DNA from: Paramagnetospirillum caucaseum
GTDB lineage: Bacteria > Pseudomonadota > Alphaproteobacteria > Rhodospirillales > Magnetospirillaceae
Length of the DNA: 34,957 nt
Direction: 5' to 3'
Assembly (NCBI RefSeq): GCF_000342045.1
Contig: NZ_AONQ01000046.1
Span: 1 to 34,957, forward strand
Made by a program: the position numbers and the translations under genes. This document shows positions 1 to 34,957 of this stretch, piece by piece. The first letter of the stretch is position 1; the number at the start of each line of letters is the position of its first letter. The notes beneath the pieces are model-generated. The model was not told the origin of the DNA, made no database searches, and saw only the letters and a program-made list of their open reading frames with translations.

Positions 1-315
1 GGCGGCGACGGATGGGCCGAGGCCGAAATAGTAATCGGGATCGCTCTGGCTGACATAGATAGCGGTGAGCTTGCGGCCCGAGGCGCGGATATCGTCGGCA
101 ATGGCCTTGCCGTCGGACAGGGTGAAGCTGCTGTCGACCAGGATGGCTTCCTTGGCCCCCATGATCAGGACAGGCGAGCGCAGGAAGCCACGCTCGTCGG
201 CGGGATAATGCTTCCACATGAGGTCGCCGCCCTTGCCGGCCAGGGCGGCGGGCGAGGCGGCAAGGGCGGCGGTGGCCAGTATGGCGGTCTTCAGGGCATC
301 TCTTCTGCTGAGCAT
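1..315 (-). CDS. MBL-fold hydrolase-like protein, secreted, N-terminal part
   Basis: Only the first 105 codons lie in the window; the gene continues past base 1. The protein starts with MLSRRDALKTAILATAALAA, a twin-arginine-type signal (SRRDALK followed by a hydrophobic stretch ending near AALA), so export to the periplasm is likely. The mature part has a beta-lactamase-fold layout: a strand with VLIMGAKEAILVDSS and then TAIYVSQSDPDYYFGLGP, where MBL hydrolases normally have the metal motif HxHxDH followed by YxG. Here the metal histidines read Q, D and Y, so zinc binding by this motif is doubtful. The start at 315 is fixed by the signal peptide. The role is unknown. It could also be a non-catalytic or divergent MBL relative. 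Confidence 0.6.
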   Translation of the reverse strand, partial: MLSRRDALKTAILATAALAASPAALAGKGGDLMWKHYPADERGFLRSPVLIMGAKEAILVDSSFTLSDGKAIADDIRASGRKLTAIYVSQSDPDYYFGLGPSVAA

Positions 316-337
316 GATGGAAGGCTCCGTTTCAGTG

Positions 338-988
338 TTAATCGGGGATGGCGAGGAGGCGCGGCAGGTCCGAGATCAGGGTCGAGGTGTCGATGCGAGT
401 GGCGTTGGCATCCTCCAGGATGAGCAGGGTGGGAACCCCCTGCGCCCCAACGCCGGCCATGAGGGCTCGGCCCCGACTGATGGCGCTTTGCGCCAGTTCG
501 GCAATGTGGCCGGGCTGGTGATCGAGCGCCGCCGCCGCCGCCTTGAAGCCTTGGGCGGCGAGGATGCTCCGCACGCCGTCCAGGGAGGTAGTGTCCCGCC
601 CGTCCTCATAGCGGGCCTTCTGCAGGGTCGACAGGGCCTCGAACTCCCGCTGGGGCTCGGTACGCCGCACGGCCATCAGCGCCAGGATGGCCGGGCCGGA
701 ATCGAAGGGACGGCCGATGGAACCCAGCACCTGGTCGTGATAGGCGGCGCTGAAAACCTGACCGGTCAGTCTGAAAATGCGCCGATCATTGTCCCAGGCG
801 TAATCGGCGAAGTCGCGGGTCATGGAGCGGGCGCCGCTGCCCGTGAACAGGCCGGTGGGGACCAGTTCCATCTCCACATCGGATCGGGCGCGCAGACGGG
901 CCAGATTGGGGGCTGCGCCATAGCACCAGCCACAGAGGGGGTCGAACAGGTAGGCGAGGTGGATGGGTTTGGCGGGTGAGGGCGACAT
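338..988 (-). CDS. DsbA-family thiol oxidoreductase
   Basis: A 216-residue thioredoxin-fold protein of the DsbA/FrnE-like family. An early beta strand leads into the active-site motif C19-G-W-C22 within LFDPLCGWCYGAAP. A helical insert follows, and near the C terminus GAQGVPTLLILED supplies the expected cis-proline before the last strands. No signal peptide is visible, so it probably acts in the cytoplasm, unlike classical periplasmic DsbA. I chose the start at 988 because GGAG sits about 7 bases upstream on the minus strand; in-frame upstream starts reach 1054 but would consume the promoter region shared with the divergent LysR gene. The LysR regulator next door is the natural candidate to control it. 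The substrate is unknown. Confidence 0.8.
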   Translation of the reverse strand: MSPSPAKPIHLAYLFDPLCGWCYGAAPNLARLRARSDVEMELVPTGLFTGSGARSMTRDFADYAWDNDRRIFRLTGQVFSAAYHDQVLGSIGRPFDSGPAILALMAVRRTEPQREFEALSTLQKARYEDGRDTTSLDGVRSILAAQGFKAAAAALDHQPGHIAELAQSAISRGRALMAGVGAQGVPTLLILEDANATRIDTSTLISDLPRLLAIPD

Positions 989-1041
989 GACAATCTCCGT
1001 TGCCATCACCATCCCACTCTGTCGCCTGCGGATAAATAGCG

Positions 1042-1047
1042 TATAAT
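1042..1047 (+). promoter_or_regulatory. Candidate -10 box of the LysR gene
   Basis: A perfect TATAAT lies 42 bases before the LysR start codon in the AT-rich divergent region 989-1088. The -35 region 17 bases upstream is poor (CTGTCG), as is common for activator-dependent promoters. The same region on the minus strand has TTAAGC, 17 bases, TAAATT, which could serve the DsbA-family gene, so a LysR protein bound here could control both directions. Confidence 0.4.
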
Positions 1048-1088
1048 TTAACAAACTGTATGTTTTTGCTTAACTGTTGGAGGGTCGG

Positions 1089-2033
1089 ATGCGGCGATCG
1101 GTCAACCTCAATCGCCTGGCCTATTTCGCCACGGTGGTCGAGGCCGGTTCCTTCACGCGGGCGGCGGAGCGGCTGGGCGTCACCAAGGCGGTGGTGAGCC
1201 AGCAGGTCTCTCGCTTGGAGGAGGAGATGGGGGTGGCGCTCCTGGTGCGCACCACCCGGCAGCTCTATCCCACCGAGGCCGGTTCCGTCTTCTACGAACG
1301 CTGCGCCGCCTTGCTGCACGAGGCAGAGGATGCGGTGCAGGCGGTGACTCAGGACATCGGCGAGCCGACGGGAACCTTGCGGTTGACGGCGCCCTTTGAT
1401 TACGGTGCCGCCGTGGTCGCGCCGGCCATTGCGATTTTCAGGCAGCGCCATCCCCAGGTGGAGGTGGAGGCGATGTTGAGCGACACGCGCCTCGATATCG
1501 TCGCCGCCCGCATCGACGTGAGCATCCGGGTCGGTTGGCTTGCCGATTCCAGTAATCTGGCCCGGCGGATCGGCACCTTCCGGCAATGTCTGGTGGGGAT
1601 TCCGGATTGGGTCTCAGCCCTGGCCTGCCCGGAGGATGTCGAGGCTCTGCCTTGGGTGGCCAATACCGCCCTGCCCGAACCGCGGCGCTGGAGCTTCCTG
1701 CATCAGGACGGGGGCGAGACCCGGCGGATCGAGGTCCGATCCGGCATCGCCATGGATACCACCATGGCGGTCCACGCCTGTGTCCGCGCCGGGGCGGGCC
1801 TGTCGGTGCTGCCCGATTTCCTGGTGGCCGACGATCTTGCCGCCGGGCGGTTGGTCCAGTTGTTGCCCGACTGGACCTTGCCGTCCGGCGGCATCCATGT
1901 GGTGTTTCCGCAGTCCCGGTTCCGTCCGGCCAAGGTGAGGGCTTTCGTGCGTATTCTGGAGGCGGCGGTTCAGCGCACGGCCACCACCCGTCCCTCCACC
2001 TTGGGCGCCACGCTGCCCTTGGCGGCCACGTAG
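1089..2033 (+). CDS. LysR-family transcriptional regulator
   Basis: A 314-residue regulator of normal LysR length. The N-terminal winged helix-turn-helix covers about residues 6-64 (NLNRLAYFATVVEAGSFTRA, then VTKAVVSQQVSRLEEEMG). The linker helix and a periplasmic-binding-protein-like effector domain fill the rest (TLRLTAPFDYG, then SGIAMDTTMAVHACVRAGAG and LSVLPDFLVADDL). The sequence resembles the group that regulates small oxidoreductase or hydrolase genes encoded divergently. The ATG at 1089 is preceded by GGAGG with 5 bases of spacing; an upstream in-frame TTG at 1077 overlaps that SD and is rejected. It is divergent from the DsbA-family gene, its likely target. Its last 21 codons overlap the 3' end of the convergent nucleotidase gene by 64 bases. 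Confidence 0.9.
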   Translation: MRRSVNLNRLAYFATVVEAGSFTRAAERLGVTKAVVSQQVSRLEEEMGVALLVRTTRQLYPTEAGSVFYERCAALLHEAEDAVQAVTQDIGEPTGTLRLTAPFDYGAAVVAPAIAIFRQRHPQVEVEAMLSDTRLDIVAARIDVSIRVGWLADSSNLARRIGTFRQCLVGIPDWVSALACPEDVEALPWVANTALPEPRRWSFLHQDGGETRRIEVRSGIAMDTTMAVHACVRAGAGLSVLPDFLVADDLAAGRLVQLLPDWTLPSGGIHVVFPQSRFRPAKVRAFVRILEAAVQRTATTRPSTLGATLPLAAT

Positions 2034-3457
2034 TCGACCACCACGTTGACCAGCAGCGGCGCGGCCTCGGCGTTGACCAGCACCTTGCCCTGCTTCAGGG
2101 CCTGATAGCCGTCGCCGCCGCCCGCCAGATAGTCGGTGGTGGCGAGGCGGTAGAGGTGCTTGGGGTCGAGCGGCCTGCCGCCGGCCAGCGCCTTGACGAT
2201 GCGGCTTCCCGCCGGCCGGGCGGGATCGTAGGTGAGGGAAAGGCCGGAGACCTGGGGGAAGCGGCCGGCCTTGGCCTCGACCGCCGACAGGGTGTATTCC
2301 AGCACGCTCCGTAATTGGGCGCCGCTGACTTCCAGCAGCATCACCGTGTTGCCGAACGGCATCTCCGACAGCAGGTCGCGGCGGGTGAGGTTGGTTCCCG
2401 CCGGGTACTGGCGGTTGCCGCGCAGGCCGCCGCCGTTGATCAGGGCCACGTCGGCGGCGAAATGGGCGCGCAGGGCGTCGGCCACCAGATTGCCCAACGC
2501 CGCCTCCTCGCCCCTGACCGTGGTGGTGCGGCTGTCCATGGCGGCGGCCAGGGTGGCGATGGGCTGGTCCAGCGCCTCGCCCAGCAGGGAATCGGTCTTG
2601 GCCACTGCCGCCGCCAGGGCGGGGGAGGGGGATTCGTTCGCCACCGGCAGGAAGCGCCAGCCCTCGGTCCTGACCGTGGTCGGGCCGGTCCGGCCCGGGT
2701 CGGGGCGGTCGACCAGCAGGTCCGCCACGCCGACCCAATGGGCGTCGTGGCCGGCCTTCAGCACCAGGGGGCCGTTCTCCAGGATGCTGACCGGGTCGTG
2801 GTCGTGGCCGCCCAGCATCAGGTCGATGCCCTTGACGGCGTTGGCCAGCTTGCGGTCGTCGTCCAAATCCAGATGGGTCAGCGCCACCACCAGCTCGGCG
2901 CCGGCGGCGCGCAATTGCCTGACGGTGGCCTCGGCTGTGGCGTGTTCGTCGGTGAAGCTGGCGCCTTCGGCGGTGGACATGCGGCTGGTCTGGCGGGTGA
3001 GCACGCCGAGGAAGCCGACCTTGACCCCGCCGACATCCACCAGCAGCGAGGGCTTCACCCCCTGGACGCCCTCGATGTTGGAGCCCACCCAGGGGAAGGC
3101 GGAGGCCTTGATCTGGGCGATGAAATTGGCGGTGCCGAAGTCGAATTCGTGGTTGCCGGGCACGGCGGCCAGCGGGGCGAGGGCGTTGAAGAATTCCACC
3201 ATGTGGGCGCCCTTGGTGAGATTGGACGCCAGCGAGGGGCTGAGCAGGTCGCCGCCGAAGGTGAACACCGGATTGGGATTGCGGCCCCTTTCCCGCTCCA
3301 GCACGGTCATCAGCTCGGCCAGCCCGCCCCTGCCCTCCACCGGCCGGTATTCGTAGATGTCGTTGACGTGCAGGAAGGTCAGGCGCACCTGCTCGGCCAT
3401 GGCCTGACCGGCCCCAAGCAGCATGGCCAGGACGGCAACGATCATCCGCGTCTTCAT
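1970..3457 (-). CDS. Periplasmic 5'-nucleotidase / 2',3'-cyclic phosphodiesterase family protein
   Basis: A 495-residue protein with a Sec signal peptide ending around GAGQAMA-EQ. The N-terminal metallophosphatase domain shows the family's dinuclear metal motifs in order: LTFLHVNDIYE, FTFGGDLLSPS, AVPGNHEFDFG, VVALTHL and MLGGHDHDP. The C-terminal 5'-nucleotidase domain starts around DSRTTTVRGEE and carries the substrate-binding segment INGGGLRGNRQYPAGTNL. In this family the enzyme hydrolyses nucleotides or related phosphomonoesters in the periplasm. The variant HVNDIYE in place of HTNDxH is typical of a distinct bacterial subgroup, so the exact substrate is open. The start at 3457 has GAGG about 5 bases upstream. 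It is the last gene of the minus-strand operon, 17 bases after the AhpD-like gene. Confidence 0.88.
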   Translation of the reverse strand: MKTRMIVAVLAMLLGAGQAMAEQVRLTFLHVNDIYEYRPVEGRGGLAELMTVLERERGRNPNPVFTFGGDLLSPSLASNLTKGAHMVEFFNALAPLAAVPGNHEFDFGTANFIAQIKASAFPWVGSNIEGVQGVKPSLLVDVGGVKVGFLGVLTRQTSRMSTAEGASFTDEHATAEATVRQLRAAGAELVVALTHLDLDDDRKLANAVKGIDLMLGGHDHDPVSILENGPLVLKAGHDAHWVGVADLLVDRPDPGRTGPTTVRTEGWRFLPVANESPSPALAAAVAKTDSLLGEALDQPIATLAAAMDSRTTTVRGEEAALGNLVADALRAHFAADVALINGGGLRGNRQYPAGTNLTRRDLLSEMPFGNTVMLLEVSGAQLRSVLEYTLSAVEAKAGRFPQVSGLSLTYDPARPAGSRIVKALAGGRPLDPKHLYRLATTDYLAGGGDGYQALKQGKVLVNAEAAPLLVNVVVDYVAAKGSVAPKVEGRVVAVR

Positions 3458-3474
3458 GATACCCTCGAGGAAAC

Positions 3475-4050
3475 TCAGCGGTTCATCCCGTGGTATTCGG
3501 GATTGGGCATCATGTCCAGCCCGTGGGCCATGCGGTTGGTGTAATTGAAGAAGGCGGCGGTGTCGGTGACGTCGAAGATGTCGGCATCGGAAAAGCCCGC
3601 CGCGCGCAGCGCCGCGCGGTCGGCCTCGGCGATGTCGTGGGGCGTCTTGGTCAGCTTCCAGGCGTAATCGAGCATGGCCCGCTGGCGGGCGGAAAGCTCC
3701 GCCACCTGGTAGTTCATCACCAGCATCTCGCCCAGCTGCGGGTCGCCGGACAGCTGCCGCAGGGCCTGCCCATGGGCCACCAGACAGTAGTAGCAGCGGT
3801 TGGCCGACGAGACGACCACGGCGATCATCTCGCGCTCCAGCTTGGTGAGGCCAGAATCCTCGGACAGCATCAGCTGGTTGTAGAAGCGCGAGAAGGTGCG
3901 GAACTTGTCGGGCCGCGCCGTATAGGCCAGCAGCACGTTGGGCCGCATGCCCAGCTTCTCGTCGCACTTGGCGAAATAGGCGGCGATATCCTCGGGGTAG
4001 TCCTTGGATTCGGGCAGGTCGATGCGGACGACGTGGTCGGGCTGGGGCAT
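3475..4050 (-). CDS. AhpD-like / peroxidase-related carboxymuconolactone decarboxylase family protein
   Basis: A 191-residue all-helical protein of the AhpD-like superfamily. The diagnostic motif is C86-YY-C89 followed by H93, inside SSANRCYYCLVAHGQALRQL, with the upstream acidic residues (LEREM) that complete the AhpD proton-relay pattern. Family members reduce disulfides or hydroperoxides. The longer N terminus and the C-terminal region ending FFNYTNRMAHGLDMMPN match the peroxidase-related branch. The start at 4050 is preceded by AGGAG at about 7 bases. It sits between the thioesterase gene (15 bases) and the nucleotidase gene (17 bases) and is surely cotranscribed. A redox-protective role beside acyl-CoA oxidation is an inference. 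Confidence 0.88.
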   Translation of the reverse strand: MPQPDHVVRIDLPESKDYPEDIAAYFAKCDEKLGMRPNVLLAYTARPDKFRTFSRFYNQLMLSEDSGLTKLEREMIAVVVSSANRCYYCLVAHGQALRQLSGDPQLGEMLVMNYQVAELSARQRAMLDYAWKLTKTPHDIAEADRAALRAAGFSDADIFDVTDTAAFFNYTNRMAHGLDMMPNPEYHGMNR

Positions 4051-4065
4051 CGCGGGACTCCTGTG

Positions 4066-4518
4066 TCAGGCCGGGTCGGCGGCATCCGCCAGGCAGATCA
4101 TGGTGGCCAGCATGGTGGCCACCAGGGTTTCCCGGTCCCCCTCGACGCCGTAGACGTCGGAGCGCACCACGATCAGGGTGCGGCCGGGTTTCAGCACCTC
4201 GGCGCGGGCCACCAGCCTGTCGCCCTTGGCCGGGCTCAGCAGGTTGACCTTGAACTCGGTGGTCAGCACCGCCGAGCCGGCCGGCATCAGGGAAAAGGCG
4301 GCGTAGCCGGCGGCGGTGTCGGCCAGGGTGGTGGTGGCCCCGGCATGGACGAAGCCGTGCTGCTGGGCGAGGTCGGGGCGGGTGGGCATGTCCAGGGTGC
4401 AGCGCCCCGGCTCCAACGCCGCCATGCGCGCCCCGATGGTGGCCAGGAACGCCTGCCGGGCGAAACTGGCCTCCACCTTGGCGCGGTAGTCGGGGTCCTT
4501 GGGGGTGAAGCCCGCCAT
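4066..4518 (-). CDS. PaaI-family hotdog thioesterase
   Basis: A 150-residue single hotdog-fold protein. The PaaI-type signature is visible around residues 48-75: LAQQHGFVHAGATTTLADTA, with the GxxHGG-like turn written as GFVHAGA and the central helix carrying the catalytic acidic residue (TLADTAAGYAA). The C-terminal strands LTTEFKVNLLSPAKGD and LIVVRSDVYGVE fit the family. Such enzymes release CoA from short-chain or aromatic acyl-CoA and act as a safety valve when CoA is trapped. The gene starts at 4518, sharing one base with the stop of the preceding universal stress gene (TGATG), so translation is probably coupled. Its place behind a thiolase and an acyl-CoA dehydrogenase supports a CoA-ester housekeeping role. 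Confidence 0.87.
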   Translation of the reverse strand: MAGFTPKDPDYRAKVEASFARQAFLATIGARMAALEPGRCTLDMPTRPDLAQQHGFVHAGATTTLADTAAGYAAFSLMPAGSAVLTTEFKVNLLSPAKGDRLVARAEVLKPGRTLIVVRSDVYGVEGDRETLVATMLATMICLADAADPA

Positions 4519-5333
4519 CAGTTGCTCATCAGCACCGGGACGGTCATGTGGGCCAGCACGTAGCGGGTGCCGGTGCCGCGCTTCAGGGACAGGCCGTAAT
4601 GGCCGTGCGCCCCCATGACCACCAGGTCGGCGCCCAGGTCGCACAGGCGCGACAGCAGCATGTCCATCTTGCCGATATGCTCGCCGGCCAGGCGTTCGGC
4701 GTTGGCGGTGATGCCGCAGGCGGCCAGGTGGTCGATGATGTCCACCTGGGGAACCTCGCCCATGCCGGAGGAGGCTTCGTCCGAGGGGCCGCGGAGCGAC
4801 AGCACGGTCACCGACTTGGCGGCGGCCATCAGCGGCTTGGCGTCGTTCAGGGCACGCACCGCTTCCTTGCCGGCGTTCCAGGCCAGGGCGATGCGCTCGC
4901 CCACGCTGGGGAAGCTGCCGGTATGGGGAACCACCAGCACCGGGCGGCCGCAATGGAGGATGACGTGCTCGACCATTTCCTCGGGCACCAGCTTGCTCTT
5001 GGGCTCGGACTGGCCCATCACCACCAGGTCGGCGTAGCGGGCGCAGAACATGGTCTCGCTGACCACGTGGCCGGGTTCGCCATGGGCCAGCTGCCACCAG
5101 CGCGACGTGATGCCGGCGGCGGCGCAGGCGGCGGTGAACTTGCCCTTGGCGGCGTCACGGGCCTGGGTCAACTGGTCGCTGGCCTTGTGGGCGACGGCGC
5201 TGGGGCGGTGGCTCTCGGTCCTGGCGAACAGGCCGGTCAGCCGGGCGCCGAAGCTCTTGGCCAGCCCGATGGCGATGTCCAGACGGGCGGCGCAGCGTTC
5301 GCTGTCGTCGATGTGGACGAGGATGTCTTTCAT
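4518..5333 (-). CDS. Universal stress protein, tandem UspA domains
   Basis: A 271-residue protein made of two UspA domains, about residues 1-140 and 145-271. The first begins MKDILVHIDDSERCAARLDI and ends with the strand GRPVLVVPHTG. The second ends with LGADLVVMGAHGHYGLSLKR and a GTG-containing loop before VPVLMSN, close to the G-2x-G-9x-G(S/T) nucleotide loop of ATP-binding Usp proteins, while the first domain lacks it. This split between a binding and a degenerate domain is common in tandem Usps. It is cytoplasmic; the family is induced by stress or low energy. It lies 18 bases behind the acyl-CoA dehydrogenase and overlaps the thioesterase start by one base. Confidence 0.9.
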   Translation of the reverse strand: MKDILVHIDDSERCAARLDIAIGLAKSFGARLTGLFARTESHRPSAVAHKASDQLTQARDAAKGKFTAACAAAGITSRWWQLAHGEPGHVVSETMFCARYADLVVMGQSEPKSKLVPEEMVEHVILHCGRPVLVVPHTGSFPSVGERIALAWNAGKEAVRALNDAKPLMAAAKSVTVLSLRGPSDEASSGMGEVPQVDIIDHLAACGITANAERLAGEHIGKMDMLLSRLCDLGADLVVMGAHGHYGLSLKRGTGTRYVLAHMTVPVLMSN

Positions 5334-5351
5334 GGTCGAAGTTCCCCTACC

Positions 5352-6488
5352 TTAAGCGGTCGCCAGCGAGCGCGAGATGACCAGGCGCTGGATGTCGCTG
5401 GTTCCCTCGTAAATCTGACAGACCCGGACGTCGCGGTAAATGCGTTCCACCGGGAAATCGGCGAGATAGCCGTAGCCGCCGTGAATCTGGATGGCGTCGG
5501 AGCACACCCGTTCCGCCATCTCGGAGGCGAACAGCTTGGCCATGGACGCCTCCTTGAGACAAGGCTTGCCGGCATCGCGCAGGGCGGCGGCGTGCAGCAC
5601 CATCTGCTCGGCCACCTCGACGCGGGTGGCCATGTCGGCGAGGCGGAAGGCCACCGCCTGATGCTCGAAGATGGGCTTGCCGAACTGCCGGCGCTCGTGG
5701 GCGTAGGCCAAGGCGTGATCGAAGGCGGCGCGCGCCATGCCGACGCTTTGCGCCGCGATGCCCAGCCGCCCGCCTTCCAGGTTGGCCAGCGCGATCTTCA
5801 GGCCCTCGCCCTCCGCGCCCAGGCGCCAGGCGGCGGGGACCGTCATGTCCTCGAAGGCCAGCTGGCAGGTGTCGGACAGGTGCTGGCCCAGCTTGTCCTC
5901 GACGCGCACCACATTGAAGCCGGGCGTGCCGGTGGGCACCACGAAGGCCGAGATGCCGCGTTTGCCCGCCTGCGGGTCGGTCACCGCGAAGACGATGGCC
6001 ACCTGGCCGTTCCTGGCCGTGCTGATGAACTGCTTGGCGCCGTTGATGACGTAGTGGTCGCCGTCCCGGCGCGCCCTCGTCCGGATGGCGGCGGCGTCCG
6101 AGCCGGCTTCCGGCTCGGTCAGGCAGAAGCAGCCCAGCTTCTCGCCCCGCGCCATGGGACGCAGGAACTCCTCCTTCTGGGCGTCGCTGCCATAGGAGAG
6201 GATGGGCATGCAGCCCACCGAGTTGTGGACGCTCATGATGGTCGACAGCGGGCCGCAGCCGGCGGCGATCTCCATCACCGCCATGGCGTAGGAGACGTAA
6301 TCGGTCCCCGCCCCGTCCCATTCCGGCGGCACCACCATGCCGAGGAAGCCCAGCGCCCCCATCTCGGCGACGGCGTCGGTGGGGAACAGGTGCTCGCGGT
6401 CCCAGCGGGCGGCGTTGGGGGCGAGTTTTTCCTGGGCGAAGGACCGCGCCGTGTCGCGGATCAACTGCTGTTCCTCGGTGGCGATCAT
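5352..6488 (-). CDS. Acyl-CoA dehydrogenase (short/medium chain type)
   Basis: A 378-residue FAD enzyme of standard length. The N-terminal helical domain runs to about residue 120. The beta domain holds [15 protein letters not shown], the FAD and substrate loop, and the C-terminal helical domain carries [20 protein letters not shown] and [20 protein letters not shown]. The catalytic base is E361 in [11 protein letters not shown], the short-chain acyl-CoA dehydrogenase arrangement. It would introduce the 2,3 double bond into a short acyl-CoA and hand electrons to ETF. It follows a thiolase gene (103 bases upstream in transcription) and precedes the universal stress gene by 18 bases. Butyryl-CoA-like or branched short-chain substrates are the best guess. 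Confidence 0.93.
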
Positions 6489-6513
6489 GATTTTTGCCCC
6501 TCAATCGCCGGGC

Positions 6514-6554
6514 GGCGACCTCCGGTCGCCTTGGCTTTCGCGGCATAAGCCGCG
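6514..6554. repeat. Two adjacent stem-loops between thiolase and acyl-CoA dehydrogenase genes
   Basis: The 103-base spacer holds two perfect short inverted repeats in tandem: GGCGACC-TCC-GGTCGCC (6514-6530) and CGCGGC-ATAA-GCCGCG (6539-6554). No T-run follows on the minus strand, so they look like intra-operon mRNA structures or a REP-like element and not a terminator. Confidence 0.5.
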
Positions 6555-6591
6555 CCGGCCCTTGGCCGCAACTCCTCGCTGCGCTCGTCGA

Positions 6592-7779
6592 TCATGTCAG
6601 CTCCACCATCATGGCGGTGGCCTCGCCGCCGCCGATGCACAAGGACGCCACGCCGCGCTTCAACCCATAGGTCTTCAGCGCCGCCATCAGGGTGGCCAGG
6701 ATGCGGGCGCCCGAGGCGCCGATGGGATGGCCCAGCGCGCAGGCGCCGCCATGGACGTTGACCCGCTCGTGGTCGAGCTTCAGGTCATGCATGGCGGCCA
6801 TGGTGACCACGGCGAAGGCCTCGTTGATCTCCCACAGGTCGATGTCGCCGGCCTTGCAGCCCACCTTGTCCAGCAGCGCCTTGATGGCGCCCACCGGCGC
6901 GGTGGTGAACCACGCCGGGGCCTGGGCGAAGGTGGAATGGCCGAGGATGGTGGCGATGGGCTGGAGCCCGCGCTTCTGCGCCTCGGACCGGCGCATCATC
7001 ACCAGGGCGGCGGCGCCGTCGGAGATGGAGGAGGAATTGGCCGCCGTCACCGTGCCGCCGTCCCGGAAGGCCGGCTTGAGGGTGGGGATCTTGTCGGGCA
7101 TGGCCTTGCCCGGCTGTTCGTCGATGGCGACCTGGACGTCGCCCTTGCGGCCCTTGAGGGTGACGGGCGCGATCTCGCCGGCGAAGGAGCCCTCGGCGAT
7201 GGCCTTCTTGGCGCGGGCGAGCGAGGCCAGGGCGAAGGCATCCTGCGCCTCGCGGGTGAATTTGTAGTGGTCGGCGCATTGCTCGGCGAAGGTGCCCATC
7301 AGCCGGCCCTTGTCGTAGGCGTCCTCCAGCCCGTCCAGGAACATGTGGTCCAGCACCTTGCCGTGGCCCAGGCGATAGCCGGCGCGGGCCTTGTCCAGCA
7401 GATAGGGGGCGTTGGACATGCTCTCCATGCCGCCCGCCACCATCACCCGGGCGCTGCCCGCCACCAGCAGGTCGTGGGCGAACATGGCCGCCTTCATGCC
7501 CGAGCCGCACATCTTGTTGACGGTGGTGGCCCCCGCCCCGTCGGGAATGCCGGCGCCGCGCGACGCCTGCCGCGCCGGGGCCTGGCCCTGGCCGGCCGGC
7601 AGCACGCAGCCCATGATCACCTCCTCCACCTGATCGGCGGCGAGTCCCGAGCGCTCCAGCGCCGCCTTGATGGCGACGGAGCCCAGGGCCGGCGCGGCCA
7701 GGGAGGCGAAGTCGCCCTGCATGCCGCCCATGGGGGTGCGGGCGGCGCCGACGATGACGATGGGGTCGGGTGCGGTCAT
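6592..7779 (-). CDS. Acetyl-CoA acetyltransferase (thiolase)
   Basis: A 395-residue thiolase with all catalytic residues: nucleophile C91 in VNKMCGSGMKA, H351 in GGACALGHPIGASG, and C381 in CIGGGEATAM. GGMESMSNAP and NEAFAVVTMA are typical of the degradative/acetoacetyl-CoA thiolase family. It condenses or cleaves acetyl-CoA and acyl-CoA units in the cytoplasm. The chosen ATG at 7779 has AAAGGA about 7 bases upstream; a longer in-frame frame extends to 7839 but overlaps the region from which the divergent MntA gene is expressed. It is the first gene of the minus-strand operon continuing through acyl-CoA dehydrogenase to the nucleotidase. Whether it serves PHB synthesis, fatty acid or isoleucine breakdown cannot be told from sequence. 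Confidence 0.93.
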   Translation of the reverse strand: MTAPDPIVIVGAARTPMGGMQGDFASLAAPALGSVAIKAALERSGLAADQVEEVIMGCVLPAGQGQAPARQASRGAGIPDGAGATTVNKMCGSGMKAAMFAHDLLVAGSARVMVAGGMESMSNAPYLLDKARAGYRLGHGKVLDHMFLDGLEDAYDKGRLMGTFAEQCADHYKFTREAQDAFALASLARAKKAIAEGSFAGEIAPVTLKGRKGDVQVAIDEQPGKAMPDKIPTLKPAFRDGGTVTAANSSSISDGAAALVMMRRSEAQKRGLQPIATILGHSTFAQAPAWFTTAPVGAIKALLDKVGCKAGDIDLWEINEAFAVVTMAAMHDLKLDHERVNVHGGACALGHPIGASGARILATLMAALKTYGLKRGVASLCIGGGEATAMMVELT

Positions 7780-7826
7780 GGGGCTGTCCTTTGCGGAAGA
7801 CGGGGGTTTTTGGTAGGATACGCCGT

Positions 7827-8141
7827 ATGGGACGCGCACAGACCCTTGCCGAGGTGATCGCCATCCTGAAGGAGCACGAGGGCTTCTTCCGGGGAAAGGG
7901 AATCACGCGTCTGGCGGTGTTCGGCTCGATTGCCCGAGGCGATGCCAGATCCGACAGCGACGTGGATCTGGTGATCGACGTTGATCCCGAGGCGAAATTT
8001 AGCCTTCTGACCTTGTGTGGGGTCCAGAACGGTGCCTCGGATCTGCTTGGGCGTGAAGTTGATCTGGTCATGCGCCGGTCGGTGAAGCCGGGCATCCTTC
8101 CCGCCATCGAACGGGATGAGGCCGATGTCTTCCGTGCCTGA
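7827..8141 (+). CDS. mntA: MntA-like nucleotidyltransferase antitoxin
   Basis: A 104-residue minimal nucleotidyltransferase. The polymerase-beta-type motif is GSIARGDARSDSDVDLVIDV: GS, ten residues, then DxD, as in MntA antitoxins. A third acidic residue is expected in GREVDLVM near residue 83. In studied MntA/HepT pairs the antitoxin transfers AMP from ATP to a tyrosine of the toxin's RxxxxHxY motif and silences it. The ATG at 7827 follows AGGA by about 9 bases, and only 47 bases separate it from the divergent thiolase start. It overlaps the downstream HepT gene, as antitoxin-toxin genes usually do. The family also exists as an orphan, but the partner here makes the pairing secure. Confidence 0.88.
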   Translation: MGRAQTLAEVIAILKEHEGFFRGKGITRLAVFGSIARGDARSDSDVDLVIDVDPEAKFSLLTLCGVQNGASDLLGREVDLVMRRSVKPGILPAIERDEADVFRA

Positions 8142-8487
8142 GCGAAGCCGGCATCTCCGCCGGGTGGATGATATCATCGGCGCTTTGAACCGCATCGAGG
8201 ACTTCATCGGCCGAACCAGCAAACCGGCGTTTCTCGCCGACGAGATACTGATCAGCGCGGTGACGTACCAGTTGTTCATTGTCGGCGAGGCGGCAAGGCA
8301 CCTTGCCCCAGGGCTCGAAGAGCGGCATCCCTCCATTCCTTGGCGGGAAATGAGAGGAATGCGCAACATCATCGCCCATGAATACGGTGCCGTGGATTCG
8401 GGGGCCGTGTGGGACGTCACCACCAACGATCTCGCTCCTCTCCGTCTCGCCATGATGGCCGAACGCGATTTCCTCACTTCATGTTGA
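8125..8487 (+). CDS. hepT: HepT-like RNase toxin (DUF86)
   Basis: A 120-residue helical HEPN-superfamily protein. The catalytic motif RxxxxHxY is intact as RNIIAHEY, in the context WREMRGMRNIIAHEYGA, and IVGEAARHL is the usual central helix. HepT proteins are ribonucleases that stop growth when not modified by the partner nucleotidyltransferase on the motif tyrosine. The start is either 8125 (chosen, with GAGG just upstream) or the in-frame ATG at 8116; both lie inside the end of the mntA-like gene, so the genes overlap by 17-26 bases and are coupled. The 3' end overlaps the convergent aldehyde dehydrogenase gene by 14 bases, leaving no room for a terminator. Confidence 0.88.
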   Translation: MSSVPERSRHLRRVDDIIGALNRIEDFIGRTSKPAFLADEILISAVTYQLFIVGEAARHLAPGLEERHPSIPWREMRGMRNIIAHEYGAVDSGAVWDVTTNDLAPLRLAMMAERDFLTSC

Positions 8488-9964
8488 AGATGATGGTCTT
8501 CTTGTGGGTGAAGTGCTCCAGCATGGATTCCAGCGAGGCTTCCTTGCCTATCCCCGAGGTCTTGACGCCGCCGTAGGATAGTGTCGGCTGGACCACCAGG
8601 TTCTGGTTGACCTGGACGAAGCCGGCCTCCAGCCGCCGCGTGGCGTCCATGGCGACCTTGATGTCGCGCGTCCAGATGGAGGCGGCCAGGCCGTATTCGC
8701 TGTCGTTGGCCTGGGCGATGACCTCCTCGTAATCGCTCCACTTGATGACGGCGCAGACCGGACCGAAGATCTCTTCCTGGCACAATCGGTCCGAGTTCTT
8801 CATGCCGGTGAAGATCACCGGCTGGACGAAACGGCCCTTCTTAAGCTTGGGATCGGCGGGCATGGCGGAACAGACGTGCTTGGTGGCGCCCTTGGTCTCC
8901 TCGCCCAGCTTGATGTAGCTCCGGACCCGGTCCAGCTGGCCGTCCGAGACGATGGTGCCGATGTCGGTCTTCTCGTCCAGGGGATCGCCCATCACCATGG
9001 CGTCGACCTTGGCCTTCACCTTCGCCACGAATTCGTCGTGGATGCTCTCGTGCACGAACAGGCGCGAGCTGGCGGTGCAGCTCTGGCCCTGGCGGGTAAA
9101 GCGCATGCCGGCCAGGGCGCCGGCCACCGCCTGGTCCATGTCGGCGTCGGCGCAGACGATCATCGGGCTCTTGCCGCCCAGTTCCAGCGTCACGGGGATC
9201 AGCTTCTCGGCGGCCGCCTTGTAGACGATGCGGCCGGTTTCCACCGAGCCGGTGAAGCTCACCTTCTTCACGTCGGGATGTTCGACCAGCGGCGCGCCGC
9301 ATTCGGGGCCGAAGCCCGACAGCATGTTGAACAGGCCGGGCGGCAACACGGTGTTCATGATCTCAGCGACGCGCAGCACGGTCAGCGGCGCCTCCTCCGC
9401 CGACTTGACCACCACGGAATTGCCGGCCACCAAAGCGGCGGCAGCCTTCATGGCCATCAGCAGCAGCGGCACGTTCCACGGAATGATGCAGGCCACCACG
9501 CCCACCGGTTCGCGCACCGTGACGGTCAGCATGTCGGGGTTGAAGGGGATGGTCTCGCCCTTCAACTCGCTGCCCAGGCCGCCGAAGAACACGAACATGT
9601 CGGCCAGTACCCCGGCCTCGACCCGGCTTTCGGTGCGCAGCGCCTTGCCGGTCTCCAGCGCCACCAGACGGCCCAGCTCCTCCACATGGTTGGCCAGCAC
9701 CCGGCCGCATTCGGCCACCAGCTTGCCGCGCGCCCTGGCCGATTGCCTGGCCCACTCCTTCTGGGCAGCCTTGGCCGACGCCACGGCGGCGTCGACGTCT
9801 TCCCTGGTGCCGAAGGCGGCGGTGGCGATCTCCTCGCAGGTGGCGGGATTGTCCACAGCAAAGGTCTTGCCAAGGGCGGCGGGCATGAACGCGCCGCCGA
9901 TCAGATGCTTGCCCGAAAGGGCCTTGGCCAGCTTGAAGGGATCGAGTTCAGGCGTCAGGGTCAT
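8474..9964 (-). CDS. NAD(P)-dependent aldehyde dehydrogenase
   Basis: A 496-residue aldehyde dehydrogenase of standard length. Visible catalytic elements are the asparagine loop IIPWNVPLLL, the general base in VTLELGGKSPMIV, the nucleophile in RQGQSCTASSRLFV, and EEIFGPVCAV near the C terminus. It oxidises an aldehyde to the acid. It is the last gene of the large uptake/CoA-activation operon, starting 2 bases after the stop of the PaaK-like ligase gene. The likely logic is aldehyde to acid, then acid to acyl-CoA by the neighbouring ligases. An aromatic aldehyde such as phenylacetaldehyde or benzaldehyde is an inference from the PaaK-like neighbour; an aliphatic aldehyde is equally possible. 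Confidence 0.92.
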   Translation of the reverse strand: MTLTPELDPFKLAKALSGKHLIGGAFMPAALGKTFAVDNPATCEEIATAAFGTREDVDAAVASAKAAQKEWARQSARARGKLVAECGRVLANHVEELGRLVALETGKALRTESRVEAGVLADMFVFFGGLGSELKGETIPFNPDMLTVTVREPVGVVACIIPWNVPLLLMAMKAAAALVAGNSVVVKSAEEAPLTVLRVAEIMNTVLPPGLFNMLSGFGPECGAPLVEHPDVKKVSFTGSVETGRIVYKAAAEKLIPVTLELGGKSPMIVCADADMDQAVAGALAGMRFTRQGQSCTASSRLFVHESIHDEFVAKVKAKVDAMVMGDPLDEKTDIGTIVSDGQLDRVRSYIKLGEETKGATKHVCSAMPADPKLKKGRFVQPVIFTGMKNSDRLCQEEIFGPVCAVIKWSDYEEVIAQANDSEYGLAASIWTRDIKVAMDATRRLEAGFVQVNQNLVVQPTLSYGGVKTSGIGKEASLESMLEHFTHKKTIIFNMK

Positions 9965-9966
9965 GA

Positions 9967-11190
9967 TCAGGCTCGCTTGTCTTGAATGACGATGCCGTCG
10001 TTGGGCAGGCCGCCGGGGGCGTGGAAGACCACTTCGGTCTTCAGCTTGCATAGCGATTGGAAGGAGTCCTTCAGCGCCGCTTCCAGGCCGGTGGCCGTGC
10101 TCTCGACGTTGAGGATCAGGCGGTCGTTCTCGCCGTCCTTCTCTACGACCAGCCGGGCGCGGATCACCTCGGGATGGCGCTTGGCCACCTCGGCGATCTG
10201 GCGGGGATGGACGAACATGCCCTTGATCTTGGTGGTCTGGTCGGCGCGGCCCATCCAGCCCTTGAGGCGCATGTTGGTGCGCCCGCAGGGGCTGGCACCG
10301 GGCAGGACGGCGGACAGGTCGCCGGTGGCGAAACGGATCAGCGGGTAATCCTGGTTGAAGCTGGTGACCACCACCTCGCCGACCTCGCCGTCGGGCACCG
10401 GATCGCCGGTGCCGGGCCGCACGATCTCGACCATGACGCCTTCGTCCACCACCAATCCCTCGCGCGCCCGGGTCTCATAGGCGATCAGGCCGAGATCGGC
10501 GCTGGCGTAGCATTGGGTGACGTCGACGCCCAGATCCTTCAGGGATTGGCGCAAGGGGGGCAGCAGCGCCTCGCCCGAGACGCAGGCCTTGGTCAGGGAG
10601 GAATGTGGGAGCCCCATCTCCTCGGCCCGCTCCAGGATGATCTTGAGGAACGAGGGAGTGCCGCCGTAGCCGGCGGGCCTCAGGTCGGCGATGGCCTTGG
10701 CTTGGCTGTCGGTGTTGCCCACGCCGGCCGGGAACACCGGACAGCCCAGGGCGTGCGCCCCGGTCTCGAACATCACGCCGCCCGGCGTGAAGTGGTACGA
10801 GAAGCAATTGTGCATCAAATCGCCGCGGCGGAAGCCGGCGGCATACAGGGCGCGGGCGATGCGCCACCAGTCGTTGTCCCAGCCCTCGGGGTCGTAGATG
10901 GGACCGGGCGAGGCGAAGACGCGGCGCAACTCGCCCTTGGGCGTGCTGATCAGCGAGGCGAAGGGCGGGTCGGCCTGCTGGGCGTCGATCAGTTCGGACT
11001 TGCGGGTGACGGGCAGGCGGGCCAGGGCGGCGCGGCCGGTGACGGCCTCCGGGTCGATATGGGCCAGCAGCCGGGCCAGGGCGGGCGCATCGGCCTTGGC
11101 CAGGGCGATCTGGGCGGGCAGGGCCTCGAAATGGGCGGCCTCGCGCTCGTCGGCCGAGCGGGTTTCCAGGGAATCGTAGTACTCGGTCAT
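9967..11190 (-). CDS. PaaK-like phenylacetate-CoA ligase family protein
   Basis: A 407-residue adenylate-forming protein of the PaaK family by length and by its C-terminal half: PLIRFATGDLSAVLPG, RLKGWMGRADQTTKIKGMFV and the VHPRQIAEV segment are classic PaaK motifs. PaaK enzymes join aromatic acids such as phenylacetate to CoA with ATP. Unusually, the N-terminal ATP-binding P-loop (normally SSGTTGxP) is replaced by FASPGPIYDPEG, so activity needs testing. The start at 11190 (MTEYYDSLETR) was preferred over 11202 and 11259: the longer N terminus would be translated from the palindromic repeat at 11215-11272. It is followed by the aldehyde dehydrogenase gene after 2 bases and preceded by the LivF-type ATPase gene. 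Confidence 0.85.
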   Translation of the reverse strand: MTEYYDSLETRSADEREAAHFEALPAQIALAKADAPALARLLAHIDPEAVTGRAALARLPVTRKSELIDAQQADPPFASLISTPKGELRRVFASPGPIYDPEGWDNDWWRIARALYAAGFRRGDLMHNCFSYHFTPGGVMFETGAHALGCPVFPAGVGNTDSQAKAIADLRPAGYGGTPSFLKIILERAEEMGLPHSSLTKACVSGEALLPPLRQSLKDLGVDVTQCYASADLGLIAYETRAREGLVVDEGVMVEIVRPGTGDPVPDGEVGEVVVTSFNQDYPLIRFATGDLSAVLPGASPCGRTNMRLKGWMGRADQTTKIKGMFVHPRQIAEVAKRHPEVIRARLVVEKDGENDRLILNVESTATGLEAALKDSFQSLCKLKTEVVFHAPGGLPNDGIVIQDKRA

Positions 11191-11214
11191 ATTGGCATCC
11201 ATACTGAAAACCGC

Positions 11215-11272
11215 GTCATCGCCGGGCTTGACCCGGCGATCCAAGGATGCCCGGATCAAGTCCGGGCATGAC
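11215..11272. repeat. Alphaproteobacterial intergenic palindromic repeat
   Basis: A 58-base element, itself palindromic at its ends (GTCAT...ATGAC), made of two stem-loops: ATCGCCGGG-CTTGA-CCCGGCGAT and GATGCCCGGA-TCAAG-TCCGGGCAT. Elements of this GTCAT-xCCGGGxTTGAxCCGGG type are dispersed between genes in many alphaproteobacteria. Here it lies inside an operon, between the LivF-type and PaaK-like genes. A related stem occurs at the 25418-25447 terminator. Confidence 0.7.
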
Positions 11273-11284
11273 GGTGGGAGGGCG

Positions 11285-12109
<825 letters not shown>

Positions 12110-12131
12110 GGTCGCGTCCTATTGGAAATGG

Positions 12132-12193
12132 GCGGGCGGGACGCCCGCGCTCCTCAAAACGAGCGTGTCTCGGAGCGCGGACGTCCCGCCCGC
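12132..12193. repeat. Long inverted repeat (REP-like) between binding-protein and LivF-type genes
   Basis: Two 22-base arms at 12132-12153 and 12172-12193 pair with a single mismatch around an 18-base loop; the left arm starts GCGGGCGGGACGCCCG and the right arm ends CGTCCCGCCCGC. No T-run follows on the minus strand. The stem sits in the 92-base gap downstream of the abundant binding-protein message, a typical position for an mRNA-stabilising REP-like structure. Confidence 0.65.
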
Positions 12194-12201
12194 AATCCCT
12201 G

Positions 12202-13440
12202 TTACCAGCCCAGCCATTCCTTGCGGCGCGGAATCTCGGCGGTGTAGACCTGCTTCATGCCGATGGTTCCGCCCTTGGTGGCGGCCTGGTAGACCTTGAC
12301 CGTGGTGGTGCCGCGATGGTCCTCGTTGGTCCAGGTGGACGGCAGGCAGACGCCTTCCAGTCCGGCGGGGACCCAGTCCTTCTTGCCCGATTCCATGGCC
12401 TTCTTGATGTTGGGGCCGGTGATGCCGCCGGCCTTGGCGGCCATCTCCATGGCTTCCTTCATGTAGAACACCGAGCAGACGGCGCGGATGTAGTGCACCG
12501 GGCGGGCCTCGGCGCCGCCGGCGTCGGAGACCTTGGAGATTTCCTTGACCAGCTTCATGCCCGGCACGTCGTCGTTCCAGGTGGCGGCGCCCACCACCCA
12601 GACCAGCTTGTCGGCGGCCTCGCCCGAGGCCTTGAGCGAGCTTTCGTCGGTGCCCCAGATGTTGGCCAGGAACTGGGTGGTGACGCCCACCGTCTCGCAC
12701 GACTTCAACAGCGAGATGGTCGAGCCCGAGGTGTTGCCGAGATAGGCGTAATGGGCGGCGGATTCCTTCAAGGACAGGCACTGGGCCTTGAAGTCGCCGG
12801 GCTTCAGCGAGTACTGGATCTCGTTGCCGATCTCGAAGCCCAGTTCCTTGGCATAGGCGCCGCAGGCCATCTTGGGGGCGTTGGGATAGGGGTGGTTGTC
12901 GCCCATGTGGACGAACTTGGGCTTGCCGGCCATGCCCTTCTTCTTCCAGTCCTCGGCCGCCCACTGGACCAGGCCGCGGCAGGCGTCGGAATAGCTGGGG
13001 CCGTAGAAGAAGTTGTAGGGCGCGCCCTTGACCGAGGTCTTGCCCTGCGGGTCGGTCAGGTGGCCGGAATAGGACGCCGAGAAGTACGGAATCTCGTCCT
13101 TGGCCACGGAGCTGATCAGCGCTTCGGTGTCGCCGGTACCCCAGCCCTGGATGGCGGTGGCCTTGTCCGAGCCGGTCAGCTTCTTGTAGGCCGCCATGGC
13201 GCGCGGCACCTCGTAGGCGTAGTCGACGGTCTCGAAGATGATCTTCTTGCCGGCGACGCCGCCCTTGGCGTTGATGTAGTTCATGGCGTCGGCGATGCCC
13301 TGGCCGTAGGGCTTGCCCACCGCCGAGGTGGCGCCGGTATAGTCGGCGATATGGCCGACCAGGATGCCGTCGGCGGCCAGGGCGGCCCCGGCGGACAGCA
13401 GGGCGGCGGCGGCGGTTCCGGCGAACAGGATATGCTTCAT
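12202..13440 (-). CDS. Periplasmic substrate-binding protein of the Liv-type transporter
   Basis: A 412-residue type I periplasmic binding protein. A Sec signal (MKHILFAGTAAAALLSAG, cleavage after AALA) precedes a mature part beginning with the strand ILVGHIADYTGATSAVGKPY, the usual LivK opening. YFSASYSGHLTDP and the repeated alpha/beta pattern continue the family fold. Length and sequence fit the subgroup encoded with acyl-CoA synthetases more than the leucine-binding proteins. GGAGG about 8 bases before the ATG at 13440 fixes the start. The gene follows the LivM-type permease gene by 59 bases and precedes the ATPase gene by 92 bases containing a long inverted repeat. The ligand is probably an aromatic or other carboxylic acid, an inference from the ligases. 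Confidence 0.88.
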   Translation of the reverse strand: MKHILFAGTAAAALLSAGAALAADGILVGHIADYTGATSAVGKPYGQGIADAMNYINAKGGVAGKKIIFETVDYAYEVPRAMAAYKKLTGSDKATAIQGWGTGDTEALISSVAKDEIPYFSASYSGHLTDPQGKTSVKGAPYNFFYGPSYSDACRGLVQWAAEDWKKKGMAGKPKFVHMGDNHPYPNAPKMACGAYAKELGFEIGNEIQYSLKPGDFKAQCLSLKESAAHYAYLGNTSGSTISLLKSCETVGVTTQFLANIWGTDESSLKASGEAADKLVWVVGAATWNDDVPGMKLVKEISKVSDAGGAEARPVHYIRAVCSVFYMKEAMEMAAKAGGITGPNIKKAMESGKKDWVPAGLEGVCLPSTWTNEDHRGTTTVKVYQAATKGGTIGMKQVYTAEIPRRKEWLGW

Positions 13441-13499
13441 CGTGAATTTCCTCCCATGATTTCGGTGAATCAAGTTCAGCTTCTTGTTGTTGGTCTTGG

Positions 13500-14570
13500 T
13501 CAGTACGAGAACGGATACAGCTTCCAATAGGACTTGATCAGGCGCCAGCGGTGAACCAGGCCGTCGGGTTCGAAGATCAGGAACAGCACGATGGCCAGGC
13601 CGATGGCGGCCTCCTTGATGTAGGCCAGGGCGCTGGTCAGGGCCGGGATGTCGCCGGTGAAGTGCTTGATGGTGCTGACGGCGGCCTCGGTGCCTTCGGG
13701 CAGCAGCACCATGAAGGCGGTGCCCATCAGGGTGCCCATCACCGAGCCCATGCCGCCGATGATGATCATGCCGAGGAACTGGATGGATAAGAGGATGGTG
13801 AAGCCCTCGGCCGAGACGTAGCCGAGATAGTGGCCGTACAGCGCGCCGCCCACCCCGGCGTAGAAGGACGAGATGCCGAACGACAGGATGCGGTATTTGG
13901 TGAGGTTGATGCCCATCACCTCGGCCGACAGGTAATGGTCGCGCACCGCCACGAAGGCCCTGCCGTCGCGGGTGCGCAGCAGGTTGGTGCCCAGCAGGTA
14001 CATCACCACCACGAAGAACAGCACCACGTAGAAGAACGACTTGTCGCCCGACAGCTCCATGCCGAACAGGCTGATGGGATTGGCCATGGCGCCGCTCGAC
14101 CCGCCGGTGAACCAGTTGGCCCGCGCGAAGAAGTCCTCCAGGATGAACTGCGAGGCGAAGGTGGCGATGGCGAGATAAAGGCCCTTGAGCCGCCCCGCCG
14201 GAATGCCGAACAAGAGGCCAAGCAGGGTGGTCATCACCCCGGCCAGGGGAATGGCCAGCAGCACCGGCACGCCGAAGCTGTTGTTCAGCCAGGCCGAGGC
14301 GAAGGCGCCGAAGCCGAAGAAGGCGGCGTGGCCGAGGCTGATCTGGCCGGTGCAGCCCACCAGGATGTTCAGCCCCAAGGCGGCGATGCCGTAGAAGCCG
14401 ATCTGGATCATCAGGGCCAGCAGGTAATTGCTCAGCACCAGGGGCGAGGCGGCGGCCAGAAGGATGCCGGCGAAGCACCAGTACCGCGACGCGGGCGTCA
14501 GGAAGATGGTGGTATCGGCCGCGTAGGTGGTCTTGAACTGGCCGCAGGGAATGAGGCTGGACGAGATCAT
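13500..14570 (-). CDS. livM: Liv-type ABC transporter permease (LivM family)
   Basis: A 356-residue inner-membrane permease with about nine hydrophobic helices. The family core is visible as ALGLNILVGCTGQISLGHAA followed by FFGFGAFASAW, and the EAA-like cytoplasmic loop as TRDGRAFVAVRDHYLSAEVMG. The N-terminal extension (CGQFKTTYAADTTIF) before the first helix is a mark of the branch encoded beside acyl-CoA ligases, as far as I recall. It pairs with the LivH-type permease whose gene ends 4 bases upstream. Start 14570 gives the expected length. It forms the membrane channel for the binding protein at 12202-13440. Confidence 0.9.
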   Translation of the reverse strand: MISSSLIPCGQFKTTYAADTTIFLTPASRYWCFAGILLAAASPLVLSNYLLALMIQIGFYGIAALGLNILVGCTGQISLGHAAFFGFGAFASAWLNNSFGVPVLLAIPLAGVMTTLLGLLFGIPAGRLKGLYLAIATFASQFILEDFFARANWFTGGSSGAMANPISLFGMELSGDKSFFYVVLFFVVVMYLLGTNLLRTRDGRAFVAVRDHYLSAEVMGINLTKYRILSFGISSFYAGVGGALYGHYLGYVSAEGFTILLSIQFLGMIIIGGMGSVMGTLMGTAFMVLLPEGTEAAVSTIKHFTGDIPALTSALAYIKEAAIGLAIVLFLIFEPDGLVHRWRLIKSYWKLYPFSY

Positions 14571-14574
14571 GACC

Positions 14575-15468
14575 TTACACCCTCTCGATGGTCTTGGTGC
14601 CGAACAGGCCGTAGGGCTTGATCATCAGGATGATGACCAGCACGTAGAACGGTGCCACGGTGTAGAGGTTGCCCACATGCAGGTACTGGCCGTCGGCGTA
14701 TTCCGCCAGGTTCTCCAGCACGCCGATGATCAGGCCGCCGACCACCGCGCCGATGATGGAATCGAGGCCTCCGACAATCACCGCCGGGAACACCTTGATG
14801 CCGAAGAACGACAGGGCCGACGAGACGCCGTTAACCATGCCCACCACCACGCCGGCCAGGGCCGAGACCATGGCCGAGATGGCCCAGGCGGTGGCGAATA
14901 CCGCCTTGACCGAGATGCCGAGGCTTTGCGCCACCTGCTGGTTGAAGGCGGTGGCCCGCATGGCGAGGCCCATGCGCGAGTATTTGAAGAACCAGGCGAA
15001 GGCTCCCATGATCACCACCGAGACCACCAGGCTCATCAGGTAGGCGGGCTGGACGGAGAGGCCCAGGATGTCCACCGACTTGACCGGGAAGATCTCGGGG
15101 AAGGGCTGGGCCCACACGCCGAAGATGGACTTCATCACCGCCTGGAAGAAGATCGAGAGGCCGATGGTCACCATGATCACCGAAATCACCGGCTCGCCGA
15201 TCAGCGGGCGCAGCACGATCATCTGCAGCGCGATGCCGAACACCATCATGAACAGGAAGGTCATGGGGAAGGCGACGTAGAACGGCAGGGCCATGCTGGT
15301 GACCAGCCACCAGCAGGTCCAGGCGCCGATCAGCAGGAACTCGCCCTGGGCGAAGTTCACCACCTGGGTGGATTTGTAGATCAGGACGAAGCACATGGCG
15401 ACCACGCCATAGAGCGTGCCGACGATCAGCCCGTTGACCAGGAGTTGGAGAAACAGCGAGGAACCCAT
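14575..15468 (-). CDS. livH: Liv-type ABC transporter permease (LivH family)
   Basis: A 297-residue inner-membrane permease. The N terminus (LFLQLLVNGLIVGTLYGVVA) and the next segment (VNFAQGEFLLIGAWT) are the LivH hallmarks. The cytoplasmic loop MGLAMRATAFNQQVAQSLGI contacts the ATPases, and VFPAVIVGGLDSIIGAVVGG is the conserved late motif. About eight transmembrane helices. It is encoded 11 bases after the acyl-CoA synthetase and 4 bases before the LivM-type gene, so the synthetase is embedded in the transporter operon, strong evidence that the imported compound is activated with CoA on entry. Confidence 0.92.
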   Translation of the reverse strand: MGSSLFLQLLVNGLIVGTLYGVVAMCFVLIYKSTQVVNFAQGEFLLIGAWTCWWLVTSMALPFYVAFPMTFLFMMVFGIALQMIVLRPLIGEPVISVIMVTIGLSIFFQAVMKSIFGVWAQPFPEIFPVKSVDILGLSVQPAYLMSLVVSVVIMGAFAWFFKYSRMGLAMRATAFNQQVAQSLGISVKAVFATAWAISAMVSALAGVVVGMVNGVSSALSFFGIKVFPAVIVGGLDSIIGAVVGGLIIGVLENLAEYADGQYLHVGNLYTVAPFYVLVIILMIKPYGLFGTKTIERV

Positions 15469-15479
15469 GATGCGTTCTC

Positions 15480-17410
15480 CTATTCCGCGGCCAGCTGTTG
15501 GGCGGGGGGCGGCAGCAATGTCACGACCTTCAGCTCGGTCTTGACCCTGGTGGTGGTGCCGTCCTGGAAGGTGATCACCGCGTCCACGGGAACCATGGGG
15601 CGGTCGGCGTACATGGAATCGATGATGTCGCCGTATTTCTCGTTGATGACGCCGCGGCGCACCTTGCGGGTGCGGGTCAACTCGCCGTCATCGGCATCGA
15701 GTTCCTTGTAGAGCAGCAGGAATTTGCGGATGCGCTGGGGCTCGGGCAGGGTGGCGTTGACCTTCTCCACCTCGGCCTGCAGCAGGTCGTAGACCGTGGC
15801 TTGCGCCGACAGGTTGGTGTAGTTGGTGAACGAGATGCCCTTGGCCTCCGCCCATTTGGCGACGATGGAAAAGCGGATGCAGATCAGCGCCGAGAGATAG
15901 GGCTTGGTGTCGCCCAGGATCACCGCCTCGGCGATGAAGGGCGAGAACTTCAGCTTGTTCTCGATGAACTGGGGCGAGAAGCGCACGCCGTGGGACGTAG
16001 TGGCCAGGTCCTTGATGCGGTCGATCACCACCAGATGGCCGTTGGCCGGCTTGATGTAGCCGGCGTCGCCGGTCTTCAGCCAGTTGCCGTCGACGATGTC
16101 GGCGGTCGAGGCTTCGGGATTGCGGAAATAGCCGGTGAACATGCCGTCGGTGGTGGCCACGATCTCGCCCACCCCGTTGGCGTCGGGATTGTCGATGCGC
16201 AAGTTCGCGTCGTCGAAGGGGATGCCCACCGAATCGAAGTCGATGTCGCCCTCCCGGTGCACGGTATAGGCGCCGGCCAGTTCGGTCTGGCCGTAGATCT
16301 GCCGCAGCGGCACCCCCATGGCCAGGAAGAAGCGGAAAGTGTCGGGACCCAGCGCCGCGCCGCCGGTGGCCGCCGATTTCAGGAACGAGAAGCCGATACG
16401 GTCCTTCAGGGCGTCGAACAGAATCCAGTCGGCCAGCCTGGAGCGCTTGCCCCGGTCCAGGGCCGCCATGCCCAGCTTCATGCCCAGATTGAACATCCAT
16501 TGCTTGAAGCGGGTGGAATCCATCATGCGGGCGCGGACGTCGGCGGCGATGCCTTCCCACATGCGGGGCGCCAGCAGCACGAAATTGGGGCCGATTTCCC
16601 GCATGTCGGCCATCATCGTCTCGGGCTCTTCCACGAAATTGACGATGTTGCGGCAGATCAGCGGCTGGGCCACGGCGTAGATCTGCTCCATGATCCACGG
16701 CAGCGGCAGCACCGAGACGTAATCATCGCCGGCCGCCTTGGGATCGGCGCGCAGATAGGCGGTGGAGTGGCGCAGGAACGGTCCGGCCTGCAGCATGGCC
16801 AGCTTGGGGTTCGACGTGGTGCCCGAGGTGGTGCACAGGATGGCCACGTCGTCGCCCTTGCCCTTGGCCACTTCCTCGTCGAAGCGTGACGGGTTGGCGG
16901 CGGCGATCTTCTGGGCGGCGGCCTTCAGGTCCTCGGCCGAGATCAGGCGCGGGTCCTTGTGCTTGCGCATGCCGCGCGGGTCGAAATAGACGATGTGGCG
17001 GATGGTGGGGACCTGCTCGGAAATCTCCAGGAGCTTGTCCACCTGCTCCTCGTCCTCGGCCAGCACCACGGCCGCCCCGGTATAGGTCAGCAGGTAGGCC
17101 ACCTCGGCATTCATGGAATCGTGGTAGATGCCTAAGCTCATGGCGCCCACCGCATGGGCCGCCACCTCGCCCCACAGGCTTTCCGGGCGGTTCTTGCCCA
17201 GGATGGCCACCACGTCGCCGCGTTGGACGTCCAGCGACAGCATGCCCAGGGCCAGATCCTTCACCCGGTTCAGGTAGTCGGACCAGGTGAAGGCGTTCCA
17301 GATGCCGAATTCCTTTTCCCGCATGGCGATGTCGCCGGGCCAGCGCTGGGCGTTATGCACCAGGGCCTTGGGAAAGGTGTCGTGAATGGTGGTGTCGAGA
17401 AGCTCGCTCA

Positions 17411-17411
<1 letters not shown>
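15480..17411 (-). CDS. AMP-forming acyl-CoA synthetase (long-chain FadD15-like type)
   Basis: A 643-residue adenylate-forming ligase. The ATP P-loop is ILCTTSGTTSNPKLA, the adenine motif YGQTELAGAY, the hinge region GDAGYI then VIDRIKDLATTS, and the C-terminal catalytic lysine lies in GELTRTRKVRRGVI. The extended length and the insertion around KWMFNLGMKL-like helices (FKQWMFNLGMKLGM) fit the long-chain/FadD15 branch. It makes acyl-CoA from a carboxylic acid, ATP and CoA, probably at the membrane. Its ATG at 17411 shares one base with the stop of the LivG-type gene (TGATG), implying translational coupling, and livH follows after 11 bases. The true substrate may be aromatic, fatty or terpenoid acid. 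Confidence 0.9.
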
Positions 17412-18226
<815 letters not shown>

Positions 18227-18320
18227 CGTCTATCGCTCCCGAACCGGAGCGGCGCCTTTTTTGGTGCCTGCCCCGAACCACCCTGACGGCCCATCTTGGC
18301 GTGAGCCTTATTCACTTTGA

Positions 18321-18353
18321 AAACGAGCATACGTTTTTTTAATTGCCGTGCAA
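18321..18353 (-). promoter_or_regulatory. Promoter with overlapping operator-like palindrome for the livG operon
   Basis: On the minus strand TTGCAC (18353-18348), a 16-base spacer rich in A, then TATGCT (18331-18326), a good sigma-70-type promoter about 100 bases before livG. The -10 is framed by AAACG-N6-CGTTT (18321-18336), a perfect short palindrome of the size bound by TetR- or FadR-like repressors. Occupancy would block RNA polymerase, so an effector such as the acyl-CoA product may relieve it. No regulator gene is adjacent. Confidence 0.55.
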
Positions 18354-18359
18354 GCGTGT

Positions 18360-19250
18360 TCAGGCCTTGCCGCGCAGCATGTGGATGATTCCCGAGAAAT
18401 CCAGGCCGCCCTGGCCCGCGCCGGCCATCATGGCGTAGAGCTGGGCGGCCTCGGCCCCCAGCGGAATGGTCGCGCCGGCCACTTGCGCGGCCTCGACCGC
18501 CAGCTTCAAATCCTTCAGCATCATGGCCGCCGCGAAACCCGCCTTGTACTCGCGGTTGGCGGGCGAGGCGGGGACCGGGCCGGGCACCGGACAGTACGAG
18601 GTCATGGACCAGCACTGGCCCGACGACTTCGACGCGATGTCGAACAGTTTCTGGGCGTCGAGGCCCAGCTTCTCGGCCAGGGCGAAGGCCTCGCAGGTGC
18701 CGATCATGGAAATGCCCAGCAGCATGTTGTTGCAGATCTTGGCCGCCTGGCCGTTGCCGGGGCCGCCGGCGTGCACGATGGTCTTGCCCATGGCGGCAAG
18801 GATCGGCTCGGCGCGGGCGAAGGCGGCGTCGGCACCGCCCACCATGAAGGTCAGGGTGCCGGCCTCGGCGCCGCCGACGCCGCCGGAGACCGGGGCGTCG
18901 ATCAGGGCGTGACCGGCCGTGGCCGCCGCATCGGACAGCAGCCGGGCTGTGGCCACGTCGATGGTCGAGGAATCGATGAACAGGGTGCCCTTGGGCGCGG
19001 CGGCGAACAGGCCGTCTTCACCCAGCATCACCGATGTCACATGGGCGCCGGCCGGCAGCATGGAGACAACCACCTCGGCGCCTCTGGCGGCATCGACGGC
19101 CGTGTTGCAGGCGGTGGCGCCAGCCTCGGCGGCGGCCTTCAAGGCGGCCTCGGACAGGTCGAAGGCGGCCACCGCGTGTCCGGCCTTGATCAGGTTGCGC
19201 ATCATCGGCGCCCCCATGTTGCCCAGACCGATGAACCCGATGCTCGCCAT
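18360..19250 (-). CDS. mmsB: 3-hydroxyisobutyrate dehydrogenase
   Basis: A 296-residue beta-hydroxyacid dehydrogenase. The N-terminal NAD loop is GFIGLGNMGAPMMRNL; DAPVSGGVGGAEAGTLTFM is the substrate-binding signature; catalytic lysine K171 lies in GNGQAAKICNNMLLG; the all-helical C-terminal part contains KDLKLAVEAA, typical of the family. It oxidises 3-hydroxyisobutyrate to methylmalonate semialdehyde in valine breakdown. The assignment within the beta-hydroxyacid dehydrogenase family is supported by the neighbours: an isobutyryl-CoA-dehydrogenase-like gene 26 bases upstream and a 3-hydroxyisobutyryl-CoA hydrolase across the divergent promoter. GGGAGAG about 6 bases before 19250 supports the start. 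Confidence 0.92.
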   Translation of the reverse strand: MASIGFIGLGNMGAPMMRNLIKAGHAVAAFDLSEAALKAAAEAGATACNTAVDAARGAEVVVSMLPAGAHVTSVMLGEDGLFAAAPKGTLFIDSSTIDVATARLLSDAAATAGHALIDAPVSGGVGGAEAGTLTFMVGGADAAFARAEPILAAMGKTIVHAGGPGNGQAAKICNNMLLGISMIGTCEAFALAEKLGLDAQKLFDIASKSSGQCWSMTSYCPVPGPVPASPANREYKAGFAAAMMLKDLKLAVEAAQVAGATIPLGAEAAQLYAMMAGAGQGGLDFSGIIHMLRGKA

Positions 19251-19276
19251 GTGTGCTCTCCCTGTCTTGACGTGTC

Positions 19277-20413
19277 TTAGCTGGTCAGCGCCCGGCCGAT
19301 GATCACCCGCATGATCTCGTTGCTGCCTTCCAGGATCTGGTGGACCCGCAGATCGCGGAAATAGCGTTCGATGGGATATTCCTTGATGTAGCCGTAGCCG
19401 CCGTGCAGTTGCAGCGCCGCGTCGGTGACGGCGAAGCCCACGTCGGTGGCCAGGCGCTTGGCCATGGCGCAATGGAGCGTGGCCTCGGGCAATTTGGCGT
19501 CCAGGGAATGGGCGGCGCGATGGATCATCAGCCGCGCCGCCTCCAGTTCGGTGGCCATGTCGGCCAGCTTGAACTGGGTGGCCTGGAAGGCGCTGATGGC
19601 CTGGCCGAACTGCTGGCGCTGGCCGGTGTAGTCGATGGCGTGCTCCAGGCAGGCCCGCGCGCCGCCAAGGGAACAGGCGCCGATATTGATGCGGCCGCCG
19701 TCCAGGCCCTTCATGGCGATCTTGAAGCCGTCGCCCTCGGCGCCGATGCGGTTGGCTATCGGCACGCGGCAATCCTCGAAGATCACGCTGGCGGTGGGCT
19801 GGGTCTTCCAGCCCAGCTTCTTCTCCTGCTTGCCGAAGGACAGGCCCTTGGCGCCGGGCTCCACCACCAGGCACGAGATGCCCTTGGGGCCGGGGCCATT
19901 GGTGCGCACCATCACCACATAGACGTCGGATCGCCCGCCGCCCGAGATGAAGGCCTTGGTGCCGTTCAGGACGTAATGGTCGCCGTCGCGCTCGGCTTTG
20001 GTGCGCAAGGAGGCGGCATCGGACCCGGCGTTGGGCTCGGTCAGGCAGTAGGAGGCGAACCTGCGCATGGCGCACAGATCGGGCAGGAAGCGCCTGCGCT
20101 GCTCGTCATTACCGAAGCTGTCGATCATCCACGCCGCCATGTTGTGGATGGAGATGTAGGCGGCGGTGGACGGGCAGGCGGCGGCCAGTTCCTCGAAGAT
20201 CAGGGCGGCGTCCAGGCGGGTGAGCGCCGAGCCGCCCACGTCCTCGCCCACATAGATGCCGGCGAAGCCCAGTCCGGCGGCCTTGCGCAGGGTGTCCTCG
20301 GGGAAGACGGAATCCTCGTCCCAGCGTGCGGCGTGCGGCGCCATCTCGCCCTGGGCGAAATCGCGGGCCGCCTGACGAAAAGCCTCCTGGTCCGGGGTCA
20401 ATCCGAAATCCAT
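19277..20413 (-). CDS. Acyl-CoA dehydrogenase, probably isobutyryl-CoA dehydrogenase
   Basis: A 378-residue FAD enzyme starting [20 protein letters not shown]. The beta domain has [20 protein letters not shown], the helical domain [19 protein letters not shown], and the catalytic glutamate is E362 in [11 protein letters not shown]. It resembles the ACAD8 branch, and the link to mmsB and a 3-hydroxyisobutyryl-CoA hydrolase makes isobutyryl-CoA to methacrylyl-CoA the likely reaction, although 2-methylbutyryl-CoA is a possible alternative. The ATG at 20413 fits the family; in-frame sequence up to 20503 has no homology. It is transcribed away from the GntR gene. GATAAT at 20501-20496 on the minus strand is a possible -10 with a weak -35. 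Confidence 0.88.
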
Positions 20414-20524
20414 GCGCTTCGTATCCCTGAGCCGGGATCTATCGCCCCGGTTGTTGTTCGCAAGGGTACCGGTGAACGGTCCCGATGGGTATGGAATTAT
20501 CACATGGGATGCGCCGGGTCCATC

Positions 20525-20538
20525 TCTTGTATACGTGA
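20525..20538. promoter_or_regulatory. MatR-type operator, site 1
   Basis: TCTTGTATACGTGA centres on the palindrome GTATAC. From memory, rhizobial MatR binds a TCTTGTA/TACACGA-like palindrome upstream of the malonate genes; 12 of 14 positions agree here. It lies 96 bases before the GntR gene and 112 bases before the divergent acyl-CoA dehydrogenase start, so it could affect both. Confidence 0.55.
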
Positions 20539-20572
20539 TGCGAAGTTTTGTGTCCGAGATGCGGATTGAGCT

Positions 20573-20600
20573 TAGACAGCGCCCGGCGGAGATGTATACT
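20573..20600 (+). promoter_or_regulatory. Promoter of the GntR (MatR-like) gene with embedded operator core
   Basis: TAGACA (20573-20578), 16 bases, TATACT (20595-20600): both hexamers match consensus at five of six positions. The -10 overlaps a second GTATAC core (20594-20599), the same palindromic centre as operator site 1, which predicts autorepression. The transcript would have a leader of about 27 bases before the GGAGG and the ATG at 20634. Confidence 0.55.
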
Positions 20601-20633
20601 CCGTTGCGCCACGATCAGGGGTTTGGAGGCCCG

Positions 20634-21293
20634 ATGAGCGACCAGAAGAAGCCGGCGACCCGGGCCGAGGAGATCCGCCAGGTGATCGAGAAGGAGATCT
20701 TCCAAGGTGTTCTGCGTCCCGGCACCCGCCTGGACGAGGAAAGCCTGGCGGCTCGCTTCGGCCTGTCGCGCACCCCGGTGCGCGAGGCCATCCTGCAACT
20801 GGTCTATTCCGGCCTGGTGGTCAAAAAGCCGCGCCAGGGGGCCGTGGTGGCGCCCCTGGACCTCCATCGCATGGTGCAGATGTTCGAGGTGATGAGCGAT
20901 GTGGAGGGCCTGTGCGCCCGCTATGCCGCGCGGCGCATGTCCCCCGACGAGAAAGCCCGGCTTTCCGCCATGGTGGCGGAGGCCGAGGCCCTGTGCGAGG
21001 CCCGCGACCTGGATGGCTATTACGCCGTCAACCGCGCCTTCCACGACGCCGTCTACGACGGCAGCCACAACGAGGTGCTGAAGGAGATGGCGCGTTCGCT
21101 GTTCGCCCGTCTCGCGCCCTATCGCCGCTACCAGCTCAACCATCCCGGCCGCGTCGACGGCTCGCTGGCCGAGCATGCCGAAGTGGTGGCCGCCATCGTC
21201 GCCGCCGATCCCGAGCGCGCCCAGGCGGTGATGCGCAAGCACGTCACCATCCAGGCCGACATCTTCGCCGAGTTCGTGTCCATCATGGCGTAG
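20634..21293 (+). CDS. matR: GntR/FadR-family regulator, MatR-like
   Basis: A 219-residue FadR-subfamily GntR protein. The winged helix-turn-helix covers about residues 6-75 (TRAEEIRQVIEKEIFQG, then LAARFGLSRTPVREAILQL). The helical FCD effector domain follows, with the metal/ligand residues expected in AVNRAFHDAVYDGSHN and LAEHAEVVAAI. FCD domains sense small carboxylates or acyl-CoA. The gene directly precedes matB, the arrangement of MatR, the malonate-responsive repressor, and GTATAC palindromes resembling the MatR site lie upstream. GGAGG 5 bases before the ATG at 20634 fixes the start; in-frame sequence upstream to 20412 runs through the promoter and is not coding. It may also control the divergent valine genes. 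Confidence 0.85.
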   Translation: MSDQKKPATRAEEIRQVIEKEIFQGVLRPGTRLDEESLAARFGLSRTPVREAILQLVYSGLVVKKPRQGAVVAPLDLHRMVQMFEVMSDVEGLCARYAARRMSPDEKARLSAMVAEAEALCEARDLDGYYAVNRAFHDAVYDGSHNEVLKEMARSLFARLAPYRRYQLNHPGRVDGSLAEHAEVVAAIVAADPERAQAVMRKHVTIQADIFAEFVSIMA

Positions 21294-21295
21294 GC

Positions 21296-21327
21296 TTGTA
21301 TCCACTGAATGCTATTCTTGGATACAA
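21296..21327. promoter_or_regulatory. Inverted pair of MatR-like half-sites between the GntR gene and matB
   Basis: TTGTATCCA (21296-21304) and TGGATACAA (21319-21327) form a perfect 9-base inverted repeat with a 14-base loop, starting 3 bases after the regulator's stop. Each arm differs from TTGTATACA at one position. No T-run follows, so I favour operator function for matB over a terminator, although the RNA could fold. Confidence 0.5.
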
Positions 21328-21398
21328 AGCTATGGCGCCCGGCATGCCCATATGGTATCGCCGTACTCCGGGTTCCGTGACGAAGGGAGAGCGCCCCA

Positions 21399-22928
21399 AT
21401 GACCGACAATCTGTTCGAGCTGTTCCGCTCGCGCTTTCCCGCCGACCGGTCGCGCACGTTCATCGAGGTCCCCGGCGGACGCGCCGTCAGTTACGGCGAC
21501 CTGGAGGCGATGAGCGCCCGCTATGCCCACGCCCTGGCGGCGGCCGGGGTCCGGCCGGGCGACCGGGTGGCGGTGCAGGTGGACAAGTCGGCCGAGGCGG
21601 TGGTGCTGTACCTCGCCTGTCTGCGGGCCGGGGCGGTGCTGCTGCCCTTGAACACCGCCTATCAGGCGGGTGAGCTGGAATACTTCCTGTCCGACGCTTC
21701 GCCGGCCGCCGTGGTGTGCCAGCCGCACCGCCTGGCCGAACTGGAAGGCCTTGCCGTCGCGGCGGGCATCACGGCCTGCGTCATGACGCTGGGCGCCACC
21801 GGCGACGGCACCCTGCCCGAACGGGCCGGGGGGCTGGCGGAGACTTTCACCACGGCGCCCAGGGGCGGCGACGACATGGCGGCCATCCTTTATTCCTCGG
21901 GCACCACCGGGCGGCCCAAGGGCGCCATGATGAGCCACGCCAATCTCGGCTCCAACGCGCTGACCCTGCATGCGCTGTGGGGCTTCGCCCCCGACGACGT
22001 GCTGCTGCACTGCCTGCCCATCTTCCACACCCACGGGCTGTTCGTGGCCATCAACTGCGTGCTCTTGAACGGCAGCGCCATGATCTTCTGCCCCAAATTC
22101 GATGCCGAACAGGCCATCGGGCTGCTCAAGCGCGCCACGGTGTTTATGGGGGTGCCCACCTTCTACACCCGCTTCCTGACCAGCCCCAACCTGACGCCGG
22201 AGGCCTGCTCCCACATGCGGCTGTTCATCTCCGGCTCGGCGCCGCTGCTGGAGGAGACCTTCAACGCCTTCCGGGAAAAGACCGGCTTCACCATCCTGGA
22301 ACGTTACGGCATGACCGAGGGCGGCATGTTCACCTCCAACCCGCTGGTCGGTGACCGCCGGGCCGGCACGGTGGGCTTTCCGCTGCCCGACGTGCAATTG
22401 CGCATCACCGGCGAGGAGGGGCAGGTGCTGCCCCGGGGCGAAGTGGGCATCATCGAGGTCAAGGGACCCAACATCTTCAAGGGCTACTGGAACATGCCCG
22501 AGAAGACCAAGGCCGAGTTCACCGGCGACGGCTTCTTCAAGTCGGGCGACGTGGGCGTCATCGACGAACGGGGTTACGTCTCCATTGTCGGCCGGGCCAA
22601 GGATTTGATCATCTCGGGCGGCTACAACGTCTATCCCAAGGAGGTGGAGGACTTCATCGACCGCTTGGCCGGCGTAGTGGAATCCGCCGTAATCGGCATG
22701 CCGCACCCCGATTTCGGCGAGGCCGGGCTGGCCGTCGTGGTGGCGGAAAAGGGCGCGGCGCTCACCGCCGAAGGGGTGATCGACGCGCTGAAGGGCCGGC
22801 TCGCCAATTACAAGGTTCCCAAGCAGGCGGTGGTGGTCGCCGAACTGCCCCGCAACGCCATGGGCAAGGTGCAGAAGAACGTGCTGCGCGACTCTTACGC
22901 CGAGATGTGGAAGGCCAGTCTGCAATGA
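21399..22928 (+). CDS. matB: Malonyl-CoA (methylmalonyl-CoA) synthetase
   Basis: A 509-residue AMP-forming ligase of the MatB type. The P-loop is ILYSSGTTGRPKGAMMSH; CLPIFHTHGLFVA, FISGSAPLLEETF and ERYGMTEGGMFTSNP are characteristic of malonate-CoA ligases; KSGDVGVIDERGYVSIVGRA is the hinge and NAMGKVQKNVLRD carries the C-terminal catalytic lysine. It converts malonate or methylmalonate plus CoA and ATP to the CoA ester. GGGAGAG precedes the ATG at 21399. The MatR-like regulator is directly upstream, while the usual partners matA (malonyl-CoA decarboxylase) and matC (transporter) are absent from the window. Its stop overlaps the next gene's ATG by 4 bases, so it is coupled to a valine-pathway gene. 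Confidence 0.92.
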   Translation: MTDNLFELFRSRFPADRSRTFIEVPGGRAVSYGDLEAMSARYAHALAAAGVRPGDRVAVQVDKSAEAVVLYLACLRAGAVLLPLNTAYQAGELEYFLSDASPAAVVCQPHRLAELEGLAVAAGITACVMTLGATGDGTLPERAGGLAETFTTAPRGGDDMAAILYSSGTTGRPKGAMMSHANLGSNALTLHALWGFAPDDVLLHCLPIFHTHGLFVAINCVLLNGSAMIFCPKFDAEQAIGLLKRATVFMGVPTFYTRFLTSPNLTPEACSHMRLFISGSAPLLEETFNAFREKTGFTILERYGMTEGGMFTSNPLVGDRRAGTVGFPLPDVQLRITGEEGQVLPRGEVGIIEVKGPNIFKGYWNMPEKTKAEFTGDGFFKSGDVGVIDERGYVSIVGRAKDLIISGGYNVYPKEVEDFIDRLAGVVESAVIGMPHPDFGEAGLAVVVAEKGAALTAEGVIDALKGRLANYKVPKQAVVVAELPRNAMGKVQKNVLRDSYAEMWKASLQ

Positions 22929-23959
22929 CCTCTGAAATCCATTTCGACGGTGCCGGCCATCTGGGCCGCATCATCCTCGACCGCCCCAAGGCGCTGAACG
23001 CCCTGACGCTCGATCAGGTGCACGCCATGCATCCCCGCCTCGACCAATGGGCGGCCGATTCCGAAATCGCCTGCATCACCATCGAGGGGGCGGGCGACAA
23101 GGCCTTCTGCGCCGGCGGCGACATCAAACAGTTGTACGAGGCCTGCAAGGCCGGCGACCTGGACTACGTCACCGCCTTCTACCGCGACGAATACCGGCTC
23201 AACCGCCGCATCCACACCAGCCCCAAGCCCTATGTGGCGCTGATCGACGGCATCGTCATGGGCGGCGGTGTCGGCGTCTCGGTGCACGGGCTGTACCGCG
23301 TCGCCACCGAACGCACCCTGTTCGCCATGCCGGAAACCGGCATCGGCTTCTTTCCCGACGTGGGCGGCTCGTACTTCCTGCCCCGGCTTCCGGGGAGCAT
23401 CGGCATGTATCTCGGCCTGACCGGGGCAAGGCTGAAGGCCGCCGACACCCTGCATGTGGGCGTCGCCACCCATTACGTCGACAGCGCCCAACTGCCCGCC
23501 CTGGTCGAGGCGCTGTCCGAGGCCCGTGACGCCGCCGAAGTGAAGGCGACGCTGGACGGTTTCGCCAGCGACCCCGGCCCGGCGGCCATCGACGGCAAGC
23601 GGGAGCTGATCGACCGTTGCTTCGGCAAGGCGACGTTGGCCGAGGTGATCGCCGCCCTGGAGGGCGAGAGCGATCCCTTCGCCGCCGAGACCCTGGGCGT
23701 GCTGAAATCCAAGTCGCCCCATCTGGTGGCGGTCAGCTTCGAGATGATCCGGCGCGGCGCGCGGCTCACCTTCGACGAGTGCATGCGCATGGAGTTCCGC
23801 CTCGCTTTGGCCCTGGCCCCGGCCCATGACTTCGTCGAGGGCATCCGTGCCCTGCTGATCGACCGCGACAACGCGCCCGCCTGGAATCCGGCGGGGGCGC
23901 AAGCCCAGGTGCTGGCGGTCTTCGACAAGGTTCCGGCCGGCGGCGACCTTACCTTCTGA
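22925..23959 (+). CDS. 3-hydroxyisobutyryl-CoA hydrolase
   Basis: A 344-residue crotonase-fold protein, longer than enoyl-CoA hydratases and with the hydrolase hallmarks. The oxyanion segment is GAGDKAFCAGGDIKQLYE, followed by VALIDGIVMGGGVGVSVHG. The catalytic E137 lies in FAMPETGIGFFPDVGGSY, the typical 3-hydroxyisobutyryl-CoA hydrolase motif, and the C-terminal part (CMRMEFRLAL, FVEGIRALLIDRD) matches the family. It releases free 3-hydroxyisobutyrate, the substrate of the mmsB product. The ATG at 22925 overlaps the matB stop (ATGA). The methacrylyl-CoA hydratase that should act just before it is not in the window. Confidence 0.92.
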   Translation: MTSEIHFDGAGHLGRIILDRPKALNALTLDQVHAMHPRLDQWAADSEIACITIEGAGDKAFCAGGDIKQLYEACKAGDLDYVTAFYRDEYRLNRRIHTSPKPYVALIDGIVMGGGVGVSVHGLYRVATERTLFAMPETGIGFFPDVGGSYFLPRLPGSIGMYLGLTGARLKAADTLHVGVATHYVDSAQLPALVEALSEARDAAEVKATLDGFASDPGPAAIDGKRELIDRCFGKATLAEVIAALEGESDPFAAETLGVLKSKSPHLVAVSFEMIRRGARLTFDECMRMEFRLALALAPAHDFVEGIRALLIDRDNAPAWNPAGAQAQVLAVFDKVPAGGDLTF

Positions 23960-23972
23960 CAGGGGAAAGACA

Positions 23973-24734
23973 ATGAACGTCAACGGATTGGCCGCCATCG
24001 TCACCGGCGGCGGCTCGGGCCTCGGGCAGGCCACCGCCCGCGCCCTGGCCCAGGCCGGCGCCAAGGTGGCGGTGTTCGACATCAACGCCGCCAACGCCGA
24101 GGCCACCGCCCAGGAGATCGGCGGAGTCTTCGCCCAATGCGACGTCACCGATGAGGCCTCGACCCTGGCCGCCCTGGCCAAGGCGCGCGACGCCCACGGC
24201 CCGGCCCGCATCGCGGTCAGCTGCGCCGGCGTGGTGACGCCGGGCAAGGTGGTGGGGCGCAAGGGGCCCATGCCGCTGGAGACCTATGCCCGGGTGATAG
24301 GGGTCAACCTGATCGGCACCTTCAACGTCATGCGTCTGGCCGCCGCCGACATGGCCGAACTGGAGCCCCTGGACGGCGGCGAGCGCGGCGTCATCGTCAA
24401 CACCGCCTCCATCGCCGCCTGGGACGGGCAGGTGGGCCAGTGCGCCTATGCCTCGTCCAAGGGCGGGGTGGCCGCCCTGTCGCTGCCCGCCGCCCGCGAA
24501 TTCGCCCCCCTGGGCATCCGGGTCATGGCGGTGGCGCCGGGCTACATGGAGACCCCCATGCTGGCCGGCATGCCCGATGAGGTGATGGACAATCTGGTGG
24601 CCTCCACCCTGTTCCCCCATCGCCTGGGGCGGCCCGAGGAATTCGCCAGGATGGTGTTGGCCATCTGCGACAATCCCATGCTCAACGGCAGCGCCATCCG
24701 CCTGGACGGCGCGGTGAGGATGCCGCCGCAATAG
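23973..24734 (+). CDS. SDR-family 3-hydroxyacyl-CoA dehydrogenase (HSD10-like)
   Basis: A 253-residue short-chain dehydrogenase. The NAD loop is [11 protein letters not shown] (residues 10-20), VFDIN suggests NAD preference, and the catalytic residues are S146, Y159 and K163 in [10 protein letters not shown] and YASSKGG. The pattern [20 protein letters not shown] resembles the HSD17B10 branch, which oxidises 2-methyl-3-hydroxybutyryl-CoA in isoleucine breakdown and other 3-hydroxyacyl-CoAs. It follows the hydrolase gene by 13 bases with a GGGG-rich SD, the last gene of the plus-strand operon. With the valine enzymes here it fits a general branched-chain amino acid catabolic locus. Confidence 0.88.
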
Positions 24735-24754
24735 GTATTTACCGAAGTGCGGGC

Positions 24755-24783
24755 TTGATGTTTGTCATATATATCTTTATATT
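24755..24783 (+). promoter_or_regulatory. Candidate promoter for the zinc-ribbon gene, with long leader
   Basis: TTGATG (24755-24760), 17 bases, TATATT (24778-24783) in a strikingly AT-rich island (about 24758-24790). The predicted transcript would carry about 140 bases before the ATG at 24930. The leader contains a short stem CTTGG-ACGGGA-CCAAG and a longer pairing of TTCGCTT with AAGCGAA, so it may be structured. No known riboswitch is recognised. Confidence 0.4.
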
Positions 24784-24929
24784 TATATGCACGGTCGCGG
24801 CTCGCCTCAGGTTTGCCGTAATCGTACCTAGAATGCTTGGACGGGACCAAGCGTCACGGAACCTTCGCTTGTCGGCGAGGCCCGGTGGCTCTAGGAATCC
24901 CGAAGCGAAACAAGGACGACCGGACCATC

Positions 24930-25139
24930 ATGATCCCGACCCAGGACGAATATTGCCATTGCCCCCATTGCGGCCGCCGGACCCGGCACTCCGTGGTGCG
25001 TGAGCGGGTTCTCGCCCCGGTTCTGTGGTGCCTGTCCTGCTTCCGCACCCGGGTGGAGGCCGTCGAGGCCGCCCCCATGACGGCATCCCGGCCGGTACGC
25101 CCCGTTGACGCGGGGCAGCCCTACCGTCTCGCCGGTTGA
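24930..25139 (+). CDS. Small zinc-ribbon-like protein, function unknown
   Basis: A 69-residue protein whose first half has two cysteine pairs: C9-H-C-P-H-C14-type cluster (YCHCPHCGRRT) and WCLSCFRTR about 20 residues later, the spacing of a zinc ribbon. The C-terminal third is low-complexity and probably disordered. An in-frame ATG at 24837 exists, but the added 31 residues look unlike protein and overlap the structured leader; I chose 24930 although its SD (AAGGA) is about 12 bases away. It lies in the same orientation as and 67 bases before the Rop-like gene. I do not recognise the family. Confidence 0.6.
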   Translation: MIPTQDEYCHCPHCGRRTRHSVVRERVLAPVLWCLSCFRTRVEAVEAAPMTASRPVRPVDAGQPYRLAG

Positions 25140-25206
25140 TGGGGCGGGTGGGGCCGGGCTACACTCGCCCTGCCGCCACGCCCCTCATACCGGAGTTTCC
25201 CGCATC

Positions 25207-25404
25207 ATGAGCGACGTCGAAGCCCTCAAGGCCGAGGTCAGGACACTGAGCGCCCAGGCGACCCAGGCCAAGATGGACCTGCACGACCTGTCCGAGGACC
25301 TGCCCCTCGGCTGGGAGAAGATCCCGGCGGTGGCGGCATCCTGCCACGACCTCTATGCCCGCCTGACCCAGGCCCGTGCCGCCCTGAAGGCGGCGGGGGG
25401 CTGA
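25207..25404 (+). CDS. Rop-like DUF683 / CCE_0567-family small protein
   Basis: A 65-residue helical-hairpin protein. The segment ATQAKMDLHDLSEDLPLGWE followed by KIPAVAASCHDLYARL is the signature of the Rop-like (DUF683) family, normally encoded in nif clusters near nifX and ferredoxin genes; a characterised member binds metal as a small helical bundle. Here no nif gene is nearby, so this is probably a solitary paralogue. The ATG at 25207 has GGAG about 12 bases upstream, a loose fit. A strong hairpin follows the stop at once. Partnership with the zinc-ribbon protein upstream is an inference from order and orientation only. Confidence 0.75.
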   Translation: MSDVEALKAEVRTLSAQATQAKMDLHDLSEDLPLGWEKIPAVAASCHDLYARLTQARAALKAAGG

Positions 25405-25417
25405 GCCAACCCCGTCT

Positions 25418-25447
25418 CCGCCCCCCGGGTCAAGCCCGGGGGGGCGG
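25418..25447. terminator. GC-rich hairpin between convergent Rop-like and murI-like genes
   Basis: CCGCCCCCCGGG-TCAAG-CCCGGGGGGGCGG, 12 paired bases with one bulged G and a 5-base loop. It lacks a clear T-run on either strand but sits between two convergent genes and would stop or protect both transcripts. The GGGTCAAGCCCGG core resembles half of the palindromic repeat at 11215-11272. Confidence 0.55.
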
Positions 25448-25456
25448 AATGGCGGG

Positions 25457-26278
25457 CTACCCGAGGTCGATGGATTCGACCTCGGCTTCCTTGATGATCC
25501 AGGGCACGAAGACCTTCGACACCCGGGCGAAGCGCTCCGGCGCGTCGGTGGCGAGGTAGCGCACCGTCGCCGCGCCGCCCTCGGCCTTGAGGTTGCGGAG
25601 CGACAGCAGGTCTTCCAGCACCATGGCGGTGGTCGAGGCGGAATCCACCACGGCCACGTCGCGGCCCAGCAGTCGGCGGAACAGCGGCGCCAGAGCGGGG
25701 AAGTGGGTGCAGCCCAGCAGCAGGCAGTCGGCGGAATCGGGGCCGCTGAACAGCGGGTCGAGATAGTGCCGGGCGATCTGCTCGGCGATGGGGCCGTCCA
25801 CCAGCCCCTCCTCGACCATGGAGACGAACAGCGGACAGGGCAGTTGCGTCACCTGGGCGTGGGGGCGCGAATGCAGGATGGCGCGGGGATAGGTGCCGGC
25901 CTGCACGGCGCTTTCGGTGGCGATGACCACGATGCGGCCCCGCGCCGAGGCCGCCGCCGCGGCGGCCGCGCCGGGCTCCACCACGCCGACCACCGGCAGG
26001 CCGGGAAAGGCGGCGCGCAGATCGTCCAGCGCATGGGCCGACGAGGTGTTGTCGGCTACCAGCAGCGCCTTGATGCCGTAGGAGACCAGCTTGCGGGTGG
26101 CTTCCAGGGCGTAGGCCGCCACGGTCTGGGCGCTCTTGGTGCCGTAGGGCAGCCGCGCCGTGTCGCCCAGATAGATCAGCGATTCGCCGGGCAGGCGCTC
26201 GCGCACCGCCTTCAGCACGGTCAGTCCGCCGACGCCGGAATCGAAGATGCCGATGGGAAGATGGGGGTTGCCGGTCAT
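25457..26278 (-). CDS. murI: Glutamate racemase family protein with Cys-to-Asp change at the first catalytic site
   Basis: A 273-residue protein of normal MurI length. Conserved elements are IGIFDSGVGGLTVLKAV (residues 9-25), YLGDTARLPYGTKS, ESAVQAGTYPRAI and, with the second catalytic cysteine C190 and H192, LLLGCTHFPAL. The first catalytic cysteine, normally in ACNTASA, is D76 here (LLVADNTSSAHAL, codon GAC), which needs two base changes from a Cys codon. Glutamate racemases use the two cysteines as opposing acid/base pair to make D-glutamate for peptidoglycan, so this protein may have altered chemistry or use Asp as base. The start at 26278 matches the family; upstream in-frame TTG extension is rejected. 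Its promoter region is shared with the divergent CRP/FNR gene. Confidence 0.8.
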   Translation of the reverse strand: MTGNPHLPIGIFDSGVGGLTVLKAVRERLPGESLIYLGDTARLPYGTKSAQTVAAYALEATRKLVSYGIKALLVADNTSSAHALDDLRAAFPGLPVVGVVEPGAAAAAAASARGRIVVIATESAVQAGTYPRAILHSRPHAQVTQLPCPLFVSMVEEGLVDGPIAEQIARHYLDPLFSGPDSADCLLLGCTHFPALAPLFRRLLGRDVAVVDSASTTAMVLEDLLSLRNLKAEGGAATVRYLATDAPERFARVSKVFVPWIIKEAEVESIDLG

Positions 26279-26394
26279 GGTGCCTGGTTCGGAAGGTGAG
26301 TCAGCTGCATACTTAGACCTCCACTGGACCTCCGGCAAGGGGACGTATTTAGGGGCTGGAACCGTCCGGCACTTCGTCGTACGGTGCCCCCCGA

Positions 26395-26408
26395 TTGACC
26401 GGAGTCAC
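26395..26408. promoter_or_regulatory. FNR/DNR-like box before the first CRP/FNR gene
   Basis: TTGAC-CGGA-GTCAC matches the TTGAC-N4-GTCAA type palindrome at nine of ten half-site positions. Its centre is only about 22 bases before the start codon, downstream of any likely promoter, so binding would suggest autorepression. The protein encoded next has the ExxSR recognition-helix motif used on such sites. Confidence 0.45.
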
Positions 26409-26423
26409 ACGAGGGAATCCGTA

Positions 26424-27122
26424 ATGACGCAGGCACTCGACCGCGAGGTGCTACTGCAACTGCAATTCGCGCCGCTGTTCACCGGCCTGGCCGAGAAGGA
26501 CGTGCGCGCGCTTCTTGACGGCGCCGAACTGCTGGTTCTGGGGCACGAGCACCTGCTCTACCGCGAGGGCGACCCGGTGGAGCGCTTCTACGTGGTGCTG
26601 GACGGCCACGTCGAATTGTCGCTGGAGGTGGACGGCAAGAAGAGCGTGGTCGAGGTGGCGCGGCGCGCCACCGTGCTGGCCGATGCCGCCATGTTCGGCC
26701 CCGGCCGCTACATCATGACCGCGCGGGTGCTGACCGGGGCGACCCTGCTGGCCATTCCGGCCCCGTCATTCCGTGCCCGCCTGGAAGAGCGCCTGGACAT
26801 CACGCTGCACATGCTGACCACCATGAGCTTCCGCCTGCGCATGCTGGTCCGCCAGATCGCCGAGCTGAAGCTGAAGACCACCGCCCAGCGCCTGGGGTCC
26901 TTCCTGCTGACCATGGTGGAGGCCGAGGACGGCAAGGCCGAGCTGCGCTTTCCCTACGACAAGAAGCTGGTGGCCGACCAGCTGGGCATGAAGCCGGAAA
27001 GCCTGTCCCGCGCGTTGGGCAAGCTGGGGCGCATCGGGGTCGAGTCCCTGCCCGACAATCTGGTGGTCATCGCCGACGTGGCCCGGTTGCGCGAATTCTG
27101 CGCCGAAGAAGAGGTGGGATAA
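26424..27122 (+). CDS. CRP/FNR-family transcriptional regulator 1
   Basis: A 232-residue regulator. The cyclic-nucleotide-binding-type beta barrel spans about residues 15-120 (LLYREGDPVERFYVVLDGHV), followed by the dimerisation helix near 125-150. The C-terminal winged HTH is at about 155-225, with recognition helix MKPESLSRALGKLGRIG; E192, S195 and R196 form the ExxSR pattern that in FNR contacts TTGA half-sites. It has no N-terminal cysteine cluster (only C226), so it is not an oxygen-sensing FNR and is closer to the DNR/NnrR nitric-oxide type by absence of cysteines and context. The start at 26424 has GAGGG at 8 bases. A second regulator follows after 5 bases. Confidence 0.87.
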   Translation: MTQALDREVLLQLQFAPLFTGLAEKDVRALLDGAELLVLGHEHLLYREGDPVERFYVVLDGHVELSLEVDGKKSVVEVARRATVLADAAMFGPGRYIMTARVLTGATLLAIPAPSFRARLEERLDITLHMLTTMSFRLRMLVRQIAELKLKTTAQRLGSFLLTMVEAEDGKAELRFPYDKKLVADQLGMKPESLSRALGKLGRIGVESLPDNLVVIADVARLREFCAEEEVG

Positions 27123-27127
27123 GGCCG

Positions 27128-27826
27128 ATGGGACTGAGCGCCGCCGAACTGGATCTCGTCGCCAAGGCCCCCCTGCTGGCCGGGCTGTCGCCCACCGATC
27201 TCGCCCTGCTGATGGACGGCGCCCATTCCGCCGCCTATCCCGAGACCGAGCTGCTGTTCAGCCAGGGCGACAAGGCCGACCGCTTCTTCATCCTGCTGGA
27301 GGGTCGGGTCAACGTCTTCGCCCTGACCGAGACCGGCGACCAGTCCATCATCGAGGTGTTCGACCCCATCGTGTCGTTCGCCGAGGCCGCCATCTTCTCG
27401 TCGGGCATCTTTCCCCTGAACGCCGAGGTGATGGCCGGGTCGAGGCTGGTGCACGTACCCGCCTCGCTGTTCCTCAAGCGCCTGGCCGACAACCGCTCGC
27501 TGGGTCTGCTGCTGCTGGGCGGCCTGTCCCAATGGCAGTTCCGCCTGGTCCACGAGATCAGCGAGTTGAAGAGCAAGTCGCCGGGCCAGCGCCTCGCCAC
27601 CTTCCTGCTGGCTTTGGCCGCCAAGGCGGGGGCCGACGGTTCGGGCAAGGTGCGCCTGCCGCTGACCAAGGCGGTGCTGGCCAGCCGCATCGGCATCGCG
27701 CCGGAAAGCCTGTCGCGCGCCCTGAACCGCCTCAAGGCCTTCGGCGTCGAGACCCATGGCCGCGAGGTGGAGATCACCGATGTGGAGGCCCTGCGCCGCA
27801 TGGTGCGCGAGGGCGGCGGGGAATAG
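27128..27826 (+). CDS. CRP/FNR-family transcriptional regulator 2
   Basis: A 232-residue paralogue-like regulator, same length as its neighbour. The sensory barrel shows LLFSQGDKADRFFILLEGRV and SIIEVFDPIVSFAEAAIFSS, a helix follows (FRLVHEISELKSKSPGQRLA), then the winged HTH with IGIAPESLSRALNRLKAFG; E193, S196 and R197 again give ExxSR. It has no cysteine at all, excluding an Fe-S sensor; heme-mediated NO sensing as in DNR is plausible but not shown. It lies 5 bases after regulator 1. The two could heterodimerise or form a cascade. The next gene begins 129 bases later behind an FNR-like box. Confidence 0.87.
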   Translation: MGLSAAELDLVAKAPLLAGLSPTDLALLMDGAHSAAYPETELLFSQGDKADRFFILLEGRVNVFALTETGDQSIIEVFDPIVSFAEAAIFSSGIFPLNAEVMAGSRLVHVPASLFLKRLADNRSLGLLLLGGLSQWQFRLVHEISELKSKSPGQRLATFLLALAAKAGADGSGKVRLPLTKAVLASRIGIAPESLSRALNRLKAFGVETHGREVEITDVEALRRMVREGGGE

Positions 27827-27887
27827 CGCCACCCGGACCGGGATGACGGTGCCGCAAATGCCTCCAATCCGCACATAAAAACTCAGC

Positions 27888-27901
27888 TTAACAAACGTCA
27901 A
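27888..27901. promoter_or_regulatory. FNR/DNR-like box before the DUF2249 gene
   Basis: TTAAC-AAAC-GTCAA, nine of ten half-site positions of TTGAC-N4-GTCAA, centred 61 bases before the ATG at 27956. At a class II activation position (-41.5) transcription would start near 27936, but the -10 there (CAGCTT) is weak, as expected for an activator-dependent promoter. It suggests control of the three downstream genes by the regulators encoded just upstream. Confidence 0.5.
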
Positions 27902-27955
27902 GGCGGGACCTTGGTCGTAGGGGCAGCTTGTGGATCACCCTTGCGGAAGGTGTTC

Positions 27956-28540
27956 ATGATGGCCGGTGACGTGGCGAGTGCGGTGATCAACGAGGCTGGA
28001 GGGCCGCCGGAATGGCTGTCCCTGGCGCTCGACGCCTCGCCGCTGGACGTCCGCTCACTGCTGGCCCAGGGCGTCGATCCCTTCGCCACCGTCATGGAAG
28101 CCGCCTCGGGGATCGAATTCGGCGGCTCCCTGGTGATCGACGCGCCCTTCAATCCGTCGCCGCTGCGGCGCATCCTGGCCGGGCGGGGTTTCTCGTCCTA
28201 TGGCCGCAAGCTCAATGAGGGCCATTGGCGGGTATTTTTCCACCTGGATGGCGGCGTGGATTGGGAAAGCGGCGCCGAGGTGGACGTGGGGCCCGAGGGC
28301 GCCATGACCTGGCGCGAGGAGGACGGGCTGCACATCGACGTGCGCAAGCTGACGCCGCCCAATCCCATGCTGGCCATCCTGCGGCTGATCGAACGCGCCG
28401 GTCCGGGCGAGACCGTGGTGGTCCACCACGAGCGCGAACCCCATTTCCTCGCCCCCGAACTGGCTGAGCGCGGCTGGCGCATCGCCCGGGTTTCCAGCGA
28501 GGTGGTCAATGTCAGGCTGTGGCTGGAGCGGATGAGCTGA
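27956..28540 (+). CDS. Tandem DUF2249 (TusA/SirA-like fold) protein
   Basis: A 194-residue cytoplasmic protein with two copies of the DUF2249 domain: about residues 29-96 (LDVRSLLAQGVDPFATVMEA to GHWRVFF) and 127-190 (IDVRKLTPPNPMLAILRLIE to VVNVRLW). DUF2249 is a small alpha/beta fold related to TusA/SirA, often found near denitrification, nitric-oxide-response or haemerythrin genes; its biochemical role is not established. The usual TusA cysteine is missing from both copies. GGAAGG lies 5 bases before the ATG at 27956 (8 before the alternative at 27959). Its stop shares one base with the start of the membrane-protein gene (TGATG). Confidence 0.8.
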   Translation: MMAGDVASAVINEAGGPPEWLSLALDASPLDVRSLLAQGVDPFATVMEAASGIEFGGSLVIDAPFNPSPLRRILAGRGFSSYGRKLNEGHWRVFFHLDGGVDWESGAEVDVGPEGAMTWREEDGLHIDVRKLTPPNPMLAILRLIERAGPGETVVVHHEREPHFLAPELAERGWRIARVSSEVVNVRLWLERMS

Positions 28541-29838
28541 TGTTTCCCGGCAGCTTCATGATGGGGGCGAAGGACCGCCTCCTGCCTCCCTCCGTCCCCT
28601 ACCGCTTCTTCGTGGCGGCGGCGGCCTTCCACCTGCTGGCCTGGGTGCTGCTGCTGGTCGGCAATGACGGCATCCTCGGCTTTGCCGGTGGCCAGGGCAT
28701 GGTTCTGGCGGCGCTGCACCTGATCACGCTGGGCACCCTGGCCATGACCGCCATGGGGGCCGCCATCCAGCTGCTGCCGGTGGCGACGCGGCGCCCTCTC
28801 GGCCCCATCTGGGCCATCAAGCTGATGTTCATCCTCTATGTCCCCGGCGTGGCGCTGTTCGCCGGCGGCCTGGCCCATGCCGTCGCCTGGGTCCAGCATG
28901 CCGGCGCGACCCTCAGCGTCGCCGGTCTGGTCCTGTTCGGCGGCCTGGTGGGGGCCAACCTGCGCAAGGTGGGCGACCTGCCCGGCGTCACCCGCCACGC
29001 CTGGCTGGCGGTGGCCTCGCTGATCGGCCTCGCCGTTCTCGGGCTGCTGCTGGTCATCGACTTCACCAAGGGCTTCCTGCCCGATCACGGGGCGGCGGCC
29101 GCCGCCCACGCGGTGCTGGCCGGCTACGGCTTCATGGGCATGCTGGCGCTGGGCTTCTCCTACGTGCTGATCCCCATGTTCGTGCTGGGCTCGGCGGTTC
29201 CCGACGTGGTGGGCAAGCGGACGGCGCTGCTGTCGGGGCTGGGCCTGGCGGTGGGGGCGGGGGGCGCCCTGGCCGGGTTCGGTCCGGCCGCCGCCTTAGG
29301 GATCCTGCTGGGGCTGGCCGCCACGGCGGTCTATCTGCGCGGCATGCTGGCCAGCCTCAAGACCCGCATGAAGAAGCGCCTGGAGCCGTTCTTCCGCATG
29401 GTGTGGGTCGCCTGGGCGCTGCTGCCGCTCAGCCTGCTGGCCGGGCTGGCCCCGGCGCTGGGCGCGCCGCTCGACCCCTGGGCGGGGCTGTGGGGCTTTC
29501 TGCTGGTGTTCGGCTGGCTCTTGTCCTTCGTCACGGCGATCCTGCAGCGGATCATGCCATTCCTGGCCTCCATGCATTCCTCGGCCCTGGGTGGCAAGCC
29601 GGCGTTGCTGTCGCACCTTGCGCCCAAGCTGCCGGTCGATATTCACCTGGGCTGCCATGTGGCCGCCCTGGTCCTGGTTTCCACCGCCCTGGCCGGCGGC
29701 TGGGTCTGGCCGCTGCGGCTGGGCCTGATCGCCGGTCTGGCCGGTGCCGTCGCGTTCGGCGTCTACACCGTGGAGGTGTTGCGCCGGTATCGGTCCCACA
29801 TGGCCGCCGCCGCCGCTGCGGCCGCTCAACAAGGATAG
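28540..29838 (+). CDS. 12-TM membrane protein, NnrS / heme-copper oxidase subunit I-like
   Basis: A 432-residue protein with about twelve hydrophobic helices. Histidines lie within or at the edge of several: H31, H60 (LAALHLITLGTLAMT), H113, H120, H190 (AAAHAVLAGYGFMGMLALGF), H346, H369 and H373. Repeated helices of the form HLxTLGxxxMTxxGA and HAxLxxxGFMG recall NnrS and the CcoN-like family of heme proteins that respond to nitric oxide. I cannot confirm heme ligands from sequence. It starts at 28540 inside the DUF2249 stop, so it is translationally coupled, and the haemerythrin gene follows after 6 bases. It ends with a hydrophilic Ala-rich tail. Haem, copper or quinone binding in the membrane is an inference. 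Confidence 0.65.
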   Translation: MFPGSFMMGAKDRLLPPSVPYRFFVAAAAFHLLAWVLLLVGNDGILGFAGGQGMVLAALHLITLGTLAMTAMGAAIQLLPVATRRPLGPIWAIKLMFILYVPGVALFAGGLAHAVAWVQHAGATLSVAGLVLFGGLVGANLRKVGDLPGVTRHAWLAVASLIGLAVLGLLLVIDFTKGFLPDHGAAAAAHAVLAGYGFMGMLALGFSYVLIPMFVLGSAVPDVVGKRTALLSGLGLAVGAGGALAGFGPAAALGILLGLAATAVYLRGMLASLKTRMKKRLEPFFRMVWVAWALLPLSLLAGLAPALGAPLDPWAGLWGFLLVFGWLLSFVTAILQRIMPFLASMHSSALGGKPALLSHLAPKLPVDIHLGCHVAALVLVSTALAGGWVWPLRLGLIAGLAGAVAFGVYTVEVLRRYRSHMAAAAAAAAQQG

Positions 29839-29844
29839 CGTTCC

Positions 29845-30336
29845 ATGAATACCCAGACCGGCGCCCTGCTGCATCAGGCCCACATGACCACCATCGAGGC
29901 GTTGCAGTCGCTGGACGAGCTGCTCGGCTCCCACAAGAAGGCGCCGGCCAAGGACGACCTGCTGGGCCGCAAGCTCAAGCAGCTGGCCCGCATCCTCAAG
30001 TCCGAGGTGGAAAACCATTTCGGCTTCGAGGAGAACCACCTGTTCAAGGTGTTCGTCGAGCAGGGCGAGACCGGCATCGTCACCATGCTGACCCACGAGC
30101 ACCGCTCGATCCTGCCGCTGGCGCTGCAGGTAGCTGACTTGGCGGTGGCCGCCGCCGAGTCCGGCTTCACCGACGCCACCTGGACCGAGTTCAAGGATGC
30201 CGGCGCCGAACTGGTCGAGCGCGAGATCTTCCACATCCAGAAGGAAGAGATGGGCCTGCTGGCCGCCATCGCCTCGCTGGTCGATCCCGAGATGGACGAG
30301 GAACTGGCCAACATCTACCGCGCCGAAGTGGGCTGA
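29845..30336 (+). CDS. Hemerythrin-like (HHE domain) protein
   Basis: A 163-residue four-helix-bundle protein. Candidate di-iron ligands lie one set per helix: H10/H13 at the start, H58 with E62/E63 in VENHFGFEENHLF, H84/H86 in MLTHEHRSILPL, and H130 with E134/E135 in FHIQKEEMGLL. This is the HHE-domain pattern; such proteins bind O2 or NO at a di-iron site or repair iron centres. It is cytoplasmic, without signal or membrane segment. It is the last gene behind the two CRP/FNR regulators, DUF2249 and 12-TM protein genes, 6 bases after the latter, which supports a shared gas-response role. Confidence 0.88.
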   Translation: MNTQTGALLHQAHMTTIEALQSLDELLGSHKKAPAKDDLLGRKLKQLARILKSEVENHFGFEENHLFKVFVEQGETGIVTMLTHEHRSILPLALQVADLAVAAAESGFTDATWTEFKDAGAELVEREIFHIQKEEMGLLAAIASLVDPEMDEELANIYRAEVG

Positions 30337-30482
30337 TATCCCCAAAACTCAAAGTGAGCTCTGGCTAGGCCCAAGGGGCCGCGCGGGCGCCGGCTTTGCC
30401 GGCAAACATGTGTTAGCGCGCTTTCGCGCGCGGTGCCGCGGGAGGCAAGGGCGCGGAGGCGCCCGCCCGCCGCTTGAGGGCG

Positions 30483-30506
30483 GTGTCGATCGGAATCGAT
30501 CGACAC
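30483..30506. repeat. Perfect 10-base inverted repeat in a structured intergenic region
   Basis: GTGTCGATCG-GAAT-CGATCGACAC. It is the last of several stems in 30337-30515, after GCCGGC-TTT-GCCGGC and GCGCGC-type pairings around 30415-30440. No gene, promoter or T-run is seen in this 180-base stretch. It may be a composite intergenic repeat or a structured RNA tail of the haemerythrin operon. Confidence 0.5.
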
Positions 30507-30515
30507 AAACATGAG

Positions 30516-30549
30516 AAAGACCCCCCGGCCGGCGCCGGGGGGTCTTTTT
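30516..30549. terminator. Bidirectional rho-independent terminator
   Basis: AAAGACCCCCCGG-CCGGCG-CCGGGGGGTCTTTTT: 13 paired bases with flanking A-run and T-run, so it works on both strands. It ends the haemerythrin operon on the plus strand and the acidic-protein gene on the minus strand. Confidence 0.9.
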
Positions 30550-30561
30550 CGCGCGAAAAGC

Positions 30562-30903
30562 CTATTCCGCCTCGATGCCGGCGGCGGGCAGCACGGTGAC
30601 GCCGGTGCCGTCCTCGTCCTCGATCAGCACGATATCGCCCTCGATGCGGTCGCCGTCTTCAGCCAGATTGTTGAAGTAGTGCCACAGGAACGAGACGGCG
30701 ATGGTCTGGTCGATCTCGTCGTCCTCTTCCATCTCGTCCTCGTCCATGGCCGAGATGTCGCGCAGGATCTCCAGCGAGTCCTCGAACATCTCGTTCATGT
30801 CGGGCTTGTCCTCGAGGACGTTCTTGATGATGTAGTCGTGCTCGGAATCTTCCAGCTCGTACTTCCACTGGGCGCTGCCCGACTTGTAGTAAACGGTGAT
30901 CAT
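30562..30903 (-). CDS. Acidic conserved-looking protein, function unknown
   Basis: A 113-residue very acidic protein (stretches such as MDEDEMEEDDEIDQT). It begins MITVYYKSGSAQWKYELEDS, a beta-hairpin-like start, and has one aromatic segment (VSFLWHYFNN) after the acidic stretch. No signal peptide, membrane helix or cysteine is seen. I do not recognise a family. Coding is supported by a clean frame from 30903, a terminator directly downstream and absence of any better frame. It is divergent from purU with 129 bases between. It might be a small protein-interaction or nucleic-acid-mimic protein, but that would be speculation from charge alone. Confidence 0.7.
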   Translation of the reverse strand: MITVYYKSGSAQWKYELEDSEHDYIIKNVLEDKPDMNEMFEDSLEILRDISAMDEDEMEEDDEIDQTIAVSFLWHYFNNLAEDGDRIEGDIVLIEDEDGTGVTVLPAAGIEAE

Positions 30904-31032
30904 CAAGCCTGCTCCGTGAGGGAACGATTTCCCGCGACCTTCGGGCATTTGCGGCGAAAAGGCAAGGGCGGGATTGCCCATCCGCGCCGGGTCGGATAAA
31001 CCCTTTGATCTATTTGAAAGAGGAGCCTGATC

Positions 31033-31893
31033 ATGGCCGACAAGCCCGCCTGGGTGCTGACCATCACCTGCCCCGACACGGTGGGAATCGTGGCGGCGGT
31101 TTCGGGGTTCCTGAGCACCCACGACTGCTTCATCACCGAGGCGGCCCAGTTCGGCGACCCCCTGTCGTCGCGCTTCTTCATGCGCATCGTGTTCGGGGCC
31201 GGCGCCATGACGCCGCCCATGGCCGAGTTGGAAAAGCTGTTCACCGAGGTGGCGGCCCGCTTCCAGATGATCTGGAAGCTGCATGACGGCTCGCGCAAGG
31301 CCCGGGTGGTGATCCTGGTGTCCAAGTTCGGGCATTGCCTGAACGACCTGCTGCACCGCTACCATACCGGCTCGCTGCCCATCGAGATTCCGGCGGTGAT
31401 CTCCAACCACCAGGACATGCGCTCCATCGTCGAATGGCACGGTATCCCCTATCACTACCTGGCGGTGGACAAGCACGACAAGACCGCCCAGGAGAACCGG
31501 GTGATGGAGGTGATCGGGCGCGCCGATGCCGAACTGGTGGTGCTGGCCCGCTACATGCAGATCCTGTCCACCGACATGTGCACCCGGCTGCAGGGCAAGG
31601 CCATCAACATCCACCACTCGTTCCTGCCCAGCTTCAAGGGCGCCAAGCCCTATCACCAGGCCCATTCCCGCGGCGTCAAGATCATCGGCGCCACCGCCCA
31701 TTACGTCACCCCCGACCTGGACGAGGGGCCGATCATCGAGCAGGGCGTCGAGCGCGTCGACCACACCCACACCCCCGACGATCTGGTGGCCATCGGCCGC
31801 GACATCGAGAACGTGGTGCTGGCCCGTGCCGTGCGCTGGCACACCGAGCACCGGGTGCTGCTCAACGGCTCGAAGACGGTGGTGTTCCGGTAG
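31033..31893 (+). CDS. purU: Formyltetrahydrofolate deformylase
   Basis: A 286-residue protein. An N-terminal ACT domain (about residues 5-85, LTITCPDTVGIVAAVSGFLS) precedes the formyltransferase-fold hydrolase domain. Catalytic elements are NIHHSFLPSFKGAKPYHQAH, with the family's N and H residues, and the aspartate region VTPDLDEGPIIEQ. It hydrolyses 10-formyl-THF to THF and formate, adjusting one-carbon pools and formate supply. GAGGAG about 7 bases before the ATG at 31033 supports the start. It is a single-gene unit on the plus strand with the FecR-domain gene convergent 3 bases after its stop. Confidence 0.95.
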   Translation: MADKPAWVLTITCPDTVGIVAAVSGFLSTHDCFITEAAQFGDPLSSRFFMRIVFGAGAMTPPMAELEKLFTEVAARFQMIWKLHDGSRKARVVILVSKFGHCLNDLLHRYHTGSLPIEIPAVISNHQDMRSIVEWHGIPYHYLAVDKHDKTAQENRVMEVIGRADAELVVLARYMQILSTDMCTRLQGKAINIHHSFLPSFKGAKPYHQAHSRGVKIIGATAHYVTPDLDEGPIIEQGVERVDHTHTPDDLVAIGRDIENVVLARAVRWHTEHRVLLNGSKTVVFR

Positions 31894-31896
31894 GCG

Positions 31897-32523
31897 TCAG
31901 TTTTCGAAGCCGACCGTGGCGAAGGCGCGCCGGATGCGGTCGTCGCCCCAGAAGGACGGCGGAAGCGGCGCGCCCCCCGGCCCGGCCACCGACGTCCCTT
32001 CGCCCGGCGTTCCCAACTCGACGCTGCCGGCCGCCGTGGTCACCACGATGCGGCCTTCGAGCAGCAGCACGCTGAGCGGATCGTCCAGCGGCCCGCCCCA
32101 GAACTGGGTGCCGCGCACCCCCACCGAGGCCAGCGGCGTCTTCACCGTCAGGGGATGATCGGGCAGCTTGCCCACCGCCCCGGTGCGCAGCAGGAACGAA
32201 CCCTCGACCAGGGCCAGTTCCGCCGCGCCCGCCGCCTGGGCGGCGTTCCAGGCGAAGGCGGCCACCGCCATCTCGGCCCCGTCGCTCAATGTCAGTTCCA
32301 TGCCGTCGATGAACTGGACCAGCAGGCGGGCGCCGGGGCCGGTGCGCAGGGATTCCCCCCGCCGGATGGGGTCGCCCACCGCCAGGGGGCGGGCGGCGGC
32401 GGCCTCGCGGGCTTCGGCGCTGCCCTGCAGGCGGACCACCTTGCCCACCTCCTGGGCGCCGGCGCCGGGGGCCAGCAGGATCAGGCCCAGGACCAGGGCC
32501 AACAGCATGTGCGGAACAGGCAT
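31897..32523 (-). CDS. Secreted FecR-domain protein
   Basis: A 208-residue protein with a Sec signal (MLLALVLGLILLAPGAGA then QE) and a FecR domain over most of the mature part: VGKVVRLQGSAEA, IRRGESLRTGPGARLLVQF, DGMELTLSDGAEMAV, TPLASVGVRGTQFWGG. Classical FecR is an anti-sigma regulator with an N-terminal helix before its membrane anchor; this version is only signal plus domain and no ECF sigma factor or TonB receptor gene is adjacent, so it belongs to the stand-alone periplasmic FecR group of unknown role. GGGGAG 6 bases before the ATG at 32523 sets the start. It converges with purU, leaving 3 bases between the two stops. Confidence 0.85.
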   Translation of the reverse strand: MPVPHMLLALVLGLILLAPGAGAQEVGKVVRLQGSAEAREAAAARPLAVGDPIRRGESLRTGPGARLLVQFIDGMELTLSDGAEMAVAAFAWNAAQAAGAAELALVEGSFLLRTGAVGKLPDHPLTVKTPLASVGVRGTQFWGGPLDDPLSVLLLEGRIVVTTAAGSVELGTPGEGTSVAGPGGAPLPPSFWGDDRIRRAFATVGFEN

Positions 32524-32601
32524 TCCCAACTCCCCCCTTGCCGGGCAAACTCGCTTCATTATCTCGTGAGGCGGCACGGGTCGGTCAAGGAGGAGAATAG
32601 C

Positions 32602-32970
32602 ATGGGCGTCTGGTTGATGCTGGCCGGGCTGAACGGAGCCATGGCCATCGGGTTCGCCGCCTGGGGCTCCCACGGGATGGACGGCGAGGCAGCCCGCTGG
32701 GTGGGGCTGGCCAGCCAGTTCCAGTTGCTGCACGCCGTCGCTCTGCTGGCTCTGGCGCGGTTCTGCGGCGAGCGCCGCCGGCTGTTCCGTCCCGCCGCCG
32801 TCCTGATGGTCGCCGGCGTCGCGCTGTTCTCCGGCTCGCTTTACCTGAAGGCGCTGGGGGGTGCCTTGCCGGTCCCGATGATTACGCCCCTTGGTGGAAT
32901 AAGCCTTGCCGCATCCTGGCTGCTGCTGGCGCTGGGCGGGTGGTTAGCCGGCGATCATGCTCGGATTTGA
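32602..32970 (+). CDS. DUF423 family membrane protein
   Basis: A 122-residue inner-membrane protein with four hydrophobic helices. GLNGAMAIGFAAWGSHG at the start, LHAVALLALA in the second helix, and ALFSGSLYLKALGG and TPLGGISLAASWLLLA near the end are the DUF423 (YgdD-like) signature. No function is established for the family. AAGGAGGAG 5 bases before the ATG at 32602 fixes the start. It is divergent from the FecR-domain gene with 78 bases between, and 90 bases precede divK on the same strand. Confidence 0.88.
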   Translation: MGVWLMLAGLNGAMAIGFAAWGSHGMDGEAARWVGLASQFQLLHAVALLALARFCGERRRLFRPAAVLMVAGVALFSGSLYLKALGGALPVPMITPLGGISLAASWLLLALGGWLAGDHARI

Positions 32971-33060
32971 CTTGGGGCATGGAATTGCCCATGATGCCTC
33001 TGCAAAGGGCAGCCTGCGACATCGGGGTCATTTCGGGCTGAATGGGGAAATGGGAAGGTC

Positions 33061-33426
33061 ATGGCCAAGTCTGTGCTGATCGTCGAAGACAATGACTTGA
33101 ATATGAAATTATTCAACGATTTGTTGCAGGCCAATGGCTACGAGACCATCCAGACCAAGGATGGCCGCGAGGCCATGGACATCGCCCGCAAGCACCGCCC
33201 CGACCTGATCCTGATGGATATCCAGCTGCCGGAGATTTCCGGCCTGGAAATCACCAAGATGCTGAAGAGCGACGCGGAGCTGAAGTCCATCCCGGTGATC
33301 GCCGTCACCGCCTTCGCCATGAAGGGCGACGAGGAAAAGATCCGCGAGGGCGGCTGCGAGGGCTATATCGCCAAGCCCATCTCGGTGGCCAACTTCCTGC
33401 AGACCGTGGCACGCTTCCTGGAATAG
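33061..33426 (+). CDS. divK: Single-domain response regulator, DivK-like
   Basis: A 121-residue receiver domain without an output domain. The acidic pocket includes E9-D10, the phospho-acceptor is D53 in [15 protein letters not shown], the switch threonine is in VTAFAMKG and the conserved lysine in YIAKPISV. Length and sequence match DivK, the alphaproteobacterial cell-cycle regulator that works with the kinase/phosphatase pair DivJ and PleC and stimulates DivL-CckA control of CtrA. In Caulobacter the diguanylate cyclase pleD follows divK; here an rpmG gene and a separate GGDEF gene lie beyond on the other strand. GGAAGG shortly before 33061 serves as SD. Confidence 0.9.
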
Positions 33427-33520
33427 GGCGCGACTTTTTTCAGAAAGCAGCCGAGCCTGCCATCCTGGCGGCCATCGGGCGAGCCCTCTCGCTTGCGCTT
33501 GGAATGACATTGCCCATAGG

Positions 33521-33552
33521 CAAAACGAAAAGGGCGCCCATGGGGCGCCCTT
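33521..33552 (-). terminator. Rho-independent terminator of rpmG
   Basis: AAGGGCGCCC-CAT-GGGCGCCCTT on the minus strand (33552-33530), 10 perfect pairs with a 3-base loop, followed by TTTTCGTTTTG. It lies 41 bases past the rpmG stop. A second small stem CCGGCC-GAAG-GGCCGG lies between at 33571-33586. Confidence 0.85.
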
Positions 33553-33593
33553 CGATCTTTGCTGTCGCTGCCGGCCGAAGGGCCGGCGCCCGA

Positions 33594-33761
33594 CTACTTG
33601 ATCTTCGCTTCCTTGAACTGGACGTGCTTGCGCACGACCGGATCGTACTTGCGGAATTCAAGCTTCTCGGTCGTCTTGCGGGGATTCTTCTTCGCCACGT
33701 AGAAGAAGCCCGTCCCTGCGGAGCTCAACAGCTTGATGAGAATGGTGGCAGGCTTGGCCAT
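33594..33761 (-). CDS. rpmG: 50S ribosomal protein L33
   Basis: A 55-residue protein beginning [20 protein letters not shown] and containing [20 protein letters not shown], then [15 protein letters not shown]. This is ribosomal protein L33 in its cysteine-free form, which does not bind zinc. It is a component of the large subunit near the E site. The frame is unambiguous from the ATG at 33761 to the stop at 33594. A promoter overlapping the end of the GGDEF gene and a strong terminator on the other side make it a single-gene unit. Confidence 0.97.
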
Positions 33762-33806
33762 GGCGAAAATCCCGAACAGCGTTGGTGATGAAAACTCGAG
33801 GCGCGC

Positions 33807-33834
33807 ACCATACTGATCCCGACAGCAGAGTCAA
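33807..33834 (-). promoter_or_regulatory. rpmG promoter
   Basis: On the minus strand TTGACT (33834-33829), 16 bases, TATGGT (33812-33807). The -35 matches five of six consensus bases and touches the stop codon of the GGDEF gene at 33836-33838. The 5' leader is about 40 bases. Confidence 0.6.
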
Positions 33835-33835
33835 G

Positions 33836-34864
33836 TCAGAATAGCTTGGCCTTGGCGAGGGAGGGGCATTCGAAGGGCAATTCCCCCTCCGCCACCAATT
33901 GCTCGAACGAGCGGACCTGGTCGCGGCCATGCCCCTTGGCGTAGTACAGGGCGCGGTCGGCATTGCCGATCACCACCGAGGGCTTGTCGTCGCAATCGAT
34001 GCGCACATAGCCGACGCTGACGGTGATGCGGCCCACCTCGGGGAAGGCGAAGCCCGCCACCGTGGCGCGGAAGCGTTCGAACACCGCCTGGGCGGCGGCG
34101 AAGGTGGTGGGGGCCAGCAGGACGACGAATTCCTCGCCGCCGAAGCGGAACAGCTTGTCCTCGCTGCGGAACGCCTTGCGCATCAGCGCCGACAGCAGCA
34201 GCAGCACCTCGTCGCCGAACACATGGCCGTAGGTGTCGTTGATGCGCTTGAAGCGGTCGATGTCGATGATGCCCAGCCAGTGATGCTGGCCGTCCAGGTG
34301 GGCTTCACGCCGGTTGCCGTTGAACGACACGTCGATATGGCGGCTGTCGGCGACGATGGCGCTGAAATTCTCGTCGAAGGTCTTGCGGTTCTTCAGGCCG
34401 GTCAGCGTGTCGCGGGCCGCGTCCCACAGGATGGTCAGGTAGTTGCGGTAGATGGCGACGAAGCCCTTGATCAGGGCGGCCGGTTCCTCCTGGCCGGGGG
34501 CGGTGCGGGTGACCAGGAAGGCGCAGACCTTGCCGCGGTCGTCGACCACCGGATGGGCGCGGCGGATGCTCCCGTCGGCCAGGACCTCGCTCCGCTCGGT
34601 GCCGAGCGCCATGCAGTCCAGCAGCAGGGGGTCGCCGCCGATCTCCTGCAATTCGTCGGGCGGGTCGCCGCCGTCGCGGCTGCGGATCGCCGCCCAGTCG
34701 ATGAAGATGCCGTTGGCGGTGGGCATGGGCGTGCAGATGCCGCAGAACGGCAGATGCGCCAGCTCGGCCAGGGTGGCGGCCAGGCAATCCTCCAGATGCT
34801 TCTGACTGCGCTGCTCCGTCAGGAGCACGACCGAAGACAGGATCGATTCCGGTGTGATCGACAC
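33836..34864 (-). CDS. Diguanylate cyclase (GGDEF domain)
   Basis: A 342-residue protein. The C-terminal GGDEF domain spans about residues 160-325: DTLTGLKNRKTFDE, WLGIIDIDRFKRINDTYGHV (metal site), then FRFGGEEFVVLLAP with the active-site motif GGEEF. RSED stands five residues before GGEEF and is an RxxD inhibitory site, so the enzyme should make c-di-GMP and be inhibited by it. The N-terminal 140 residues are a possible PAS-like or GAF-like sensor, with LPFCGICTPMPTANGIFIDW, of unknown ligand; no membrane segment is seen. I chose the GTG at 34864 because GGGGAAGG lies 8 bases upstream; the frame continues to a TTG at 34927 without a good SD. Confidence 0.85.
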   Translation of the reverse strand: MSITPESILSSVVLLTEQRSQKHLEDCLAATLAELAHLPFCGICTPMPTANGIFIDWAAIRSRDGGDPPDELQEIGGDPLLLDCMALGTERSEVLADGSIRRAHPVVDDRGKVCAFLVTRTAPGQEEPAALIKGFVAIYRNYLTILWDAARDTLTGLKNRKTFDENFSAIVADSRHIDVSFNGNRREAHLDGQHHWLGIIDIDRFKRINDTYGHVFGDEVLLLLSALMRKAFRSEDKLFRFGGEEFVVLLAPTTFAAAQAVFERFRATVAGFAFPEVGRITVSVGYVRIDCDDKPSVVIGNADRALYYAKGHGRDQVRSFEQLVAEGELPFECPSLAKAKLF

Positions 34865-34957
34865 GCGAAAGGCCTTCCCCAAAAGTATTCCATGCAAGCT
34901 TATTCTCAAGGATATGGCGGGTGTCAATGAGTGTCTGGTGACAAGGTCTCTCCTAGG

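Follow-up and report, generated by a model that had tools for sequence, protein, structure and literature searches.

A three-gene core encoding a double DUF2249 protein, a 12-transmembrane (TM) protein (MEM) and a haemerythrin-like protein (HHE) is a conserved unit in alphaproteobacteria, and we find that this module is tied to the genes for 4-hydroxybenzoyl-CoA reductase (hcr) and benzoyl-CoA reductase (bcr), a tie that the first-pass annotation of this DNA had missed. Since the core lies beside these oxygen-sensitive anaerobic aromatic enzymes in many relatives, it may shield them from O2 or NO.

Locus layout and conservation of the core

The window, the whole stretch of DNA analysed, comprises 34,957 nucleotides of Paramagnetospirillum caucaseum. 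The five genes predicted at the locus were borne out as real, all on the + strand:

26395..26408, no strand: CRP/FNR-type dyad TTGACCGGAGTCAC, upstream of CRP1; 9/10 half-site bases
26424..27122, +: CRP/FNR regulator 1 (CRP1), 232 aa; Pfam PF00027 (cNMP_binding) and PF13545 (HTH_Crp_2)
27128..27826, +: CRP/FNR regulator 2 (CRP2), 232 aa; Pfam cNMP_binding and HTH_Crp_2; similar to FtrB and DNR
27888..27901, no strand: CRP/FNR-type dyad TTAACAAACGTCAA, upstream of the three-gene core; 9/10 half-site bases
27956..28540, +: double DUF2249 protein, 194 aa; Pfam PF10006 in two stretches
28540..29838, +: MEM, 12-TM protein, 432 residues; predicted heme-copper-oxidase subunit I fold
29845..30336, +: HHE, haemerythrin-like protein, 163 aa; Pfam PF01814 (Hemerythrin)

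The last three genes are tightly packed: the DUF2249 gene overlaps the start of MEM by one base, and 6 bases separate MEM from HHE. We take COG4309 to be the DUF2249 family.

The first-pass annotation had named the lack of a conserved neighbourhood in relatives as evidence against its reading. The neighbourhood proved to be strongly conserved. We ranked 154 loci and named the best 80, of which 76 retained all three core genes, as did 30/30 fetched loci (the window's own included). From these fetched loci we built profiles A1, A2 and A3, which used 18, 14 and 13, respectively; a wider MEM profile, A6, comprised 22 hand-chosen sequences.

Association with aromatic reductase genes

Either hcr or bcr genes were found in the flank of 32/80 loci (hcrA in 20, bcr in 24; identity thresholds 38-45%). 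Where hcrB lay on the strand of MEM (18 loci), the hcrB stop and the DUF2249 start were no more than 60 bases apart in 13. An adjoining hcr/bcr gene is absent in the host and in most Rhodospirillaceae-type loci. The association also held across genomes, in samples that count the window's own genome. In a class sample of 337 genomes, MEM and BcrB each occurred in 13, of which 8 were shared (p 4e-10), and among 60 relatives MEM was present in 24 of 25 BcrB-bearing genomes. The two genes also occur apart, MEM without BcrB in 5/13 genomes of the class sample and 15/39 relatives, and BcrB without MEM in 5/13 and 1/25, respectively; therefore, neither needs the other.

MEM is also associated with cNorB (4 of 11 genomes shared, p 4e-4; the 11 were counted at ≥66% identity and five at 31-36% were dropped), so lifestyle may explain part of the MEM-BcrB link. 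This co-occurrence favors an alternative that we consider unlikely, in which the core is an NO module of denitrifiers that functions much as NnrS and YtfE do together, and the aromatic link arises because aromatic degraders often denitrify. Three distant MEM homologues adjoin DUF2249, with a DUF59-type gene at one of these distant loci (L138) and NnrS plus a HemN-like gene at another (L140), and this too would suit such a module. In the parts of the sources available, COG4309 is predicted to belong to NnrR/NsrR regulons and adjoins nor genes (PMC1274295), and Haloferax mediterranei induces DUF2249 genes when denitrifying (PMC11218638). However, the link of MEM to BcrB is stronger than that to NorB, and the host norB query found 0 matches across the 80 loci (E ≤1e-15, 30% identity, flanks ≤8 kb), against the 32 with hcr/bcr in the operon or flank. 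Protection of nitrogenase was a weak candidate: NifH was over cut-off in 10/337 genomes (of 321 with any match), and only 2 were shared with MEM (p 0.05).

Regulators and their candidate operators

Both regulators were described at first as cysteine-free, which is true of CRP2 but not of CRP1, which carries one cysteine (C226) near its C-terminus; the more specific claim that they lack the Fe-S cysteines stands for both. The nearest NCBIfam model to CRP1 is FtrB; CRP1 scores 137 bits and CRP2 134 bits, both short of its cut-off of 211. The PDB matches of CRP2 are 3h3z, 3fx3 and, third, DNR (3dkw; E 2.5e-25), so that CRP2 shows DNR-type kinship by sequence.

The palindromes reported ahead of each gene block were recovered, each matching TTGAC-N4-GTCAA at 9 of 10 positions. 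With ≤1 mismatch allowed, the window contains a single copy of TTAACNAACGTCAA, a pattern modelled on this box and on those of its relatives, and 0/100 shuffles contain one. Sites of the second-box type (≥8/10) were found in 39 of 63 upstream regions of freestanding DUF2249 genes versus 37 of 287 control genes, and in 2/15 cores lying close behind another gene. The second box is thus conserved, as a sequence pattern, upstream of DUF2249 in freestanding relatives. The first box is unsupported as a conserved operator: a site with ≥8 matches precedes CRP1 in only 5 of the 27 loci bearing this regulator, and it is window-like in only the two nearest.

The regulator pair lies in the upstream flank of 28/80 loci, a count that leaves out the aromatic-type locus L102, and is on the core's strand in 27 and divergent in L071. 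No regulator of this kind (E <1e-30) was found in the stretch examined at 49/80 loci, where the core persists. The two regulators are therefore a property of a subset of loci and not of the wider core. These counts bear on the idea, by analogy with Thermus DrpA/DrpB, that MEM and HHE bind gas and DUF2249 relays their state to the two regulators. The pair upstream of the core would be in keeping with such a sensor, as would the effect of DrpB, which has two DUF2249 domains, on nitrate-respiration expression (PMC6282519, in the portion available), but persistence of the core where the regulators are missing makes this quite unlikely.

In Magnetospirillum gryphiswaldense, which has 26 haemerythrin genes, the available part of one report lists the HHE gene MSR1_19280 as 49.9-fold up in anoxia and MSR1_19290 as also up (PMC9549626). 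These two genes may represent this operon in M. gryphiswaldense.

MEM and the heme-copper-oxidase/NnrS superfamily

The predicted model of MEM (pLDDT 90) contains 12 TM helices, as proposed, but the protein is not histidine-rich, with 12 His in 432 residues. The model has the fold of heme-copper oxidase subunit I: it matched the CcoN (cbb3-oxidase subunit I) entry 8smr with a TMq of 0.71, and all 24 PDB chains at E ≤0.001 have titles of oxidases, oxidase supercomplexes or NO reductases. MEM is accordingly rejected as a transporter, no transporter family having appeared among its Pfam and NCBIfam matches.

Sequence homology to this superfamily was detected with the wide profile only. A6 matched CcoN 3mk7 over 79 profile positions (E 4.6e-7; score 44, reversed controls ≤17), and the close-family profile A1 matched no PDB chain at E ≤10. 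MEM 42-120 aligns with CcoN 329-410, placing H60 on the residue numbered H347 here, a low-spin heme b ligand. H60, H190 and H373 are the only histidines of MEM invariant in 80/80 loci. The match of H190 to the oxidases is sub-threshold, and in the close-family alignment by itself the oxidase register is ambiguous. From H60 and H190, we infer that MEM may bind a low-spin bis-histidine heme b.

In heme-copper oxidases, the high-spin heme and CuB are held by HxH in TM10, HH in TM7 and H in TM6, and these histidines were invariant in the three oxidases compared. MEM lacks the HxH and HH motifs of a catalytic oxidase and has A, G, S, T or V at the place of H345 in 77/80 loci. Its last third matched no oxidase third, and its first third matched the C-terminal third of NnrS. 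PF00115 matched 2 of 22 diverse MEM members at E ≤0.01 and PF05940 (NnrS) matched 0/22. At E ≤1, NnrS matched 3/18 members (best 1.5e-4). The MEM homologue of genome G051 reached 24.6 bits with NnrS, short of the cut-off of 28. Comparisons by hhalign to so few sequences (two or three from oxidases, or a single NnrS) were too thin, one of them giving a probability of 40. The window protein itself passed no Pfam or NCBIfam model, PF00115 and PF05940 included, and lacks the metal motifs; it is therefore neither a plain NnrS nor a plain oxidase. Profile comparison and the predicted model thus place MEM as a relative of the heme-copper-oxidase/NnrS superfamily, a kinship overlooked in the first-pass annotation.

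HHE and the DUF2249 protein

Profile A2 of HHE matched YtfE in the PDB (E 1e-4), and H13, H58, E62, H86, H130 and E134 were invariant in 78/78 sequences, giving the H-HxxxE-H-HxxxE di-iron ligand pattern of RIC/YtfE. Against the YtfE ligands identified in the available part of PMC9268430, five of these residues align with H129, E133, H160, H204 and E208, and H13 matches H84 by spacing. Of the channel glutamates, E54 is E or D in 76/78, and E85 is invariant in the 14 sequences of A2. Pfam found no ScdA N-terminal domain in HHE, which scored 12.8 bits with the NCBIfam RIC model (TIGR03652; cut-off 204.7).

TusA sulfur carriers have a conserved cysteine in a CPxP motif. The predicted DUF2249 model (pLDDT 86, pTM 0.53) had no PDB match at E ≤0.001 and resembled TusA 3lvj_C with a TMt of 0.73 (prob 1.00, E 0.015); by Pfam TusA, the protein scored 16.2 bits against a cut-off of 28.6. 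The window protein appears to be a double TusA-like protein that has no cysteine. A role in supplying electrons to 4-hydroxybenzoyl-CoA reductase or in maturing it, with the DUF2249 protein handling metal or sulfur and HHE donating iron, would fit the predicted TusA-like fold, the RIC-type HHE and the position of DUF2249 close behind hcrB in 13/18 loci, but is very unlikely given the missing cysteine, the hcrA flanks in only 20/80 loci and the lack of hcrA near the core in the window.

Proposed role of the core

We tentatively favor a core that acts as a membrane and cytosol redox unit, keeping O2 and/or NO off oxygen-labile anaerobic enzymes or repairing their iron centers. MEM would be an oxidase-fold membrane cytochrome that kept one bis-histidine heme b site and lost the high-spin heme/CuB reaction center. 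The DUF2249 protein, with its two TusA-like domains, would serve as an adaptor, and HHE, a detached RIC-type di-iron protein, as the reaction or repair center. At window-type loci, the CRP/FNR regulators would turn the operon on in anoxia via the TTAAC-N4-GTCAA box. The proposal builds on gene conservation, predicted fold, invariant residues and co-location with hcr/bcr; heme binding, electron flow, substrate, complex formation and regulation of the core are what we infer. The first-pass interpretation is partly supported: the predicted oxidase-like fold and the RIC-type di-iron pattern agree with a system, part membrane and part cytosol, that senses or removes NO or O2.

A bolder version, which we regard as improbable, is that MEM is a rebuilt heme-copper oxidase, with its three four-helix arcs in shifted order, the oxygen-reducing heme/CuB site gone and one bis-histidine heme b left, that passes quinol electrons via the double TusA-like adaptor to the detached RIC-type di-iron protein in the cytosol. 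This would make the core a split O2/NO reductase guarding the benzoyl-CoA and 4-hydroxybenzoyl-CoA reductases.

The favored redox unit bears on how oxygen-sensitive aromatic ring reductases survive in facultative anaerobes that meet oxygen or nitrogen oxides. It points to three named genes, of which two encode proteins with a predicted metal site, and to hosts open to genetic work. With MEM, a branch that lacked annotation is added close to the heme-copper-oxidase/NnrS superfamily.

Comparison with known systems

Our literature search found no description of a DUF2249-MEM-HHE module in the texts it covered, many subscription papers lying outside its coverage, and a viral fold library gave no match at E ≤0.001. 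MEM resembles CcoN/NorB (PF00115) in its predicted 12-TM fold, but the HxH/HH motifs are theirs. Its kinship to NnrS (PF05940) is partial, and separate NnrS genes occur in the same genome as a MEM homologue. HHE has in common with YtfE/RIC, as far as the accessible description goes, the di-iron ligand pattern and two channel glutamates, but not the ScdA domain. Thermus DrpB is a double DUF2249 protein like that of the core; Pfam found no DUF1858 domain in the window protein, a difference from DrpB as partially described. In the available excerpts, DrpB and the Haloferax and NnrR-regulon DUF2249/COG4309 proteins have in common with the core a link to anaerobic gas metabolism, but have other partner genes, and the aromatic context differs. 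In betaproteobacterial benzoate clusters, a COG3945 haemerythrin has been suggested as an O2 store or scavenger (PMC6449761). The portion of that source available concerns Box/Ben pathways, where the DUF2249-MEM pair is not seen, but the clusters, like the core, place a haemerythrin-type protein among aromatic degradation genes.

A conserved DUF2249, membrane protein and haemerythrin gene set

The first-pass annotation had described a gas-response module of five same-strand genes, and all five were found where it placed them:

26424-27122, + strand, CRP/FNR regulator 1 (CRP1), confirmed as a regulator by Pfam
27128-27826, + strand, CRP/FNR regulator 2 (CRP2), confirmed as a regulator by Pfam
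27956-28540, + strand, double DUF2249 protein (Pfam DUF2249)
28540-29838, + strand, membrane protein (MEM), no Pfam family above cut-off
29845-30336, + strand, haemerythrin-like protein (HHE; Pfam Hemerythrin)

The last three genes are referred to as the core. Among NCBIfam models both regulators came nearest to FtrB, with scores below cut-off, and the NCBIfam search gave no match for the DUF2249 protein or MEM. A G+C-rich hairpin of 14 pairs (window 30516-30547), called terminator-like on the - strand, lies between HHE and the downstream gene.

MEM was present in 39 of 60 genomes (host and relatives), and DUF2249 and HHE stood on either side of it, on the same strand, in all 30 fetched loci, the window's own included. 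A named-genome scan found 154 relatives; the locus counts use the best 80 of them, which by title are alphaproteobacterial, except for some plain Proteobacteria and one Stygiobacter. Among these best 80 of 154, DUF2249 lay on MEM's strand in 78 loci, HHE was found in 78 and the full set in 76. HHE followed MEM directly in 62 loci; it was on the same strand at no more than 3 kb in 71 and on the other strand in 6. Within the same 80, no HHE was found in L067, whose contig stops ~0.3 kb past MEM, or in L074, and no DUF2249 in L090 or L107. A related regulator pair occupied the upstream flank of 28 of the 80 loci (27 on the core's strand), and a further pair, outside the 28, was seen at an aromatic-type locus, L102.

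More distant MEM homologues (E 2e-42 to 1e-17) turned up when 249 genomes of the phylum were sampled: 22 of the genomes carrying one lie outside the class, and three are large genomes within it. In the latter three (L138, L139 and L140) the homologue adjoins DUF2249, a pair followed in L138 by a DUF59-type and a FixG-type gene, and accompanied in L140 by NnrS and a HemN-like radical-SAM gene. The seven fetched loci outside the class gave a weak HHE match nearby in four (E 3e-6 to 7e-4) and a DUF2249 match in none.

Association with aromatic ring reductases

At a Rhodobacteraceae locus (L069), 4-hydroxybenzoyl-CoA reductase genes hcrC-hcrA-hcrB, scored on TIGR03193-03195, lie upstream of the core, HcrA and HcrB above the curated cut-off and HcrC slightly under; past HHE and a GNAT gene, the benzoyl-CoA reductase genes bcrD-A-B-C and dch follow on the opposite strand, all above cut-off. 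Flanks of the best 80 of 154 loci held hcrA in 20, bcr in 24, either in 32 and both in 12. Eighteen loci had hcrB on MEM's strand and a DUF2249 gene; in 13 of the 18, DUF2249 began no more than 60 bases from the hcrB stop and frequently overlapped it. The Rrf2 and GNAT genes next to aromatic-type loci are reminiscent of BadM and BadL of Rhodopseudomonas, whose bad genes are also under the Crp-type regulator AadR (PMC6191541).

Across 337 class genomes, MEM and BcrB each occurred in 13 and together in 8 (Fisher p 4e-10); at genus level they shared 6 of 10 and 11 (n = 253, p 3e-7), and MEM was found in 24 of 25 BcrB-bearing genomes among the 60. The same 337 held cNorB in 11, 4 with MEM (p 4e-4), and NifH in 10, 2 with MEM (p 0.05); kinship is not fully corrected in any of these four tests.

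The host carries three BcrB genes, none on the window's contig, one cNorB, NifH and four NnrS. One host BcrB gene and an NnrS gene are 2.6 kb apart (G000:C29:48312-49436 and 52049-53290; L144), and similar pairings occur in two other genomes, G013 (C206) and G016 (C1). NnrS, too, may have a link with ring reductases.

Regulatory boxes

Both palindromes that the first-pass annotation had read as FNR/DNR-like are present (26395-26408 and 27888-27901); the second type occurs once in the window and in none of 100 shuffles. With starts from our own gene calling, a box with at least 8 of 10 matches preceded DUF2249 in 39 of 63 freestanding cores, which are related loci and not independent; among control genes 37 of 287 reached this level, and among cores close behind another gene 2 of 15. 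CRP2 resembles DNR (E 2.5e-25), and the published alphaproteobacterial NnrR consensus differs from the box upstream of DUF2249 (PMC1274295). In M. gryphiswaldense, the HHE-domain gene MSR1_19280 was 49.9-fold up in anoxia and was named together with MSR1_19290, of unknown function (PMC9549626); the two are possibly the counterpart of this operon.

MEM is predicted to share the oxidase fold

A MEM model predicted from 18 family sequences had a mean pLDDT of 89.8 and 12 long helices. Foldseek against PDB returned 24 chains at E <=0.001, every entry titled oxidase or NO reductase, the top match being CcoN (TM 0.71, 11% identity). The close-family profile alone found no match in PDB; a profile of 22 diverse members found CcoN by sequence (E 4.6e-7), aligning positions 42-120 with CcoN 329-410 and placing H60 over H347 (our own count) and A58 over H345. 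We take H345 to be the high-spin and H347 the low-spin heme ligand of CcoN.

We cut MEM and the oxidase into thirds and compared them pairwise. For third I of MEM the best match was to oxidase third III (E 9e-7, with a score of 44); third II matched oxidase third I weakly (E 0.007), with H190 opposite the TM2 histidine, and third III matched no oxidase third (best E 0.08); reversed-sequence controls scored at most 17. The MEM thirds resemble one another (I-II, E 1.8e-8; II-III, 7e-7; I-III, 5e-4). The last third of NnrS is a further match of third I (E 4.6e-5). Because the close-family alignment alone placed third I slightly better on oxidase third I (E 0.0013) than on III (0.0051), we offer a shifted order of oxidase thirds in MEM only as a hypothesis.

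H60, H190 and H373 were invariant in the best 80 of 154 loci, with H369 in 74 of 80; across the 22 diverse members, the invariant histidines were H60 and H190 only. The simplest reading of these sequences is that MEM would bind one bis-histidine heme b and have no oxygen-reducing centre.

Elsewhere in the host, two divergent COX1-family genes lie close together (G000:C2:148397-149545, L120; 153867-155177, L118), one scoring just 47 bits where the Pfam cut-off is 34.8, with no NCBIfam match at E <=1e-5.

The soluble partners

The DUF2249 model has two alpha/beta domains (pLDDT 86, pTM 0.53). No PDB chain matched at E 0.001; the best match, at E 2e-3, was a YeeE-YeeD entry for thiosulfate uptake, and TusA itself aligned with TMt 0.73 (E 0.015). 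Several nuclease-fold matches of similar E were discarded, their rmsd being above 11 Å. The window's DUF2249 protein contains no cysteine, so TusA-style sulfur carriage is unlikely.

The HHE profile matched E. coli YtfE structures (E 1e-4), in which Fe1 is bound by H84 and H204, Fe2 by H129 and H160, and both are bridged by E133 and E208 (PMC9268430). HHE H58, E62, H86, H130 and E134 align with YtfE H129, E133, H160, H204 and E208, and the spacing of H13 is that of H84. These six residues are all invariant (78/78). By position, the YtfE channel glutamates E125 and E159 correspond to HHE E54, where 76 of 78 sequences have E or D, and E85, invariant among 14 aligned sequences. Pfam found no ScdA N-terminal domain in HHE.

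Proposed role and comparison with known systems

From the conservation, predicted fold, ligand residues and gene context, we favour the core as a protective redox unit for oxygen-labile enzymes. MEM would be a membrane heme-b protein of oxidase fold that takes part in electron flow, the TusA-like DUF2249 protein an adaptor in a putative complex, and HHE a soluble RIC-type di-iron protein that may remove O2 and/or NO or repair iron centres; oxygen-labile enzymes would benefit, and the unit is probably regulated. Rivals to the protective role are that the core would act as an NO-only module, as a sensor or as a maturation unit.

Our literature search, which covered sources in part, found no paper joining DUF2249, MEM and HHE or tying them to ring reductases. 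Published work already connects DUF2249 with denitrification and with the haemerythrin-like and heme-copper families (PMC11218638, PMC6282519, PMC1274295), and ties a haemerythrin gene to benzoate clusters (PMC6449761).
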